Assembly: GCF_038008685.1 (NCBI RefSeq)
Contig: NZ_JBBOZQ010000001.1
Location: forward strand, 1,240,001 to 1,304,000
Reading direction: 5' to 3'
DNA length: 64,000 nucleotides
Source: Lysinibacillus sp. FSL W8-0992
GTDB lineage: Bacteria > Bacillota > Bacilli > Bacillales_A > Planococcaceae
Made by a program: the position numbers and the translations under genes. Below are positions 1 to 64,000 of this stretch, in pieces (the first letter of the stretch is position 1; each line of letters begins with the position of its first letter). A model generated the notes under the pieces. That model saw only the letters and a program-made list of their open reading frames with translations, did not search any database and was not told the DNA's origin.

Positions 1-1074
1 AAAAAAAGTTTAATACTAAGTTTTTTGGTAATCTTAGCTTCCTTAATGTTAAATTCGGAAGCTAAAGCAGAATTACCGTTTAGAGATATAACTGAATCAA
101 GTCCAATATATGATGAACTTATTTATTTAGACGAAAGGGGTATATTAGGTGGGGGATATTCGTATATTTGGTATTCTCCGGAGCAACCAGCAGAAAGAAG
201 ACAAGCAGTTACAATGATAGCTTTAGCTTTAGGTCTAGATGAAGCCAAAAGAAATACTATTTTTTCAGATATATCTAAAGACCACCATGCAAGTGGATTA
301 ATTCAATCTGCTGTTGATAAAGGAATTGTAACTGGATATGGTGATGGAACATTTAAACCATATAATAATTTAACAAGAGGTAATTTTTCATTATTTATTG
401 ATAGAGCATTTGGAGAGTATTTACCAAGTGGAACAAATATAGAATTTAAAGATGTACCCAAAACACTTAATTCATACAATGCAATAAAAAAATTATCTGC
501 TGCAGGTATTACAACTGGTTATGGAGATAAAACTTTTAGACCAAATGAAACACTTACAAGAGCTCACTTAGCAATCTTTATGTATAGAACTGTAAAATAT
601 TTAGAGGATAGAGGAGTTGTATTTAAGGATTCATCAAATAGTGATTATAAAGATTCTGACATTAAGTGGGGCATGTCGTATGATTCTGTGTACGAACTTG
701 TAAAAAACAATATTACTACTTCTACCAGGAATGCTAGAATTATTACAAATAAAGCAAGGTATGCTTTAACAGGTGAAACATATTATTTATTTGATAAAAA
801 TAATAGATTAGATTATTTTTGGCATGAATTTGATTGGAGCAAAGAAGAAAACTTACCAGACACGCTACCTTTGCTTCACAAAATGTATGAGGAAAAAGTA
901 ATAGAAGAATTCGGTGTACCATTCTTAACGAATAAGGTCAGCAATTCTAGTTATTTGTCGTATTATTCTGCTTGGGATATGGGTGCATATTATGTAACAT
1001 TAGAAACTACAAAGAAAGCTGAAGGGGAAGTGACTGTAAAAGTTACTGTTTTTGACAGTCGTAAAGAATTGTGA
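1..1074 (+). CDS. SLH-domain secreted protein, 5' truncated by window edge
   Basis: The reading frame is open from base 1, so the start codon lies outside the window; a TTG at 25 is only the first possible start inside it. The first ~23 visible codons form the hydrophobic end of a signal peptide closing with AKA/E. Three S-layer-homology repeats follow (about visible residues 25-75, 88-138 and 150-200), with the typical GITTGYGD-TFRPNETLTRA pattern in the third. SLH triplets bind pyruvylated secondary wall polymer, so the protein should be cell-surface attached. The last ~150 residues match no family I recognise. Codon use is very AT-rich compared with the genes after position 5000. A strong terminator follows at 1179. 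Confidence 0.85.
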   Translation, partial: KKSLILSFLVILASLMLNSEAKAELPFRDITESSPIYDELIYLDERGILGGGYSYIWYSPEQPAERRQAVTMIALALGLDEAKRNTIFSDISKDHHASGLIQSAVDKGIVTGYGDGTFKPYNNLTRGNFSLFIDRAFGEYLPSGTNIEFKDVPKTLNSYNAIKKLSAAGITTGYGDKTFRPNETLTRAHLAIFMYRTVKYLEDRGVVFKDSSNSDYKDSDIKWGMSYDSVYELVKNNITTSTRNARIITNKARYALTGETYYLFDKNNRLDYFWHEFDWSKEENLPDTLPLLHKMYEEKVIEEFGVPFLTNKVSNSSYLSYYSAWDMGAYYVTLETTKKAEGEVTVKVTVFDSRKEL

Positions 1075-1178
1075 TTTATAGTAAAAGATAGAGTAAACAA
1101 CTTTAAAGATTAATCGTTTCGCCAATAGAGAGCTTATATATGTATCTAAAATTTGTGTACCTCATTTATAAAGGGCTA

Positions 1179-1219
1179 CCACTCCTCGTAATATTAATAA
1201 TTATGAGGAGTGGTTTTTC
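1179..1219 (+). terminator. Intrinsic terminator after the SLH gene
   Basis: Perfect 9-bp stem (CCACTCCTC, 1179-1187, with GAGGAGTGG, 1205-1213), 17-nt loop, then a T-rich tail. Confidence 0.85.
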
Positions 1220-1509
1220 TTTACAATTAAAAACCCTTTTTAATAATATCCCCCTCAATTAACTTGCCCCTTGCAATACTCCAATAACTGAATAATAGTT
1301 GTTTTTTTCAAGTATATCACTTTTACATATAATGGGTAATATAGGACTGGTTTGGATATGTAATCATTAAAACTAATTCGTCAATTCAGCATAATGAATG
1401 TATACAGCAAAACAATAAGAAAATCTTAAGAATTGGTGCATGCGTTTGTTAAGATTTACTTAGTATTATATCCTTAGACGAATCCTAAAGAGATGGAGGA
1501 GTGAATGCA
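1220..1509. other. Intergenic region before the two-component operon
   Basis: No gene seen. It should contain the promoter of the response regulator. AATCTTAAG (around 1423) and TTAAGATTT (around 1449) form a separated inverted repeat that could be an OmpR-type operator; this is weak evidence because both are short and AT-rich. Confidence 0.35.
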
Positions 1510-2196
1510 GTGAACATTTTGATATGTGATGATGATAAAGAAATTGTAAGGGCTATTAGTGTTTATTTAGAAAACGAAGGCTATCAAGTATTCAAAGCTT
1601 ACAATGGTATAGAGGCAATCGAACTTGTTCGAGATCAAGTTATTCATCTAATTATTATGGATATAATGATGCCAAAAATGGATGGCATTACGGCAACAAT
1701 GAAGATTCGGCAAGATAATATGATTCCGTTAATTATGCTTTCTGCTAAGTCGGAGGATTATGACAAAATACTTGGATTAAATATTGGAGCAGATGATTAT
1801 ATGGGCAAGCCGTTTAATCCATTAGAACTTGTCGCTAGGGTGAAATCGCTGCTAAGAAGGTATACGGCTTTTGGCAGTCTTGAGGTGAGTAGTAATATAT
1901 TTCAAACGGGTGGTCTTATGATTGACGATGAAAAGAAAGTCATTACCGTTGATAACCAAGCGGTTCATTTAACTCCAGTGCAGTATAAAATTTTAAAGCT
2001 TCTTACAGCAAATACGGGGAGAGTATTCACAATCGAAGAGATTTATGAAAAGGTATGGAATGAAAGTGCCATTAATCCAGAAAATACGGTGGCGGTACAT
2101 ATTCGGAAAATTCGAGAGAAAATTGAAATTAATCCGAAAGAGCCGAAGTATTTAAAAGTTGTATGGGGAGTGGGATATAAAGTTGAAAAATATTAG
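1510..2196 (+). CDS. OmpR/PhoB-family response regulator
   Basis: A 228-residue two-domain regulator. The receiver domain (1-115) shows the acidic pocket DDD near residue 8, the phospho-acceptor Asp51 in IIMDIMMPK, and the conserved Lys in GKPF. The C-terminal half is a winged-helix DNA-binding domain ending in VVWGVGYK. GTG at 1510 is chosen over GTG at 1501 because GGAGGA ends at 1500, which leaves a 9-nt spacer for 1510 and none for 1501. The next gene, its kinase partner, overlaps the 3' end. Target genes cannot be read from the sequence. Confidence 0.9.
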   Translation: MNILICDDDKEIVRAISVYLENEGYQVFKAYNGIEAIELVRDQVIHLIIMDIMMPKMDGITATMKIRQDNMIPLIMLSAKSEDYDKILGLNIGADDYMGKPFNPLELVARVKSLLRRYTAFGSLEVSSNIFQTGGLMIDDEKKVITVDNQAVHLTPVQYKILKLLTANTGRVFTIEEIYEKVWNESAINPENTVAVHIRKIREKIEINPKEPKYLKVVWGVGYKVEKY

Positions 2197-4228
2197 TCAT
2201 GCACTTATTACGAAAGTTATTGTGTTTCTAATTGCCATCGCTTGTTTAACTGGTACTGCGAAGGTAATTATCAACATGGAATTAAATGAAGTTTATCTTA
2301 GTAGTATCAATCAAGACAATTATTTTGAAAGTATAGCATTCGCCGATGAAAGTTATAGCCTTATTAGCTCTTTAGCACAATTAATCGGAACATATAAAAG
2401 TGAAGAGTATATTTTAAGTGGTAAGGCACTTACAAAAGAAGAAATGAGAGAAATGGAAGAAGAATTATATAATGATTTCCAATATTCATCTAAATATAAT
2501 GGGAATTTGAGTGAGGTGGAAAATAGAAAGATATATCAAGAAGCATATGCAGATGATATACAAAGTAAAAAAGAAGAACGCATACGAGAACAAGTACGAG
2601 TATTCTATCGTTTACTCAGCGCATTAGATGCATATGACGGAATCGTATATTACGCGAGTGATGGTGAACATGTATTCTCTAATAGTGAACTAAATAAGAA
2701 AGAGCAATTTGCATCATTTGGTGCATATATGCAATTTGCGAATTATCAACAAAAGCTTTATCCAAATGAAATGAAAAAAAATAAATACTTAGATTACATT
2801 ACACAAGATGTTGAAATGTTGAATCCGCAAACAGATGCTATTTATGTGGCATATAAAGAATCTTACTTAGAGCAAAAAATGCAAGAATGGGAAAAAAATA
2901 AAGAGGTTGCTAAAAGTTATCTTAATGAATTCATTTTATTTCTGGTAGGGTTTATTGTATCTTTTGTTTATTTAGTAATAGTTATTGGAAGAACTTCATT
3001 TAAAGATAAAGAAATGCATTTTTCTGTTATTGATAAACTATATAATGATGTCAATATTGTCATAGTCGCTGGTTTAACAGGGTTGTGGGTGGCAATGATT
3101 GTTGAGGTGTTACGTGAAATGAACATTCTTCTCACGGTACCTATTTTTATTATTGCCTTACTAATGATTTTATCGCTTATCAAGCATATTAAAAATAGAT
3201 CACTACTTCAGCACACTGTTATATATCAAATCTTCAAAAAGATTTTTATTGGGATAAAACATGTTTTCGATAATGGCAGTACGGCTGTGAAAATTGTGCT
3301 TCTTGTTATTGGTTATCCTTTAGTAGCTGCGGCGACGTTTTTCATGTTTCCTATTACGCTAGGCTTAGCTGCTTGGTTTGCGTTGAAAAAGGTGAAGTCG
3401 TTTAATCGCATTAAAGAGGGCGTCGAGCAAATTAAAAATGGGGACCTTCATCATCGAATTGATATAGATGGAAAAGGAGAGTTTAGCCAACTTGCAGCGA
3501 ATATTAATAGTATTACAGATGGCTTAAAAAAATCGGTGGATAGTGAGATTAAAAGCGAGCGTTTAAAAACAGAGCTTATTACGAATGTTTCGCATGATAT
3601 CCGAACGCCTTTAACATCAATTATTACGTATGTCGATTTATTAAAAATAGAAAAAGACCCTGAACTAATTGCTGAATATATAGACGTATTAGATCAAAAA
3701 TCGAAGAGACTCAAGCACTTAACCGATGATTTATTTGAAGCGGCTAAAGCGTCAAGTGGCAGTATACCTGTGCAGTTAGAACGGATTGATATCGTAGCAT
3801 TACTAAAGCAAGGGATAGGGGAAATGGGTGAGAAAATTGAAGCGGCATCATTAAACTTTAAGTTAGCCCACCCTACAGAAAAAGTGTATGTGAAAGCTGA
3901 TGGTAAACTCCTATGGCGCTCCATCGAAAACTTATTCTCGAATATTTTTAAATATGCACTGCCTGCATCGAGGGTATATATTGATGTAGAAGATATAGGA
4001 AATGAACTACTCGTAACATTTAAAAATATTTCAGCATATGAATTAAATATTTCCGTAGATGAGCTAATGGAACGTTTTACAAGAGGCGATGAATCAAGAT
4101 CAAGTCAAGGTAGCGGATTAGGCTTATCGATTGCTGAAAGCCTTATTCACATCCAACACGGTAAATTTTTAGTGCAAGTAGATGGCGATTTATTTAAGGC
4201 AATGATTTATTTGCCGAAATTTGAATGA
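2183..4228 (+). CDS. Large multi-TM sensor histidine kinase
   Basis: About 681 residues. An N-terminal TM helix is followed by a ~210-residue charged extracytoplasmic region, then four or five hydrophobic segments (residues ~245-395), a HAMP-like linker, a DHp helix with the phospho-acceptor His near 470 in SHDIRTPL, and an HATPase domain with N-box (ENLFSNIFKY) and G-box (GSGLGLSIAESL). TTG at 2183 is preferred: it follows GGGGAG and overlaps the regulator's stop by 14 nt, a usual coupled arrangement; an earlier TTG at 2159 lies inside the regulator. The many TM segments after the sensor region are unusual for an EnvZ-type kinase. Ligand unknown. Confidence 0.88.
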   Translation: MKNISHALITKVIVFLIAIACLTGTAKVIINMELNEVYLSSINQDNYFESIAFADESYSLISSLAQLIGTYKSEEYILSGKALTKEEMREMEEELYNDFQYSSKYNGNLSEVENRKIYQEAYADDIQSKKEERIREQVRVFYRLLSALDAYDGIVYYASDGEHVFSNSELNKKEQFASFGAYMQFANYQQKLYPNEMKKNKYLDYITQDVEMLNPQTDAIYVAYKESYLEQKMQEWEKNKEVAKSYLNEFILFLVGFIVSFVYLVIVIGRTSFKDKEMHFSVIDKLYNDVNIVIVAGLTGLWVAMIVEVLREMNILLTVPIFIIALLMILSLIKHIKNRSLLQHTVIYQIFKKIFIGIKHVFDNGSTAVKIVLLVIGYPLVAAATFFMFPITLGLAAWFALKKVKSFNRIKEGVEQIKNGDLHHRIDIDGKGEFSQLAANINSITDGLKKSVDSEIKSERLKTELITNVSHDIRTPLTSIITYVDLLKIEKDPELIAEYIDVLDQKSKRLKHLTDDLFEAAKASSGSIPVQLERIDIVALLKQGIGEMGEKIEAASLNFKLAHPTEKVYVKADGKLLWRSIENLFSNIFKYALPASRVYIDVEDIGNELLVTFKNISAYELNISVDELMERFTRGDESRSSQGSGLGLSIAESLIHIQHGKFLVQVDGDLFKAMIYLPKFE

Positions 4229-4238
4229 TGCAGCAAAG

Positions 4239-4273
4239 GAATAGGATGCGTAAGTGTATCCTATTCTTTTTTC
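4239..4273 (+). terminator. Terminator after the histidine kinase
   Basis: 9-bp stem GAATAGGAT/ATCCTATTC with a 10-nt loop and a run of six T. Confidence 0.88.
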
Positions 4274-4333
4274 TGTAATGAATTTTTATTATTCAATAAC
4301 GACTGCAATAATTTTTTCTTGTTTTTGAAAACT

Positions 4334-4362
4334 TTGACTTCTGCTAATAAGTTCGTTATAAT
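4334..4362 (+). promoter_or_regulatory. Sigma-A promoter of the exporter leader
   Basis: TTGACT (4334-4339), a 17-nt spacer and a perfect TATAAT (4357-4362). Predicted start near 4369, about 670 nt before the exporter's start codon. This is the best promoter match in the window. Confidence 0.8.
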
Positions 4363-4402
4363 TCGTTGTGTATAAAAAATGCTTTAAGGAGGATGTTAGA
4401 AA

Positions 4403-4435
4403 ATGACACTAAAATTCCCAACTTTGAACCAGTAA
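4403..4435 (+). CDS. Possible 10-residue leader peptide (MTLKFPTLNQ)
   Basis: AAGGAGG at 4386-4392 is an ideal ribosome binding site, 10 nt before ATG at 4403; the frame runs ten codons to TAA at 4433. It sits ~34 nt from the predicted transcript start and just before a first terminator-like hairpin (4448-4498). Short leader peptides in this position control several antibiotic-resistance genes (ermC, cat, cmlA, msrD, bmrCD) by drug-induced ribosome stalling. A second frame, ATG at 4393, touches the Shine-Dalgarno and is less likely. That this peptide is made or stalls is inference. Confidence 0.5.
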   Translation: MTLKFPTLNQ

Positions 4436-4447
4436 TTGAATACTGTC

Positions 4448-4756
4448 AAAGGCTCTGTTTGTGTATGCAGAGTAAATGGAATTAGTCAGTCCTTTTTTAA
4501 TTATCTTCATTTCATATTGTGAAATTGTTATTTACCAAATTTCATTAATTGTTCCCACTTAGTTGTGAGGGCTAGTTATATGTAATGAAAGAAAGGCGAC
4601 TTGTTTTTCCTTTCTTTATTTTTGTCTACTTTAACCTTTTATTTGGTTTACCAAAGGTAGGTTTCTTGTTCTTACTGACAACTTAATGAAATATGGATGG
4701 TTTTTTCCCTTTACTTTTATGATCACAGGCAGGTGCTTGTGATCTTTTCGTTTTTT
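4448..4756 (+). promoter_or_regulatory. Candidate transcription attenuator in the exporter leader
   Basis: Three terminator-like hairpins lie between the leader peptide and the exporter. (1) AAAGG...CCTTT at 4448-4498, enclosing a CTCTG/CAGAG hairpin and followed by six T, imperfect. (2) AAAGAAAGG/CCTTTCTTT at 4588-4617, followed by ATTTTTG. (3) GATCACAGGC/GCTTGTGATC at 4721-4744 with a 4-nt loop, followed by TTTTCGTTTTTT, strong. ACCTTTT (4635) and AAAGGT (4653) could give an alternative pairing. Transcription from 4369 must pass all of these to reach the exporter, the layout of an attenuator. Confidence 0.5.
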
Positions 4757-5037
4757 AAGCGGGATACAATGATAAAGGTTCTTGTTTTAACTGAGCTTAA
4801 TTTGCATATGCTCCCGTTTTCCGTTGGGTAGAACAATTGCTATTACTGGGATGGTTGATGAGGTAATGATTTGGGTAAGATTGGTTTTGGATATCATTTT
4901 GTTGTTTATTCAATCCTAGGTTAGTTTGATATTAACTAAGAAGGGAGCAATTCTTAATCCAATGTTCTGCTCGATAACGGAATATTTTTAAAAAAGAAAA
5001 GTTCACCAAAAAATACATGCTAGTAAGGAGTAATTAA

Positions 5038-6516
5038 ATGGAACAAAATCAATCTATAAAATATGAATTCCTATCACAAGATCCTAACGTTAAAACATTA
5101 CCGATTATGCTGTCGTTAATTATCGGTGCTTTTTTTGCAGTTTTAAACGAAACATTGTTAAACATTGCATTAACGACATTAATGCATGAGTTCCACATTA
5201 CTTTGCCAACTGTTCAGTGGATGGCAACAGGGTTTATGCTTGTAATGGGGATAGTTATTCCAATTTCCGCCTTGATGTTACAGTGGTTTACAACAAGGCA
5301 ATTGTTCATTGGTGTTATGGTCACTTTCACAATTGGAACAATCATTTGTGCAATTGCGCCTAGCTTTCCCGTTTTATTAGTAGGTCGATTAATTCAAGCA
5401 ATTGGAACAGGGCTATTGATGCCGATTATTTTTAATGTTTTTTTATTATTATATCCACCAGAAAATCGCGGGAAAATAATGGGGATAGTAGGTTTGATTT
5501 TTACGTTTGCACCTGCAATCGGACCGACTTTATCTGGTGTTATTGTTGAATATTTAGGCTGGCGCTATTTATTTATTATTGTTATTCCTTTCGCCTTATT
5601 TTCAATTGTTTTTGCTTCTAAATATTTAACAAATATTTCGGAGGTCACAAAACCGAAAATTGATGTTCTGTCTATAATCTTTTCAACGATTGGCTTCGGG
5701 TCAATTATTTACGGGTTTAGTGCTGCTGGAGAAAAAGGTTTCCTTAGCCCAAGTGTATTTGTGACGATTATTATCGGAATCATTGGTGTTGTATTATTCT
5801 CTTTAAGACAGTTTAAGCTAAAAGAGCCTGTTATGAATTTACGAGTATTTAAATATCCAATGTATACACACGCAGTATTAATGTTTTTAATTATTATTAT
5901 GGCAATGTTTGCATCGGAAATCATTTTACCAATATTTATGCAAGGTCCATTAGCCTTGACTGCAGCAGCGGCAGGACTCGTTCTACTACCTGGGAGCTTG
6001 CTAAATGGACTAATGTCTCCATTCATGGGGCAATTGTTCGATAAATTTGGCCCCCGTGTATTGATGATTCCTGCAACACTTGTATTAAGTGGTACAGTCT
6101 TTACGTTAAGTAGGTTAACAGCTGAAACACCTATTTGGATAATCGTATTATGCTATATTTTATTAATGCTTAGTGTTTCTGCGATTATGATGCCTGCGCA
6201 GACAAATGGTTTAAACCAATTACCTAAATCTTTATATCCACATGGCACTGCGGTTATGACAACTTTGCAGCCTGTTGCAGGTGCAATTGGTGTTGCTGTT
6301 TTTATTAGTATTATGAATGCCAGACAAAATCACTTTTTAACAAATGCGACCAATCCGAGTGATCCGGCTACAATTAGCCAAGCTATGGTTGCTGGTGTAG
6401 AACTTGTGTATCTTATTGCTTTTGTAATAACGATATTAGCGATTATTTTGTCATTTACGGTTTACCGTGCGGTTCCAAAAGAAATGATTGAAACACAATC
6501 AGACTCTAAATCTTGA
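5038..6516 (+). CDS. DHA2-family MFS multidrug efflux pump, LmrB-like
   Basis: 492 residues with about 14 hydrophobic segments, the size of the EmrB/QacA (DHA2) drug:proton antiporters. The stretch from ENRGKIMG through FAPAIGPTLSG to GWRYLF is the motif-C region typical of antiporters and closely resembles Bacillus LmrB (lincomycin/puromycin efflux). TAAGGAG lies 7 nt upstream of ATG 5038. It acts in the cytoplasmic membrane; the substrate is not readable from sequence. The 670-nt leader with a mini-ORF and terminators suggests induction by a translation inhibitor. No TetR-type regulator (as LmrA for LmrB) is adjacent. Confidence 0.88.
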   Translation: MEQNQSIKYEFLSQDPNVKTLPIMLSLIIGAFFAVLNETLLNIALTTLMHEFHITLPTVQWMATGFMLVMGIVIPISALMLQWFTTRQLFIGVMVTFTIGTIICAIAPSFPVLLVGRLIQAIGTGLLMPIIFNVFLLLYPPENRGKIMGIVGLIFTFAPAIGPTLSGVIVEYLGWRYLFIIVIPFALFSIVFASKYLTNISEVTKPKIDVLSIIFSTIGFGSIIYGFSAAGEKGFLSPSVFVTIIIGIIGVVLFSLRQFKLKEPVMNLRVFKYPMYTHAVLMFLIIIMAMFASEIILPIFMQGPLALTAAAAGLVLLPGSLLNGLMSPFMGQLFDKFGPRVLMIPATLVLSGTVFTLSRLTAETPIWIIVLCYILLMLSVSAIMMPAQTNGLNQLPKSLYPHGTAVMTTLQPVAGAIGVAVFISIMNARQNHFLTNATNPSDPATISQAMVAGVELVYLIAFVITILAIILSFTVYRAVPKEMIETQSDSKS

Positions 6517-6575
6517 CCAATTTTCTCAGTTAAAAGTAAACATCTGTCTGTTTGAATGGTTGAAGGGTTAAAATG

Positions 6576-6619
6576 GAAGCTTCTCATTAGTTGTGCAAAC
6601 TTTTGAGTAGCTTCTTTTT
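6576..6619 (+). terminator. Terminator after the MFS exporter
   Basis: GAAGCT/AGCTTC outer stem with CTCA/TGAG continuing inward past a T-T mismatch, 18-nt loop, then TTTTT. Confidence 0.7.
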
Positions 6620-6725
6620 GTGTGCGGATTATTAGCAGCATTTCATATTAAAGAGGGAAGGTTTAAGTAGTGTTATGGAAAATGCGAAGGGCTGAATTAA
6701 GTGCCTTTTTTATGACCCTAGCTGT

Positions 6726-7481
6726 TTAATCTCCTTCAACCTTTAAAACTTCATATTGGAAACCTTGATATACATAGTTTTGTCTCTGGTACATGTCTCT
6801 CGGTGTATCTTCGCCATCAGCTACTAAAATAACGATTTTATGAAGAAATTTCTGCATGACATATTGCTGAAGTTGCGTACCTATCCCTTTACGTTGAAAG
6901 GCTTCAAGTACAAATAAGTTATCAATTTCAACTGTTGTATTTTCCTCGATAAGCTCCGTAGAACCAACTGGGATGCCGTCATAGTAGGCTAGGAGCTGAT
7001 GTTTGTGAGAATCATGGAAACGACGTTGTAGTAATGCTTGTTTTTCCGTGGGAAAAGTTTCGCCATATTTCAAATCCTCTTCATACTGTAGTTTTAAAAA
7101 TACCTCTAAATTGTCTTCTGTCACTGGCTGAACATCAACATGTCGATGCACGCTTGTTGCAAATTGGCTTGGCTCAATTGTATATAATTCTAAAAACCCA
7201 ATATCATAGTTTTCTTCAGTTAAATAACTGAGAATATCGGCGGAAATCTTCTCGTTAGATGGAAAAATAAATTTTAAGTGCTTTTGATTATATTTTTGAT
7301 GAAAGGTACGTAGCATCCTTGCCGTTTCTTTAAATGTAGTTAATGAGGGCATCGTTTTAAATAGAATAAAATTACTATCATAACGACTTAGCATCTCTGG
7401 ATAATGAACATGCTGACAAACTTCATCTTCATAAATGACATGGCCAATTTTTTCGATATGGTCAAAGGTAATGTTGCTCAT
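6726..7481 (-). CDS. GNAT-family N-acetyltransferase
   Basis: About 251 residues. The C-terminal ~110 residues form a GNAT fold with the acetyl-CoA binding motif A (VEIDNLFVLEAFQRKGIGTQ: Q-R-K-G-I-G). The N-terminal ~130 residues form a separate domain that I cannot name with confidence. ATG at 7481 is preferred to TTG at 7487 because AAGGAG (about 7489-7494) is 7 nt from the ATG but only 1 nt from the TTG. It faces away from the iron-transport operon and stands alone. Substrate unknown. Confidence 0.8.
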   Translation of the reverse strand: MSNITFDHIEKIGHVIYEDEVCQHVHYPEMLSRYDSNFILFKTMPSLTTFKETARMLRTFHQKYNQKHLKFIFPSNEKISADILSYLTEENYDIGFLELYTIEPSQFATSVHRHVDVQPVTEDNLEVFLKLQYEEDLKYGETFPTEKQALLQRRFHDSHKHQLLAYYDGIPVGSTELIEENTTVEIDNLFVLEAFQRKGIGTQLQQYVMQKFLHKIVILVADGEDTPRDMYQRQNYVYQGFQYEVLKVEGD

Positions 7482-7609
7482 TGTCAATCTCCTTATTTAA
7501 TATTTTATAAACTAACCCTAAGTAGGTAAAAATTAAAACTTCTTTGCTGTTAGTGTGAATGCAATGGGGCTTTTTAGCAAGGAAAATTATAGCAGTCTTA
7601 ATATTTTTG

Positions 7610-7638
7610 TTGTTTTTCACTATATTATAAATTATTAT
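7610..7638 (+). promoter_or_regulatory. Promoter of the iron-type ABC operon
   Basis: TTGTTT (7610-7615), 17-nt spacer, TATTAT (7633-7638). The start predicted near 7645 falls at the edge of the Fur box, as expected for Fur repression. Confidence 0.55.
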
Positions 7639-7645
7639 AGTAATT

Positions 7646-7664
7646 GAAAATGAAAATCATTATC
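7646..7664 (+). promoter_or_regulatory. Fur box
   Basis: GAAAATGAAAATCATTATC matches the 19-bp Fur consensus GATAATGATAATCATTATC at 17 of 19 positions. It lies between the promoter's -10 and the first gene of the ABC operon, so iron repression is a firm inference. Confidence 0.88.
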
Positions 7665-7692
7665 AATTAAGATTTTAGATAGAGGTGAAATT

Positions 7693-8772
7693 TTGGATAA
7701 ACAGGATGTTAGCAGAATAGGCATGGGCAATATTTATTATGTGATTATCCTACTTTTAATAGGTGCCATATTTATATCTGCCGTTTATTCTGTATCAATT
7801 GGGCAAGTCAGCATACCCTTCAAGCAAACAATGAGCATTCTATTGCACGCAATGTCCAATGGCAAATTTGGATCGCTTGAAAATGTGGACAGTGAATCCT
7901 TTTTGAATATCATTTTACAGGTGAGAATGCCTCGGGTGATTTTTGCCTTACTAATTGGCATAGGACTTGCTTTATGTGGGACTGTTATGCAAGCAGTCGT
8001 ACAAAATCCACTTGCTGATCCATACATACTTGGTATATCTTCAGGAGCTTCATTAGGAGCGACATTTGCGATTTTAGTAGGGTTTGGCAGCAGTGCATTG
8101 TTATCACAGTTTGGTGTAGCTTTCGGAGCATTTGCGGGAGCAATGATTACATCAATGGCAGTGCTTATATTATCGAGTATTGGTGGGAAGGCAACGTCAA
8201 TAAAACTTGTATTATCAGGTGTTGTCATAGGAGCTTTATGTAGCTCTTTCTCAAGCCTTATTATCTTTTTTGCAAATAATGCGGAAGGTATTAAGACAGT
8301 TACTTTTTGGTCAATGGGAAGTTTAGCCTCTGCAAGCTGGGATAAAACACCGATATTAGCGATTGTTATTGTACTGGGAGCCACACTGTTCCTTTTCCAG
8401 TATCGTGTGTTAAATACAATGCTATTAGGCGATGAATCAGCTATAACGTTAGGTATCAATTTAAGCGCATACCGAAAATTATATATGATTCTTACTTCTC
8501 TTATAACAGGCACAATGGTTGCCTACGCAGGCATGATAGGCTTCGTAGGATTAATTATTCCTCATATTACAAGAGGAATATTTGGTGCAGATCATAAACG
8601 ATTAATGCTAGGTACATTACTTTTAGGAGGACTATTTATGATTTGGGCAGATGTTTTGTCCAGAACTTTAATTCAAAATGTTGAATTACCTATTGGGATC
8701 ATTACTTCTGTTATTGGATCACCATTATTTATCTATATGATTGTAAAAAAAGGTTACAACTTCGGAGGGTAG
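7693..8772 (+). CDS. FecCD-family ABC permease, iron-siderophore/haem type
   Basis: 359 residues with nine to ten TM helices and the BtuC/FecCD hallmarks: QNPLADPYILGISSGAS after the third helix and GFVGLIIPHITRG, the coupling region that touches the ATPase. Membrane subunit of an importer for an iron chelate, haem or similar. TTG at 7693 is supported by AGAGGTG at 7681. First gene of a three-gene operon (permease, ATPase, binding lipoprotein) with 4-10 nt gaps. The Fur box upstream argues for iron cargo. No separate second permease exists, so it should act as a homodimer. Confidence 0.9.
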   Translation: MDKQDVSRIGMGNIYYVIILLLIGAIFISAVYSVSIGQVSIPFKQTMSILLHAMSNGKFGSLENVDSESFLNIILQVRMPRVIFALLIGIGLALCGTVMQAVVQNPLADPYILGISSGASLGATFAILVGFGSSALLSQFGVAFGAFAGAMITSMAVLILSSIGGKATSIKLVLSGVVIGALCSSFSSLIIFFANNAEGIKTVTFWSMGSLASASWDKTPILAIVIVLGATLFLFQYRVLNTMLLGDESAITLGINLSAYRKLYMILTSLITGTMVAYAGMIGFVGLIIPHITRGIFGADHKRLMLGTLLLGGLFMIWADVLSRTLIQNVELPIGIITSVIGSPLFIYMIVKKGYNFGG

Positions 8773-8776
8773 AAAA

Positions 8777-9538
8777 ATGGAATTAGTTGCACAGGAAATG
8801 GAAGTTAATTTCGGCAAAAAGGAAATTGTTAAAAATATATCTATACAAGTTAAAAAGCAACAATTTGTGGGCTTAATCGGACCAAACGGATGCGGAAAAT
8901 CAACTTTATTAAAAAGTATATATAAAAGCCTTGTTCCGCAGAAGGGAATGGTATTTTTAGATAATCTAGATGTTTTAAAAAGCTCAGAGAAAAAGATTTC
9001 AAAGCACTTAGGTGTAGTTGGTCAGTTCAATGAAATGCACTTTGATTTAACGGTTCAGCAAATGGTGCTGTTAGGCAGAACACCACATAAAAAAATGCTA
9101 GAGTCTGACACACAACAGGATTTTGATATTGTAGAGGAAGCGTTAATGCGAACGAACTTACTAGATTATAAAAATCGTAGTTTTCTATCATTGTCTGGTG
9201 GTGAAAAACAACGTGTGATTTTAGCAAGAACAATTGCGCAACAGCCTAAATTTATGATTTTAGATGAACCGACAAATCATTTAGATATTCGCTATCAAAT
9301 TGAAATTTTATCTTGTGTAAAGGATTTAAACATTGGTGTACTAGCAGCGCTCCATGATTTAGAGATGGCAGCACAGTACTGCGATTATCTTTATGCGGTA
9401 AAGGATGGGGAAATTTATGCACATGGTACCCCAGAAGAAGTACTAATACCAGATACAATTGAAGCTTTATATCAAATAAAATGCCAAACATTTATTAATC
9501 CTGTGACGAAGGGATTAGGATTTGCATATGGTCTTTAG
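8777..9538 (+). CDS. FecE/BtuD-type ABC transporter ATPase
   Basis: 253 residues. Walker A GPNGCGKST (near residue 35), signature LSGGEKQR, Walker B FMILDEPTNHLD and the switch His in ALHDL are all intact. It powers the permease encoded 4 nt upstream. It is strikingly similar to the ATPase at 32699-33481, sharing for example the GRTPHKK segment and RSF-SLSGGEK, so the two are recent paralogues serving different importers. Confidence 0.92.
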   Translation: MELVAQEMEVNFGKKEIVKNISIQVKKQQFVGLIGPNGCGKSTLLKSIYKSLVPQKGMVFLDNLDVLKSSEKKISKHLGVVGQFNEMHFDLTVQQMVLLGRTPHKKMLESDTQQDFDIVEEALMRTNLLDYKNRSFLSLSGGEKQRVILARTIAQQPKFMILDEPTNHLDIRYQIEILSCVKDLNIGVLAALHDLEMAAQYCDYLYAVKDGEIYAHGTPEEVLIPDTIEALYQIKCQTFINPVTKGLGFAYGL

Positions 9539-9548
9539 GAGGATCACA

Positions 9549-10559
9549 ATGAAGAATAAACTATTATTAGGAATTGGTTTAGCAGCTATATTAATGTTAA
9601 CAGCTTGTGGTAACACTACAAAAAATACAACTGAGGAATCCGAAGCAACAGAGCATTATCCACTGACAATTACAAACTATTCAAAGGCAGAGGGTGGTTC
9701 TACTTGGGAAAAGAAAGATCAAGTATTCGATAAGGCACCTGAAAGAATAATGGCCAACACGCGACCAGCGGCAGAATTATTATTGCATTTAGGCTTAGGT
9801 GATAAAATTGTTGGTGTTGGTGCAAACTTCGGAGCAGTTGATAAAGCTGTAGAAAATGAGTATTCAAAGTTAAATATTTTAAGTGATGAGTACGTAGGAA
9901 AAGAAGTTACATTAGGTACTAATCCAGATTTAGTTTTTGGTCGAGGTGGCTTATTTGATAATGCTGAATGGGGAGTAGGTACAGTTGATTCACTTAATGA
10001 ATTAGGTGTCAAAACATATGTATTAGAATCATCAGTGACAGGTGGTACGTATGATTCAATTTATAATGATATTGAAAACATCGGTGAAATCTTTAATGTT
10101 CAAGACAAAGCAGCGAGCTTTATTAAAGAATTAAAAGATAGACAACAAGACATTTCTTCAAAATTAGAAAGCATTAAAGACGAAAAAACGTTTGCTTATT
10201 TGCATACGAACGATCCAAAAGAGCTTTTTGTTTATCCAGCACACGATGAAACGTTTTTTAACGATGCATTCAAAATGGTGAAATTAGATAATATTTTCAA
10301 GGATGAGACAGGTGATGTTAGCATTGAAACGTTAATTGCCGCAGATCCAGATGTTTTAATTATTCCAAACTGGGATGGTTCTGATCTAACAAAAGTAAGG
10401 GAAGAAATTTATGCGAATCCGAAACTATCTAGTATGAAAGCTATAAAAAATAAGCAGATGTATATTGTAGATTACAATTATATGTTCGGATATGGTTACA
10501 ACACGATAGATGGAATGGAAGCCCTAGCAAAAGAAATGTACCCAGATTTGTTTAAATAA
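9549..10559 (+). CDS. Iron-type ABC substrate-binding lipoprotein
   Basis: 336 residues from ATG 9549, preceded by TAGGAGG. A signal peptide ends in the lipobox LTAC with Cys20, so it is a membrane-anchored lipoprotein. The fold is the BtuF/FepB class III binding protein: PERIMANTRPAAELLLHLGL and ADPDVLIIPNW motifs. It would capture the cargo and deliver it to the FecCD permease. The frame continues upstream to 9522, inside the ATPase gene, but the lipobox and the ribosome binding site fix the start. Cargo (siderophore, haem or other) is not decided by sequence. Confidence 0.9.
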   Translation: MKNKLLLGIGLAAILMLTACGNTTKNTTEESEATEHYPLTITNYSKAEGGSTWEKKDQVFDKAPERIMANTRPAAELLLHLGLGDKIVGVGANFGAVDKAVENEYSKLNILSDEYVGKEVTLGTNPDLVFGRGGLFDNAEWGVGTVDSLNELGVKTYVLESSVTGGTYDSIYNDIENIGEIFNVQDKAASFIKELKDRQQDISSKLESIKDEKTFAYLHTNDPKELFVYPAHDETFFNDAFKMVKLDNIFKDETGDVSIETLIAADPDVLIIPNWDGSDLTKVREEIYANPKLSSMKAIKNKQMYIVDYNYMFGYGYNTIDGMEALAKEMYPDLFK

Positions 10560-10592
10560 TGGAGATAGTTTTTTGAAAGGGAAACGTTGATT

Positions 10593-11192
10593 GAGTGCCT
10601 GACATTTAGCTTGCATAGGACGACTCCTAAATGGGAAAAATCCACTACTCTTTCCGCGGGCACGACGTAAGCCGCAACCCTCGCTGACGCGCGGCTTGTT
10701 GCGTCTTACAACTCGTGCTGTGCCCGCAGGAGTCTACGTAGATTTTTCCTTAGCGTTTCAAAAAATGCAAGGAAATTGTTTGAGTGCCTGGCACCGCGCA
10801 TCCGTACCTAGTACAGTATCGACTTTTAAATCGGAAAAATCCACTACGCTTTCCGCGGGCACGACGTAAGCCGCAACCCTCGCTGACGCGCGGCTTGTTG
10901 CGTCTTACAACTCGTGCTGTGCCCGCAGGAGTCTAGGTGGATTTTTCCTTAGCGTTTCAAAAAATGCAAGGAAATTGTTTGAGTGCCTGGCACCGCGCAT
11001 CCGTACCTAGTACAGTATCGACTCCTAATGGGAAAAATCCACTACGCTTTCCGCGGGCACGATGTAAGCCACAACCCTCGCTGACGCGCGGCTTGTTGCG
11101 TCTTACAACTCGTGCTGTGCCCGCAGGAGTCTAGGTGGATTTTTCCTTAGCGTTTCAAAAAAATGCAAGGAAATTGTTTGAGTGCCTGGCAC
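10593..11192 (+). repeat. Array of three 198-bp tandem units: long palindrome plus GAGTGCCTGGCAC tag
   Basis: Three long palindromes (10636-10747, 10835-10946, 11033-11144) alternate with four copies of a short tag (GAGTGCCTGACAT at 10593; GAGTGCCTGGCAC at 10782, 10981 and 11180). Units repeat every 198-199 bp with almost no change, including the linker GCATCCGTACCTAGTACAGT. Each palindrome starts AAAAATCCACTA and ends in the matching arm, and its arms pair over most of ~110 nt (CGCGGGCACG against CGTGC-GCCCGCAG, GTAAG against CTTAC). The array lies between convergent genes. Confidence 0.9.
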
Positions 11193-11216
11193 CTCATCTA
11201 TCTTCATAAAAAAGAC

Positions 11217-11244
11217 AAAAGGCATCAAGTTTTTGATGCCTTTT
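11217..11244 (-). terminator. Terminator of the NRPS-PPTase operon
   Basis: AAAAGGCATCAA/TTGATGCCTTTT, a 12-bp stem with 4-nt loop. On the minus strand it is followed by GTCTTTTTTTA, so it ends the 15083-11263 operon; on the plus strand the tail is poor. Confidence 0.85.
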
Positions 11245-11262
11245 GCCATACGCTGAGCAAAG

Positions 11263-11916
11263 TTATAGAAGCTGATGTCTATTCAAAAAGGTTAAATTTA
11301 TATGTGATGTGCGATCCCAGCAGATGGATACAGGGTGTCGTTCATCAAGATAAATAAGCTGTGTAGAAATGTTTTGAATTTCATCCGTCGTATCGATTAA
11401 GTGTGGTGATGGCTGTGGACATAAGGCAGTTTTAAAGAGAGCTTCCTTTAATGTCCACAGTTCATAAAATTTTTTTAATCGTAGCGGTTCTACAATTTCG
11501 TCAATGCTAGTTATTTCATTCTCTGTCATGGCATAGTGCATAACATCTTTCGTAACAGGCTTAATTTCCTCCACATCAATACCGACATGACCATTTTCCG
11601 TTACTGCTATGACAAGCCAATCTCCTGAATGGGAAAGATTAAAATCACCTCTCCAACCAACATCTCCTACAACATAAGGCCGACCATATTCGTTTCGAAC
11701 AATCTGTACCTCTTGTGTAGCAGTCAATTGCTGAATTGCCCATCTGGAAATAATGCTTCCTAATAAGGCTCGTTGTCGGTCCTGCCACTGTTGGTATTGC
11801 AATATCCTGATTTGCTCATCAGGAGGCAGTTGCGCATAATACTTCGCCCATTCAAATGCTGTGAATTGTGGTCCAATGGGGAGTGCAAATACTTGTACGC
11901 CATTGAAACTTAACAT
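11263..11916 (-). CDS. Sfp-type 4'-phosphopantetheinyl transferase
   Basis: 217 residues, the usual Sfp length. It carries the two signature motifs, VGIDVEEIKPV (Mg2+ binding Asp/Glu) and FYELWTLKEALFK. It transfers the phosphopantetheine arm of CoA to a Ser of a carrier protein. Its ATG at 11916 shares one base with the TAA stop of the upstream NRPS-like gene (TAATG), so the two are translationally coupled; the obvious client is the carrier domain of that enzyme. It may also serve other carrier proteins. Confidence 0.92.
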   Translation of the reverse strand: MLSFNGVQVFALPIGPQFTAFEWAKYYAQLPPDEQIRILQYQQWQDRQRALLGSIISRWAIQQLTATQEVQIVRNEYGRPYVVGDVGWRGDFNLSHSGDWLVIAVTENGHVGIDVEEIKPVTKDVMHYAMTENEITSIDEIVEPLRLKKFYELWTLKEALFKTALCPQPSPHLIDTTDEIQNISTQLIYLDERHPVSICWDRTSHINLTFLNRHQLL

Positions 11917-14900
11917 TATCGAACTGCAACGGGTTTAGGTTCAGGGAAATAACCTAATTCGATACCATACGTAATCATCGTGCGGATAAAGGCTGAATTT
12001 GGTTCTGCACATACAATACCCGAGTTAACTAAAAAATCCTGTGTTTTTTCACTATTAAATATAAATGGCGAATCACTTGCGCCATCACCTTCAAGTTGTG
12101 CAATAGCTAATGATAAATATTCTTGTAATGCTTTAGGATGCTCCGAATTTAAAAGCCAATCTTCATATTCATTTGCCGAAACTATATCTAACTCATATCC
12201 CATGTCCTTTATTGCTTCAATAAAATCAAGATAGGCTAGGGGTACAGGGTTACATAGGTGGAAAATGTGCCCATTGGATTTTGGTTGGCGGGCTAATGCT
12301 ATAAGTGCTTGGCTCGCATAATTGATTGGCGTAAAATCAACATGCCAATTAGCTGTCGGTGTTTTTCCTAAATGAAGCATCGATTTGATCATTCGGTAAA
12401 ACGCATTATCATCTATATTGCGCTGGAATTTTCCTGTTTGGGAATGACATGTTAAATTGCCAACACGATAAATGGAAACCGGAATTTTATCGCTCACGGC
12501 ATTTCTAACAAGATTTTCAGCCTCTAACTTACTTTGGGTATAAACATTTGTAAGTGAAACATCGTAATCAAATTCACCAAGTGCTTGCTTTTCTCCCCAT
12601 TGTGTAGCCGCAAGTTCTTCAGGAATGCCAATTGTTGAAACATAGTGGAAATGCACACCTGCTTTACTTTTAGCAAGCTCGAGCAAGTATCTAGTCCCTT
12701 CAACATTGACATCATTAAAATGAGTGGCAGCCCCGAAATGTCTTACATCTGCACCACAATGAATAATTGCATCAATTTCCTTAGCAAGTGTACCGTAATC
12801 TTTATTTGATAAATTAAGTTTGTCTTTACTTAAATCACCTTGTATGACAGTCACTCGATTATGTAGCATTGCCACAATGTCTTCACCGAAATAAAATGCC
12901 ATGCTATCTTTAAGTTTTTCATTAAGTGTTGTGTGTGCGCTTTGTCTAATTAAGCAGTAAATATGTGTATTTGTATTAATTAAAAGCTCATTTAAAATAT
13001 GACTTCCTAAATAGCCTGTTGCACCGGTTAACAGCACAGCATTCATAGCTAAAGGTGTTGGTGTTTGCGCAACGGAAAGACGGCTTGGTTCCATCAAATC
13101 TTTACGAACAAAATCAATTTGTTGTTGTTGTGTATCATTAGTTTCTGGTTGGTAGTTACAAACATAATGATCTAGTTCGGCAATCGTTTGATATTGGAAA
13201 AAGTCTTGTATTTTTAAAAACGGAATATGCTTTTTCACTTGTACTAAAATTTCCAGTACTTTTAATGAATGCCCACCGATATGAAAGAAATTATCATGAA
13301 TACCTACACGTTCAATACCGAGTACATGTTGCCAAGCTGTCGCTAGTAGCTTCTGTATTGGGTTCTCGGGTGCATCATAATGACTTGGTAGAGGTGCTGT
13401 TACCTCAATGGCCGCTAATTGCTTTCGATCGATTTTGCCAGTAGGGGACAAGGGCATTTTCTGCACTTCAATTAATCGTTCAGGTACCATATAATCTGGT
13501 AAATGACCTGCTAAATACTGTCTAATTGCTGTTTGTTCTTCCTTACTACCGCCAATTAAAGTGTAATAGGCAAACAAGCTATTATTTCCATCGTCCATTT
13601 TCTTAGCAAGTATAACGCCCTCTTGAATGCTAGGGTGATTACTTAATACCGTTTCAATTTCCCCTAGCTCAATTCGGAACCCTCTCACTTTAATTTGAGA
13701 ATCTTTGCGTCCTACAAATTCAATTACACCGCTCGGTAATAAACGAACTAAATCACCTGTTCGATACATTAATCTTCCAGGTTCAATTGATAATATATGT
13801 GGGACAAACGCTTCGGCAGTTTTTTCTGGTTGATTTAAATAGCCAGCAGCTAGACCAGCACCAGCTATGTAAAGTTCCCCTGCTTCATTGACAGGGCAAA
13901 GCTGACCATCCTTATTGATAATATACATTTCGTAATTGGCGATAGGCTTACCAATAGGAATGCTTGATTGATGATCAATTACAGTATCCTTCACTTTATG
14001 GTAGGAGGACAACACTGTACATTCTGTTGGCCCATATACATTAATAATTTCAGTTGTTGTTCCGAATTTTTCTTGCCACTTTTGTATAACGGCAGGCATA
14101 AGTGCTTCTCCACCTACAGATAAATATTTTAGAGACGATAATTTATCTTGGTGTTCTATTGAGAGATGAGTAGCTAGCTGCGTAAAGAATGCATTAGGAA
14201 TTGTGGCTGTTGTCACTTTTTCACGCTCAATCATTTCAGCAAATGCCTCTATTGATACGCGTTCAATACTTGTGAGCATATGTAATCGAGCGCCAGAGAA
14301 AAAAGCAGTAAATGTTTCAGTGACGGATGGATCAAAACTATAGGAGATAAATTGCGAAAAGACATCATATTTACTTGCTTGGTAGATTCTTTGATTGTCA
14401 GTAATTAAGTTGATCACAGATTCATGCTTAAGCATTACGCCTTTTGGCTTGCCTGTCGAGCCGGATGTATAAATAATATAGGCTAAATCAGCAGGGCTGA
14501 GATCGATATGGATATTGTTTATTGAAAATGTGATTTCCATTCGATTAAGTGTAAACACTTTACGAGTTTGGGCATCGTTATGTAGTAAATCATTAAGTAA
14601 TTGAGTATGTTCTTCTTTTATTAATATAAATAACGCACCTGTATCGTTTAACAAGTACTGACAACGCTCTTTAGGATAGCTAGGATCAATCGGTACATAT
14701 ATACCACCTGCTTTTAGAACACCAAGTAAACTAATAATAGTTTCTTGACTACGTTCCATAACAATCGCCACTTTTTCACCTTTTTGCAAACCGTTGTCTC
14801 GGAGCATATGAGCGATTTGATTGGAGCGTTCATTGAGCTGACGATAGGTCATTGAGCCACCATTAAATGATAATGCAATTCTATCAGCAAACTGTTCTAC

Positions 14901-15083
14901 AGCTTGATAAAATACTTCAGGTATTGTTTGATCTTTCGCATAAAAGGCTTTTGTTTGATTTAAAGCTTGATAAACTACTTTATCTGCTTCAGTTAACAAT
15001 TGCGTACAATGAGCTGGTAGGGTTTGTTGCTCATTATAGTTCGTTTGATAATCTGCTGTAAGTAAATTAAGTTCTTTATTCAA
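11916..15083 (-). CDS. Single-module NRPS-like enzyme: adenylation, carrier, thioester reductase
   Basis: 1055 residues. After ~45 residues resembling a post-condensation linker comes an adenylation domain (~45-560) with A3 IIYTSGSTGKPKG, A5 NVYGPTE, A7 YRTGDL, A8 VRGFRIELGEIE and A10 PTGKIDRKQL. The carrier domain has the phosphopantetheine Ser near 603 (IGGHSL). A short-chain-dehydrogenase-type reductase follows (~685-1050) with GATGYLG near 687 and the catalytic Tyr/Lys of YTQSK near 851. This architecture activates an acid or amino acid and releases it reductively as an aldehyde (as in Lys2 and carboxylic acid reductases). No condensation domain is present. By eye the pocket reads about D-P-T-T-S-G-V-V-L, uncertain. 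TTG start, AGGAG 9 nt upstream. Confidence 0.88.
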   Translation of the reverse strand: MNKELNLLTADYQTNYNEQQTLPAHCTQLLTEADKVVYQALNQTKAFYAKDQTIPEVFYQAVEQFADRIALSFNGGSMTYRQLNERSNQIAHMLRDNGLQKGEKVAIVMERSQETIISLLGVLKAGGIYVPIDPSYPKERCQYLLNDTGALFILIKEEHTQLLNDLLHNDAQTRKVFTLNRMEITFSINNIHIDLSPADLAYIIYTSGSTGKPKGVMLKHESVINLITDNQRIYQASKYDVFSQFISYSFDPSVTETFTAFFSGARLHMLTSIERVSIEAFAEMIEREKVTTATIPNAFFTQLATHLSIEHQDKLSSLKYLSVGGEALMPAVIQKWQEKFGTTTEIINVYGPTECTVLSSYHKVKDTVIDHQSSIPIGKPIANYEMYIINKDGQLCPVNEAGELYIAGAGLAAGYLNQPEKTAEAFVPHILSIEPGRLMYRTGDLVRLLPSGVIEFVGRKDSQIKVRGFRIELGEIETVLSNHPSIQEGVILAKKMDDGNNSLFAYYTLIGGSKEEQTAIRQYLAGHLPDYMVPERLIEVQKMPLSPTGKIDRKQLAAIEVTAPLPSHYDAPENPIQKLLATAWQHVLGIERVGIHDNFFHIGGHSLKVLEILVQVKKHIPFLKIQDFFQYQTIAELDHYVCNYQPETNDTQQQQIDFVRKDLMEPSRLSVAQTPTPLAMNAVLLTGATGYLGSHILNELLINTNTHIYCLIRQSAHTTLNEKLKDSMAFYFGEDIVAMLHNRVTVIQGDLSKDKLNLSNKDYGTLAKEIDAIIHCGADVRHFGAATHFNDVNVEGTRYLLELAKSKAGVHFHYVSTIGIPEELAATQWGEKQALGEFDYDVSLTNVYTQSKLEAENLVRNAVSDKIPVSIYRVGNLTCHSQTGKFQRNIDDNAFYRMIKSMLHLGKTPTANWHVDFTPINYASQALIALARQPKSNGHIFHLCNPVPLAYLDFIEAIKDMGYELDIVSANEYEDWLLNSEHPKALQEYLSLAIAQLEGDGASDSPFIFNSEKTQDFLVNSGIVCAEPNSAFIRTMITYGIELGYFPEPKPVAVR

Positions 15084-15178
15084 TCATCACAACTCCTATT
15101 TTTGAAAGTAGAGGGGCAGTGCCCAATTAGTGCAACTAGAAGTAAATATTATTGCTAGGAAATGACATGAATAAATGG

Positions 15179-15204
15179 CTCGCCGATGCTGTAGCATCGA
15201 CGAG
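15179..15204. terminator. Hairpin between chemoreceptor and NRPS-like gene
   Basis: CTCGCCGATGC/GCATCGACGAG inverted repeat with a short loop, just past the 3' end of the minus-strand chemoreceptor. It has no T-run, so it is either a weak terminator or an RNA-stabilising hairpin in the NRPS-PPTase leader. Confidence 0.4.
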
Positions 15205-15235
15205 ATTAATAAAGCTATAAGGTTTTTTTAGTACA

Positions 15236-16984
15236 TCATTTCACAATAAAAGTCTTTACAACAGTTAATAATTCATCTGATAAATCTGTTAATACTTGTG
15301 CTTCTTCTGAAACTCTTTGCACCGTGTTGAGCTGAGTAGCAGATGTTTCGGCTACTGTGCTTGTATTGTTTCTAGAATTTTCAGAGAATTGCTCCATATC
15401 TTGAACAGCTGATGTAACCTCTTCCATACCAGCTGCCATTTCCTCAATAGTAGCCGATAATTCTTGAATCTGACCAGTAACATGATGTATTGAAGTTAAA
15501 ATTTGGCCAAATGATTTTTCGGAATCATTGATCATTATTAAGCCATTGTCCACTTCCTCTACCGCATGTATCATGACATTTACTGATTCATTAGTATCGT
15601 GTTGAATACGCGAGATTAGCGTAGAAATTTCTCTTGCTGATGCCTCTGATTGCTCTGCCAACTTGCGCACCTCGTCAGCGACTACAGCAAAACCACTTCC
15701 TGCTTCACCTGCACGAGCAGCCTCTATCGCCGCATTTAATGCAAGTAAATTTGTTTGGGAAGCGATACCTGTAATAATACCAACGATCTCTTGGATTTTA
15801 TTTGAGTGTTCACCTAGCATTTTGACAGATGATGCCGATTGATTTACAGCTTTACTAATTGCATTCATTTGAGCGACAGATTTGTTCGTTGAATCGTTAC
15901 CTTTTTCCGCTTCCTCAGATGCAAGAATAGAGGATTCAGAAATCTGATTAGATGTCATGGCAATACGTTGAATACCAATGCTCATTTCCTCAATCGTAAC
16001 TGAACTTTCTTTTGCCTTTTGAACTTGTAAATCCGCAACACTTGCTATTTCTTGCATCGATGAAGCTACACTATTATAAGAATCCGTTGCTTCCTGCATA
16101 TTACTTGATAAAACTTGTGCAGTATTTGAAACACGTGAAGAAACATTTGTTGCGCTTTGAATGACTGTTTGTAAACTTCCAATCATTACATTAAAATTAT
16201 TTGTTAGCACGCCAATTTCATCATTTGATTGAACAGGTAAAGGTTCTAGCTCCAAGTTACCTTCAGCAACTTTTTTAGATTGTAAGGATAGCTGTTGGAT
16301 AGGCGTTAGTTTCTTTTTTAATAGTGAGTAAACGACGATGGAAGACCCAATAAGGAATAAAACAGTAATTAACAGAACCCACATTGCTTCCGAAAGTGCT
16401 TTAGCAGTTACCATCGATACATCATAGTCAATGGCATACGCAGCTAACATTGAACCATCGTCATCTAATATCGGAGTAAGCCCTGTTTTATAGCTTCCAA
16501 ACTCATCTTTATAGATCTCTGTAGCAGTTGCCTCTTTTGTTTCAAAAACTTCTTTTATTCTTGCAAGGAAATCTGGAGAGAGACCCATGGCGATCATATC
16601 TTGGTTATATTCTGCCCCAACTTCAAGAACACTTGAGGATAAAACCGGTGCATTAATATTTTCACCATCTACTGTAATAAGAAAGAGATTGGTAATAATA
16701 TCTGATTTATCATTGATGGCATCCATTTCTTCTGTTAAACGAACGACATCATTATTATTAGCATTTGGTTGTTGCAGTGCAGATTTCAATGCTTTTTGAT
16801 CTATTGTCTTTGATAAAATCATGCCTTTATCATAGAGGGATTCATCCATATCTTTTAAGTTACTGTTTTTCACTATATAATAGGAAAATCCCATAGTAAC
16901 TAATCCAAATAGCAATAAAATACCAACCATTGTGAAAGTTAATTTCTTGCTAATTGACATTTGCTGCTTCTTACTTTTCTTCAT
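15236..16984 (-). CDS. Transmembrane methyl-accepting chemotaxis protein
   Basis: 582 residues from ATG 16984, supported by AGGAGG just upstream; the frame extends to 17074 but that part is not protein-like. TM1 (~15-40), an extracytoplasmic single-Cache-like domain (~40-190), TM2 (~195-220), HAMP, then a long signalling coiled coil with the MCP hairpin tip ([20 protein letters not shown]). It signals to CheA/CheW and the flagellar motor. Ligand unknown. No chemotaxis genes are adjacent. Confidence 0.9.
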
Positions 16985-17074
16985 ACTCTTCCTCCTAAAA
17001 TTGTAAAAAACATATTTCAAGTGAAAAAGGGACGGCCGATAATGAGAAAGCCAAATGTAATGGGAATAGTACAA

Positions 17075-17440
17075 TGTTACAATTGACCGTCATGATAATT
17101 TCATATATAGAAGTACATTCCTATACTTTTTATCATTATTTCATTGTTAGTAAAATAATCCATTCATCCCCTAACCATAAACAACTATACTGCCAAAAAA
17201 TACGATTCACAACCCAAAAATCCTACTATTTCAACTGTGAAATTTCGAGGTGCGAATTAAAAATATAGTGTTTTTATAACAGGGATTAACGGGGTTCTGG
17301 CATATTATTAATAGAAAATACACTAATAATAGTATAATTTGTTTCTAGTAACCAACTTTTAAAATTACTAAATGTTATTATAGACAAATATTATTACAAT
17401 TGTTTGAAAAAAGTTGTGTATACTTTGTGTAAAAGAAAAT
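17075..17440. other. Intergenic region upstream of the chemoreceptor
   Basis: AT-rich 366-bp gap between the divergent upstream end of the chemoreceptor gene and the terminator of the proline-rich gene. I see no gene, tRNA or repeat in it. Confidence 0.4.
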
Positions 17441-17486
17441 AAAAAAAGGTTTTCCACTCGTTCATAACTGAACTTATGGAAAGCCT
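17441..17486 (-). terminator. Terminator of the proline-rich protein gene
   Basis: AAGGCTTTCCA/TGGAAAACCTT on the minus strand with a ~19-nt loop and a run of seven T. Confidence 0.8.
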
Positions 17487-17492
17487 TTTTTA

Positions 17493-18038
17493 TTATCTCG
17501 GGTTACCAAAGATGCCAGGTAAAATGTTGGGAAGGCCTGGAGGTAGTATGGGTGGGAGACCAGGTAATTGACCACCAGGGTATTGTCCACCAGGGTATGG
17601 CATAGGCGGGAACGGTTGTGGGTATGGACGTGGTGGATATGGTTGAGGTGGATATGGTTGAGGTGGATATGGTTGTGGCGGATAAGGACGTGGTGGATAT
17701 GGCTGTGGTGGGTACGGTTGAGGTGGATATGGTTGCGGATATGGTGGAGGGTATGGAGGTGGATACGGTGGTGGATATGAGCCACCACCAGGAGGGTAAC
17801 CTGTCCCTGCTGCTGTAATTTGGCTAACATCAACTGTTATGACTTGACCAGAATCTAATTGAATTTCGGCTGTTCTTCCGTCTTTTCCAAATGTTCGAAT
17901 CAATGTGCCTGAATATGTGCCAGTAGGGAGCGTAACCCATATTTTCATACCGGGTCGGAACTGTTGATTAAAATCTTCGGGAGCTAATCTAGGATTGACC
18001 AATGAAACACACCTTTCTTCATTTTTCTTCTCTAACAT
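17493..18038 (-). CDS. Pro/Tyr-rich repeat protein with small N-terminal domain
   Basis: Up to 181 residues. The N-terminal part (VNPRLAPEDF to VDVSQITAA, ~60 residues) is a compact all-beta-looking segment with a GTYSGTLIRTFG strand pair, similar in feel to small SH3/KOW-like folds. The remainder is a low-complexity stretch of YPPQP-type repeats ending in PGLPNILPGIFGNPR. No signal peptide, so it may be a spore-coat or cytoplasmic-surface protein; that is a guess from composition. The start is uncertain: ATG 18038 lacks a good site, while TTG at 18002 follows GAAAGGTG by 7 nt. It has its own terminator and no obvious operon partner. Confidence 0.75.
   Translation of the reverse strand: MLEKKNEERCVSLVNPRLAPEDFNQQFRPGMKIWVTLPTGTYSGTLIRTFGKDGRTAEIQLDSGQVITVDVSQITAAGTGYPPGGGSYPPPYPPPYPPPYPQPYPPQPYPPQPYPPRPYPPQPYPPQPYPPQPYPPRPYPQPFPPMPYPGGQYPGGQLPGLPPILPPGLPNILPGIFGNPR
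17590..17800 (-). repeat. 15-bp coding repeats (YPPQP units)
   Basis: In-frame tandem repeats of about 15 bp (GGTGGATATGGTTGA-like on the plus strand), encoding five-residue YPPQP/YPPRP units. Frame-preserving length change by slippage is likely. The G/T-rich complement also gives false open frames on the plus strand. Confidence 0.85.
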
Positions 18039-18169
18039 ATGTCCCGTAATGTATTTGTCATAGGCAAATGGCTCAATATAAAAACAAGTATAGGATATTA
18101 AATTTAAAATTGTTATAAAATATAACGATATTCATTATAATAAGAAGAAAAGACTTAAAGGGTGTTTCG

Positions 18170-19507
18170 ATGGCTATTATAAAAATTAAGAAAATAAAGG
18201 TACAAAACTTAAGGAATGTACGAAATGGTGAGCTAACATTAGCAGTGGATTTTGCTTCGCTTATGAAAGCGAATGTTGTTGGCGTGTATGGGCAAAACGG
18301 TTCTGGGAAAACGACGATTGTTGATGCATTTAGCTTATTAAAGACGATTATTTCTGGTTGGATTGCTGAAGTGAAATTACCATCACAAGACAAGCGTTTA
18401 ATCATGGCAGGAGAAAACACTGCTACTATTGATTTTGAATTTCTAGTGGACAATCAATTTGGTACATTTTTTGTGAACTACTATGTAACATTGCGTGAGG
18501 ATGAAAAACGGCTATATATTATTGCAGAGCGGCTCACATATAGAGAAGATGAAAAAGGAAAACGATCAAAAGTTTTAGTAAGTGTCACAGATGAGGACGT
18601 TCAAATTCGAAAAAGCTTTTTACGAGATATGAGTGAAAAAATGCGTATAAAAACGCTTGTTATTCAACAACTAGCGCGAAAACAATATATGTCATTTATC
18701 TTCCATAAAGATTTAAAGCCATTGCTACAAGAAAAGCTATCAGAATTAGAAATGCAGTTGCTTCATAATTTAGCGATTGATTTTAATCGAGATTTACATG
18801 TTATCAACAATCAAAATATCGCGCCTTTATTTGAAGAACGCAGTATGCCCTTTAGTATCCATCTTGAAAAAACGCGTGGCTCCATTCCATATGATTTGAA
18901 AGGGCCAGCATTACTGCCTAAAAATGCTTTCAATGTATTATGTGAAGTGATAGAGCAAAGCAATCAAGTATTATCGACTATTATTCCTGGACTCACTATT
19001 AAGATTCATGTCATTACAGAGCAATTATTAGATAATGGTGAAAAGGGAATCCGATTTGAGTTTCTATCGCAACGGGGAGATCGGGAATTGCCATTGCGAA
19101 CAGAATCAGAAGGGATTTTAAAAATTATCTCTGTGCTTAGTGTACTAATAGCTGTTTACAATAATCCAACTGCTTGTGTTGTGATCGATGAATTAGATTC
19201 TGGCGTTTTTGAATATTTGTTAGGCGAGTTGTTAACAGTGATTGATGAGGGCGGAAAAGGGCAACTTATTTTTACGTCCCACAATTTACGTGTGTTAGAG
19301 GTGCTTGCCATTAAAAACTTATGGTTTACAACAACGAATGAGAATTACCGATATATGCAGCTAAAAGGTATTAAAGAGGTCAATAATGCACGAGATGTCT
19401 ATTTACGCGCTATACAGCTAGGTGGACAGGATGAAGAGGTTTATAAAGAAACGAAAACGTTCAAAATTAAACGTGCTTTTAGAAAAGCTGGTGTGCAACA
19501 TGACTAA
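18170..19507 (+). CDS. AAA/ABC-type ATPase of a two-gene cassette (defence-like)
   Basis: 445 residues. It starts like RecF/OLD-family ATPases (IKKIKVQNLRNVRNGEL), with Walker A GQNGSGKTT at residue ~41, an LSGG-like turn (TESEGILKII), Walker B CVVIDELDSG with Asp340/Glu341, and a switch His near 370 in FTSHNL. The insert between Walker A and B is long, as in the AAA_15/AAA_21 group found in abortive-infection and OLD-like systems. It overlaps the TOPRIM-like gene by 8 nt (ATGACTAA), so both are made together. By family and partner, phage defence is a reasonable inference but not shown. Confidence 0.8.
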   Translation: MAIIKIKKIKVQNLRNVRNGELTLAVDFASLMKANVVGVYGQNGSGKTTIVDAFSLLKTIISGWIAEVKLPSQDKRLIMAGENTATIDFEFLVDNQFGTFFVNYYVTLREDEKRLYIIAERLTYREDEKGKRSKVLVSVTDEDVQIRKSFLRDMSEKMRIKTLVIQQLARKQYMSFIFHKDLKPLLQEKLSELEMQLLHNLAIDFNRDLHVINNQNIAPLFEERSMPFSIHLEKTRGSIPYDLKGPALLPKNAFNVLCEVIEQSNQVLSTIIPGLTIKIHVITEQLLDNGEKGIRFEFLSQRGDRELPLRTESEGILKIISVLSVLIAVYNNPTACVVIDELDSGVFEYLLGELLTVIDEGGKGQLIFTSHNLRVLEVLAIKNLWFTTTNENYRYMQLKGIKEVNNARDVYLRAIQLGGQDEEVYKETKTFKIKRAFRKAGVQHD

Positions 19508-20234
19508 AAAAGTGCTTTTAGTGATTGTAGAAGGACAAACAGAGCAAATAATTTTAGAGGATTTTTTAGATGAGCATTTTGCCGATTCGACCATCCGCTT
19601 TGATGTGCAACGTGAGGATATTTTGACGAAATGGGATGCGAAAAAGCGAATCCCCAATATTAAAAATAGTGTCAGCCGAGTCATTCATAATTATCTAGAA
19701 AAGTATAAGTTTTTAGCGAAAGATTTATCGGCAGTCATTCATATTACGGATGCAGATGGTTGTTTTATCGCTCCAGAGTTTGTCAAAATCAATGCAGATA
19801 TCGAACAGAATCTCTATTATACTGAGGACGCCATTTTTGTAAAAACAGAGAGACGTAAAGAGCAAATTGAACAGCGCAATGAAATGAAGGCTAATAACGT
19901 TAAGATTTTGCTTGCAAATGACCATTTTAGTATTGATCGATTAAAAGTACCTTACCAGTTGTTTTATTTTGCTACAAATTTAGAGCACGTATTATGGAAT
20001 GAGCGCAATGAAGTCGCCACGGAAAAAGTGCTAAAAGCAGATGAATTTATGGAAAACTTATCGGGCTCTATTAAAGAGTATCTTTTGGAATTTCTGCATG
20101 TAGATACAGCACTATCTTACCGAGAAAAAATGAAAGAAAGTTGGGCGTACTTAACAAAGGAATGTAATTCTTTGCAACGCAGTACGAATGTGCCATTGTT
20201 ATTTGAAATGATTACGTCCAATGCGCATAAATAA
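19500..20234 (+). CDS. TOPRIM-like partner protein of the ATPase
   Basis: 244 residues from ATG 19500, which sits inside the ATPase stop region (8-nt overlap). The N-terminus VLLVIVEGQTEQIILEDFL gives the conserved Glu (E11) of a TOPRIM/RloB-type fold, and HITDADG gives the Asp-x-Asp pair (D84, D86) expected for metal-dependent nuclease or primase-like activity. The rest is helical and charged. The ATPase-TOPRIM pairing recalls split OLD systems, AbiL (AbiLi/AbiLii) and PARIS (AriA/AriB), but I cannot place it in one family by eye. A strong terminator follows. Confidence 0.75.
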   Translation: MTKKVLLVIVEGQTEQIILEDFLDEHFADSTIRFDVQREDILTKWDAKKRIPNIKNSVSRVIHNYLEKYKFLAKDLSAVIHITDADGCFIAPEFVKINADIEQNLYYTEDAIFVKTERRKEQIEQRNEMKANNVKILLANDHFSIDRLKVPYQLFYFATNLEHVLWNERNEVATEKVLKADEFMENLSGSIKEYLLEFLHVDTALSYREKMKESWAYLTKECNSLQRSTNVPLLFEMITSNAHK

Positions 20235-20240
20235 AATACA

Positions 20241-20271
20241 AAAACCTCTCATTAAAATTGAGAGGTTTTTT
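20241..20271 (+). terminator. Terminator of the ATPase/TOPRIM operon
   Basis: AAAACCTCTCA/TGAGAGGTTTT with an 8-nt loop, then TT. Symmetric tails, strong stem. Confidence 0.88.
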
Positions 20272-20283
20272 CGCCTTTTTTCA

Positions 20284-20550
20284 TCAAACTGCTGTTGATT
20301 TCCGCTACGGGCGGAAAGGGAGCGCCTGGAAAGAAAATCAACGAATAATGTTGGCAAAGAAATTTCCACTTTATGACCATGAAAAGGATAAAAAATGATA
20401 CTACTGCGGCTGATTTCTATTGCGTGGGGGCGATTTCCACGGGCACACGTGAGCTGTTGTCGCAGAAGTCTACATTCATAGCAAAGAAATTGTTTGAGTG
20501 CCTGGCACTTCACGTCAACGGGCGGAAAGGGAGAGCCTGGAACGGAAATT
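20284..20550. repeat. Degenerate repeat region with GAGTGCCTGGCAC tag
   Basis: Two copies of GGGCGGAAAGGGAG followed by a CGCCTGGAA/AGCCTGGAA stretch (about 20309 and 20519) flank a decayed palindrome region (CGATTTCCACGGGCACACGTG around 20430). A perfect GAGTGCCTGGCAC tag lies at 20496-20508. It is a relic of the same or a sister repeat family as at 10593-11192. No gene here. Confidence 0.6.
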
Positions 20551-20691
20551 AACGGCAAAAGTCTTCTGTAATTATTTGTACTAAAAATTGATTGTGCTAC
20601 AGATGTGATTGCTTCAAGGTGACATGTTTTCTTATTTTATATCATAAGCTTTATGGCTATGGTTTCATTACGTAAAAAGGAGGCAAATCGC

Positions 20692-21981
20692 ATTCAAATA
20701 CATGTTGTACGAGCAGGAGAGTCCTTATATGGAATTGCAAATGCGTATGGCACAACGGTTCAAAGTATAGTAGATGCCAATCAAATTCCAGACCCTAATC
20801 GATTAGTTGTTGGCCAAGCACTTGTAATTCCAATCGTCGGTAGCTTTTATTATGTACAGCCTGGGGATAGTTTATGGTCTATAGGGCAACGCTTTGGGAT
20901 TAATTATTTAACACTTGCACAGGTCAATGGCATAAATCCAAACCAGACTTTATCAGTTGGTTTGCGTCTTTATATTCCACCAGCACCGAAAACGAGAGCA
21001 GAAACATTGGCGTATTTAGAGCCAAGAGGGACAGCCGTTAGTGAAGCATTATTAAATTCAGCCCGAGAAGCATCTCCTTATTTAACTTATCTTGCCTTAT
21101 TTAGCTATGAAGCACGGAGAGACGGGACATTGAAGCAACCTCCAAGAAACGGTGTGTCTGAAATTACGAAAGACTCAGGAGCAGCTGTTGCAATGGTTGT
21201 ATCGAATTTGGAGAACTTTCAATTTAGTGGCGACCTTGCAAGAGATATTTTCCAAAGTACGGCAGTGCAAGATTTACTTTTTGACAATATTCTTAAAGAA
21301 GCAAGGCGTTTAGAAAGCATTAAAGATATCCATTTTGACTTTGAAAATTTGCCCCCTGATCAGCGGGAAGCGTATAACAATTTTTTAAGAAGAGCAGTGG
21401 AGCGGTTCCATGCAGAGGGTTATACGGTTTCGACAGCACTTGCCCCAAAAACAAGTGCGAATCAAAAAGGGCCATGGATTGAAGCACATGATTATAAAGC
21501 ACATGGTGAGATTGTGGACTTCGTATTGCTGATGACCTATGAATGGGGCTATTCTGCTGGTCCCCCTATGGCTGTTTCGCCAATTCGCGAAGTTGAGGCC
21601 GTTGTCAAATATGCTGTATCAGAAATACCACCAAGTAAAATATTGCTTGGACAAAACTTATATGGCTATGATTGGACACTGCCGTTTGTACAAGGAGGTC
21701 CATATGCAGAGGCTGTAAGTCCGCAAAGGGCTATTGAGATTGCCAAAAAATATAATGCAGCTATCCAATATGATTGGAATGCACAAGCACCATTCTTTGA
21801 ATATTATGATGAGCAAGGAAGAGCGCATATAGTCTGGTTTGAAGATGCACGGTCGATTCAAGCGAAATTTAATTTAATTAAGCAGTACAAGCTTAGAGGC
21901 ATAGGTTACTGGAAGCTTGGGCTACCGTTCCCGCAAAATTGGTTATTGATAGACTCAAATTTTAATGTGGTGAAGAAATGA
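20692..21981 (+). CDS. sleL: SleL/YaaH spore-cortex glycosidase: two LysM plus GH18
   Basis: Two LysM repeats (~1-45 and ~48-95) are followed by a GH18 domain whose catalytic motif reads IHFDFENL (Glu near residue 217). SleL hydrolyses cortex fragments between N-acetylglucosamine and muramic-delta-lactam during germination. ATT at 20692 is chosen as start: AAGGAGG (20677-20683) stands exactly 8 nt before it, and the resulting 429 residues fit the usual ~430 of SleL/YaaH. The in-frame ATGs at 20653 and 20659 have no Shine-Dalgarno and add 13 residues not typical of the family. A sigma-E-like promoter (ACATGTT, 14 nt, CATAAGCT at 20643) would start transcription near or past 20653. Confidence 0.85.
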   Translation: MQIHVVRAGESLYGIANAYGTTVQSIVDANQIPDPNRLVVGQALVIPIVGSFYYVQPGDSLWSIGQRFGINYLTLAQVNGINPNQTLSVGLRLYIPPAPKTRAETLAYLEPRGTAVSEALLNSAREASPYLTYLALFSYEARRDGTLKQPPRNGVSEITKDSGAAVAMVVSNLENFQFSGDLARDIFQSTAVQDLLFDNILKEARRLESIKDIHFDFENLPPDQREAYNNFLRRAVERFHAEGYTVSTALAPKTSANQKGPWIEAHDYKAHGEIVDFVLLMTYEWGYSAGPPMAVSPIREVEAVVKYAVSEIPPSKILLGQNLYGYDWTLPFVQGGPYAEAVSPQRAIEIAKKYNAAIQYDWNAQAPFFEYYDEQGRAHIVWFEDARSIQAKFNLIKQYKLRGIGYWKLGLPFPQNWLLIDSNFNVVKK

Positions 21982-22104
21982 CATTGATAGGGATAATGGT
22001 ATACCCAATCTATTTTCTTCTTATTGGAAATAATCTGTAAATACTATTTCCTATTTTGGGAATATAATATATAATTAGGTAAATTGTATTTTAGGAGGGA
22101 TATT

Positions 22105-24327
22105 TTGGGTAAATTTAAAAAATTGGGGATTATTCTAACGTCTACTGCATTTTCTGTCGGAGTACTTTCTCCAATGGCACAAGCTTCTGCTAATGTTAAG
22201 GATTCTCCAGAGAGAATAGAGATTCAAGTAGCCTTAACAGAAACAAAGGTAACAAAAAGTACACTTATAAAAAAATTCCGTGAGCTTTTCCCAGAAAAGT
22301 TCAATTTTTTAACAGATAATGATTTTTATACGGGGCGTGGACATTACTATAACGATGATAAAACAATCCGTTATGATTTGAGTTTCCAAAAAACAGTAAA
22401 TGGTAAAGATGTGTATGGTAGTATTACTTTTATGGGTGATGATTTAGAGCTTGAAAGCTTCTATTACCAGCCAGCTAATGTGGCAGATGCGCTATATCCT
22501 GCTAAATATTCGAAGGATGACGCACAAAAAATTGCACAGGATTTCTTAAAGAAATTCCCGAATACAGCAAACTATAAATTACAAGAAAATGATTTTGATT
22601 ATGGATTTAATTACACTCGCCCATTATCAGAGCCAATTACTTATTCATTCTCATATGCACCGACACATAACGGTGTAACGCTTAGCAACCACACAATTTC
22701 TATTGGTGTACTTGCTAATGGAGAAGTTGTACAAGTATATCGCAATTCAAATGTATCTAAAAAGGCAACGTTCGATGGTGTAGAACAGAAAAAGAGCGAA
22801 GCAGATGTTCTAGCACAAGTTCGTGATAACTTTGCTGTAGAGTTACGTTATTATTTAGACTATAACTATCCATCTGATAAGCGTGAAGTGAAGCTAGTGT
22901 ATATGCCAACATCAAGCTTCTATGGTGTACATGCATTAACAGGACAATGGCAAACAGCAAATGGCTTCGTGGCACAAGCACCAAGAGTAAAAGGTGTTGA
23001 AAAGCTATCTTCAGAACAACTTAATCCGAGAAAACCTGGTATGACGGTTGAAGAAGTAGAGGAATTTGCAAAATCCTTCTTAAAAGTGGACCCTGATAAG
23101 GCAAAGCTACAAATTGATATGGTTGATGAAAGAGAAAATGAAAATGGTGAAACACTTTACTCTGTAAATTACATGTACATGTATGAGAATGGTGGTTCTG
23201 GTGCTTCATTTGAAATTAATAAGGCAACTGGTGAAATTACACAATACTATGACATCAGTAGAGATTTCATGCTGACAGATAAAAAAGCAGAAAAGATTAC
23301 GAAAGATGCTGCGTTGGCGAAGGCTATTGACTACTTAAAAGAGTGGGCTCCGTCCTATATCCATAACTATGCAAAACCGTTAGATGATTATGGATATGAT
23401 AATTATAGCAACCAATATGGCTTCTCATTCCCGCGTATTGTAAACGGAATTCCTGTTGTTGGTGATGAAATTTATGTGAGCGTCGGTACAGACGGTTCAT
23501 TACGTGGATTAAACATTAATCAACAAAAAATTGATAACTGGCCATCTGTAAGTAAGGTAGTCTCAGCTGATAAGGCAAAGGAAACATTTAGCGATGCGTT
23601 AAAGCTGAAGTTACAGTACACTAAACAGGATAAAGAAGATAGCAATCATTATGATTTAGTGTATGCACCTTCATATGAGGGCAGCATATATAATCAAATT
23701 GATGCACTAACAGGCAAATGGGTAAGTAGTGCCGATGATTCAAATAATAAACCGCAAATTTCTCACCCAACAGCTGCAGAGGAATTAAACTACTTGTTAG
23801 CACAAAATGTGTTGGAAGTGAAAGATCCAGCAAGCTTTAATGCTGATACAGCTATAACGAAGGGTGAAGCGTTAAAAATTATTCTTAAATCATTGACATA
23901 TGGCTACTATGGATATGGAAATGAAGAAGAAACATATCAATCGTTTAATAATATTGATCCTAAACATCCGTTATATGCAATAGTTGAACAAGCAGTAAGA
24001 ATGGGCGTTTTACAACCAGAAGATGAATTTGCTGTCGATGCGACATTGACTCGTCAAGAGCTTGCAGAATGGTTTATTCGTGTACTACGTTTAGAAAGTG
24101 CTGCAAAGCATAACGACATTTACAAGTTAAACTTCGCTGATGCAGGTTCTATTGATCCAGCATATGCAGGTTACGTAGCATTAGCGAGTGCAATGGGCTT
24201 AATCGATGCACAACAAAACAACTTTAATGCAACTGAAAAAGTAAGTTATGCAGATTTAGCTGTTTCAACACTTCGCTTAGCTCGTGCCATTCATGAAAAT
24301 AATACTGGTCGCAATTACTTCTATTAA
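22105..24327 (+). CDS. Surface protein with YcdB/PepSY-like repeats and C-terminal SLH domains
   Basis: About 740 residues from TTG 22105, which follows TAGGAGG (22092-22098) by 6 nt. Signal peptide ends AQA/S. The body (~60-570) has repeated units with the pattern of YcdB/YcdC (PepSY-like) domains: acidic ends such as KKAEKITKDAALAKAIDYL followed by beta-rich TGEITQYYDIS. The last ~170 residues form three diverged SLH repeats, so it is anchored to the wall polymer. The family's role is unclear; PepSY-type domains may modulate peptidases. Single gene with its own terminator. Confidence 0.82.
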   Translation: MGKFKKLGIILTSTAFSVGVLSPMAQASANVKDSPERIEIQVALTETKVTKSTLIKKFRELFPEKFNFLTDNDFYTGRGHYYNDDKTIRYDLSFQKTVNGKDVYGSITFMGDDLELESFYYQPANVADALYPAKYSKDDAQKIAQDFLKKFPNTANYKLQENDFDYGFNYTRPLSEPITYSFSYAPTHNGVTLSNHTISIGVLANGEVVQVYRNSNVSKKATFDGVEQKKSEADVLAQVRDNFAVELRYYLDYNYPSDKREVKLVYMPTSSFYGVHALTGQWQTANGFVAQAPRVKGVEKLSSEQLNPRKPGMTVEEVEEFAKSFLKVDPDKAKLQIDMVDERENENGETLYSVNYMYMYENGGSGASFEINKATGEITQYYDISRDFMLTDKKAEKITKDAALAKAIDYLKEWAPSYIHNYAKPLDDYGYDNYSNQYGFSFPRIVNGIPVVGDEIYVSVGTDGSLRGLNINQQKIDNWPSVSKVVSADKAKETFSDALKLKLQYTKQDKEDSNHYDLVYAPSYEGSIYNQIDALTGKWVSSADDSNNKPQISHPTAAEELNYLLAQNVLEVKDPASFNADTAITKGEALKIILKSLTYGYYGYGNEEETYQSFNNIDPKHPLYAIVEQAVRMGVLQPEDEFAVDATLTRQELAEWFIRVLRLESAAKHNDIYKLNFADAGSIDPAYAGYVALASAMGLIDAQQNNFNATEKVSYADLAVSTLRLARAIHENNTGRNYFY

Positions 24328-24373
24328 TATGAATTGATTGACGGTTTTCCATCTAAATAGATGAGAAAAAGGG

Positions 24374-24403
24374 TATCTCCTAATTTAAGGAGATATCTTT
24401 TTT
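24374..24403 (+). terminator. Terminator after the YcdB/SLH gene
   Basis: TATCTCC/GGAGATA, 8-nt loop, then CTTTTTT. Confidence 0.85.
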
Positions 24404-24455
24404 CGTTTATTTCATGATTTTTTAGGGAAGAATACTAACAGAAAAGGAGTGGAAC

Positions 24456-24926
24456 ATGATGCGTAATTATAAAATGTTATTAGTATTCTCAGTAGCAGCT
24501 GGATTACTTTATGGCTGTAATAAGGATGAGGTAAAGGATGTACCTACGAATGCTCCAACAGAGCAAAACACTAATCAACAGGCTGGTGAAAATGTAACGG
24601 ATCAAGTGCCCTTTAACTTTATAGAATTTTCATTGGACGTTGATTATTCAGCAACAGAATCATATGAGGTTGAATATGAAAATAAGAAGAACGGTATAGA
24701 GGCTAAATTGGAAGATGACCGCAATAATGAAAAAATTCAAGGCGATGAGGCTTATACGAAGTTAGAACCATTATTTAAGCAACTAACTTTCGATTCTACA
24801 ACATCGAATGATGAAGTAATTGACCAAGTCATTAAAGTGTTTAATATTACAGATGACTATCAATCGATTGAGGTAGAAGTAGAGTTTGCTGATGGAACAG
24901 AAAAAGAATTTAAACGATTGAAATAA
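24456..24926 (+). CDS. YusW-like lipoprotein
   Basis: 156 residues. ATG preceded by AAAGGAG. Lipobox LLYGC with Cys21 marks a lipoprotein anchored outside the membrane. After a Thr/Asn-rich linker, the ~100-residue domain (FNFIEFSLDVDY to EFADGTEKEFKRL) matches the YusW family by pattern. Function unknown for the family. Own terminator; no operon partner. Confidence 0.75.
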   Translation: MMRNYKMLLVFSVAAGLLYGCNKDEVKDVPTNAPTEQNTNQQAGENVTDQVPFNFIEFSLDVDYSATESYEVEYENKKNGIEAKLEDDRNNEKIQGDEAYTKLEPLFKQLTFDSTTSNDEVIDQVIKVFNITDDYQSIEVEVEFADGTEKEFKRLK

Positions 24927-24930
24927 TAGA

Positions 24931-24965
24931 AGCTCCCTATACACTAATTTGTATAGGGGCTTTTT
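24931..24965 (+). terminator. Terminator after the YusW-like gene
   Basis: AGCTCCCTATAC/GTATAGGGGCT stem, 8-nt loop, TTTT tail. Confidence 0.88.
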
Positions 24966-25016
24966 AGCTTTTGAAAAGGATTTTTTATTTAATAATATTA
25001 ATTTAAATAAAAATGA

Positions 25017-25045
25017 TTGCTGTTAGGGAATATCTGTGATATTAT
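25017..25045 (+). promoter_or_regulatory. Promoter of mhqR
   Basis: TTGCTG (25017-25022), 17-nt spacer, TATTAT (25040-25045). The MhqR-type operator begins at the very next base. Confidence 0.65.
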
Positions 25046-25063
25046 TATCTCGAATTAAAGATA
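25046..25063 (+). promoter_or_regulatory. MhqR-type operator 1 (autoregulatory)
   Basis: TATCTCGAATTAAAGATA matches the perfect palindrome found before the dioxygenase gene at 16 of 18 positions. It abuts the -10, so binding should block the regulator's own promoter. Confidence 0.75.
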
Positions 25064-25097
25064 TTCAATTTCGAGGTAAATAGAAAGAGGGCATCTT

Positions 25098-25532
25098 ATG
25101 AAGGAAGAAAATCGGTGTTTAAAAGCTTTTACGATTATGTTCCGTGCTTATCAATCAATTCAGGATGCGACAAAAAAAGATTTGCTTCAATATGATTTAA
25201 ACCAGACTGAATTTGGGGTATTGGATTTTTTGTACCACCACGGCGAGCAGCCAATTCAAGTAATTGGTAAGAAAATTTTAATTGCAAGTAGTAGTATTAC
25301 GTACGTTATTGATAAGCTGGAGCAAAAAGGTTTTGTTTGTCGACGTGCTTGTCCTAAAGATCGTCGTGTTACCTATGCATTGTTAACAGATGAGGGACAG
25401 GTCTTAATGGATAGAATTTTTCCACTCCATGAACAAAAGATCAATGAAATTTTTGAAGTATTAGACCAACAGGAGTTGGAAACAATGAATGTAGCTTTGA
25501 AAAAGGTCGGTCTTAATGCCATTAATAAATAA
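25098..25532 (+). CDS. mhqR: MarR-family repressor, MhqR-like
   Basis: 144 residues, close to the 145 of Bacillus MhqR, with a winged helix (IQVIGKKILIASSSITYVIDKLEQKG recognition region, CPKDRRVTYALLTDEG wing). MhqR represses genes for quinone and hydroquinone detoxification and is released by 2-methylhydroquinone or catechol. The assignment rests on the operators either side of the gene, which match the published MhqR box, and on the genes that follow, which are the usual targets. Start ATG has AGAGGGC upstream. Confidence 0.82.
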   Translation: MKEENRCLKAFTIMFRAYQSIQDATKKDLLQYDLNQTEFGVLDFLYHHGEQPIQVIGKKILIASSSITYVIDKLEQKGFVCRRACPKDRRVTYALLTDEGQVLMDRIFPLHEQKINEIFEVLDQQELETMNVALKKVGLNAINK

Positions 25533-25548
25533 AATTTTTTTAAACATA

Positions 25549-25566
25549 TATCTCGAATTCGAGATA
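25549..25566 (+). promoter_or_regulatory. MhqR-type operator 2, perfect palindrome
   Basis: TATCTCGAATTCGAGATA is an 18-bp perfect inverted repeat and equals the known MhqR consensus (tATCTcgaAtTCgAGATa). It sits just before the ribosome binding site of the dioxygenase gene. Confidence 0.88.
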
Positions 25567-25583
25567 AATAGGAGGAACTTAAT

Positions 25584-26567
25584 ATGAATCATTTAAAAGG
25601 AATTCACCATGTAACTGCTATTACAAGTAGCGCAGAAGAAAATTATAAATTTTTCACGTATGTACTAGGCATGCGTTTAGTTAAAAAAACAGTAAATCAG
25701 GACGATATTCAAACATATCACTTATTTTTTGCAGATGACAAGGGTAGTGCTGGAACAGATATGACATTCTTTGACTTCCCAAACATACCAAAAGGTGTAC
25801 ATGGGACAAACGAAATTTCTAAAACATCATTCCGAGTGCCAACAGATGCAGCATTAGCATACTGGGTAAAACGATTTGAGCGCTTAAATGTCAAACATAC
25901 AGGCATAAAAGAACAATTCGGCAAGCAAACATTATCATTTGTTGATTTTGACGATCAGCAGTATCAACTAATTTCTGATGAAAACAACAAAGGAGTTGCT
26001 ACAGGTACACCTTGGCAAGATGGTCCTATCCCACTAGAATACGCTATTACAGGATTAGGTCCAATATTTGTGCGTGTTGCGAATTTTGACTATTTCAAAG
26101 AAATGCTAGAAAAAGTAATGCTCTTCACAGAAATTACAGCTGAAGGAGACTTCCACTTATTTGAGGTCGGAGAGGGAGGCAACGGTGCACAAATTGTTGT
26201 GGAATATAACACAATCCTGCCAGCAGCTCGTCAAGGTTTTGGTACTGTGCATCACGCAGCATTTCGCGTAGCAGATCGTGCTGTTTTAAATGAGTGGACA
26301 GAACGATTAGAAGGCTTTGGTTTCAATACATCTGGTTATGTTAACCGTCACTTCTTTGAATCGCTATATGCACGTGTAGCACCACAAATCTTATTTGAAT
26401 GGGCGACAGACGGCCCTGGTTTTATGGGTGATGAGCCCTATGAAACATTGGGGGAAAAACTATCATTACCGCCTTTCTTAGAGCCTAAACGTGCACAAAT
26501 TGAAGGGCTTGTTCGTCCAATTGATACTGTAAGAAGTACGGTTTCATTTGAAAAAGAATATGAGTAA
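25584..26567 (+). CDS. VOC-family ring-cleaving dioxygenase, MhqA/MhqO-like
   Basis: 327 residues made of two paired glyoxalase/VOC modules. Probable metal ligands are His in GIHHVTAI (residue ~8), His in TVHHAAFR (~220) and Glu in LFEWATDGPG. The Bacillus homologues MhqA, MhqE and MhqO are thiol-dependent dioxygenases that open hydroquinone rings. AGGAGG precedes ATG. First target gene behind operator 2, followed at ~65-nt gaps by the nitroreductase and flavin reductase. Which of the three homologues it corresponds to is not decidable here. Confidence 0.85.
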   Translation: MNHLKGIHHVTAITSSAEENYKFFTYVLGMRLVKKTVNQDDIQTYHLFFADDKGSAGTDMTFFDFPNIPKGVHGTNEISKTSFRVPTDAALAYWVKRFERLNVKHTGIKEQFGKQTLSFVDFDDQQYQLISDENNKGVATGTPWQDGPIPLEYAITGLGPIFVRVANFDYFKEMLEKVMLFTEITAEGDFHLFEVGEGGNGAQIVVEYNTILPAARQGFGTVHHAAFRVADRAVLNEWTERLEGFGFNTSGYVNRHFFESLYARVAPQILFEWATDGPGFMGDEPYETLGEKLSLPPFLEPKRAQIEGLVRPIDTVRSTVSFEKEYE

Positions 26568-26632
26568 GGTGTCATTTATTCTTAAGGAACACAATTTTAC
26601 TAAAGCATAATGGATGATTGGAGTACGTCAAC

Positions 26633-27250
26633 ATGGAATTTACAAAGTTAATTGATAAACGTCGATCGGCAAATAATTTTATAGACGGTGTTGTAATGAC
26701 GGAGGAGGATATCCGACCGATTTTAGAGGACGTCAAGCTTGCACCTTCAGCATTCAACTTGCAACATACAGAATATATCGTTGTGTTAGATCAAGAATTG
26801 AAAGAGAGAGTTCGCGAGGCTGCATATGGACAATATAAAGTACATTCAGCTTCCGGAGTTATTTTAGTACTAGGCGATAAGGAAGCATACAAGCAAACGG
26901 CTCACATTAGTCAAGGGATGGTTGATCTAGGCATTATTACAAACTATGAACTTGAAGGACTCATTGATGATAATGCGAAGTTTTACGAAGAACGTGGTGA
27001 GGAGTTTATGAAGGAAGACGCGATTCGTAACGCATCACTTTCAGCTATGCTCTTTATGTTAGCAGCAAAAAATCGAGGCTGGGATACATGTCCGATGATT
27101 GGTTTTGATCAACAGCAAATGCGCGCATTATTCAATGTACCAGCAACACATGAGATTGTCTTGATGATGACAATTGGCAAGGAAAAGGAAAGTAGTCACC
27201 GCTTACGTGGGTATCGTAAACCAGTTGAAGAATTTGCAACCTATTATTAG
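26633..27250 (+). CDS. Nitroreductase-family protein, MhqN-like
   Basis: 205 residues, near the 206 of Bacillus MhqN. Starts KLIDKRRSANNF, the FMN-phosphate binding pattern of this family, and continues LAPSAFNLQHTEYIVV (conserved P-S-x-x-x-Q). Ends in a GYRKPVEEF-type tail. Predicted FMN-dependent NAD(P)H oxidoreductase acting on nitro or quinone compounds. ATG 26633 is used rather than TTG 26618, because TTGGAGT (26618-26624) serves as ribosome binding site. Confidence 0.85.
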   Translation: MEFTKLIDKRRSANNFIDGVVMTEEDIRPILEDVKLAPSAFNLQHTEYIVVLDQELKERVREAAYGQYKVHSASGVILVLGDKEAYKQTAHISQGMVDLGIITNYELEGLIDDNAKFYEERGEEFMKEDAIRNASLSAMLFMLAAKNRGWDTCPMIGFDQQQMRALFNVPATHEIVLMMTIGKEKESSHRLRGYRKPVEEFATYY

Positions 27251-27313
27251 GGCGGTATAAAATAAAATAGCTTAACAAATATTAATGGCAGTAACCATTT
27301 AGGAGGAAACAAC

Positions 27314-27856
27314 ATGAAAGTAGTAGCAATCGTAGGTAGTATCCGTAAAGAATCTTATAATATGCAATTAGCAAAATTTATTCAAAAACGTTATACAGAA
27401 AAGCTTGAACTAGAAGTATTGAGCTTACGCGATTTACCAATGTATGATCAAGATATCGAAAATGAAGCACCACAAACAGTACTAGATTTTAAAGCAAAAG
27501 TAAAAGCGGCTGACGCGGTACTTTGGTTAACACCAGAATATAATGGAACTGTGCCAGGGGTTATGGTGAACGCTATTGACTGGCTATCTCGTGTAGACAA
27601 AGTAATGGTTGGCAAACCATCGTTCATGATGGGAGCATCAATGGGTAATTTAGGTACTGTTAAAGCACAATTACATTTACGTGATATTTTATTCTCACCT
27701 GGAATTAATTCTCCATTACTTAGTGGTAATGATGTATATATCGGTGCTGTACACACGAAATTTGATGCTGAAGGCAATTTAACAGATGAAGGTACTGTGA
27801 AATTCCTTGATACAGTAATTGAAAACTTCTTAGACTGGGTTAAAAAATATATTTAA
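27314..27856 (+). CDS. NADPH-dependent FMN reductase (azoreductase/quinone reductase type)
   Basis: 180 residues with a flavodoxin-like fold: IVGSIRKESYNMQLAKFI binds FMN phosphate and LTPEYNGTVPGVMVNAIDWLSR is the family signature. Homologues (YhdA/Azr, ChrR/YieF) reduce quinones, azo dyes or chromate by two electrons. AGGAGG at 27302. Last gene of the mhq cluster before a strong terminator, so it is probably co-induced by quinones. Confidence 0.87.
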   Translation: MKVVAIVGSIRKESYNMQLAKFIQKRYTEKLELEVLSLRDLPMYDQDIENEAPQTVLDFKAKVKAADAVLWLTPEYNGTVPGVMVNAIDWLSRVDKVMVGKPSFMMGASMGNLGTVKAQLHLRDILFSPGINSPLLSGNDVYIGAVHTKFDAEGNLTDEGTVKFLDTVIENFLDWVKKYI

Positions 27857-27865
27857 TAAAAAGAT

Positions 27866-27902
27866 GCCAATAAGTATACGACATACTTATTGGCTCTTTT
27901 TT
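27866..27902 (+). terminator. Terminator of the mhq cluster
   Basis: GCCAATAAGTAT/ATACTTATTGGC, 12-bp perfect stem with 5-nt loop, then TCTTTTTT. Confidence 0.92.
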
Positions 27903-27936
27903 ATAAAGACCCAAGTATCAGCGGCTCCTTAATCGT

Positions 27937-28300
27937 AAAAATCCACTACGCTTTCCGCGGGCACGATGTAAGCCACAACCGTCGCTGTCGCGCCGCCTGT
28001 TGTGTCTTACTTTACGTGCGTTCCCGCAGGAGTCTACGTGGATTTTTACTTAGTTATAAACATCTTGAAGTTTTCAGAATTGTGTGTGTGCCTGACACCT
28101 CTTTTATATTCCTAGCATAATTCCGGCTCCTCAATCGTAAAAATCCACTACGCTTTCCGCGGGCACGATGTAAGCCACAACCGTCGCTGTCGCGCCGCTT
28201 GTTGTGTCTTACATTGCGTGCGTTCCCGCAGGAGTCTACGTGGATTTTTACTAAGTTATAAACATCTTGGAGTTTTCAGAATTGTGTGGGTGCCTGGCAC
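27937..28300 (+). repeat. Two tandem palindrome-plus-tag units
   Basis: Palindromes at 27937-28047 and 28139-28249 (AAAAATCCACTACGC to GTAGATTTTT-type arms), spaced 202 bp, each followed by a tag: GTGCCTGACAC at 28088 and GTGCCTGGCAC at 28290. Same orientation as the array at 10593 but a distinct sequence version (CGTCGCTGTCGCGCCGC centre). Lies between two same-strand genes. Confidence 0.88.
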
Positions 28301-28455
28301 GTTTCTTTATGATTGCTACATATATAAATGCCATATGATGATGAAAAATTAGTGGGCGTGAAGTCTTTATTTTATAATATTTATAAAAGTATCTTTCTTC
28401 TGCATAAAATCTTCACACTTACACGTTATCATTTTGAAATATAGGTGGTTAAGGC

Positions 28456-29820
28456 ATGAAAAAACTTTCATTAAAGCTTGGAATAATCTTTTTTATTACA
28501 TTGTTTTGTATAGAAACATTTATGATGTTTTTTTTACATGTTTCTTTGACTAACTCGCGTGTTGAAGAAGAATTAATAAACTTGCAGACAACTGGTAATT
28601 CACATCGAACGATATTAGAGCAAAATTTCGATGAGGAGACGTTATCACATATATTATTAATGGAATCAAGAGAAAATACAGACGTTGTCATCACAGATAA
28701 TGTTGGAACAATTTTAGCTGCTTCATCTTCACACCCTGAAATACACGTTTATTTAAAGAAGCTCAAGGGTAGGGTGCCTTATAGTGGTCAGGTATTAGAG
28801 AAAAATTGGCAGGATGAAAAATATATTGCAACGATTAGTCCTATTCTTAAACAGCAAAAGACTGTTGGCTATGTGTTTATGTTTCAAAATACAGATTCCA
28901 TCCATGCGTTAATGGAACGACTAAACAAACATTTTCTAATTGTCGGCCTCGTTTCGGCATTGGTGACGATCGCCGTCATTATTGTGTTATCTCGAAAATT
29001 AGCCCAACCATTAATGGCTATGAAGGAAGCGACGTTGAAAATGAATAAAGGAGATTTTACTGTCGCCCTTTCGACTAATGGCAAAGATGAATTAAGCGAT
29101 CTTGCGAATGCCATACAACAGTTATCCGATGATTTAAATCATTTAAGAGAGGAAAGAAAGGAGTTTTTAGCAAGTATTGCGCATGAGCTAAGAACACCTA
29201 TTACCTTTATAAAAGGCTATTCAGATATTCTTTACAAGCGAGATTTAACGGAGCAGGATCGCCAAAAATATTTAGGCATTATTATTGAAGAAATGAATCG
29301 GCTCTCAACGTTAATTAAAGACTTATTTGATTTAGCAAAAATGGATGAAAACGCATTTGTAATTAACAAAGAACGTCTTCAATTGGATGAATTAGTGGCA
29401 AGTATCGAAGTAAAGCTAAGACCTGCTTTTCAGGAAAAAGAGATACACTTGTTTGTTCAATGTGAAAAGGGATTAACATTAATGGCCGATTCAGTAAGGC
29501 TAGAGCAAATTATTTTGAATCTGTTAAATAATGCATTAACTTATTGTTCATCTGGAGATTCTACTTTTTTTATAGTAAAAAGGCAAAATAACTTACTAAA
29601 AATCATTGTTAAAGATACTGGAAAGGGGATTCCGAAGAAGGAATTACCTTATATTTTTGAACGTTTTTATAGGGTTGAAAAATCTCGTGCACGTGCACAT
29701 GGAGGTATGGGATTAGGTCTTGCTATTGTTAGAGAGCTTGTCCATGCACACGGAGGGGAAGTAACCGTTGTTAGTGAGGAAAACAAAGGGACTACTTTTG
29801 AATTATTATTTAAGGGGTAG
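28456..29820 (+). CDS. Two-TM sensor histidine kinase with HAMP
   Basis: 454 residues. TM1 (~7-28), extracytoplasmic sensor (~30-155), TM2 (~157-178), HAMP, DHp His near 245 in IAHELRTPITFIKGYSD, HATPase with NLLNNALTY, DTGKGIP and GGMGLGLAIVRELV. A 6-nt gap separates it from the response regulator, its likely partner. Signal unknown; a Met/His-rich DUF1541 lipoprotein gene converges on the pair, which would suit a metal signal, but this is a guess. Confidence 0.88.
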   Translation: MKKLSLKLGIIFFITLFCIETFMMFFLHVSLTNSRVEEELINLQTTGNSHRTILEQNFDEETLSHILLMESRENTDVVITDNVGTILAASSSHPEIHVYLKKLKGRVPYSGQVLEKNWQDEKYIATISPILKQQKTVGYVFMFQNTDSIHALMERLNKHFLIVGLVSALVTIAVIIVLSRKLAQPLMAMKEATLKMNKGDFTVALSTNGKDELSDLANAIQQLSDDLNHLREERKEFLASIAHELRTPITFIKGYSDILYKRDLTEQDRQKYLGIIIEEMNRLSTLIKDLFDLAKMDENAFVINKERLQLDELVASIEVKLRPAFQEKEIHLFVQCEKGLTLMADSVRLEQIILNLLNNALTYCSSGDSTFFIVKRQNNLLKIIVKDTGKGIPKKELPYIFERFYRVEKSRARAHGGMGLGLAIVRELVHAHGGEVTVVSEENKGTTFELLFKG

Positions 29821-29826
29821 GAACAA

Positions 29827-30510
29827 ATGAAAACATTATTATTAATTGACGATGAACCAAGGATGCTGGAGTTACTAACGCTTTATTTAGAGCCTTCTTT
29901 TCATTGCATAGCGATGTCATCAGTTAGAGATGCTTTAGACTATTTAGAAGAAAATCATGTAGATTTAGTGCTGTTAGATATTATGATGCCAGATATGGAT
30001 GGTTGGCAAGCTTGTCAGGAAATAAGGAAGTTTTGGGATGTACCGGTCATTATGCTAACAGCAAAAGCGGAACAGGCTGATATTATAAAAGGCTTAAATT
30101 TGGGAGCAGACGACTACATTTTAAAGCCTTTTGACGAGGAAGAGTTAGTAGCACGCATACATGCTGTATTAAGAAGAACAAAAACTGAAGAAACTATCAT
30201 TTTTTTTGAAGGGCTACGATTAAATAAAGAATCTATTGAATTGTCTTTTCAACAAGAAGCTATTGTTTTAACGCCGAAAGAATTTTCGATGTTAGCGCTG
30301 TTTCTTGAATATCAAAATAAAGTTTTCTCAAGAGAGCATTTAATTAATACAGTTTGGGGATATAACGGTACTATTGAAGACCGAACAATTGATTCGCATG
30401 TCCGCAATTTACGGGAAAAACTAAGGAAAAGTGGCTTTCCTGTTGATGATTACTTACAGACAGTGTGGGGAATCGGCTATAAATGGCATAAGCTTGCTGA
30501 CAAAAAGTAA
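29827..30510 (+). CDS. OmpR/PhoB-family response regulator
   Basis: 227 residues. Receiver with DDE at 9-11, phospho-acceptor in LLDIMMPDMDG (Asp ~53) and Lys in LKPFDEEEL; winged-helix output domain ending in TVWGIGYKW. Operon with the kinase directly upstream. AGGGGTAGG precedes ATG. Confidence 0.9.
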   Translation: MKTLLLIDDEPRMLELLTLYLEPSFHCIAMSSVRDALDYLEENHVDLVLLDIMMPDMDGWQACQEIRKFWDVPVIMLTAKAEQADIIKGLNLGADDYILKPFDEEELVARIHAVLRRTKTEETIIFFEGLRLNKESIELSFQQEAIVLTPKEFSMLALFLEYQNKVFSREHLINTVWGYNGTIEDRTIDSHVRNLREKLRKSGFPVDDYLQTVWGIGYKWHKLADKK

Positions 30511-30516
30511 TTACAA

Positions 30517-30549
30517 ACACCCTCTGATGGCAGAGGGTGTTTCGTTTTT
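30517..30549 (+). terminator. Terminator between convergent regulator and DUF1541 genes
   Basis: ACACCCTCTG/CAGAGGGTGT, 10-bp stem, 4-nt loop, TTCGTTTTTA tail on the plus strand. May also serve the minus-strand gene. Confidence 0.88.
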
Positions 30550-31129
30550 ATTTTGACGTTAGTTCACTATCTGTAACCCATTTATGATTTTTCATTTCTT
30601 CACCAGTAGTTGTTAATGGAAAATCAATCATATAAACGGTCGTTTGTACTGCGTCATCAATGCGAACAGTAGCATTTTCCATGCCTTTCATATGTGCAGC
30701 ATCTGTTTTGACTTCAGTGCCTGGAGACAATGGGGCAACACCTGGATCTATTAATTCCTCATGTATTACCCATTTATGATTTTCTATTTTCTTTCCACCA
30801 GTAGTCGGTTCATAGGAGATAATATAGGCAGTTGTATCATATGCCCCAACAATCGTTGCTTCGGCGCCTGCCATCCCAGACATATGTCCTTCCTTAATAA
30901 TAGCAGTACTGCCTACAGGGAATTTAGGGTTTTTAGCAGTTTTTAAAGTGGATGGAACTTCACCCGAGCTGGAATGATTCATCTCTTCTCCATGGCCTGT
31001 TTCTGCACTATGGTCCATTGCGTCACCATTAGCAGAGTCCGTCTTCGCTGCATCGTCAGAGCAAGCTGATAATATTAGTAAAGCCATTGCTGCTATAAAG
31101 CCTAGGAAAAAATTTCTTTTTAATACCAT
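30548..31129 (-). CDS. YdhK-like DUF1541 lipoprotein
   Basis: 193 residues. Lipobox LSAC with Cys near 23. A His/Met/Asp-rich linker (MDHSAETGHGEEMNHSS) could bind metal. Two copies of the ~60-residue DUF1541 unit follow (FPVGSTAIIKEGHMSGM..HKWVIHEEL and LSPGTEVKTDAAHMKGM..HKWVTDSEL). Bacillus YdhK has this two-repeat form; a metal link (copper) is often suggested by neighbourhood, not shown here. AAGGAGG before ATG. Faces the kinase/regulator operon. Confidence 0.82.
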   Translation of the reverse strand: MVLKRNFFLGFIAAMALLILSACSDDAAKTDSANGDAMDHSAETGHGEEMNHSSSGEVPSTLKTAKNPKFPVGSTAIIKEGHMSGMAGAEATIVGAYDTTAYIISYEPTTGGKKIENHKWVIHEELIDPGVAPLSPGTEVKTDAAHMKGMENATVRIDDAVQTTVYMIDFPLTTTGEEMKNHKWVTDSELTSK

Positions 31130-31265
31130 ATGAATTTCCTCCTTACTATTTATTTGTCTTTAATGTAACAAGTAAATGTGCAGAAATTATGGATTAGGTT
31201 TTGTGCAAAATCCATTTGTATGAAGTTGAAAAGAGGAAAGATTGATTCCTAGATGAAAGAAGCTA

Positions 31266-31294
31266 TAGACTACGATAATTATGTATGATAGAAT
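31266..31294 (+). promoter_or_regulatory. Promoter upstream of the cobalamin riboswitch
   Basis: TAGACT (31266-31271), 17-nt spacer, TAGAAT (31289-31294); start near 31301, just before the aptamer. Confidence 0.55.
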
Positions 31295-31317
31295 CGTCAT
31301 AATTTTAAAATTTCAGA

Positions 31318-31495
31318 AACTAATGGTGTGACGCTTGTTAACAAGTGCCACTTAAAAGGGAAGTCGGTGTAAGTCCGACGCTGTCCCGCAACTGTAACGA
31401 GGAGTTCTATGATGTAGTAGCCACTGTTTTTAGAATGGGAAGGCAATCATAGTAACGTTGAATCGAAGCCAGGAGACCTGCCAATTAGTTCATAC
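31318..31495 (+). ncRNA. Cobalamin (adenosylcobalamin) riboswitch aptamer
   Basis: The conserved blocks occur in order: AAAAGGGAA near 31352, GGTGTAAGTCCGACGCTG, CCCGCAACTGTAA near 31383 and GCCAGGAGACCTGCC near 31468. It binds cobalamin and shuts down the downstream genes. A terminator 70 nt further supplies the off state. Confidence 0.95.
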
Positions 31496-31565
31496 CTGTA
31501 ATGCCCACGAGGATGCAAGCAATTACGGACAATTGATGGATACTTCTCCAACTTTGTTTAACCTA

Positions 31566-31605
31566 GGGTATTTCTATGCATTCGTGCGTAGAATACCCTT
31601 TTTTA
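31566..31605 (+). terminator. Riboswitch expression-platform terminator
   Basis: GGGTATTTCTATGC pairs with GTGCGTAGAATACCC (one bulge), 4-nt loop, then TTTTTTA. Lies between aptamer and the first transporter gene. Confidence 0.85.
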
Positions 31606-31647
31606 TTGCTTCGTATTTATCAAGATTGATAAGGAGTTAATAAGCAA

Positions 31648-32694
31648 ATGAATAAAAAATTTATGCTATTTTCATTGACCCTTCTTTTAGTACTGATTGC
31701 TTCAATGACGGTTGCTATTATGATTGGCTCAGTGTCAATTACACCGCTACATGTATGGAAGGTTATTTTCTCGAAAATTCCTATTTTCTCAAATACGATA
31801 GAGCCTGATTGGAGCCGCTCACAAGAAATTATTATATGGCAAATACGTGTCCCACGTGTCATGCTTGCAGCCATTGTTGGAGCAGGTTTAGCTATTGCTG
31901 GAGCAGCTGTGCAAGCACTTGTCCGTAATTCTATTGCAGATCCATATATTTTAGGTATTTCTTCAGGTGCGACAGTTGGTGCCACGGCTGTCATCATTTT
32001 AGGCGCTTTTTCATTTTTAGGTATTTACGCCCTTTCAGTAGCTGCTTTTCTAGGCTCCTTTATAGCAATTGTGTTGGTATTTTTCTTGTCACGTGTAGGG
32101 GGACGTATTTCTATTTTCCGTTTGTTGCTAGCAGGAATGGCTGTATCGTTTATATTATCTGCTACTTCAAATTTTATGTTAATGATGTCTAAGGAAGAGG
32201 GCGGTATAAAAGCCGTTATGTATTGGATGCTTGGAAGTCTTGCGGGCGCAAAATGGAGTAATTTATTCATTCCAGCTATTATCTTTTTCATCGTTTTTGG
32301 TTTGTTATGGCTACATTATCGAAATTTAAATTTATTACTACTTGGGGAAGAAGCGGCGGTCACATTAGGTGTTAATCTTCAACAATTTCGAATTCAATTG
32401 ATACTACTCGTATCATTACTAACAGGTGTGCTCGTTGCGGTAAGTGGCTCCATTGGGTTTGTTGGTTTAATAATTCCGCATATCGTGCGATTAATAGTAG
32501 GGTCTAATTATAAATATGTTATCCCTATTAGCGCATTATTAGGAGGGATTTTCTTAGTTTGGGCAGATGCGATTGCCCGCGTGATAATAGCTCCAGAAGA
32601 AATGCCAATTGGAATCATTACTGCCTTTTGTGGCGGTCCATTTTTCATTTGGCTACTACGCCGTAACAATTATTCATTTGGTGAAGGAGATTAA
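31648..32694 (+). CDS. btuC: Cobalamin ABC permease (BtuC-like)
   Basis: 348 residues with about ten TM helices. Family hallmarks NSIADPYILGISSGATVGA and GSIGFVGLIIPHIVRL are present. The FecCD family covers iron chelates and vitamin B12; the riboswitch directly upstream decides for B12 or a cobamide. AAGGAG precedes ATG 31648. Operon with the ATPase, 4-nt gap. No binding-protein gene follows, so BtuF must be encoded elsewhere or shared. Confidence 0.9.
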   Translation: MNKKFMLFSLTLLLVLIASMTVAIMIGSVSITPLHVWKVIFSKIPIFSNTIEPDWSRSQEIIIWQIRVPRVMLAAIVGAGLAIAGAAVQALVRNSIADPYILGISSGATVGATAVIILGAFSFLGIYALSVAAFLGSFIAIVLVFFLSRVGGRISIFRLLLAGMAVSFILSATSNFMLMMSKEEGGIKAVMYWMLGSLAGAKWSNLFIPAIIFFIVFGLLWLHYRNLNLLLLGEEAAVTLGVNLQQFRIQLILLVSLLTGVLVAVSGSIGFVGLIIPHIVRLIVGSNYKYVIPISALLGGIFLVWADAIARVIIAPEEMPIGIITAFCGGPFFIWLLRRNNYSFGEGD

Positions 32695-32698
32695 AGGT

Positions 32699-33481
32699 AT
32701 GACATTAGAGGCGAAGCATGTATCATTCTCCATTCATGATCAGCGCATATTAAAAGAAGTAAGCATTCAAATAAAGGAAAAGCAATTTGTCGGTTTAATT
32801 GGTCCTAATGGTAGTGGAAAGTCGACACTATTGAAAAATATGTATCGGTTATTAAAGCCCGAAAGTGGAACAGTATTATTGAATGAGGAAGATATTTTTC
32901 AGCAATCAAGTAGAGCGATTGCAAAAAATTTAGCCGTAGTTAGTCAGGAAACACCTGTGTTATTCGACTTTAATGTAAAAGATTTGGTGAGCATGGGAAG
33001 AACGCCACATAAGAAGCTTTTTGAAATGGACGATAAGGAAGACTTTAAAATAGTGAAAGAGGCATTGTCTCAAACGGGTATTGCCCATTTAGAAACACGC
33101 AGCTTTAGTTCCCTTTCTGGAGGAGAAAAAAAGAGAGTGATGGTTGCACGTGCACTAGCACAACAGGCGCAAGTGCTTATTTTAGATGAGCCTACTAATC
33201 ATTTAGACATTCAGCATCAATTACAATTAATGGACTTAATTCAAACATTGCATTTGACTGTTGTCGCTGCCTTACATGATTTGAATATGGCTGCTATGTA
33301 CTGTGATCAAATTTATGTTTTACAACAAGGTAGTATTGTTCATTACGGCACACCAGAAGAAGTGTTAACGCCTAAACTGCTTCGTGATGTTTTTGGAGTA
33401 TACGCCGATATTCAAACACATCCACTGACAGGCAAACCGTATTTAACATATGTATCTGAACAATTCACAAAAACTACATAA
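32699..33481 (+). CDS. btuD: Cobalamin ABC ATPase (BtuD-like)
   Basis: 260 residues from ATG 32699, after GGAG in the tail of the permease gene; the frame extends back into btuC but that is not the start. Walker A GPNGSGKST, signature LSGGEKKR, Walker B VLILDEPTNHLD, switch His in ALHDLN. Very close to the ATPase at 8777. Ends right at a tag of the palindrome array. Confidence 0.9.
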   Translation: MTLEAKHVSFSIHDQRILKEVSIQIKEKQFVGLIGPNGSGKSTLLKNMYRLLKPESGTVLLNEEDIFQQSSRAIAKNLAVVSQETPVLFDFNVKDLVSMGRTPHKKLFEMDDKEDFKIVKEALSQTGIAHLETRSFSSLSGGEKKRVMVARALAQQAQVLILDEPTNHLDIQHQLQLMDLIQTLHLTVVAALHDLNMAAMYCDQIYVLQQGSIVHYGTPEEVLTPKLLRDVFGVYADIQTHPLTGKPYLTYVSEQFTKTT

Positions 33482-34092
33482 GTGCCAGTCACTCAAACAA
33501 TTCTGATACAATTTGCATAAAGCATTGCAAGTAGGGTATTTATAAATAACCAAGTAAAAATCCACGCACACTCCTGCTGCTTACAATGTGCCCGCGGAAA
33601 GCGAAGTGGATTTTTATGATATAGGAAGTCTGATATTTGTTAGGTGTATATGCGGAGCACCAGTCACACAAATAATTTACTGTGTAAGTATTGAATTTTA
33701 TGGTTAACCAAGTAAAAATCCACGCAGACTCCTGCGGGAACGCACGTAACGTAAGACGCAACAAACGGCGCGCAGCGACGGTTGCGGCTGACAATGTACC
33801 CGCCGGAAAGCGAAGTGGATTTTTATGATATAGGAAGTCTGATGCTTTTGTTAGGTGTATATGCGGAGCACCAGTCACACAAATAATTTACTGTGTAAGT
33901 ATTGAATTTTATGGTTAACCAAGTAAAAATCCACGTAGACTCCTGCGGGAACGCACGTAACGTAAGACGCAACAAGCGGCGCGCAGCGACGGTTGCGGCT
34001 TACAATGTGCTCGCCGGAAAGCGAAGTGGATTTTTATGATATAGGAAGTCTGATGCTTTTGTTAGGGTCTATGCTAATGCCAGTCACCAAAA
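33481..34092 (-). repeat. Three palindromes with flanking tags, reverse orientation
   Basis: Palindromes at 33556-33615, 33714-33824 and 33925-34035 begin AAAAATCCACG and end GAAGTGGATTTTT, the reverse complement of the arrays at 10593 and 27937. Tags in reverse form occur before, between and after: GTGCCAGTCACTC at 33482, CACCAGTCACAC near 33659 and 33869, TGCCAGTCACC near 34079. The first palindrome has lost ~50 bp from its centre while keeping both arms. The linkers of the second and third units are nearly identical. The 675-bp gap holds nothing else. Confidence 0.88.
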
Positions 34093-34177
34093 CAATTCAG
34101 AAGATTTTTGCGGTTTAATTTTTGTATAGTTGTGAGATATTCGGGGAACGTTACTTTTGAAAGGATGCGTGACGAAT

Positions 34178-34348
34178 ATGGAAGAGATTAAATTTGCACA
34201 ATTAGATCACACACAGCTAGAAAAAATTAATGAGCTAGAAAAGAAAATTGGTGTTACTTTAGTTGCTTATGATGCAGCGGCAACACCAAATCAAGGTTCA
34301 GGTTCATACGACACTGATAATAGTACAAATCAAAACCATCCATCTTAA
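34178..34348 (+). CDS. Small acidic protein, 56 residues, unknown
   Basis: Starting at ATG 34178 it reads MEEIKFAQLDHTQLEKINELEKKIG and ends in an Asn/Ser/Gly-rich tail (NQGSGSYDTDNSTNQNHPS). The first half is an amphipathic helix with heptad-like spacing. GAAAGGA lies ~12 nt upstream, and GTG 34169 or TTG 34157 are alternative in-frame starts. I do not recognise a named family. It precedes endonuclease Q with a weak terminator between them. Confidence 0.6.
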   Translation: MEEIKFAQLDHTQLEKINELEKKIGVTLVAYDAAATPNQGSGSYDTDNSTNQNHPS

Positions 34349-34361
34349 ATAATGAAAACGC

Positions 34362-34386
34362 CTTGCAACAATGTAAGGTTTTTTCA
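34362..34386 (+). terminator. Weak terminator after the 56-residue gene
   Basis: CCTTGC/GTAAGG six-pair stem (one G-U), followed by TTTTTT. Confidence 0.55.
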
Positions 34387-34416
34387 TTTTATAATCGAAC
34401 AAAAGGAGCTGTATAC

Positions 34417-35586
34417 ATGTTTCAGGACTATTATACGGATTTACATATTCACATTGGACGAACAATGAGTGGGCGAGCAGTGAAGATTACGGGAAGTAAA
34501 ACTTTAACATTATCGCGAATTTTAGAGATGACTAGTGCAAAAAAAGGGCTTGATATAATCGGCATTATTGATTGTCATTCGCCAGAAGTACTTGCTGAGA
34601 TGGAGATGATGATAAAACGCGGTGAACTAGAAGAGTTATCGGAAGGGGGCCTTCGGTTTCAAGAAACTACGCTTATTCCAGGCTCGGAAATTGAGATTTA
34701 TGATAGCAACTGTCATGGCCCAATTCATGTGCTAGCTTATTTTCCTACTATCGCAGTGATGGAAGATTTTTCGGTTTGGATGAGAGGCTTTATGAAAAAC
34801 ATTCATTTAAGTTCACAGCGTATTTATTGTGATGGACAAGCGCTGCAACAAAAAGTTCGAGAATTAGGGGGTCTTTTTATTCCAGCGCATGTTTTTACAC
34901 CATTTAAAAGTTTATTTGGAAGAGGCGTTCACCACAGTTTAACTGAAGTGTTTGATCCACAGCTTATAGATGCTATAGAACTTGGTTTAAGCTCTGATAC
35001 CAATATGGTAAAAAATATATGGGAAATTCAGCGGTATACATTTGTGACTAATTCGGATGCTCATTCGCTTGGCAAAATTGCACGTGAATATCAAAAACTA
35101 CGATTAAAGGCAGCTAATTTTACCGAATTAAAGATGGCACTCCATGAACAGGATGGGCGAGGCGTAATAGCTAATTATGGGTTAAACCCATTGCTTGGCA
35201 AATACCATCAAACAGTATGCGCTAAATGTGGTAAGCAGTTAAACGATGGGGATACAATTTGCAGGTCGTGTGGAAGTTCACAAATCGTGAAAGGCGTTGC
35301 GACTCGAATTATGGAACTATCTGATTTGAATAGTGCTGAACGTGAGAGACCACCGTATATTCATCAAGTACCACTTGATTTTATACCAGGTTTAGGTCCG
35401 AAAATGATGGAAAGATTACTTCACGCATTTGGAACTGAAATGACAATTTTACATCGTATTACAACCGAGCAGCTTGCAGAAATTGTGCCACTTAAAATAG
35501 CAAAGATGATTGATTTAGCTAGAACAGGACAATTAAATATTGCAGTTGGTGGAGGAGGCGTCTACGGAAAGGTCCAATCTGAATAG
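34417..35586 (+). CDS. Endonuclease Q (EndoQ), PHP-domain DNA repair nuclease
   Basis: 389 residues from ATG 34417 after AAAGGAG; the frame upstream lies in the terminator. The N-terminal PHP domain has the metal motif DLHIHIG (residues ~8-13), IIDCHSPE (~65), HVLAYFP, PAHVFTPF and the late TNSDAHS motif. A CxxC-x(n)-CxxC zinc knuckle (CAKCGKQL..CRSCG) and a C-terminal helix-hairpin-helix (IPGLGPKMMERLL) follow. EndoQ cuts 5' of deoxyinosine, deoxyuridine and abasic sites; it was characterised in Thermococcales and Bacillus pumilus. Sporadic in bacteria. Single gene. Confidence 0.85.
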   Translation: MFQDYYTDLHIHIGRTMSGRAVKITGSKTLTLSRILEMTSAKKGLDIIGIIDCHSPEVLAEMEMMIKRGELEELSEGGLRFQETTLIPGSEIEIYDSNCHGPIHVLAYFPTIAVMEDFSVWMRGFMKNIHLSSQRIYCDGQALQQKVRELGGLFIPAHVFTPFKSLFGRGVHHSLTEVFDPQLIDAIELGLSSDTNMVKNIWEIQRYTFVTNSDAHSLGKIAREYQKLRLKAANFTELKMALHEQDGRGVIANYGLNPLLGKYHQTVCAKCGKQLNDGDTICRSCGSSQIVKGVATRIMELSDLNSAERERPPYIHQVPLDFIPGLGPKMMERLLHAFGTEMTILHRITTEQLAEIVPLKIAKMIDLARTGQLNIAVGGGGVYGKVQSE

Positions 35587-35699
35587 GGTAAATCTTTAGG
35601 TGAATATAGGGCGATTTTAGGTATTTACTATTAATGTTCCCATTTTTATCCTCAATCTAGTAAACTAGAAATTATTAGATGTGCAGGAGGAGTGGGAAT

Positions 35700-37319
35700 A
35701 TGCAATTTTCAAAGAAATTTCGTTTTTTAGCTGCTAGTGTACTAGCTTTACAGTTAATAGTCCCTGTAGGAGCAAGTGCAGAGAATAAGCAAGATGACAT
35801 TGCGCCAAGCTGGGTCGTACAAGCTGATTATGTGGCGCTAGGTGATTCATTGGCACATGGCATGAATGAGGTTGGAGCAATAGGTCTTGGTTATACAGAT
35901 TTTGTTGCACAGGCATTGCAACAAGCGGGTTTGTTAACATCTTATAATAAAGGCTTTGCCTATTCAGGCTATACAACGAAAAATGTGTTGGCAGACTTAC
36001 AAGGTGACGTAGAAAAACCTGTGACTGGGTTTGGTTATACAAATGATCGTGCAAAGCTTAGAGCGTCGATTCAGGAAGCGGAGCTAGTTACGTTAACTGC
36101 TGGTGCGAACGATTTATTGCCTATTTTAAAAGAAGCAACAACAACTGGTATAGATACTGCGGCCATTTTAAAAACATCGCAAGAAGCGATAAGTAATATA
36201 GCCGCCATTTTAGCGGAAATTAAAAAGCTGAATCCGCAAGTGCAAATTTATGTTATGGGCTACTATAATTCTTTCCCATATTATAGCGAAGAGCTGCAGA
36301 CACAATTTAAAATGCTATTAGGAATTATGAATGCTTCTATTAAAACAACTGCCGAAAAAGCAGGTGCAATATTTGTGCCGACTTTCGACGTTGTGGCTAA
36401 AGATGTGCCAACTTATTTACCAAATCCAGAAAACATTCATTTAAGTGAAGCAGGCTATCTAGCTGTAGCAAATCAAGCATTTTTACCAATTATTAAAGCA
36501 AGCCCATTATGGGATGCCTCTTCTGCAATCCAAGTCAATGTTGAAAGTAGTACAGCGGCAAAGGTAAATTGGCAAGCAGCAACAGATAATGAGGGTGTTA
36601 CGAAATACAATGTTTATGTAAATAATAAGCTCTACTCTACAGTTAACGCTGATCAAATGACGATAACGCTCGATAGTTTAACAGAAAATACTGCTTATAC
36701 AGTTGCTATAAAAGCGTTAGATGCGGCTGGTAATGAAAGTGTTCAAAGTCCAACTGCAACATTTACAACAGGTAGTAAAGTACAATTTCTAGATATAAAA
36801 AATCATTGGGCAACGGAGTTTATTCAAAAAGCAGCTGAAACAGGCATTTTGAAGGGCTATGCGGATGGAACATTTAGACCTGAACAAAATATAACACGTG
36901 CCCAAGCAGCGGCAATGCTCGTTAGAAGTTTAGGTTTAACAACGAAAGACAAAGCTCCATTCATAGATATTGCAAGCTACGATGCAGAAACACAAGCAGA
37001 AATTGCAGCAGCTTACGCCCATGGGCTTATTAAAGGGTCTGATGGCAAGTTTAATCCGAGTCAGCCAATTACACGTGCGCAATTAGCATTAATGATTAAC
37101 CGCGCATATAATCAGCAGCTCAATCAAGCATATGTTGCGAAAAGTAGTACACCCTTTACGGATATAGATAGCTATAATGAAGAGACGAAAAATGCTATCA
37201 CAATGCTATATGAGCTTGGTATTGTAATAGGGAGTGAGGGAAAATTTTCTCCAGAAGCAGCAACAAAGCGTAGTCATGCAGCTAAAATCTTTGTTAACTT
37301 TAGTGAGCTATTGAAATAA
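35700..37319 (+). CDS. SGNH/GDSL hydrolase with FN3 and three SLH domains
   Basis: 539 residues from ATG 35700, after AGGAGGAG. Signal peptide ends ASA/E27. The SGNH esterase domain (~40-275) has block I ALGDSLAHG with Ser50, block III GANDLL and block V NPENIHLS with the catalytic His. A fibronectin type III domain (~280-365) and three SLH repeats (~370-530) follow. It is thus a wall-anchored lipase or esterase, possibly acting on acyl groups of envelope polymers or external lipids. Single gene; terminator at 37397. Confidence 0.9.
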   Translation: MQFSKKFRFLAASVLALQLIVPVGASAENKQDDIAPSWVVQADYVALGDSLAHGMNEVGAIGLGYTDFVAQALQQAGLLTSYNKGFAYSGYTTKNVLADLQGDVEKPVTGFGYTNDRAKLRASIQEAELVTLTAGANDLLPILKEATTTGIDTAAILKTSQEAISNIAAILAEIKKLNPQVQIYVMGYYNSFPYYSEELQTQFKMLLGIMNASIKTTAEKAGAIFVPTFDVVAKDVPTYLPNPENIHLSEAGYLAVANQAFLPIIKASPLWDASSAIQVNVESSTAAKVNWQAATDNEGVTKYNVYVNNKLYSTVNADQMTITLDSLTENTAYTVAIKALDAAGNESVQSPTATFTTGSKVQFLDIKNHWATEFIQKAAETGILKGYADGTFRPEQNITRAQAAAMLVRSLGLTTKDKAPFIDIASYDAETQAEIAAAYAHGLIKGSDGKFNPSQPITRAQLALMINRAYNQQLNQAYVAKSSTPFTDIDSYNEETKNAITMLYELGIVIGSEGKFSPEAATKRSHAAKIFVNFSELLK

Positions 37320-37396
37320 TCAGCAGTAAGTGTTCGTGAGGGTAATGTAATGTCGCCAATATAGTTGAGATTTACGGCCATGAATCCTACAAAAAA

Positions 37397-37445
37397 GCCG
37401 TTCAATAAATCGACTGTAAGATTTATTGAACGGCTATTCTTTTTG
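37397..37445. terminator. Bidirectional terminator
   Basis: GCCGTTCAATAAATC/GATTTATTGAACGGC, 15-bp perfect stem with 8-nt loop; T-runs on both sides. Ends both the esterase gene and the converging minus-strand operon. Confidence 0.92.
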
Positions 37446-37452
37446 TTAAGAA

Positions 37453-37740
37453 CTATGATAGTTTGGCAATAATGCCTTCTTCATCATCTAATATTAGCTC
37501 AATACCTGTTGAGAAAGGGTCTTGGTGTAGAACGTCTTTTATCCATACACGTAGAGCGCCAATCATAGCGGCAGTATTTAAAACTTCCATTTGACCATTT
37601 GTTTCAACTTCTGCGCCGAAGCCTGTTTCATCTTCATAAGTTAACTCAACAAGTACATCTTCTGGGCGAAGATTTTTATGATATGCCTGTGATAGGCAAA
37701 TCGCATTGATAATATCTTGTTCGTTAATTATTTGTGCCAT
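37453..37740 (-). CDS. YxcD-like DUF2653 protein
   Basis: 95 residues, acidic, no signal or TM. The pattern INEQDIINAICLSQA..LRPEDVLVELTYEDETGFGAEV fits the DUF2653/YxcD family as I recall it. Function unknown. Its start overlaps the end of the upstream membrane protein gene by 13 nt, so the two form an operon. Confidence 0.7.
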   Translation of the reverse strand: MAQIINEQDIINAICLSQAYHKNLRPEDVLVELTYEDETGFGAEVETNGQMEVLNTAAMIGALRVWIKDVLHQDPFSTGIELILDDEEGIIAKLS

Positions 37741-38201
37741 TGTGTAGCTTCCTGTTCTTTACGTTTTTTATCTTTAAACATATTGATAATTTTAACGACA
37801 AGCATCACAATAACAACAATTGCAGCAACGTTGATTAATAAGCCTAAAATATTACCAAGCATTCCTAGACCACTAAATAGACTACCGAATAATAGACCTG
37901 CTAAACCACCTAGCATTAAGCCTTTCATTAGGCCACCAGAGAAAAAGCCGCCTTTTTTCGCAGTAGTATCTGTTTTGTTTGTAGACGTAGTATTATTTTT
38001 ATTTGTTGTAGCATTATTTTGGTCTTTAGATTTATCCTGAGATTTTTGGATATTTGAACTATTGTTATTGTTTGAGAAGCCTTTTTTACCTGACTTATAA
38101 GATTTCGCTTCAGCAGTCGGTGTGTCCGAAATTAATAATGTTGCACCAACTGACGCAAACATAAGTGTCGCTGCGAAAAGAGCAGCAATAATTTTTTTCA
38201 T
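37728..38201 (-). CDS. Secreted/membrane protein with Gly-rich TM region
   Basis: 157 residues. Signal peptide ends AEA/K. A low-complexity Asn/Ser/Thr/Lys stretch (~40-80) leads to a Gly-rich hydrophobic block (GGLMKGLMLGGLAGLLFGSLFSGLG) and a second TM helix, then a basic tail. The order signal, disordered linker, GGxxxG-rich membrane segment recalls Tim44-like/YtgA-type small membrane proteins, but I cannot name it. First gene of a two-gene operon with the DUF2653 protein. RBS GGAGG upstream. Confidence 0.72.
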   Translation of the reverse strand: MKKIIAALFAATLMFASVGATLLISDTPTAEAKSYKSGKKGFSNNNNSSNIQKSQDKSKDQNNATTNKNNTTSTNKTDTTAKKGGFFSGGLMKGLMLGGLAGLLFGSLFSGLGMLGNILGLLINVAAIVVIVMLVVKIINMFKDKKRKEQEATQWHK

Positions 38202-38387
38202 TACTTACATTCCTCCAATATAATTTTATATTTTGTCATAAACTAGTTCTTAATAGTAATTTTACATGAACTATAGTGAAAAATAAAATATTCACTACCT
38301 GTAATTTAGGAAATTTGCAATATATGAACAAGTAGTGTCAATATACTGCTGAATGGGGAATAGTAAGGAAGGAAAGGGGTAAATGTA

Positions 38388-39401
38388 ATGCTACCAACAA
38401 TGACATTATTGATTTCAGTATTTTTAATGCTATATATTACGGAAAAAAGGCGATTCTTTAATGCTGTAGTTTTAGGATTAATAGGCTTGAATTTATTTGT
38501 AGGAATAACAACACGTTATGCATTATTCATTAACGAACAAGGCATTGTGTCCAAGATGGGCATAATGACGTTGTTTGGTATTATCCCTAGTATAATGTTG
38601 TTATTATCTATCGCGATGTTTTTCAATAGCAAAATCCTACTTGAAAAAGAAGGACGAAGAATTCGAAATTTATTATTAGCTGTATTTGGATTGGCTTTCC
38701 TATTAATGATGATTGGATATGTCTTTATATTTTTTACAAATATCGAAAATGGATTTTGGCATATTCTTTTCTTTTATGCATTTTTGATTTTTGCTTATAC
38801 AGTATTTTTATATACAAGTGTGATGGTCTACGCTATTATTTATCATTTTACACCGATAACATACGAGCCTCGTTATATTATTGTGCTCGGATCGGGCCTT
38901 ATCGGTGACAAAGTTCCCCCTCTGCTAGCAAGTCGTTTAGATGAAGCTGTTAAGCAATATAAAAAATATGGGGAACGTCCCTTTATTATCGTCTCGGGTG
39001 GGCGTGGAAGTGATGAAAAAGTTTCAGAAGCATTTGCGATGGAAACATATATAATAGATGAATACCAAATACCGCATCGCAAAATATTGATGGAAGATAG
39101 ATCAACAAATACAGAACAGAATATGGCTTTCTCAAAAGCAACTATGGATGCGCATGCGCAAGGAAGGAAATATCGTTCCCTTTTTGTTACGAATAACTTC
39201 CACGTATTTCGCGCAAGCATTTATGCTAGAAGGGCAAAGCTAGATGCACAAGGTGTAGGTTCTAAAACAGCGTTGTATTATATACCTAACGCTTTTACTC
39301 GGGAATTTATCGGTTTATTAGAAATGTATAAATGGGTACATGTAACGGTCTTTTTCGTCATTACATTATTAATAGGACTCATGTTAAGAGCATATGTGTA
39401 A
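38388..39401 (+). CDS. YdcF/SanA-type DUF218 membrane protein
   Basis: 337 residues. Four or five N-terminal TM helices (~1-165) and one at the C-terminus (~315-335) bracket a DUF218 domain that starts YIIVLGSGLIGDKVPPLLASRLD and contains SGGRGSDEKVSEAFAM and EDRSTNTEQNMAFS. Homologues (ElyC, SanA, YdcF) act in envelope integrity or polysaccharide metabolism; exact chemistry is not settled. AAAGGGG before ATG. Single gene with terminator. Confidence 0.85.
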   Translation: MLPTMTLLISVFLMLYITEKRRFFNAVVLGLIGLNLFVGITTRYALFINEQGIVSKMGIMTLFGIIPSIMLLLSIAMFFNSKILLEKEGRRIRNLLLAVFGLAFLLMMIGYVFIFFTNIENGFWHILFFYAFLIFAYTVFLYTSVMVYAIIYHFTPITYEPRYIIVLGSGLIGDKVPPLLASRLDEAVKQYKKYGERPFIIVSGGRGSDEKVSEAFAMETYIIDEYQIPHRKILMEDRSTNTEQNMAFSKATMDAHAQGRKYRSLFVTNNFHVFRASIYARRAKLDAQGVGSKTALYYIPNAFTREFIGLLEMYKWVHVTVFFVITLLIGLMLRAYV

Positions 39402-39410
39402 CCATTCTTG

Positions 39411-39449
39411 AACTGCCTTCCATATAATAGTAGCAAGGCAGTTTTTTTA
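39411..39449 (+). terminator. Terminator after the DUF218 gene
   Basis: AACTGCCTT/AAGGCAGTT, 15-nt loop, TTTTTT tail. Confidence 0.88.
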
Positions 39450-39474
39450 CATAGTGTGCAAGGGGGGAAAACAA

Positions 39475-40761
39475 ATGTATGGGCAATTTTTAGCAAAGCA
39501 AAATAAGGAACGAACGGAGTCCTTACAACAGCTAACACATATACAGAATACATGGTTTGCACAAAATTTATCTTTACTCAATTTGGATGAAGTACAACTG
39601 ACGACCTTGCAAAAAATGCTATATCAAGTTATTCAAGGATTGTTAAGAAAAAAACAACAACGTCACTTGCAAATTGTACATCCAGAGCAAACACAAACAG
39701 TACAAGATAATGTTTTAACACTGTTAGCAGAATACGATGACTTATTGCGTGAGGCAATACCACTCCCTATTTATATTTTAATATGGCAAATTACTTCTTT
39801 AGAGAAGTTAGCTTATACAACAGAAGTTGTGGATGATGTTCTCGATATACTGGAATGGTATGTTATGAAACAGGACGAAGCGGTCGAACTATTTGAAGAA
39901 GAAGATTTAGATCATGAAGAAATCATTGATTTATACAAAGCAGCAATTGAAGAACAAGATGCAGATGCCCAGTTTGAGCTAGGAGAATATTATAGTACAA
40001 ACGATGATACACCTTTCCAGCCCGAAAAATCGATAAAATGGTTTGAACTAGCAGCAAAACAAGGTAGTGCAAATGCTCAATATGCACTTGCTAACTATTA
40101 TTTTGAAGGTATTGGTGTAGACGAGAATTATGATCGGGCATTCCAATTGTATGAAGCTGCTGCAAATCAAGGGCATGCAGATGCAGCCAATAACTTAGCT
40201 GATATGTATTTTAATGGGGAAAGTGTACAAGAAAATATGGTACTTGCAAAGAAATGGTTTGATGTTGCCGCAACACAAGGTGTGGCTGAGGCAATGTTTA
40301 CATTAGGTATTATGCATGAGCAAGGGCTAGGGATTGCGATAGATGAACAGCAGGCATTTAACTTCTATAAAAAAGCGGCTGAGGCAGGCTATGTTGAAGC
40401 GGAATACAGGCTTGGTGGAATCTATTTAGAAGGTCATTTAGGGCAAACTCGTGATGTAAATCGAGGTTTATATTGGTTTGAAAGAGCTGCTGAACAATAT
40501 CATGTAGATGCATTTTATGATTTGGGCTTTATTTGGAGCAAGGGGTTAACGGGAATCCGCAATATTGAAAAAGGTATTCATTGGTTCAAGCAAGCGGCAC
40601 TTCAAGGAGATCCTGAAGCAAAATTACAACTTGGCCACATTTACAATAAAGGTGAAGGTATACCACGAAATATTAAAGAGGCAAAGAAATGGTATGGACT
40701 TGCTGCAGAAGCAGGGATTGAAGAAGCGTCTCAATTACTTGAGGAGTTAGATAATTTGTAA
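39475..40761 (+). CDS. Sel1-repeat (TPR-like) protein
   Basis: 428 residues from ATG 39475, preceded by AGGGGGG. The first ~165 residues are helical and unassigned. Then come seven or eight Sel1-like repeats of ~36 residues (pattern A-x2-G-x3-A-x2-L-G-x2-Y-x2-G; e.g. GSANAQYALANYYFEGIGVDE). No signal peptide, so cytoplasmic. Sel1 repeats are protein-binding solenoids; partner unknown. Single gene with a strong terminator. Confidence 0.85.
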   Translation: MYGQFLAKQNKERTESLQQLTHIQNTWFAQNLSLLNLDEVQLTTLQKMLYQVIQGLLRKKQQRHLQIVHPEQTQTVQDNVLTLLAEYDDLLREAIPLPIYILIWQITSLEKLAYTTEVVDDVLDILEWYVMKQDEAVELFEEEDLDHEEIIDLYKAAIEEQDADAQFELGEYYSTNDDTPFQPEKSIKWFELAAKQGSANAQYALANYYFEGIGVDENYDRAFQLYEAAANQGHADAANNLADMYFNGESVQENMVLAKKWFDVAATQGVAEAMFTLGIMHEQGLGIAIDEQQAFNFYKKAAEAGYVEAEYRLGGIYLEGHLGQTRDVNRGLYWFERAAEQYHVDAFYDLGFIWSKGLTGIRNIEKGIHWFKQAALQGDPEAKLQLGHIYNKGEGIPRNIKEAKKWYGLAAEAGIEEASQLLEELDNL

Positions 40762-40787
40762 ATTCCGACTGTTGTTATACTGGAATT

Positions 40788-40829
40788 ACCCGTAATGGTT
40801 AGCTATAAACTAGCCATTGCGGGTTTTTT
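40788..40829 (+). terminator. Terminator after the Sel1 gene
   Basis: ACCCGTAATGGTTAG pairs with CTAGCCATTGCGGGT over 15 positions with two mismatches or wobbles, then TTTTTT. Confidence 0.88.
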
Positions 40830-41434
40830 GCTGTTATAAAGAAAATAATGCTTATACGACATTACAAAGAAATAAGGACGCAATGGATTAAATCTTTGCA
40901 TAATTGGCCAATGATTATTGTGATTATTTAGAACTATTTATTAACTATCTCGGTATTGGTCTTTTAGAACTGTTTTTAGCTGTTGTTTTAGGTTGATTGA
41001 CCTCTTTGGAATGAATAAATGATAGATAGTAAAATTGCTGCTACTTAATTATGCTCGTAGTAATTCAAACAATATTCTTTAATTAGTAAAAAGACCGTAG
41101 ATATAGTTAACGAAAAATGTTGAATTAGTAATTTTATCACATTTCCATGATGGATAACTTTTTGGTTTAGTAATAAATATTATAATGATAAATGGTAAAA
41201 AATAGGTTAATATAAATTGACAATTATATTTAAAGTGTATATTGTAAATGAGTAATTTTAAAATGTAAAATTAATGAATTATTGATTATTATGATGTTAT
41301 TTTGTTATATTATTTTCTTGTTAATTTATTAGCGGTCGTGGTATTTTTTCGTATATTTATAAATATATTTGGGTAAACGGAAATAGATTATGCTCAGCTC
41401 TTCAAAAGAACATGTATATGAAAGAGGGAAAAGT
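40830..41434. other. AT-rich intergenic region before hemAT
   Basis: About 600 bp with no gene I can support. Very AT-rich, especially 41140-41390. TTTAGAACTATTTATTAAC (~40927) and TTTAGAACTGTTTTTAGC (~40962) are a short direct repeat. It must hold the hemAT promoter, but I see no clear sigma-A or sigma-D consensus. Confidence 0.35.
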
Positions 41435-42724
41435 GTGATTTTTCAAAAACAGAAAAAGGCAATGCCATTAGATTTACAACAATACTCAGTGACAATGGAT
41501 GTTCCGAACTCACGAACATTGGTGAAGCAGATTGAAATGTTAAATTTGACCAAACTAGATTTACAATATTTAAAGGCTTTTAAACCATTTGTTGAGGACA
41601 ACATAAATCAAATCGTAGACCGATTTTATGGAATGATTGGAACTGAGCAAAGTTTAGTAGATATTATTAATAAACATAGTTCTGTAGATAAGTTGAAGGT
41701 CACATTGCGCCGTCATATTATTGAAATGTTTAACGGTACAATAGATGAAGAGTTTTATAAAAGACGAGTAAGTATCGCAAAAGTACATGTACATATCGGC
41801 CTTAGAACACAATGGTATATTTGTGCTTTCCAAGATTTAGCCATTTCATTTATTGACTTGGTAGAAAAACATGTAGAACACCCTATGGACCAATTTAATA
41901 CAATTCGTGCAATCTCTAAAATTTCTAATTTTGAGCAGCAGCTTGTCTTAGAGGCTTTTGAAAGTACAGTCGAACGACTAAAGGAAAATGTAGAACGTGA
42001 GAAAGAAGCAGTTGAGAGAAAAATCGTGGAATCTTCAGAGGGGCTTGCTGCAATTTCTGAAGAAACAAATGCCTCATTCCATCAATTAAATAATCAATCA
42101 CATGAGATTAAGGAATTGGCGAAAAGATCATTGCAGGTTAGTACGCTAGCTGAAAGTCAGGCGATTGAAGGTCGGGAACGTCTACAACATCAATCAAAAA
42201 ATATGAGTAACATTATTCAATCAGTAGATGATATTACAGACAATATTAAGCAATTGACAGAAATGTCTAAGGAAATGGAAGCGATTATGAATGTTGTGAC
42301 GAACATTGCAAATCAAACAAATTTATTAGCTTTAAATGCAGCTATTGAAGCAGCTCGTGCTGGAGAAGCGGGGAAAGGCTTTAGTGTAGTAGCCGATGAA
42401 GTTCGTAAATTATCTAGTCAAACAAAGGAATCTGTCACATCCGTAGCTAAATTATTAGAAAAGACGACGGAGCGAACGGATAAGCTTGCTCACACACTTA
42501 GCCATATTCAGGAAGAAGTTGCGTCAGGTGAGGAAAACATGACTCAAACTGAGGGGCAATTTAACAAAATTTTAGATGCTATGACACAAGCTAAGTGTCA
42601 AAATGATCGCATGGAAAAAGAAGTGCTCGCTGTGGCTGAGATTCTTAATGAGCTTGGACTTGCATTTAATGAAGTTACAAATTCAGCAGATAAATTAGCG
42701 AATGTTGCCCAAAACTTAAACTAA
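41435..42724 (+). CDS. hemAT: HemAT-like globin-coupled aerotaxis receptor
   Basis: 429 residues from GTG 41435 after AGAGGGA; this start aligns with Bacillus HemAT (MIFQKQKK versus MLFKKDRK, 432 residues). ATG 41390 would add 15 residues with no ribosome site. The N-terminal globin sensor (~20-170) keeps the [14 protein letters not shown] helix and the proximal haem His in [13 protein letters not shown]. No TM. The C-terminal MCP domain has [20 protein letters not shown]. It senses oxygen by haem and signals to CheA. The haem-biosynthesis gene cgoX follows ~300 nt downstream. Confidence 0.9.
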
Positions 42725-42769
42725 TTTAATGATTTCATAAAATGGGGCTTAAATGTCCTCTAAATAAAA

Positions 42770-42895
42770 AATTAATTTACAATCCGCTTTGCTTTCCGCA
42801 GGTAGGATAGGAGCTTTATCGTCTTTGTGCTCTTGCCCTCCTATAAGGAAAACGAAGTGGATTTTTATTAAGGGTGCCAGGCACTCAAACAATTT
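42770..42895 (+). repeat. Diverged palindrome with reverse tag
   Basis: AATCCGCTTTGCTTTCCGCA (42781) and GAAAACGAAGTGGATTTTT (~42847) are the arms of a shorter, diverged palindrome whose centre pairs CTCCTAT/ATAGGAG-like blocks. GTGCCAGGCACTC (a reverse tag) follows at 42874. A single degenerate unit of the dispersed family. Confidence 0.7.
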
Positions 42896-43030
42896 ACCCG
42901 TAGCGCAATCAACGGCTATTTATTTTTTGATTGCTTCATTTTTGCTAAATTTGTAATGGGTTGAACGTAAATGTTTGCAAAAACAGTTTATACTAATAGG
43001 AGATAAATAAAGAAATTAGGGGCGATCTTC

Positions 43031-44419
43031 ATGGAAACAATAGTTGTATTGGGTGGCGGGATTACAGGTTTATGTACGATGCATTATCTACAACGTCAAG
43101 TATTGGAGAAAAAAATAGATGTAAACCTAGTACTTGTTGAAAAAAATGCATACTTAGGTGGAAAGCTATACTCCGCATATGACCATGGTTTTATAATGGA
43201 AACGGGCGCTGATTCAATTGTAGCTCGTCATAAAGGTGTTATGGAGCTAGTACAGGAGCTTAACTTTGAACAGGAGCTAGTGTACAACGAAACAGGAGTA
43301 TCTTATATCTATACAAACGACGAATTACATGCAATACCAGCTGATTCAACATTCGGTATTCCTATGAGTTTAGCATCTCTGGAAGCAAGTACGCTTGTAT
43401 CAGAAGCTGGTAAGCAAATCGCATTACAGGACTTAACGATGCCGAATAAAGGTTTTACGAAAGAAAGCTCAATAGGCGAGTTTTTAACGTATTACTTAGG
43501 TGAAGAGCTTGTGCAAAATCAAATAGCGCCAGTATTAGCAGGAGTATATTCTGGTGACCTACATCAACTTTCGATTGCTTCTACATTGCCGTACTTAATC
43601 GATTATAAAAATGAATACGGTAGCATCATCAAGGGGTTTGATGCAAATCGCGAACAATTTATGAAAGCTTCCAATAAAAAGTTTATTTCGTTTAAAAAAG
43701 GCTTATCATCTCTAATTGACCGTCTTGAAGAAACGTTAACAGAAGTAGAAATTATTAAAGGTGTAGCAACAACAAGTGTAAAGAAACATGAAGGGCAATA
43801 TACAATTACATTAGCAAATAGTAGAAAGCTTGAGGCTAATCACGTTGTTCTAGCGTTGCCCAATGAAGCGGTGCAAAGCTTATTACAGGACCCATCGTTA
43901 GATCATTATTTTAAGGAATTTACTACAGCTTCTGCAATAACAATTTACTTAGGTTTTGATGTACCGGATGCAGTGCTACCAGCAGATGGAACGGGTTTTA
44001 TTGTGTCACATAATTCAAATGTCCAATGCAATGCAGCAACTTGGACAAGTCGAAAATGGAAGCATACATCTGCTAATAGTAAATTGCTTGTACGACTCTT
44101 TTATAAGAGCATCAATCCTGCGTATGAAAAATTACGTAAGATGACAGATGAAGAACTAGCTGCTGTCGCATTAGACGATGTAAAGAAAAGTTTAGGGATT
44201 GATGAAAAGCCAACTGTAGTTAATGTTGCGAAATGGATTAATCAAATGCCAAAATACGATTTAGCACATCATGAGGCATTGAAGGGCTTAATAGCTGAGC
44301 TTGCAGAAAGGTATCCAAATTTATCGATTGCAGGCTGTTCTTATTTCGGAGTAGGCATTGGTGCTTGTATTCAAAATGGTAAAAAAATAGGCGAAGAGCT
44401 TGGAGAAAAACTAGTATAA
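43031..44419 (+). CDS. cgoX: Coproporphyrinogen III oxidase (CgoX, formerly HemY)
   Basis: 462 residues. FAD-binding GGGITGLCTMHYL at the N-terminus, then VEKNAYLGGKLYSAYDHGFIMETGADSI and the C-terminal FAD contact GCSYFGVGIGACIQNG. Gram-positive HemY-type enzymes oxidise coproporphyrinogen III to coproporphyrin III in the coproporphyrin-dependent haem route. GGGGCGA precedes ATG. Here the gene is alone, not with hemE and hemH as in Bacillus subtilis. Confidence 0.9.
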   Translation: METIVVLGGGITGLCTMHYLQRQVLEKKIDVNLVLVEKNAYLGGKLYSAYDHGFIMETGADSIVARHKGVMELVQELNFEQELVYNETGVSYIYTNDELHAIPADSTFGIPMSLASLEASTLVSEAGKQIALQDLTMPNKGFTKESSIGEFLTYYLGEELVQNQIAPVLAGVYSGDLHQLSIASTLPYLIDYKNEYGSIIKGFDANREQFMKASNKKFISFKKGLSSLIDRLEETLTEVEIIKGVATTSVKKHEGQYTITLANSRKLEANHVVLALPNEAVQSLLQDPSLDHYFKEFTTASAITIYLGFDVPDAVLPADGTGFIVSHNSNVQCNAATWTSRKWKHTSANSKLLVRLFYKSINPAYEKLRKMTDEELAAVALDDVKKSLGIDEKPTVVNVAKWINQMPKYDLAHHEALKGLIAELAERYPNLSIAGCSYFGVGIGACIQNGKKIGEELGEKLV

Positions 44420-44484
44420 CGGTAAAACAAATGCGGAAATTTGATATTTTTCTGGAGAAATCTCCTTTGTTAAGTGAAATAGTC

Positions 44485-44513
44485 TTGACTCTATCGCCTG
44501 TAAACGATATGAT
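44485..44513 (+). promoter_or_regulatory. Promoter of the SAM-riboswitch operon
   Basis: TTGACT (44485-44490), 17-nt spacer, TATGAT (44508-44513). Start near 44520, 25 nt before the aptamer. Confidence 0.75.
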
Positions 44514-44544
44514 TCTTTTAATTATTTGAAAAATTCATACTACA

Positions 44545-44647
44545 TTCTTATCGAGAGAAGCCGAGGGACTGGCCCTATGAAGCTTCAGCAACCAACTAAT
44601 GTCAGGTGCTAAATCCAGAAGACCTTTTTGGTCGAAGATGAGAAGGA
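44545..44647 (+). ncRNA. SAM-I (S-box) riboswitch
   Basis: Canonical blocks: TTATCGAGAGAAGCCGAGGG, ACTGGCCCTATGAAGC, TTCAGCAACC and AGGTGCTAAATCC, ending with GATGAGAAGG. SAM binding terminates transcription of the methionine genes downstream. Confidence 0.96.
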
Positions 44648-44667
44648 AAAACAATTACGATTCGTTA

Positions 44668-44698
44668 AAGCCTTCTTTTTTTAAAAGAAGGCTTTTTA
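44668..44698 (+). terminator. S-box terminator
   Basis: AAAGCCTTCTTTT/AAAAGAAGGCTTT with a short loop and a TTATA tail. The 5' arm can pair with the aptamer's 3' GAAGG in the ligand-free state. Confidence 0.88.
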
Positions 44699-44734
44699 TA
44701 TTTTTGGATACAAGGAAAGTGAGGGTTACGTTTT

Positions 44735-46582
44735 ATGGGATTGCTAGAAAAGTTAAAATCACATGTGTTAACTGCAGATGGTGCCATTGGTACTGTATTA
44801 TATGGCTACGGCTTGGAGTACTGCCATGAAGAAATGAATGTACAGAGACCGAAGTTAATTGAAAAAATCCATAAAGAATATATTGCTGCTGGTGCAGATG
44901 TGATTCAGACAAATACTTACGGTGCTAATGCGATTAAATTAGCACGCTACGGTTTAGAATCGCGAGTTCAGCAGTTTAATGAAGCTGCAATCACGATTGC
45001 GAAACGTGCTGCAGCAGATGGCGGACAATTTGTGTTAGGCACAATTGGAGGCATCCGTGGTATTCGTAAAAGTGATGCAACGTTAGAGGAAATTTTATCG
45101 ACAGTTGAAGAGCAAGCAAATGTGTTACTTGCAGGCAATCCAGATGGCCTTTTACTTGAAACGTATTATGATTTCGAAGAGTTAAGCGCAACGTTGAAAA
45201 TGTTACGTGCCAAAACAAAGCTACCAATTATTGCGCAGGTGTCGATGCATGAACCAGGCGTGTTACAAAATGGAATGGCATTAAATCAAGCATTGCACGA
45301 GTTAGAGGCTCTTGGTGCAGATGTAGTAGGCGTAAATTGTCGTTTAGGACCGCATCATACAATTCAAGCATTTGAAGGAGTTGAGCTTCCTGAAAAAGCA
45401 TTTATGTCTGCATATCCAAATGCATCCTTGCTAGATTTAGAGGATGGGCGTGTCGTATATGAGTCAGAAGCTGATTATTTTGGTCGTGCCGCAGTTGCAC
45501 TGGTTGACCAAGGTGTTCGTTTAATCGGTGGGTGCTGTGGTACAACACCAAAGCACATAGCAGCAGCGAAAAAATATTTAGAAGAGTTAACACCTATTGA
45601 AGAAAAGTTAGCAAAGCCTGAAAAAGTACAGGTTGTACGTGAAGCAGAGCCTGCGACGTATGAGCCATTGCACGCGAAGGTAAAGCGCGAGCGTTCGGTT
45701 ATCGTGGAGTTAGACACACCAAGGCATTTAGAAATTGACGGCTTTATTCAAGGTGCGAAAAAATTATATGAAGCAGGCGCTGATGTAGTGATGATGGCAG
45801 ATAATTCACTTGCATCGCCCCGCATTAGTAATGTGGCAATGGGTGCGTTATTGAAGGAAACGCACGGTGTCCGACCGTTAACGCATATAACGTGCCGTGA
45901 TCGTAATTTAATTGGATTACAGTCACATTTAATGGGCTTAAATGCACTTGGCATTCATGATATTTTAGCGGTTACTGGAGATCCGACTAAGGTAGGTGAT
46001 TTCCCAGGAGCCACAAGCGTTTATGATGTATCTTCTATGGAGCTAATCCAGCTGATTAAACAGTTAAATGACGGTATTTCATTTTCCGGAAAGCCACTTC
46101 GTAAAAAGGCAAACTTCTCTGTAGCGGCAGCATTTAACCCAAATGTACGTGTACTAGACCGAGCAGTAGCTCGACTAGAGAAAAAAATAGAGCATGGTGC
46201 GGATTACTTTATTTCTCAACCAGTTTATACGAAAGAAAAAATCATTGAAATTTATGAGGCAACAAAGCATTTAGATGCACCAATTTATATTGGTATTATG
46301 CCAGTAACGAGCTATAAGAGCGCTGAGTTTTTACACCATGAAGTACCAGGTATCAAACTATCTGACGATGCACTGTCACGCATGAAGGCATGTGGTGAAG
46401 ATAAGGAACGTTCAACATTAGAAGGGATTGCAATTGCTAAAGAGTTAGTAGAAGTAGCTGCAGAGTATTTCAATGGTATTTACTTAATTACACCGTTTTT
46501 ACGCTATGATATGACGCTAGAGTTAATGAAATTTATTGAGCAATTGGATGAACAGAAAAAAGGGGTAAGTATAGATGGCTAA
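44735..46582 (+). CDS. yitJ: Homocysteine S-methyltransferase / methylenetetrahydrofolate reductase fusion (YitJ)
   Basis: 615 residues. The N-terminal Hcy-methyltransferase domain (~1-290) has the zinc Cys at VNCRLG and the GGCCGTTP pair. The C-terminal MTHFR domain (~320-600) binds FAD and contains THITCRDRNLIGLQSHL and AVTGDPTKVG. This fusion makes 5-methyl-THF and can methylate homocysteine; the methyl-THF feeds MetH, whose gene overlaps by 8 nt. Controlled by the S-box upstream. Confidence 0.93.
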   Translation: MGLLEKLKSHVLTADGAIGTVLYGYGLEYCHEEMNVQRPKLIEKIHKEYIAAGADVIQTNTYGANAIKLARYGLESRVQQFNEAAITIAKRAAADGGQFVLGTIGGIRGIRKSDATLEEILSTVEEQANVLLAGNPDGLLLETYYDFEELSATLKMLRAKTKLPIIAQVSMHEPGVLQNGMALNQALHELEALGADVVGVNCRLGPHHTIQAFEGVELPEKAFMSAYPNASLLDLEDGRVVYESEADYFGRAAVALVDQGVRLIGGCCGTTPKHIAAAKKYLEELTPIEEKLAKPEKVQVVREAEPATYEPLHAKVKRERSVIVELDTPRHLEIDGFIQGAKKLYEAGADVVMMADNSLASPRISNVAMGALLKETHGVRPLTHITCRDRNLIGLQSHLMGLNALGIHDILAVTGDPTKVGDFPGATSVYDVSSMELIQLIKQLNDGISFSGKPLRKKANFSVAAAFNPNVRVLDRAVARLEKKIEHGADYFISQPVYTKEKIIEIYEATKHLDAPIYIGIMPVTSYKSAEFLHHEVPGIKLSDDALSRMKACGEDKERSTLEGIAIAKELVEVAAEYFNGIYLITPFLRYDMTLELMKFIEQLDEQKKGVSIDG

Positions 46583-49500
46583 GCACTTGATTGAAGAGCA
46601 ACTAGAGAAACGAATATTAATTCTGGATGGCGCAATGGGTACAATGCTTCAAAATGAAAACTTATCAGCAGAAGATTTTGGTGGCGAGGAGCTTGATGGT
46701 TGTAACGAGAATCTTGTATTAACTAGACCTGATGTGCTTGAAAAAGTTCACCGAAAATATTTAGAGGCTGGTGCGGATATTATTTGTACAAATACGTTTG
46801 GAGGTACGCCTCTCGTATTAAATGAATATAGCCTTGGGTCTAAGGCAGAAGAAATTAATAAACGTGCGGTAGAAATTGCGCGCAAAGTAGTGGATGAGTT
46901 TTCTACTCCAGAGTGGCCCCGTTTTGTTGCGGGAGCAATGGGGCCAACGACAAAAACATTATCAGTAACTGGCGGTATTACCTTTGATGAACTTGAAGAA
47001 AACTTTTATGTACAGGCAAAGGCACTAATCGAAGCGGGCTCAGACGTACTGCTTCTTGAAACAAGTCAGGATATGCTAAATGTAAAAGCGGGGACACTGG
47101 GGGTATCACGTGCGTTTGAGGAAACTGGAAAAGAACTACCTGTTATGATTTCAGGCACGATTGAGCCAATGGGCACAACGCTAGCAGGGCAAACGATTGA
47201 AGCCTTTTACATATCAATTGAGCATATTAAGCCGTTATCTGTCGGCTTAAACTGTGCGACAGGTCCAGAGTTTATGACAGATCATATTCGTTCGTTAGCG
47301 GAGCTTTCTACCGGCTATATTAGCTGTTATCCAAATGCTGGTTTGCCAGATGAGGAAGGTTGTTATCATGAATCTCCAGAAACTTTATCTCAAAAATTAA
47401 AAGGTTTTGCTGAAAAAGGCTGGCTTAATATTGTTGGCGGCTGTTGTGGAACAACACCAGCACATATTGCGGCAATCCGAGAGGTGCTGAAGGATGAAAA
47501 GCCGCGTCAATTACCGGAAAGTACACATGGTCATGTTGTATCTGGTATTGAACCTTTAGTATACGATGATTCGATGCGTCCGCTATTTATTGGGGAGCGA
47601 ACGAATGTTATCGGCTCCCGAAAATTCAAAAATTTAATCATTGACGGTAAATATGAGGAAGCGGCAGAAATCGCACGTGCACAAGTGAAAAATGGGGCAC
47701 ATGTTATAGATATTTGCTTAGCGAACCCAGATCGTGATGAATTAGAGGATATGCGTGGCTTTATGCAGGAAGTTGTTAAAAAAGTAAAAGTACCGCTTGT
47801 AATTGATTCTACAGATGAGAAAGTAATTGAGGAAGCGCTGAAATTTTCACAAGGTAAAGCCATTATCAATTCTATTAATCTAGAGGATGGCGAAGAACGT
47901 TTTGACGCCGTAATGCCATTAGTGAAAAAATATGGTGGCTCTTTAGTTGTCGGTACGATTGATGAGCAAGGGATGGCAGTAGATCGCCATCGTAAACTAG
48001 AAATTGCCGAGCGTTCTTATCAATTATTAACAGAGAAATGGGGCTTAGCTCCAGAGGATATTATTTTTGACCCGCTAATGTTCCCAGTTGGTACAGGGGA
48101 TGAACAATATATTGGTTCAGCACTTGAAACAATCGAGGGCATTCGTCTTATTAAAGAAAAACTGCCTCGCACGTTAACGGTTCTTGGCGTAAGTAATATT
48201 TCCTTCGGCTTACCACCAGTTGGCCGTGAAGTATTGAATGCTGTCTATTTATATCACTGTACACAGGCAGGCTTGGATTACGCGATTGTCAACACAGAGA
48301 AGTTAGAGCGTTATGCATCAATTCCTGAAGAGGAAATTAAGCTTGCAAATGACCTATTATTCAATACAAATGATGAAACATTAGCGGTATTTACTGATTT
48401 TTATCGTGATAAAAAGAAAGAGAAAACTGAAGCAGATATTCCGAAAACAGTGGAAGGACGCTTAGCTTATTATATTTTAGAAGGTACTAAAGAAGGGCTT
48501 ATTGAAGATCTTGATGCCGCTCGTGAAATTTTTGACGCACCGCTTGATATTATTAATGGACCATTGATGGAAGGGATGGCTGAGGTTGGTCGCTTATTCA
48601 ATGATAATCAGCTTATCGTAGCGGAAGTATTACAATCAGCAGGTGTTATGAAGGCGGCTGTAGCGCATCTTGAGCAATTTATGGAGAAAAATGAGGACAG
48701 CTCTGGTAAAGGTAAAATGGTGCTTGCTACTGTAAAAGGCGATGTGCATGATATTGGTAAAAATCTCGTAGATATTATTTTAAGTAATAACGGATATAAG
48801 GTGGTTGATTTAGGCATTAAAGTAACGCCATCACAGTTAATCGAGGCTATTCGCAAGGAAAAGCCTGATTTTATCGGTCTGTCGGGATTACTTGTTAAAT
48901 CTGCTCAGCAGATGGTTATCACTGCCCAGGACTTTAAAGCAGCAGGTATTAATGTTCCTATATTAGTAGGAGGCGCAGCGTTGTCTCGTCGCTTTACTGA
49001 AACGAAAATTGCAAACGAATATGAAGGTCCTGTTATATACTCAAAAGATGCGATGCAGGGGCTAGAGCAAGTAAATCGTTTAATGGGTACAGAGACGCGA
49101 GAAAACTTTTTAGCTGAAATAGCAGACTCACGTCAAAAACGGTTAGAGGCTGATGAGAAACGTGCAGCGCGACCTGCGAAAGAAATTACTGTGAAGCCTG
49201 TACGTACAGTAAAAGATGCGACTGTGTTCCTGCCTGCGGATGTTCGTCGTCATGTGAAAAAGGATTATTCCGTGTCACATTTATATCCATATGTGAATAT
49301 GCGAACATTGATTGGTCACCACTTAGGTCTAAAAGGACAAGTTCAGCAATTGCTTGATGCAGGAGATGAACGGGCAACAGAACTAAAACAACTAGTCGAT
49401 GGTTATTTACAAAGTGACCTATTAAAACCTTCAGGCTTGTATCAGTTCTTCCCAGCGCAAGCTGATGGAGATGATGTTGTCGTTTATGATCCATCAGATA

Positions 49501-50006
49501 GTAAAACGGAAATTGAACGTTTTACCTTCCCGCGTCAGCAGGTTGAACCGTTTATGTGTTTAGCTGATTTCTTGAAAACAGTAGATAGCGGAGAGATGGA
49601 TTATATTGCACTGATGGTTGTAACTGCTGGTCAAGGTGTTATGGCGAAAGCTCGTCAGTTAAAAGAGGAAGGGAAATTCCTTGAAAGTCATGCCCTTCAA
49701 TCAACAGCTCTAGAGCTTGCAGAAGGCTTTGCAGAGCGTATGCATCAAGAAATTCGTGACCAATGGGGCTTCCCTGATAATACAGATTTCACAATGCGCG
49801 ACCGTTTTGCCGCGAAATACCAAGGGCAACGTTTCTCATTTGGCTATCCTGCCTGCCCGAACTTGGAAGACCAAGAGAAATTATTTGGCTTATTAAAGCC
49901 TGAAGACATTGGGGTTCATTTAACAGAAGGCTTTATGATGGAGCCAGAAGCATCCGTATCTGCGATTGTTTTTGCACATCCAGATGCAAGATATTTTAAC
50001 GTGTAA
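46575..50006 (+). CDS. metH: Cobalamin-dependent methionine synthase
   Basis: 1143 residues with all four MetH modules: homocysteine domain (~1-320; GGCCGTTP zinc Cys pair), pterin-binding domain (~340-610; IGERTNVIGSRKF), cobalamin domain (~640-860; DVHDIGKNLV with the axial His) and SAM-activation domain (~900-1140; RFSFGYPACPN). It methylates homocysteine with methyl-THF via methylcobalamin. Start ATG 46575 lies inside yitJ (8-nt overlap). Its cofactor need links it to the B12 riboswitch-controlled importer at 31648. Confidence 0.96.
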   Translation: MAKHLIEEQLEKRILILDGAMGTMLQNENLSAEDFGGEELDGCNENLVLTRPDVLEKVHRKYLEAGADIICTNTFGGTPLVLNEYSLGSKAEEINKRAVEIARKVVDEFSTPEWPRFVAGAMGPTTKTLSVTGGITFDELEENFYVQAKALIEAGSDVLLLETSQDMLNVKAGTLGVSRAFEETGKELPVMISGTIEPMGTTLAGQTIEAFYISIEHIKPLSVGLNCATGPEFMTDHIRSLAELSTGYISCYPNAGLPDEEGCYHESPETLSQKLKGFAEKGWLNIVGGCCGTTPAHIAAIREVLKDEKPRQLPESTHGHVVSGIEPLVYDDSMRPLFIGERTNVIGSRKFKNLIIDGKYEEAAEIARAQVKNGAHVIDICLANPDRDELEDMRGFMQEVVKKVKVPLVIDSTDEKVIEEALKFSQGKAIINSINLEDGEERFDAVMPLVKKYGGSLVVGTIDEQGMAVDRHRKLEIAERSYQLLTEKWGLAPEDIIFDPLMFPVGTGDEQYIGSALETIEGIRLIKEKLPRTLTVLGVSNISFGLPPVGREVLNAVYLYHCTQAGLDYAIVNTEKLERYASIPEEEIKLANDLLFNTNDETLAVFTDFYRDKKKEKTEADIPKTVEGRLAYYILEGTKEGLIEDLDAAREIFDAPLDIINGPLMEGMAEVGRLFNDNQLIVAEVLQSAGVMKAAVAHLEQFMEKNEDSSGKGKMVLATVKGDVHDIGKNLVDIILSNNGYKVVDLGIKVTPSQLIEAIRKEKPDFIGLSGLLVKSAQQMVITAQDFKAAGINVPILVGGAALSRRFTETKIANEYEGPVIYSKDAMQGLEQVNRLMGTETRENFLAEIADSRQKRLEADEKRAARPAKEITVKPVRTVKDATVFLPADVRRHVKKDYSVSHLYPYVNMRTLIGHHLGLKGQVQQLLDAGDERATELKQLVDGYLQSDLLKPSGLYQFFPAQADGDDVVVYDPSDSKTEIERFTFPRQQVEPFMCLADFLKTVDSGEMDYIALMVVTAGQGVMAKARQLKEEGKFLESHALQSTALELAEGFAERMHQEIRDQWGFPDNTDFTMRDRFAAKYQGQRFSFGYPACPNLEDQEKLFGLLKPEDIGVHLTEGFMMEPEASVSAIVFAHPDARYFNV

Positions 50007-50179
50007 TATAGATAAAAAAGGTTTATCTTTATGGAGAAGGTTTAATGCCAATTTAATAAAGTGAACGTCTACGTCTATGAGGGGTGTGTTGCGGATATTG
50101 AAATGGTGTGATCGTATGACCAATCAAAGCGCAATATGCCCTTTGTGGTGAGGCAAATTAAATAGTTGCATTAGGTACA

Positions 50180-50205
50180 ACCCTGCCGTTATCGGTGGGG
50201 TCTAT
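50180..50205 (+). terminator. Probable terminator after metH
   Basis: ACCCTGCCG/CGGTGGGGT, nine pairs with two G-U, 4-nt loop, followed by a T-rich but interrupted tail (CTATTTCTTTT). Confidence 0.6.
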
Positions 50206-50232
50206 TTCTTTTATGGTGAGGACGTGAATAGG

Positions 50233-50733
50233 ATGATTCGATTTATGGAAGAAAAAGATTTGCCAGAGGTTTTAGTTATTTATAATGACATTATATTAAC
50301 GAGTAAAGCGGTGTATAGGTATGAGATACAATCGTTAGAAGAAAAGAAACAATGGTTTCAAGAGCAAAAGGCAGCTGGTAATCCATTGCTAGTCTATGTA
50401 GAAAACGGAGTAGTCGCAGGTTTTGCAAATTATAGTCAGTTCCGTCCTTACCCTGGTTATAAGTATACGATGGAGCATTCGGTATATGTGCACAAGGACC
50501 ATTATAAGAAAGGCATCGCAACAAAGTTAATGCATCAGTTGATTAAGCTTGCACAGGAGCAAGGTGTGAAAACGTTAGTTGCTGGTATTGACGGAGAAAA
50601 TATTGGAAGCATAAAGGCGCATGAGAAGCTAGGCTTTGAATATGCAGGAACAATTAAAAATGCTGGTTATAAATTTGACGAATGGTTGGATTTAGTATTC
50701 TATCAACTACATTTACCTGGACCACAAAAGTAG
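50233..50733 (+). CDS. Phosphinothricin/methionine-sulfoximine-type GNAT acetyltransferase
   Basis: 166 residues. Begins MIRFMEEKDLPEVLVIYND and contains the acetyl-CoA motif (HKDHYKKGIATKLM) and the E/D-rich IDGENIGSIKAHEKLGFEYAGTIKNAGYKFDEW block characteristic of the PAT/Bar subfamily. Such enzymes acetylate amino-acid analogues. ATG 50233 is used: GAGGA lies 10 nt upstream, whereas GTG 50224 is adjacent to it. Single gene. Confidence 0.82.
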   Translation: MIRFMEEKDLPEVLVIYNDIILTSKAVYRYEIQSLEEKKQWFQEQKAAGNPLLVYVENGVVAGFANYSQFRPYPGYKYTMEHSVYVHKDHYKKGIATKLMHQLIKLAQEQGVKTLVAGIDGENIGSIKAHEKLGFEYAGTIKNAGYKFDEWLDLVFYQLHLPGPQK

Positions 50734-50807
50734 TGTGAATGGGCTTTAATGATAAAAACGTATGCATAGTGGGGAGTAAAAATCTTACTTGGCTATCGTA
50801 GATGTGT

Positions 50808-50821
50808 ATGACAAATGTCAT
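50808..50821 (+). promoter_or_regulatory. Putative DesR operator upstream of des
   Basis: ATGACAAATGTCAT, a perfect 14-bp inverted repeat, with a further CATGATG half-like element at 50830. It lies ~46-59 nt before a start predicted from TATACT (50855-50860), which has no good -35. This fits an activator site, and DesR activates des in Bacillus from this region. Confidence 0.6.
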
Positions 50822-50908
50822 GCGCTTTTCATGATGTTTGCGTCTGTTGCTAGTTATACTCTTGTTTTATGATGAGGTCATAAGCAAAAGGAAACGAGGG
50901 AAAAGGGA

Positions 50909-51940
50909 ATGGCAACAGATAAAGAAAAAACGAAGAAATTGCGCCAAGATGTAGCGCCATTTGCGAAATCAGATACAGGTAAAAGTATTTTTCAAATGGT
51001 CAATACAATTGTTCCGTTAATTGTCCTATGGGTTGCTGGTTATATGTTAGTGGATGTTTCGCCATGGTTAACTGCTGGTTTAAGTATTATTTCTGCTGGA
51101 TTTGTCGTTAGAACATTTATCATTTTCCATGATTGTACCCACGGTTCATTTTTCAAAAGTAAAAAAGCAAACGACTGGGTTGGCTTAGTAACTGGGGTAA
51201 TTACATCTTTCCCATATGAAAAATGGAAGCGTGAGCATACAATCCACCACGCAACAAGCTCGAACTTAGATAAGCGTGGTATTGGTGATATTGATATGAT
51301 GACAGTAGAGGAATATTTACAATGTTCTAAAGGTCAACGTTTATGGTATCGTTTTTACCGTAATCCACTTGTAATGTTCGGCTTAGGGCCGTTATACATG
51401 GTGTTAATTTTGAATCGTTTTAACCGAAAAGATGCGAAACAAAAGGAACGCACGAACACTTACGTAACAAATATAATTATTTTAGGTATCTGTGTAGGTC
51501 TTATTTACGCTATGGGTTGGCAAGCATTTTTATTAGTTCAAGGCGTTACTTTATTTGTCGCTGGTTCCCTTGGCATTTGGTTATTTTATATTCAACATAC
51601 GTACGAGGATTCTTACTTCGAGCACGATTCAGAGTGGGATTATGTAAAAGCTGCTGTTGAAGGCAGTTCGTACTATAAACTACCGAAGCTATTACAATGG
51701 GCAACAGGCAATATCGGCTTCCACCACGTGCACCATTTAGCACCGCGTGTACCGAACTATAATCTTGAAAAAGCACATAATGAAACACCGCCATTGCACT
51801 CTGCTACTACAATTACATTGCGTACAAGCTTAGAATCTTTACGCTATAAATTATACGATGAAGACCTTGGCAAATTTGTAACTTTTAAAGATGTAAATGA
51901 AATTATAAAACGAAAAGCGAAAGGCAGTATTGCTGCTTAG
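50909..51940 (+). CDS. des: Membrane fatty acid desaturase (Des)
   Basis: 343 residues with four or more TM helices and three His boxes: HDCTHGS (~78), HTIHHATSS (~113) and HHVHHLAP (~272). Very like Bacillus subtilis Des, including EGSSYYKLPKLLQWATGNIG. Des puts a cis double bond into membrane phospholipid acyl chains after cold shock. It is followed by desK and desR in the same order as in B. subtilis. AACGAGGGAAAAGGG gives the ribosome site. Confidence 0.93.
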   Translation: MATDKEKTKKLRQDVAPFAKSDTGKSIFQMVNTIVPLIVLWVAGYMLVDVSPWLTAGLSIISAGFVVRTFIIFHDCTHGSFFKSKKANDWVGLVTGVITSFPYEKWKREHTIHHATSSNLDKRGIGDIDMMTVEEYLQCSKGQRLWYRFYRNPLVMFGLGPLYMVLILNRFNRKDAKQKERTNTYVTNIIILGICVGLIYAMGWQAFLLVQGVTLFVAGSLGIWLFYIQHTYEDSYFEHDSEWDYVKAAVEGSSYYKLPKLLQWATGNIGFHHVHHLAPRVPNYNLEKAHNETPPLHSATTITLRTSLESLRYKLYDEDLGKFVTFKDVNEIIKRKAKGSIAA

Positions 51941-52086
51941 TAGAATACAGCCAGCCATCTCTTTTTGGGATGGCTGTTTTATATAAATAAGGATATGTCC
52001 GTTTGATAGTTACAGGATAGCAAGTGAAGGCGCAAATATTCTTTTCTTGTTATAATGTAGGGAAAAGTAGGAAAGAGCGTGAGATT

Positions 52087-53235
52087 ATGATGAAGAAATG
52101 GCATAGTATCATTCCGAATAGTCCTATGCTCAGTGTTTATTTATGGGTTATTTTTTGTTTTCTACCGTTTTTCTTTATATTCAGAAAATCATCGTACATT
52201 GAAATATCAATTGGGATAACTTTTTTAATGCTCTATTTTATTTTTTATCGATTTTCTGTGAACTCTAAAAACGGACTAGTGTATATGTGGATTAGCTTTG
52301 AAATGGTCATTAATATTATTTTAACTATATTGTATGGTTATGTGTATTTATCGATTTTTACGGCCTTTTTCATAGGCAATATCCGTAGACCTGTTGGCTT
52401 TTACATAATGTATGGGCTCCATATCGGCTTTACAGTGATTTCTACAGGAGTTGGCTTCTTTGTAGAGCTACATTTATTTTTATCGCAGCTACCTTTTGTC
52501 GTACTAACGATATTGGCAGTAGTACTTCTACCTTTAACGATTTATTCGAAAAATAAGCGTGAAAATTTAGAAGGTCAACTAGAAACTGCAAATGAACGAA
52601 TAGCTGAATTAATTGTCTTTGAGGAACGACAACGTATTGCACGTGATTTACATGATACGCTTGGTCAAAAGTTGTCGATGATTGGTTTGAAAAGCGACTT
52701 AGCCTCGAGACTGATTGCTCGTGATCCACAGCAAGCTTTAATTGAAATTAAGGATATTCGTCAAACAGCTAGTATTGCCTTAAAAGAGGTACGAGAATTG
52801 GTGTCAGATATGCGGACAACTAGATTTGAAGATGAGCTTATGCGTATTTCTCAAATTTTAAAAGCGGCAGAGATGGAATTTGTTTTTGAGGGAGATAAGG
52901 AATCATTGCAAGTTCCACCTCTCGTGGAAAATGTTTTATCTATGTGTTTAAAGGAAGCGGTAACGAACATTGTAAAGCATAGCGGAGCAACTAAATGTGA
53001 AATTGCCTTCCATCAAAATTTTAAAGAAGTACACTTAGTTGTTCGTGACAACGGACAGGGGATTACGAAAAAACAAGCATTGAAGTCAGGTAATGGCTTA
53101 AAAGGGATGCATGAACGCTTAGAGTTTATAAATGGTTCATTTAAAATAGAAAGTGAAAATGGCACTACTTTAACGGTATCTATACCGGTGACTATTACAC
53201 ATCAAAAAGTTAAAGAAAATTTGAAGAACCTATAG
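52087..53235 (+). CDS. desK: DesK thermosensor histidine kinase
   Basis: 382 residues from ATG 52087 (ATG 52090 also possible); the frame extends to 52024 but lies in the promoter region. Four to five TM helices (~15-165), a coiled coil, then the NarL-type kinase core: phospho-acceptor His in ARDLHDTLGQKL (~195) and ATPase DNGQGI..GNGLKGM. In B. subtilis DesK senses membrane thickness on cooling and phosphorylates DesR. Position after des supports the call. Confidence 0.9.
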   Translation: MMKKWHSIIPNSPMLSVYLWVIFCFLPFFFIFRKSSYIEISIGITFLMLYFIFYRFSVNSKNGLVYMWISFEMVINIILTILYGYVYLSIFTAFFIGNIRRPVGFYIMYGLHIGFTVISTGVGFFVELHLFLSQLPFVVLTILAVVLLPLTIYSKNKRENLEGQLETANERIAELIVFEERQRIARDLHDTLGQKLSMIGLKSDLASRLIARDPQQALIEIKDIRQTASIALKEVRELVSDMRTTRFEDELMRISQILKAAEMEFVFEGDKESLQVPPLVENVLSMCLKEAVTNIVKHSGATKCEIAFHQNFKEVHLVVRDNGQGITKKQALKSGNGLKGMHERLEFINGSFKIESENGTTLTVSIPVTITHQKVKENLKNL

Positions 53236-53250
53236 AAAGAGGGTTATGGC

Positions 53251-53856
53251 TTGATACGAATTGTAATTGCTGAAGATCAGGGGATGCTATTAGGCGCACT
53301 TCGTTCCTTACTTAGTATGGAGGAAGATATGGAGGTCGTCGGGTTAGCAAAAAATGGTGAGGAAGCATTGGCGCTTGTAGAAGAGCATCAGCCTGATATT
53401 TGTATTATGGATATTGAAATGCCAGTGAAAACTGGACTTGATGCGGCTGAAGAATTGCAGAGTTCCGACTGTAAAGTAATTATATTAACTACATTTGCTA
53501 GACCTGGTTATTTCGAACGAGCAAGAAAAGCAGGTGTCCGAGGTTACTTATTAAAGGATAGTCCTATCGAGGAATTGGTGAGTGCTATTCGGACAATCGT
53601 AGATGGTAAACGAATTTACGCACCAGAACTTGTTGATTTTGTTTACGAGGACGATAGTGAAAATCCACTAACTGAGCGTGAAAGTCAGGTGTTAACACTT
53701 GTAGCAGAAGGTAAAACAACAAAAGAAATTGCAGCGGAGTTATTTTTATCGGCAGGGACTGTGCGCAATTATATTTCAACAATATTAGAGAAGCTCCATG
53801 TCGGGAACCGTATTGAGGCTATTGCACGCTTTAAGGAAAAAGGATGGAATAAGTAA
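53251..53856 (+). CDS. desR: DesR response regulator
   Basis: 201 residues. NarL/LuxR type: receiver with EDQG at ~8, Asp ~54 in IMDIEMPVKTG and Lys in LKDSPIEEL, then an HTH of LuxR type (LTERESQVLTLVAEGKTTKEI). TTG start 16 nt after desK, with AGAGGG upstream. It should activate des. Confidence 0.9.
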   Translation: MIRIVIAEDQGMLLGALRSLLSMEEDMEVVGLAKNGEEALALVEEHQPDICIMDIEMPVKTGLDAAEELQSSDCKVIILTTFARPGYFERARKAGVRGYLLKDSPIEELVSAIRTIVDGKRIYAPELVDFVYEDDSENPLTERESQVLTLVAEGKTTKEIAAELFLSAGTVRNYISTILEKLHVGNRIEAIARFKEKGWNK

Positions 53857-53942
53857 GTCTTCTGAATGTACTTTTGATTGGCGAATAGGTATGCTAAAAA
53901 ACATAGATTTTATCTATCACTATTCAAAAGGGAGCAAGATAT

Positions 53943-54659
53943 ATGCAAACTATTACTGGTAAAACGGCTTTAATTACTGGAGCCGGTCGTGGTATTGGCC
54001 GTGCAACAGCCATCGCCTTTGCAAAAGAGGGCATCAACGTTGGGCTAGTGGGTCGTACATTAGAGAATTTACAACAAGTTGAAAAACAACTAAAGGCATA
54101 TGATGTAAAAGTCGCGATTGCTACAGCTGATGTAGCAAATCTGCAATCCATCACAACGGCTGTAGAAAGTATTCGAGCTGAATTAGGACCAATCGATATT
54201 TTAGTAAATAATGCGGGGATTTCGAAATTCGGTAAGTTTTTAGAACTTTCACCTGAAGATTGGACGAATATTGTAGATGTAAATGTTAAAGGTGTTTATT
54301 ACACAACACGTGCCGTCCTACCAGAAATGATTGAACGTGAGTCAGGGGATATTATTAATATTTCATCTACAGCAGGTCAAAAAGGTGCCCCGATTACGAG
54401 TGCATATAGTGCATCGAAAGCGGCTGTTATTGGCATGAGTGAATCATTAATGTTAGAAGTTCGAAAACATAATATTCGTGTTGTAACGTTAACACCAAGT
54501 ACTGTTGCAACTGATATGGCAGTTGAATTACAATTAACTGATGGCAATCCGGAAAAAGTCATGCAGGCAGAAGATTTAGCAGACTTAATGGTAGCTCAAT
54601 TAAAATTACATCCGCGTGTTGTTTTAAAACATGCAGGTCTATGGTCAACAAACCCTTAA
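53943..54659 (+). CDS. Short-chain dehydrogenase/reductase, FabG-like
   Basis: 238 residues, classical [16 protein letters not shown](P)-binding motif, NNAG, catalytic Ser ~140 and YSASK. The Arg after the glycine motif and GRTLENL suggest NADPH. Often annotated as 3-ketoacyl-ACP reductase, but as a lone gene its substrate is open. GGGAGC precedes ATG. Strong terminator follows. Confidence 0.87.
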
Positions 54660-54677
54660 AAGTAGATTTCCAACAGA

Positions 54678-54717
54678 AAAAGTGTTAGATTGACTGCCAT
54701 CAATCTAACACTTTTTT
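54678..54717 (+). terminator. Terminator after the SDR gene
   Basis: AAGTGTTAGATTGA/TCAATCTAACACTT, 14-bp stem, 6-nt loop, TTTT. Confidence 0.93.
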
Positions 54718-54725
54718 GCTATGCC

Positions 54726-54841
54726 GTTGATGTTCGCTACGGCGGGCACACACGTAAGCGGCAACCCTCGCTAACGCGCGACTTGTTGCGTCTTACGCTT
54801 GCGTGCGTTTCCGCAGGAGTCACCGCCTTCGCTACCATCAA
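54726..54841. repeat. Palindrome variant with different ends
   Basis: The inner arms (GTAAGCGGCAACCCTCGCT, CTTGTTGCGTCTTACG) match the other dispersed palindromes, but the ends read GTTGATG/CATCAAC with CGGCGG/CCGCC in place of AAAATCCAC/GTGGATTTT. No tag is seen beside it. It lies between convergent genes. Confidence 0.75.
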
Positions 54842-54891
54842 CTGGTATTATCTGCTTAATATTTTAATAGTTATGTCCCAACTTCTTTTTA

Positions 54892-55866
54892 TTACTTTTT
54901 GCGCTTTGTTAAGCGACCAAGAACGAATGCACCAGCTGCTACAGCAAGAACTGTATTCGTTTTCTTCGTAAATACTTGTTTTGTCACAAGGTTAAGATTT
55001 TGAGGACGCTCCGCTAAGCGACGCATAAAGTAACCGTACCAATCTTCGCCAAATGGAACGTAGACACAGAAGTTATAGCCTTCTTTCGCAAGTTCTTTTT
55101 GCATATCTGTACGGAAGCCATATAACATTTGGAATTCAAATTTATCAAATGGAATATTGTTATCAGCAACAAAGCGCTTTACGTGTGCAATGACGTTATG
55201 GTCATGTGTAGCAATCGATGTAAATTTACCATGTAATAAATGGTATTCAATTAGTTCGATATAGTTTAAATCAATATCTAGCTTATCTTGGAAGGCTACT
55301 TCCACAGGCTCTTTATATGCACCTTTTACGATACGTAAACGGTAGTTTTTAAATTTCTCAAGATCGTCTTTTGCTCGGTAAAAGTATGATTGAATAACAG
55401 TACCGACATTATTGAATGTTTTTGAAAGCTCTTCTACCATATCAAATGATGTTTGTAGACGGCCGTAATTTTCCATATCAAAGTTTACAAAAATATCATA
55501 GGCTGCTGCTTTTTCTACAATCTCATATAAATTGTCGTAGCAAAAATCAACATCAATGTCTAAGCCTAATTGAGAAGGCTTTAACGAAATATGTGCATCA
55601 ACATTGTTTTCATGAATAGCTTCAATGACAGCGAGGATTTGATCCTTAGCTTTTGTAGCTTCCTCTTCATTCGCAACAAACTCCCCTAGATTATCCACTG
55701 TGCAAGAGATATTATGTGCGTTTAATTCTTTGATGCTTGCAATCGTTTCTTCTATATTTGTACCAGCCACCACACTTTGGGCACCTAATTTTAAGCCGTA
55801 TTTTTTAGCAGCACTATTTAATAGTTGGTTTTCAGATAATTGGATGAAAAAATCGCGTAATAACAT
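54892..55866 (-). CDS. putB: Proline dehydrogenase (PutB/PRODH)
   Basis: 324 residues, TIM-barrel PRODH: DNLGEF, SLKPSQLGLD, RIVKGAYKEP (FAD contact), ATHDHN, and the substrate-binding YVPFGEDWYGYFMRRLAERP. It oxidises proline to pyrroline-5-carboxylate with FAD. An additional C-terminal stretch (NTVLAVAAGAFVLGRLTKRK) looks like a short membrane-association helix with a basic end. No PutC partner is adjacent. Confidence 0.92.
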   Translation of the reverse strand: MLLRDFFIQLSENQLLNSAAKKYGLKLGAQSVVAGTNIEETIASIKELNAHNISCTVDNLGEFVANEEEATKAKDQILAVIEAIHENNVDAHISLKPSQLGLDIDVDFCYDNLYEIVEKAAAYDIFVNFDMENYGRLQTSFDMVEELSKTFNNVGTVIQSYFYRAKDDLEKFKNYRLRIVKGAYKEPVEVAFQDKLDIDLNYIELIEYHLLHGKFTSIATHDHNVIAHVKRFVADNNIPFDKFEFQMLYGFRTDMQKELAKEGYNFCVYVPFGEDWYGYFMRRLAERPQNLNLVTKQVFTKKTNTVLAVAAGAFVLGRLTKRKK

Positions 55867-55941
55867 GGGTCATTCTCCTCACTGCATTTTTCTTACTAGT
55901 ATAACATATTTATAGAGAATGTCATGATATCACGAAAACAA

Positions 55942-56694
55942 TTATTTCATTTCCAACATCTGTAATCTCTCGTTGAAAAGCACAGGATAGCTTAAAAAGC
56001 CTATCATTATGCTCGATAATGTTGCGGTTGTTAATAGCGCGAAAATTATTAAAAGTTGAAATTGAACTGCTTGGATAGGGTCTGCACCACCGATAATTTG
56101 ACCGCTCATCATACCTGGTAATTGTACAAGTCCAATAGTTTTTTGGCTTTCAATGGTAGGAATCATACTTGCTTTAATGGCATTGATTAGTTGGCGATGA
56201 ATTGCTTGTTTAGGTGTGCCTCCTAGAGATAAAATGAGTTCGATTTCGTTTTGGTGACTTGTAATTTCTGCAGTGAAACGATTTAAAAATAAAATGGATA
56301 ATACCATTGTGTTGCCAATTAACATACCACTAATAGGGATAATATACTGTGCGGTGCTAGGGACAATACCGAAGCCAAGTAAAACACCTTGTGTGACAAT
56401 TTCCACCACAACAAGCGTAATTATTATTTTCCAAGTGATTCCCTTAATTCCTTTACCATTTTTACGGGCATTAAACGCTGCAACTAAAATCATTAATGCT
56501 ACCATTAGAAATATATAAATAAAACTTCCAGCTTCAAAAACGAATTTTAAAATATAGCCGACTGCAAGTAATTGAATAATAGAACGAATTGTTGCAATAA
56601 CGGTGTCTTTTTCAAGGCCTAGTTTAAACGTTTTTGAAAGTAATAGCGGAATTAATACGAAAATTAATGTCAGCGAAAGCGATGTATAAGTCAT
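55942..56694 (-). CDS. FetB-type ABC permease (UPF0014)
   Basis: 250 residues with about seven TM helices. The conserved SLGGTPKQAIHRQLINAI and GLVQLPGMMSGQIIGGADP blocks define the FetB/YbbM family. FetAB exports iron and adds resistance to oxidative stress in E. coli. Overlaps the ATPase gene by 4 nt. Confidence 0.87.
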   Translation of the reverse strand: MTYTSLSLTLIFVLIPLLLSKTFKLGLEKDTVIATIRSIIQLLAVGYILKFVFEAGSFIYIFLMVALMILVAAFNARKNGKGIKGITWKIIITLVVVEIVTQGVLLGFGIVPSTAQYIIPISGMLIGNTMVLSILFLNRFTAEITSHQNEIELILSLGGTPKQAIHRQLINAIKASMIPTIESQKTIGLVQLPGMMSGQIIGGADPIQAVQFQLLIIFALLTTATLSSIMIGFLSYPVLFNERLQMLEMK

Positions 56695-57422
56695 GAGTTT
56701 ACCCCCTGTACAAATTCAGCGACTCTCGGATTACTAGGAGCTTTTAATAACGAACTTTCTCCTGTTTCAATCAGCTCTCCTCCCATCATGACCCATGTAT
56801 AATGCCCAATCGTTAATGCCTGCTGTAAATTATGTGTAATCCATATTATCGTGACATCATATTTTTTGTTTAATTTCACAATGAGTGTTTCGATATCTTG
56901 TGCGGATTGACGATCTAATGCAGAAGTAATTTCATCTAACAATAATATAGAAGATTGGTTGATTAGAGTGCGCGCAATTGAAACCTTTTGACGTTGCCCA
57001 CCAGATAACTTATTGATGGAGCGATGTAAAAAACTTTCATCAAGACCAACGTCCAGTAAATAGCGGAATGCATCTTGCTGTGAGAGTTGTTTTCCTTGTA
57101 AAACAAGTGGAAGTGCCAAATTGTCAAATACGGTTCCGTTAATCATGGGTGCTGCCTGAAGAGCGATTCCTACATGTTTTCTTAAAGTGGTAGGCTCATA
57201 GGAAGCAATCGGCTGATTATCAATTAAGATAAGGCCATCTGTCGGTGAGAGTAGGCCGTTAAACATTTTCAGTAATGTTGTTTTGCCAGCACCGGATGGA
57301 CCAACAAGTGTTGTAATTTTTCCTTTTGGGAATGAACCAGTAATTAATTTTAAAATGTTCTTATCGTTAGCTGAAAAACTCACTTGTTGAAGGTGGATAG
57401 CGGGCTCAAATAACGTTGTCAT
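56691..57422 (-). CDS. FetA-type ABC ATPase
   Basis: 243 residues: Walker A GPSGAGKTT, Q-loop, signature LSGGQRQK, Walker B ILLLDEITSALD, switch His ITHNL. Note Glu-Ile in place of Glu-Pro after Asp, common in this subfamily. Forms an exporter with the permease downstream; iron export is inferred from the family. Confidence 0.88.
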   Translation of the reverse strand: MTTLFEPAIHLQQVSFSANDKNILKLITGSFPKGKITTLVGPSGAGKTTLLKMFNGLLSPTDGLILIDNQPIASYEPTTLRKHVGIALQAAPMINGTVFDNLALPLVLQGKQLSQQDAFRYLLDVGLDESFLHRSINKLSGGQRQKVSIARTLINQSSILLLDEITSALDRQSAQDIETLIVKLNKKYDVTIIWITHNLQQALTIGHYTWVMMGGELIETGESSLLKAPSNPRVAEFVQGVNS

Positions 57423-57543
57423 GTCGTTGAACCTCCTTTAAGATTATAGGTAAATAACTTTCATATGAAATGATTCGACGCTACAGTTATTTTACCTTAT
57501 TTAAAGAAAACTTCTAATGAAAACAAGTAAGGAGAATGGAATA

Positions 57544-58047
57544 ATGAATGTTTTATATGTAGATACACTAACATACGCACAAGGTGATATGTATATTATT
57601 GCTTCAGATGAAGGCCTTGTATATATAGGAACACCGAATACAGCGTTTGAAGAAGTAGAAAAATGGGCTCAAAAGCCGTTTAAGGGCTACAGTTTTGAAG
57701 AAAATAAAGAAAAATTAACGCCGTATGTTGAGCAATTAACAGCTTACTTTAATGGAGAGCTTACTGAATTTAATTTACCTATACATGTGAAAGGAACATC
57801 ATTTCAGCTAGCTGTATGGGATGCGTTGAAAGAGTTGCCATATGGAACGACGACATCGTATTCTGCAATTGCGGAGCGAATTGGTAATCCAAAGGCGGTA
57901 AGAGCTGTAGGCAGTGCAATAGGTGCCAACCCTATATTGGCAATTATTCCGTGTCATCGTGTCATCGGAAAAAACGGTAAGCTGACAGGTTTCCGTAGTG
58001 GGCTAACAATGAAAGAATTTTTACTTGAATTAGAAAGAGCTGAATAA
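57544..58047 (+). CDS. ogt: O6-methylguanine-DNA methyltransferase (Ogt)
   Basis: 167 residues from ATG 57544 after AAGGAG. Active-site PCHRVIG with the acceptor Cys near 136, preceded by GTSFQLAVWDAL and AVGSAIGANP. It repairs O6-alkylguanine by irreversible transfer to its Cys. Single gene. Confidence 0.93.
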   Translation: MNVLYVDTLTYAQGDMYIIASDEGLVYIGTPNTAFEEVEKWAQKPFKGYSFEENKEKLTPYVEQLTAYFNGELTEFNLPIHVKGTSFQLAVWDALKELPYGTTTSYSAIAERIGNPKAVRAVGSAIGANPILAIIPCHRVIGKNGKLTGFRSGLTMKEFLLELERAE

Positions 58048-58067
58048 ATATTTAAGCAGTGCTGTAA

Positions 58068-58121
58068 CAAAAAACTGCTGGATTCCCATAACTTCACTAG
58101 GGACATCCAGCAGGTTTTTGT
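58068..58121. terminator. Bidirectional terminator between ogt and amtB
   Basis: CAAAAAACTGCTGGA pairs with TCCAGCAGGTTTTTG over ~14 positions, with an inner CCC/GGG; T-runs on both strands. Confidence 0.85.
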
Positions 58122-58152
58122 AATTTTTTCATAGGTGCAATCATTTTAATGT

Positions 58153-59448
58153 CTAGACATGTTCTTCTGTGACACTCGTTTGAGTTTTACCAAAGTGAGT
58201 TAGACGGTGTGCAAATGTTTCACCATTAATAGCAGAGCTTTTAAAAACTTCTTGATATTCATAAGCGGGTGTACCATGTTCGATAACATCGAGGCCTGTG
58301 ATTTCTTCTTCTACTGACACACGTAAAGGGATAAATGCTTTAATGATAAATAGACCCGCTGAGACGGAAACGCCAACCCAAGCGATTGTCGCAATTACAC
58401 CTATTGCTTGAATGCCTAGTAAACTTAGGCCACCACCGTAGAATAGCCCTTGACCGCTAATATCAAATAAACCGACCGCAAGTGTGCCCCAAATGCCACA
58501 AATACCATGAACTGCAATTGCGCCTACAGGATCATCTACTTTTAATTTCCATTCAATAAAGCGGACACCTTCTACTAATAAGGGTGCTGCAATTAAACCA
58601 ATAATGAGTGAACCGATAATGCTGACGTTCGCTGCACCGGCTGTAATACCTACGAGCCCTGCTAACGCACCGTTGAGAGTTAGTGAGCCATCAATGTGAC
58701 CATAGCGGAATTTTGTATAAAATGCAGTAGCAACAACGCCTGCAGAAGCTGCGAAAAATGTATTGGCAATTACCTTTGGAACGAGGGTAGGATCTGCAGC
58801 TAACGTAGAGGCACCATTAAAGCCGAACCAGCCAAACCACAGTAGAAACACGCCTAATGCGCCAAGTGGAATGCTATGACCAGTAATAACGTTGACGCGG
58901 CCATTTTCGTATTTACCTAGACGTGGCCCAATCATTATTGCAGCTACAAAGGCAGCTACAGCACCTGTTAAATGGACAACTGTAGAACCGGCAAAATCGA
59001 TAAAGCCTAAATCAGTTAACCAGCCTTGACCGCTCCAAATCCAATGCCCAACAACAGGATAAACGAGTAATGTCATAAGTATAATTACACCGATATAAGC
59101 AAAAATATTTGTTCGTTCTGCTACGGCACCAGATAAGATTGTCGCACCTGTTGCAGCAAACATCGTTTGGAAAATAAAGAAGGAGAGGTCATCTACACCG
59201 TTTAAAGCGAATCCACTCGTTCCGAAGATGCCCCCAGCTGTGTCGCCAAACATTATTGCATAGCCACATAGAAAATAAACAATTCCTCCAAGCGATATAG
59301 TTAAGAAGTTTTTCATAATAATGTTTACGGCATTTTTAGAACGTGTGAAACCTGCTTCTACCATTGCAAATCCTGCATGCATGAAGAAAACTAAAATTGT
59401 ACCAAGCATAACCCAAACTAAATTTACAGATAATATAACGTCTTCCAT
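58153..59448 (-). CDS. amtB: Ammonium transporter
   Basis: 431 residues, eleven TM helices. Family signature DFAGSTVVHLTGAVAAFVAA (pore Asp and first His), second pore His in IAVHGICG, FGFNG filter region. Exchanges ammonium into the cytoplasm and is gated by PII. Starts 13 nt after glnK, with GGGGGAG upstream. Confidence 0.94.
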   Translation of the reverse strand: MEDVILSVNLVWVMLGTILVFFMHAGFAMVEAGFTRSKNAVNIIMKNFLTISLGGIVYFLCGYAIMFGDTAGGIFGTSGFALNGVDDLSFFIFQTMFAATGATILSGAVAERTNIFAYIGVIILMTLLVYPVVGHWIWSGQGWLTDLGFIDFAGSTVVHLTGAVAAFVAAIMIGPRLGKYENGRVNVITGHSIPLGALGVFLLWFGWFGFNGASTLAADPTLVPKVIANTFFAASAGVVATAFYTKFRYGHIDGSLTLNGALAGLVGITAGAANVSIIGSLIIGLIAAPLLVEGVRFIEWKLKVDDPVGAIAVHGICGIWGTLAVGLFDISGQGLFYGGGLSLLGIQAIGVIATIAWVGVSVSAGLFIIKAFIPLRVSVEEEITGLDVIEHGTPAYEYQEVFKSSAINGETFAHRLTHFGKTQTSVTEEHV

Positions 59449-59461
59449 AGCTATCTCCCCC

Positions 59462-59803
59462 TTAATCTACAGCAATTGATCCGACTTCTTTAGTACGGAT
59501 ACGAATTGCCTGTTCTACTGGATAAATAAATATTTTTCCGTCTCCAACCTTACCAGTTGCAGCATCACGTAATAAAACCTCCACAATCGGTTCTACTTTT
59601 TCGTCGTCGATAATCATTTCAAGTTTTAATTTTGGTAAAAACTCAATTTCGTAAGCATTTCCACGAAACAAACCTGTATGACCTAATTGACGACCGCAGC
59701 CAGCGATTTCAGAAATACTTAAACCTGCAATACCAACCTTTGCAAGTCCGTCTCGTACAACCCCAAATACCTCTGGACGAATAATTGCCTCGATTTTTTT
59801 CAC
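59462..59803 (-). CDS. glnK: PII signalling protein (GlnK/NrgB)
   Basis: 113 residues. PII fold: T-loop GHTGLFRGNAYEIEFLPK with Tyr at the usual position ~51, B-loop TGKVGDGKIF. Binds ATP/ADP and 2-oxoglutarate, and closes AmtB. GTG start at 59803; AAGGAG upstream. Corresponds to nrgB, here in the order PII-transporter, opposite to B. subtilis nrgAB. Confidence 0.93.
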   Translation of the reverse strand: MKKIEAIIRPEVFGVVRDGLAKVGIAGLSISEIAGCGRQLGHTGLFRGNAYEIEFLPKLKLEMIIDDEKVEPIVEVLLRDAATGKVGDGKIFIYPVEQAIRIRTKEVGSIAVD

Positions 59804-59882
59804 TCACACCAGCTCCTTGCGTAAATTTAATTTACATACTATAGGGAGCTGTTAAACGGCGCAATTGTTTTTTTGATTTACA

Positions 59883-59899
59883 TGTTAGGTTTTATGACA
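59883..59899 (-). promoter_or_regulatory. GlnR/TnrA box A, near glnK
   Basis: TGTTAGGTTTTATGACA fits TGTNA-N7-TNACA. It is ~40-55 nt upstream of a possible minus-strand -10 (TATAGT, 59843-59838), fitting TnrA activation of glnK-amtB when nitrogen is poor. Confidence 0.72.
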
Positions 59900-60013
59900 T
59901 CATATATTTCATTTTCCGTAATAGATTACTAAAAAGCTAATTATTAAAGGAATGAAAGCGGTACTAAAATTTGTGTCTAAATTATGAACGGTTCTAAATT
60001 TTCTGAATATTCA

Positions 60014-60030
60014 TGTTAGAAAACCTAACA
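60014..60030 (+). promoter_or_regulatory. GlnR/TnrA box B, near pncB
   Basis: TGTTAGAAAACCTAACA fits TGTNA-N7-TNACA and is nearly a perfect inverted repeat. It lies ~45-60 nt before TATACT (60075-60080), a -10 without a good -35. It could act on pncB-nadE or, at distance, on glnK. Confidence 0.68.
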
Positions 60031-60115
60031 TAGGAAGGAAAACGTGTAAAACGCAAGATTTTGGGTATATAGTGTATACTAAGACTAACAATGATAGTGG
60101 AAGAAGGGATTTCCT

Positions 60116-61585
60116 ATGAGATCAAACTATGCTGATGATAGCTTAGCGCTACACACAGATTTATACCAAATCAATATGGCAGAGTCTTATTGGGCTGATG
60201 GTATACATAATAGAAAAGCGGTTTTTGAGTTATATTTCAGAAAATTACCATTTGGTAATGGCTATGCCATATTTGCCGGATTGGAACGCATGCTTGAGTT
60301 TTTACGAGACTTTCGTTTTAGTGAGTCAGATATTGACTATTTACGTGAAGAAGTTGGCTATAAAGAAGATTTCATTGATTATTTAAAAAATATTCGCTTT
60401 ACAGGTGATATGTATTCAATGGTGGAAGGGGAACTCGTTTTTGCAAACGAACCAATTGTACGCATTGAGGCACCGTTAGTGGAAGCTCAGCTAATTGAGA
60501 CAGCTCTTTTGAATATTGTGAATTACCAAACGCTAATTGCTACTAAGGCAAGTCGTATTAAGCAAATCGTAAAAGATGAAATGGCTATGGAATTTGGTAC
60601 ACGCCGTGCCCATGAAATGGATGCAGCAATTTGGGGAACTCGTGCAGCCTTTATAGGCGGATTTGCTTCCACAAGTAATGTTCGTGCGGGTAAACTATTT
60701 AACATACCAGTAGCTGGTACGCATGCTCATGCGCTTGTGCAAGCATATAAAAATGATTATGATGCATTCCACGCCTATGCTAAACGTCATCGTAATTGTG
60801 TGTTTTTAGTGGACACTTATAACACGTTGAAATCTGGTGTACCGACAGCGATCAAAGTGGCAAAAGAACTAGGGGATAAAATTAATTTTATAGGTATTCG
60901 TCTAGATAGTGGAGATATTGCTTTCTTGTCAAAAGAAGCACGTCGTATGCTCGATGAAGCGGGCTTCCCTGATGCGAAAATTGTTGTTTCGAATGATTTA
61001 GATGAATACACAATTTTGAACTTAAAGGCACAAGGCGCGCGCGTAGATATGTGGGGAATTGGAACAAAGGTCATTACAGCTTATGATCAGCCTGCATTAG
61101 GAGCTGTCTATAAAATGGTAGCTATTGAAAATGAAGAAGGTCAGTTGGAAGATACGATTAAAATATCTGCGAATGCGGAAAAGGTTTCAACACCAGGCTT
61201 GAAAAATGTTTATCGTATTATCGACTTGAAAAATGGTAAATCAGAGGGCGATTACATTACAATGCACGATGAAGACCCTCAATCCGAAGAACGCATAAAA
61301 ATGTTCCACCCTGTGCATACATTTGTGTCAAAATTCGTGACGAATTTCGAGGCGAAAAACTTACATCAACATGTGATTAATAAAGGGGAAATAATTTATC
61401 AAAACCCGTCGTTGGTAGACATGCGCAATTATGCAGCTGAAAATTTAGAATTGTTATGGGATGAATACAAACGTGCGATGAATCCAGAAGAATATCCAGT
61501 CGATTTAAGTCAAAAATGCTGGGACAATAAAATGCGCAATATAGAAGAAGTGCGCGAAATGGTTAATCGAATTGTGAAAGGTTAA
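60116..61585 (+). CDS. pncB: Nicotinate phosphoribosyltransferase
   Basis: 489 residues. TDLYQINMAESYW at the N-terminus, EFGTRRAHEMDAA, VAGTHAHALVQAY (phospho-acceptor His in the family) and the phosphate site IRLDSGDIAFLS, AND GIGTKVITAYDQP. Converts nicotinate and PRPP to nicotinate mononucleotide, the salvage entry to NAD. AGAAGGG before ATG. Operon with nadE. Confidence 0.94.
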   Translation: MRSNYADDSLALHTDLYQINMAESYWADGIHNRKAVFELYFRKLPFGNGYAIFAGLERMLEFLRDFRFSESDIDYLREEVGYKEDFIDYLKNIRFTGDMYSMVEGELVFANEPIVRIEAPLVEAQLIETALLNIVNYQTLIATKASRIKQIVKDEMAMEFGTRRAHEMDAAIWGTRAAFIGGFASTSNVRAGKLFNIPVAGTHAHALVQAYKNDYDAFHAYAKRHRNCVFLVDTYNTLKSGVPTAIKVAKELGDKINFIGIRLDSGDIAFLSKEARRMLDEAGFPDAKIVVSNDLDEYTILNLKAQGARVDMWGIGTKVITAYDQPALGAVYKMVAIENEEGQLEDTIKISANAEKVSTPGLKNVYRIIDLKNGKSEGDYITMHDEDPQSEERIKMFHPVHTFVSKFVTNFEAKNLHQHVINKGEIIYQNPSLVDMRNYAAENLELLWDEYKRAMNPEEYPVDLSQKCWDNKMRNIEEVREMVNRIVKG

Positions 61586-61600
61586 GGAGTGGAGAATGTT

Positions 61601-62425
61601 ATGGCATTACAACAACAAATAATTAAAGAATTAAGCGTTTTGCCAACAATTGATGCACAGGAAGAAATTCGTAAATCCATTGATTTTTTAAAGGCATATG
61701 CACGTCGATATAGCTTTGTAAAAGGATTTGTGCTTGGTATATCTGGTGGACAAGATTCTACTTTAACTGGGAAATTAGCACAACTAGCTATTGATGAGTT
61801 AAATGCTGAAGCGGGCGAGGAGAAATATTCATTTTGGGCAGTGCGTTTGCCATATGGTGTTCAAATGGATGAACAGGACTGTCAGGACGCTATTGATTTT
61901 ATTAAGCCTACGAATACTTACACAGTGAATATTAAGGAAGCAGTCGATGCCAGTGTACGTGCTTTAGAAAATGCCGGTGTTACACTTAGCGATTTTGTAA
62001 AAGGGAATGAAAAAGCACGTGAGCGCATGAAAGTGCAATTTTCTATTGCTGCTATGAATAGTGCAGTCGTTTTAGGAACAGACCATGCAGCAGAGGCAAT
62101 TACAGGTTTCTATACAAAGTTTGGTGATGGTGGGGCAGATTTAATGCCTATTTTCCGTCTTAACAAGCGTCAGGGAAAACAATTGTTAGCTGCGCTTGAT
62201 TGCCCTGAGCATCTGTATTTGAAAGTGCCGACAGCAGACTTGGAGGAAAACCGCCCATCTCTACCAGACGAAGTGGCGCTTGGTTTAACATATGAGCAAA
62301 TTGATGATTATTTAGAAGGGAAGGAAATTCCTAAGGATGCTCGTGAAACACTAGAGCAGCACTATTTGCGATCTCAACATAAACGTCATATGCCTATCAC
62401 AATTTTTGATGATTTTTGGAAATAA
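61601..62425 (+). CDS. nadE: NH3-dependent NAD synthetase
   Basis: 274 residues from ATG 61601 (GGAG at 61591); the GTG at 61589 overlaps the ribosome site. PP-loop [10 protein letters not shown], then [14 protein letters not shown] and [23 protein letters not shown]. No glutaminase domain, so it uses free ammonia to amidate nicotinate adenine dinucleotide. Follows pncB by 15 nt. Confidence 0.94.
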
Positions 62426-62434
62426 AGCCTGTGA

Positions 62435-62491
62435 GAATAGAGTTGTACAAAAAAGTGATAGAAACTTTTTTAACGATTCTATTCTTTTTTA
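62435..62491 (+). terminator. Terminator of pncB-nadE
   Basis: Outer stem AGAATAG/CTATTCT, inner stem AAAAAAGT/ACTTTTTT, then TTTTTT. Confidence 0.78.
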
Positions 62492-62582
62492 TGTATTTTG
62501 GTTCTGTTTGCTTAATTTCTTGCATATAATGTCGATATAAATACCTATAAACGTAGTAAAATAAAAAGGAGGGTAACTAATT

Positions 62583-62903
62583 ATGAGGACTTCTAGTGTA
62601 AGTGCGACGACAAATAGTACTTTTCGTAATGAACAACAGTATTTACATGCTGGTGATCTTAGTCATGACTTTAGCCATAACGCACAGCAACGATTTAAAA
62701 AAAGTATTCAAAAAATTAAAGATAAAAAACTACTAAATAAGAAGAGACAAATTCAACAACAACGTCACAATAAAATTGAGGCTACTTTTGTTGATAGTGA
62801 AGGCAACGTACAAATTCATAATGAACTAAATGAAACAGCTGGAAAGCTGAGCCGTCTTAGCAAGCTAAAGAAGCGCCACAATAGTTACCGAACTTCCATA
62901 TAA
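62583..62903 (+). CDS. Small basic protein, unknown
   Basis: 106 residues, rich in Lys, Arg, Gln and Asn, no signal peptide or TM. Central QRFKKSIQKIKDKKLLNKKRQIQQQRHNKIE is a strongly basic helix, then a short VDSEGNVQIHNEL beta pair. AAAGGAGGGTAAC precedes ATG and a perfect terminator follows, so it is very likely a real gene. No family recognised; composition would suit RNA, DNA or ribosome binding. Confidence 0.75.
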   Translation: MRTSSVSATTNSTFRNEQQYLHAGDLSHDFSHNAQQRFKKSIQKIKDKKLLNKKRQIQQQRHNKIEATFVDSEGNVQIHNELNETAGKLSRLSKLKKRHNSYRTSI

Positions 62904-62912
62904 AGTAAAATC

Positions 62913-62946
62913 AAACCCTATACCAAACTTGGTATAGGGTTTTTTG
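62913..62946 (+). terminator. Terminator after the small basic protein
   Basis: AAACCCTATACC/GGTATAGGGTTT, 12-bp perfect stem, 6-nt loop, TTT tail. Confidence 0.93.
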
Positions 62947-63302
62947 CTACTGGATATTACTAAACATTGCTCTATTGATTCCCTTTAAGTTATCGGTAAG
63001 CCATCAGTTATATAATCAGTTCTTTTGACCTATTAAATTCATGGCTAAAAAATTAAAATTTGTAACTTTTTTGTAAGTGAACCGTTATACTACTAGATAG
63101 GCTTGTTTTATAAAAAACTTCAAATAAGCTATTTTTTGAGGTAAATACAAGGGGAATATTCTCGTGGATTTAATATATAATTCGTGTATGCGACGGCTAA
63201 TGGCACATTGATTGTGTTACATTGCAGTTTTCGATATGCTTAAACTAAAATTATCGTGCAATTCAAATAATTGGTTTGTGGAAATGGGAGGGATTTTGTT
63301 TT
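62947..63302. other. Intergenic region before moxR
   Basis: No gene, repeat or RNA seen. TATACT near 63088 could be a -10 but lacks a matching -35. GGGAGG at ~63287 belongs to the moxR ribosome site. Confidence 0.35.
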
Positions 63303-64000
63303 ATGAATTTACAAATACAAATGGTATTAGAAAATATAGAAAAAGTAATGATTGGGAAGAGGGAGGTTGCTGAACTTAGTATCGTCGCTTTGCTTGCCCA
63401 AGGTCATGTATTACTTGAAGATGTGCCTGGAGTGGGTAAGACAATGATGGTGCGTGCACTTGCCAAATCATTCGATGCTCAGTTTAAACGTATTCAGTTT
63501 ACACCAGATTTACTGCCATCAGATGTTGTAGGTGTTTCTATTTATAACCCTAAAACAATGGAATTTGAATTTCGACCAGGACCAATTATGGGTGATGTAG
63601 TATTAGCTGATGAAATTAATAGAACATCACCTAAAACACAATCAGCGTTACTTGAGGCAATGGAGGAAGCGTCAATTACAATAGACGGCAATACACTTGA
63701 AATTAACCAGCCATTTTTCGTTATGGCTACGCAAAATCCGATTGAACATGAGGGGACGTATCCACTGCCAGAGGCGCAGCTCGATCGTTTTTTACTGAAA
63801 ATAAAAATGGGCTATCCAACTAGAGGACAGGAAGTAGAAATATTGCGACGTGCAGAAAACGGTAAGTCCATTGAAAAAATTGATGCTGTACTTACGCTTG
63901 CGCAATTAATTGAATTACAGGAGCTTGTGCAAGGTGTGTATGTCGAAGACTCCGTAAAAAACTACATGGTTGAGCTTGCTTCTCAAACGAGAGAGAATAA
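63303..64000 (+). CDS. MoxR-family AAA+ ATPase, 3' truncated by window edge
   Basis: 232 codons visible, still open at the end. Begins MNLQIQMVLENIEKVMIGK, Walker A EDVPGVGKT (~43), the MoxR block RIQFTPDLLPSDVVGV, Walker B VLADEINRTSPKTQSALLEAMEE, sensor I ATQNPIEHEGTYPLPEAQLDRF. MoxR ATPases act as chaperones, usually with DUF58 and transglutaminase-like membrane proteins encoded next; those would lie beyond the window. GGGAGGGA precedes ATG. Confidence 0.93.
   Translation, partial: MNLQIQMVLENIEKVMIGKREVAELSIVALLAQGHVLLEDVPGVGKTMMVRALAKSFDAQFKRIQFTPDLLPSDVVGVSIYNPKTMEFEFRPGPIMGDVVLADEINRTSPKTQSALLEAMEEASITIDGNTLEINQPFFVMATQNPIEHEGTYPLPEAQLDRFLLKIKMGYPTRGQEVEILRRAENGKSIEKIDAVLTLAQLIELQELVQGVYVEDSVKNYMVELASQTREN

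Follow-up and report, generated by a model that had tools for sequence, protein, structure and literature searches.

A probable ErmD/ErmK-type transcription attenuator with an altered leader peptide ahead of an LmrB-like pump gene in Lysinibacillus

The closest described system is the ErmD/ErmK attenuator of Bacillus licheniformis. In the passages of PMC4335068 that concern it, erm(K) is controlled by transcriptional attenuation; its leader peptide reads MTHSMRLRFPTLNQ, and two Rho-independent terminators lie next to each other. Table 3 of that paper gives the start of the ErmK peptide as MTHA, and a PubMed Central search finds MTHAMRLR in the same paper. The mef(E)/mel attenuator of Streptococcus (peptide MTASMRLR) resembles our leader in that an efflux gene is under leader-peptide transcription attenuation. 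According to PMC4335068, however, its RNA has no discernible homology with erm(K) except in the peptide, and this peptide has the Arg-X-Arg motif associated with macrolides. The hflXr/rli80 system of Listeria also uses transcription attenuation, there with a 14-aa uORF containing RLR (PMC6310831), but its target gene is another one and the motif is present. The vmlR and bmrCD leaders of Bacillus subtilis, likewise in Bacillales, subject drug-resistance genes to uORF-dependent transcription attenuation, as described in part of PMC9226507, with uORFs that differ from the one considered here. The comparisons with rli80, vmlR and bmrCD are by description, not by sequence.

The window, that is, the whole stretch of 64,000 nucleotides (64 kb) analysed from Lysinibacillus sp. 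FSL W8-0992, contains a 672-nt leader between a promoter and the gene for an MFS drug exporter (Table 1). We propose, with a probability of roughly 0.85, that this leader descends from the ErmD/ErmK type, that its sensor peptide has been altered, and that it controls the pump by ribosome-dependent transcription attenuation. The ErmD/ErmK-type attenuator is known; the variant with an altered peptide before an MFS pump is new. The original prediction had already suggested ribosome-dependent attenuation. Homology, conservation and a modelled switch now stand behind it, and from these we infer the stall itself, the termination and the read-through.

Table 1. Features of the pump leader and its surroundings, in positions of the window.
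Feature	Positions	Strand	Evidence and remarks
Sigma-A type promoter, TTGACT-17-TATAAT	4334..4362	+	Consensus scan, 11/12 consensus; both hexamers identical in 5/5 pump leaders
Shine-Dalgarno sequence of leader ORF, AAGGAGG	4386..4392	+	10 nt 5' of ATG
Leader peptide ORF, MTLKFPTLNQ, 10 codons	4403..4435	+	Sequence, congeners, comparison with ErmK peptide MTHSMRLRFPTLNQ (PMC4335068)
T1: ORF start 4404-4419 paired with 4478-4492 (GGAATTAGTCAGTCC), then T6 at 4493-4498	4404..4492	+	Folding
Switch element AGTCAGTCCUUUUUU	4484..4498	+	Part of closed T1; pairs with T2 5' arm in the modelled stalled form
Terminator T2, AAAGAAAGGCGAC...CCTTTCTTT, then ATTTTT	4588..4617	+	Folding; counterpart in ermD locus L104
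Weak additional hairpin	4633..4663	+	Weaker than the other hairpins
Terminator T3, GATCACAGGCAGGTGCTTGTGATC, 10 bp, T-rich tail TTTTCGTTTTTT	4721..4744	+	Terminator scan; counterparts AATCACAGGCAG in ermD, RlmA-type and Mef loci
Spacer, poorly conserved, from T3 to pump ribosome-binding site	4758..5024	+	Congener alignment
LmrB-like DHA2-family MFS drug exporter, 492 aa	5038..6516	+	RBS AAGGAG 5025-5030; profile search

The layout read from the letters by the original prediction can be retained. The consensus promoter, the AAGGAGG sequence with its 10-codon frame and the leader of about 670 nt are where it had placed them, and for the "two or three" terminator-like hairpins, the last with a 10-bp stem and a T-tail, the analysis places T1, T2, the weak hairpin and T3. 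A consensus scan for a second promoter on the + strand (at least 9/12 consensus) between 4363 and 5037 gave none. Scans of this kind carry little weight by themselves: promoter-like sites numbered 9 against 15.6 in shuffles, showing no excess, and in this AT-rich stretch a simple terminator scan passed T3 only, one found against 2.1 expected in shuffles. Since such counts do not rise above the shuffles, they prove nothing, and it is conservation and the homology to ermD that carry the case. The 672-nt leader as a whole does have a better fold than any of its 20 shuffled versions (z -2.64). Immediately upstream, VanR/VanS-like two-component genes (1501-4228) are followed at 4239..4272 (+) by a terminator-like hairpin and T-run, read from the sequence and absent from the scan list, which probably separates the pump unit from them.

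When bases 4370-4520 of the window (151 bases) were compared with plasmids by blastn, 25 records matched, 14 of which were opened. The leader has 86.4% DNA identity, over 77% of the query (E 2e-30), with the B. licheniformis locus annotated as ErmD (L104). Downstream in the 14 records are erm(D) in one, msr(G) together with mef(F) or a different MFS gene in three, an RNA methyltransferase with msr(I) in two, macrolide phosphotransferases in four, an Msr-type ABC-F gene in first place in two and SDR oxidoreductases in the last two, whose leader matches are weak (E 2e-5 and 1e-2). The homology with ErmD/ErmK covers the ORF and the T1 element; counterparts of T2 (AGAAAGGCG...) and T3 (ATCACAGGCAG...) follow one another in the same way in the leaders of the ermD, RlmA-type and Mef loci, and the peptide ends identically in FPTLNQ. 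Homologous leader DNA, a short ORF with this ending behind a strong Shine-Dalgarno sequence, and two predicted Rho-independent terminators between ORF and gene, three of the marks by which we would recognise an ErmD/ErmK-type leader, are thus found, T2 and T3 having their counterparts in L104. A covariance model, R1, gives the leader 130.9 bits, having been built with that leader included. On the other hand, the target is an MFS pump, not a methylase, the T2 hairpin has -8.6 kcal/mol against -16.6 kcal/mol in ermD, and T3 lies about 290 nt from the gene against about 100 in ermD. The ermD frame of L104 (2886-3386) has only 166 aa and is shorter than the 244-position Erm profile. A plasmid record named Stenotrophomonas rhizophila (L107, CP031730) carries a stretch that resembles a plasmid of Lysinibacillus fusiformis both in the order of its genes and in its leader match, and so, probably, does CP065518, a record of the same name among those matched.

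The main difference from ErmD/ErmK lies in the peptide. MTLKFPTLNQ equals ErmDL (MTHSMRLRFPTLNQ) minus HSMR, and it is therefore a relative of a known peptide rather than the unfamiliar one it was first taken for. With HSMR the Arg-X-Arg macrolide motif is gone: MTLKFPTLNQ and the congeneric MTLRF[PQ]TLNQ have one basic residue each and do not contain even Arg/Lys-X-Arg/Lys. The change may reflect a 12-nt loss inside the ORF, or a loss of the first codons together with an Arg-to-Thr change; the alignments fit both. Because the motif is missing, the inducing drug cannot be carried over from ErmD.

Rfam has no match to the leader at gathering level in the 64-kb stretch, nor any at the leaders of L104, L105, L106 and L004 at E up to 0.5, and no leader match occurs in the phage records. 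None of the peptides MTLRFPTLNQ, MTLKFPTLNQ, MIDILTLNR, MTHSMKLR and MTASIRLR occurs in the PubMed Central literature searched, and no paper was recognised there as describing the FSL W8-0992 pump leader, including PMC11264731 and PMC10219788 in the parts that the searches brought up. A riboswitch or a free-standing small RNA was also considered, and dropped because the leader is homologous to ermD.

That the gene after the leader encodes an LmrB-like pump agrees with the original prediction, in a qualified sense: it reaches 529.7 bits against the NCBIfam LmrB profile (NF000060), below the curated cutoff of 800, and is above the cutoff for the DHA2/EmrB subfamily profile. A 91% identical pump is present in L. 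mangiferihumi (L020). The leader DNA occurs in 19 of 32 genomes of the genus, FSL W8-0992 itself included, and precedes the LmrB-like pump in five of them; the same five of the 32 have the pump at 91-100% identity, the other listed homologues being at most 50% identical. In all five pump-bearing genomes the promoter hexamers, the Shine-Dalgarno sequence, the ORF, the T1 element, T2 and T3 are kept, and the roughly 270 nt after T3 are poorly conserved. The leader peptides are MTLKFPTLNQ in FSL W8-0992, MTLRFPTLNQ in L002, L003 and L004, and MTLRFQTLNQ in L005. Codon 4 is AAA (Lys) in the first and CGA (Arg) in the four others, so that two bases have changed and the residue is basic in 5/5. Two observations had been named in advance as fatal to the attenuator, a mini-ORF not conserved in relatives and a separate promoter just before 5038 together with an untranscribed 4369-5038; as far as sequence tells, neither is the case.

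We propose that in the absence of drug the ribosomes would clear the 10-codon ORF, and that the start of the ORF would pair with 4478-4492 and beyond. With T1 closed, the RNA polymerase would stop at T2 or T3. In the presence of drug, a ribosome would be held on the ORF, and the P site would most likely contain Leu3 and the A site Lys/Arg4. T1 could then not close, and the element AGUCAGUCCUUUUUU would be freed and would capture the 5' arm of T2; T3 would fail too, and transcription would reach the pump. In the folds, T1 encloses two small hairpins, at about 4422-4450 and 4453-4473, and in the RNAalifold consensus of 25 leaders the Shine-Dalgarno sequence 4386-4392 and the next bases pair with AUCUUC at 4503-4508. 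This consensus has 22 pairs, three with two-sided changes, and a covariation term of -0.39, which on its own would be weak support for the structure.

Equilibrium folds, from which the RNA 5' of the ribosome edge had been removed, give alternative structures of the kind whose search had been recommended, T2 and, depending on the settings, T3 being lost in the model with a ribosome on Leu3. The probability of T2 in the FSL W8-0992 leader goes from 0.76 in the free RNA to 0.01; when the segment that separates T2 from the ribosome edge was replaced by 200 dinucleotide shuffles, not one gave so large a drop. The free value, though high, is nothing unusual, since 29 of 200 shuffles of the 5' part reach or exceed it. 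For T3 the fall is from about 1.0 to a value that varies with the settings, 0.05-0.34. With successive codons in the P site, its probability is 0.98 (codons 1-2), 0.34 (3) and 0.08 (4), and the drop at codon 4 is matched by 0/100 shuffles. For codons 2, 3 and 4 the values are 0.95, 0.15 and 0.02 in L003, 0.98, 0.27 and 0.03 in L005, and 0.44, 0.01 and 0.01 in L004. Placement of the ribosome edge matters: with Leu3 in the P site, T3 has 0.84 at +13, 0.16 at +14 and 0.07 at +15, and 0.30 at +16 with more downstream RNA folded, while another definition of the hairpin gives a fall from 0.67 to 0.47 only. The modelled codon of the flip is therefore uncertain by about one codon. In all five pump leaders T2 is already down (0.01-0.25) once AUG occupies the P site; T3, whether AUG or codon 2 is there, is still at least 0.95 in FSL W8-0992, L002, L003 and L005, and 0.44 in L004.

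A fourth mark of the ErmD/ErmK type, an alternative structure when the ribosome sits on the stall codon, varies among the leaders modelled. Both terminators fall in FSL W8-0992, L003, L004 and L005; in L002, the closest relative, T2 is lost (0.79 to 0.18) and T3 kept (0.98). In L106, an RlmA-type locus with the peptide MTHFMRLR, T3 stays at 0.72-0.81 through codon 6 and falls cleanly, from 0.75 to 0.02, at codon 7, the published ErmDL stall codon (PMC8298421, in the part dealing with ErmDL). In ermD, T2 never falls (0.97), and T3 drops from 0.90 to 0.06 at codon 1, has 0.18-0.31 at codons 2-6 and 0.00 from codon 7. Since T3 falls at codon 1 already, the model fails to single out the known ermD stall codon. 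No switching was seen in the models of L101, L009 and L097. Altogether 11 leaders were folded, one of which (L103) was left unscored, being without T2 or T3 by motif search, and in 7 of the 10 scored T2 or T3 falls below 0.5. The models thus suggest a switch without proving it, and our confidence in the attenuator was trimmed because of the ermD result at codon 1 and the dependence of T3 on settings.

R1, the covariance model, was made from 25 leaders. It matches in 64 of 200 genomes of the family (12 of 19 genera) and, in the class, in 79 of 398 genomes (44 of 145 genera), the latter set overlapping the former. A first survey has 116 rows, in which some places are counted twice (e.g., L020 and L141). 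In 114 of them tblastn finds a reference gene of resistance type no more than 2.6 kb downstream; of the remaining two, L186 has HflX, giving 115/116, and L161 is degenerate, with no recognised gene. A second survey, of most but not all places matched in the class genomes, found a resistance-type gene downstream in 71 of the 71 loci examined, in L269 and L271 only after 1.0-1.2 kb. In both, HflX and SDR are counted as resistance-type, a role that is unproven for them, and for many Mef-type proteins the identity to the reference is only about 30%. Antisense mirror matches were dropped (19/114 and 6/77 in two match sets, one among the LmrB-like loci), as was L142, a duplicate of L191. Given such neighbours in 71/71 and 115/116 rows, and no Rfam match, the RNA could mark unrecognised resistance genes, the SDR enzyme for example.

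The peptides differ with the gene that follows. Of the 118 distinct peptides that precede Erm, Mph, Mef, Msr-type, RlmA-type and HflX genes, 108 carry the motif, sought anywhere in the peptide, and 10 lack it; before LmrB-like and SDR genes it is present in 11 of 25 and absent in 14 (Fisher p 4e-7, with the relatedness of loci ignored). The peptide table types 60 of the 71 rows of the second survey, 8 repeats and 3 rows without a readable peptide being left out, and 4 of 116 rows of the first have no readable peptide; start codons were chosen by script and may be wrong (e.g., MCIQPD, MKMILLDSEIYVALLTE). Among 80 LmrB-like loci, R1 matches upstream in 12 at E up to 0.001 and in 19 at E up to 1. 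The 19 leaders include 8 with Lys/Arg-Phe-Arg peptides of the MAFIKFRLTTLLG type (L065, L085, L022, L039, L057, L035, L047 and L052), 10 with any Arg/Lys-X-Arg and 9 with none. The LmrB-like pumps of Virgibacillus, Sporosarcina and others have their own attenuator branch, with MAFIKFRLTTLLG-type peptides.

Is the leader of FSL W8-0992 still a working switch? It could be a non-functional relic of an erm-type leader, with the pump expressed constitutively by read-through, as the lost Arg-X-Arg motif and the drifting segment after T3 would allow. We consider this very improbable, since promoter, Shine-Dalgarno sequence, ORF, T2 and T3 are kept in 5/5 species while other segments of the leader drift, and codon 4 stays basic despite a two-base difference. 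If the leader is an attenuator, it may be read in three ways that differ in the drug. Possible, and placed first among them, is a retained sensor of erythromycin-type macrolides that acts without the Arg-X-Arg motif. In the mutant data of PMC8298421, putting Ala in place of Arg6 or Arg8 has little effect on erythromycin stalling at ErmDL; ketolide stalling requires both basic residues there, and erythromycin stalling tolerates losing one. MsrDL and erythromycin-resistance pentapeptides rely on Leu or Ile at position 3 (PMC10314930, where it treats these peptides), and MTLKF has Leu3. Arg/Lys-X-Arg is kept in the 10 of 19 LmrB-like leaders mentioned above. Against this, the N-terminal residues of ErmDL contribute to erythromycin stalling according to PMC8298421, and most of them are gone in MTLKFPTLNQ; moreover, the gene classes other than LmrB-like and SDR keep the motif in nearly all of their peptides (108/118).

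Rather unlikely, and second to the erythromycin sensor, is a sensor retuned to phenicols or oxazolidinones, in which Leu3 would sit in the P site and a penultimate Thr instead of Arg would suit stalling by chloramphenicol or linezolid. By alignment with the stall site in PMC8298421, the loss of HSMR puts Thr at -1 of the homologous stall codon, and the peptides without the motif concentrate at LmrB-like and SDR genes. In the experiments of PMC10552525, chloramphenicol binding gains from an Ala, Ser or Thr at -1 when the peptidyl-tRNA mimic is short; arrest, however, is strongest with Ala and less with Ser or Thr in those of PMC8987054, so that Thr is the weaker context. Furthermore, the L268 peptide MTHSITLRFPTLNQ, ahead of Mef/Msr-type genes, has Thr in place of Arg6 as in the FSL W8-0992 clade. 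Because this Thr stands in a macrolide setting, Thr at -1 need not mean a new drug, and L268 speaks for the erythromycin sensor. Unlikely, and last of the three, is a sensor of early arrest by lincosamides, pleuromutilins or streptogramin A, for which any ribosome held at the first codons would open the switch, whatever the peptide. The pump is LmrB-like, the start codon aligns with Met5 of ErmDL, and in each of the five leaders a ribosome with AUG in its P site is enough to lower the modelled T2. In the account of PMC9226507, lincomycin can induce vmlR through three-codon uORFs (MIN, MDN, MDK, MRK), and hflXr, with its RLR uORF, is induced by lincomycin in that of PMC6310831. The modelled T3, however, persists at the first two codons in all but L004, and the LmrB profile score is below cutoff.

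Since the leader peptide is altered, the ribosome-blocking antibiotics to which the pump responds may in part be other ones. The leader would place an uncharacterised pump under antibiotic-induced control. As some of the related RNAs have the macrolide motif and others lack it, nature provides an experiment on the choice of drug by a nascent peptide. It is tempting to propose, though on balance we find it doubtful, that one switch chassis serves at least eight resistance-type gene classes across Bacilli and is re-aimed at new drugs when no more than the few codons ahead of an invariant stall point change. The macrolide motif would have become Thr-Leu-Lys/Arg in the pump leader of Lysinibacillus, sensing peptidyl-transferase drugs (phenicols, oxazolidinones or lincosamides), and SDR leaders, MIDIL[TS]LNR, would sense another drug, maybe one inactivated by the SDR enzyme.

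An SDR-family oxidoreductase gene is found behind the same attenuator in L110, L111, L159 and L166, with the peptides MIDILTLNR or MIDILSLNR, and in L245, where the peptide is not legible. These loci sit in genomes and on plasmids of Latilactobacillus and Acinetobacter, the latter with an IS26 transposase gene upstream; in L159 the SDR gene is followed by an ABC-F gene with Vga and CplR as best profiles. The oxidoreductase may be an unrecognised drug-modifying enzyme. HflX-type GTPase genes are found behind this attenuator RNA in L186, L217, L234, L238, L239, L250 and L251, and further in L252, L254, L257, L258, L259 and L263; their peptides are mostly RLR-, RFR- or KFR-like, recalling Listeria hflXr. 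Elsewhere in the window, Rfam recognises a cobalamin riboswitch (31307-31499) and a SAM riboswitch (44545-44644), and two small frames at 10937-11357 have the sequence MQGNCLSAWH in common, apparently as a repeat.
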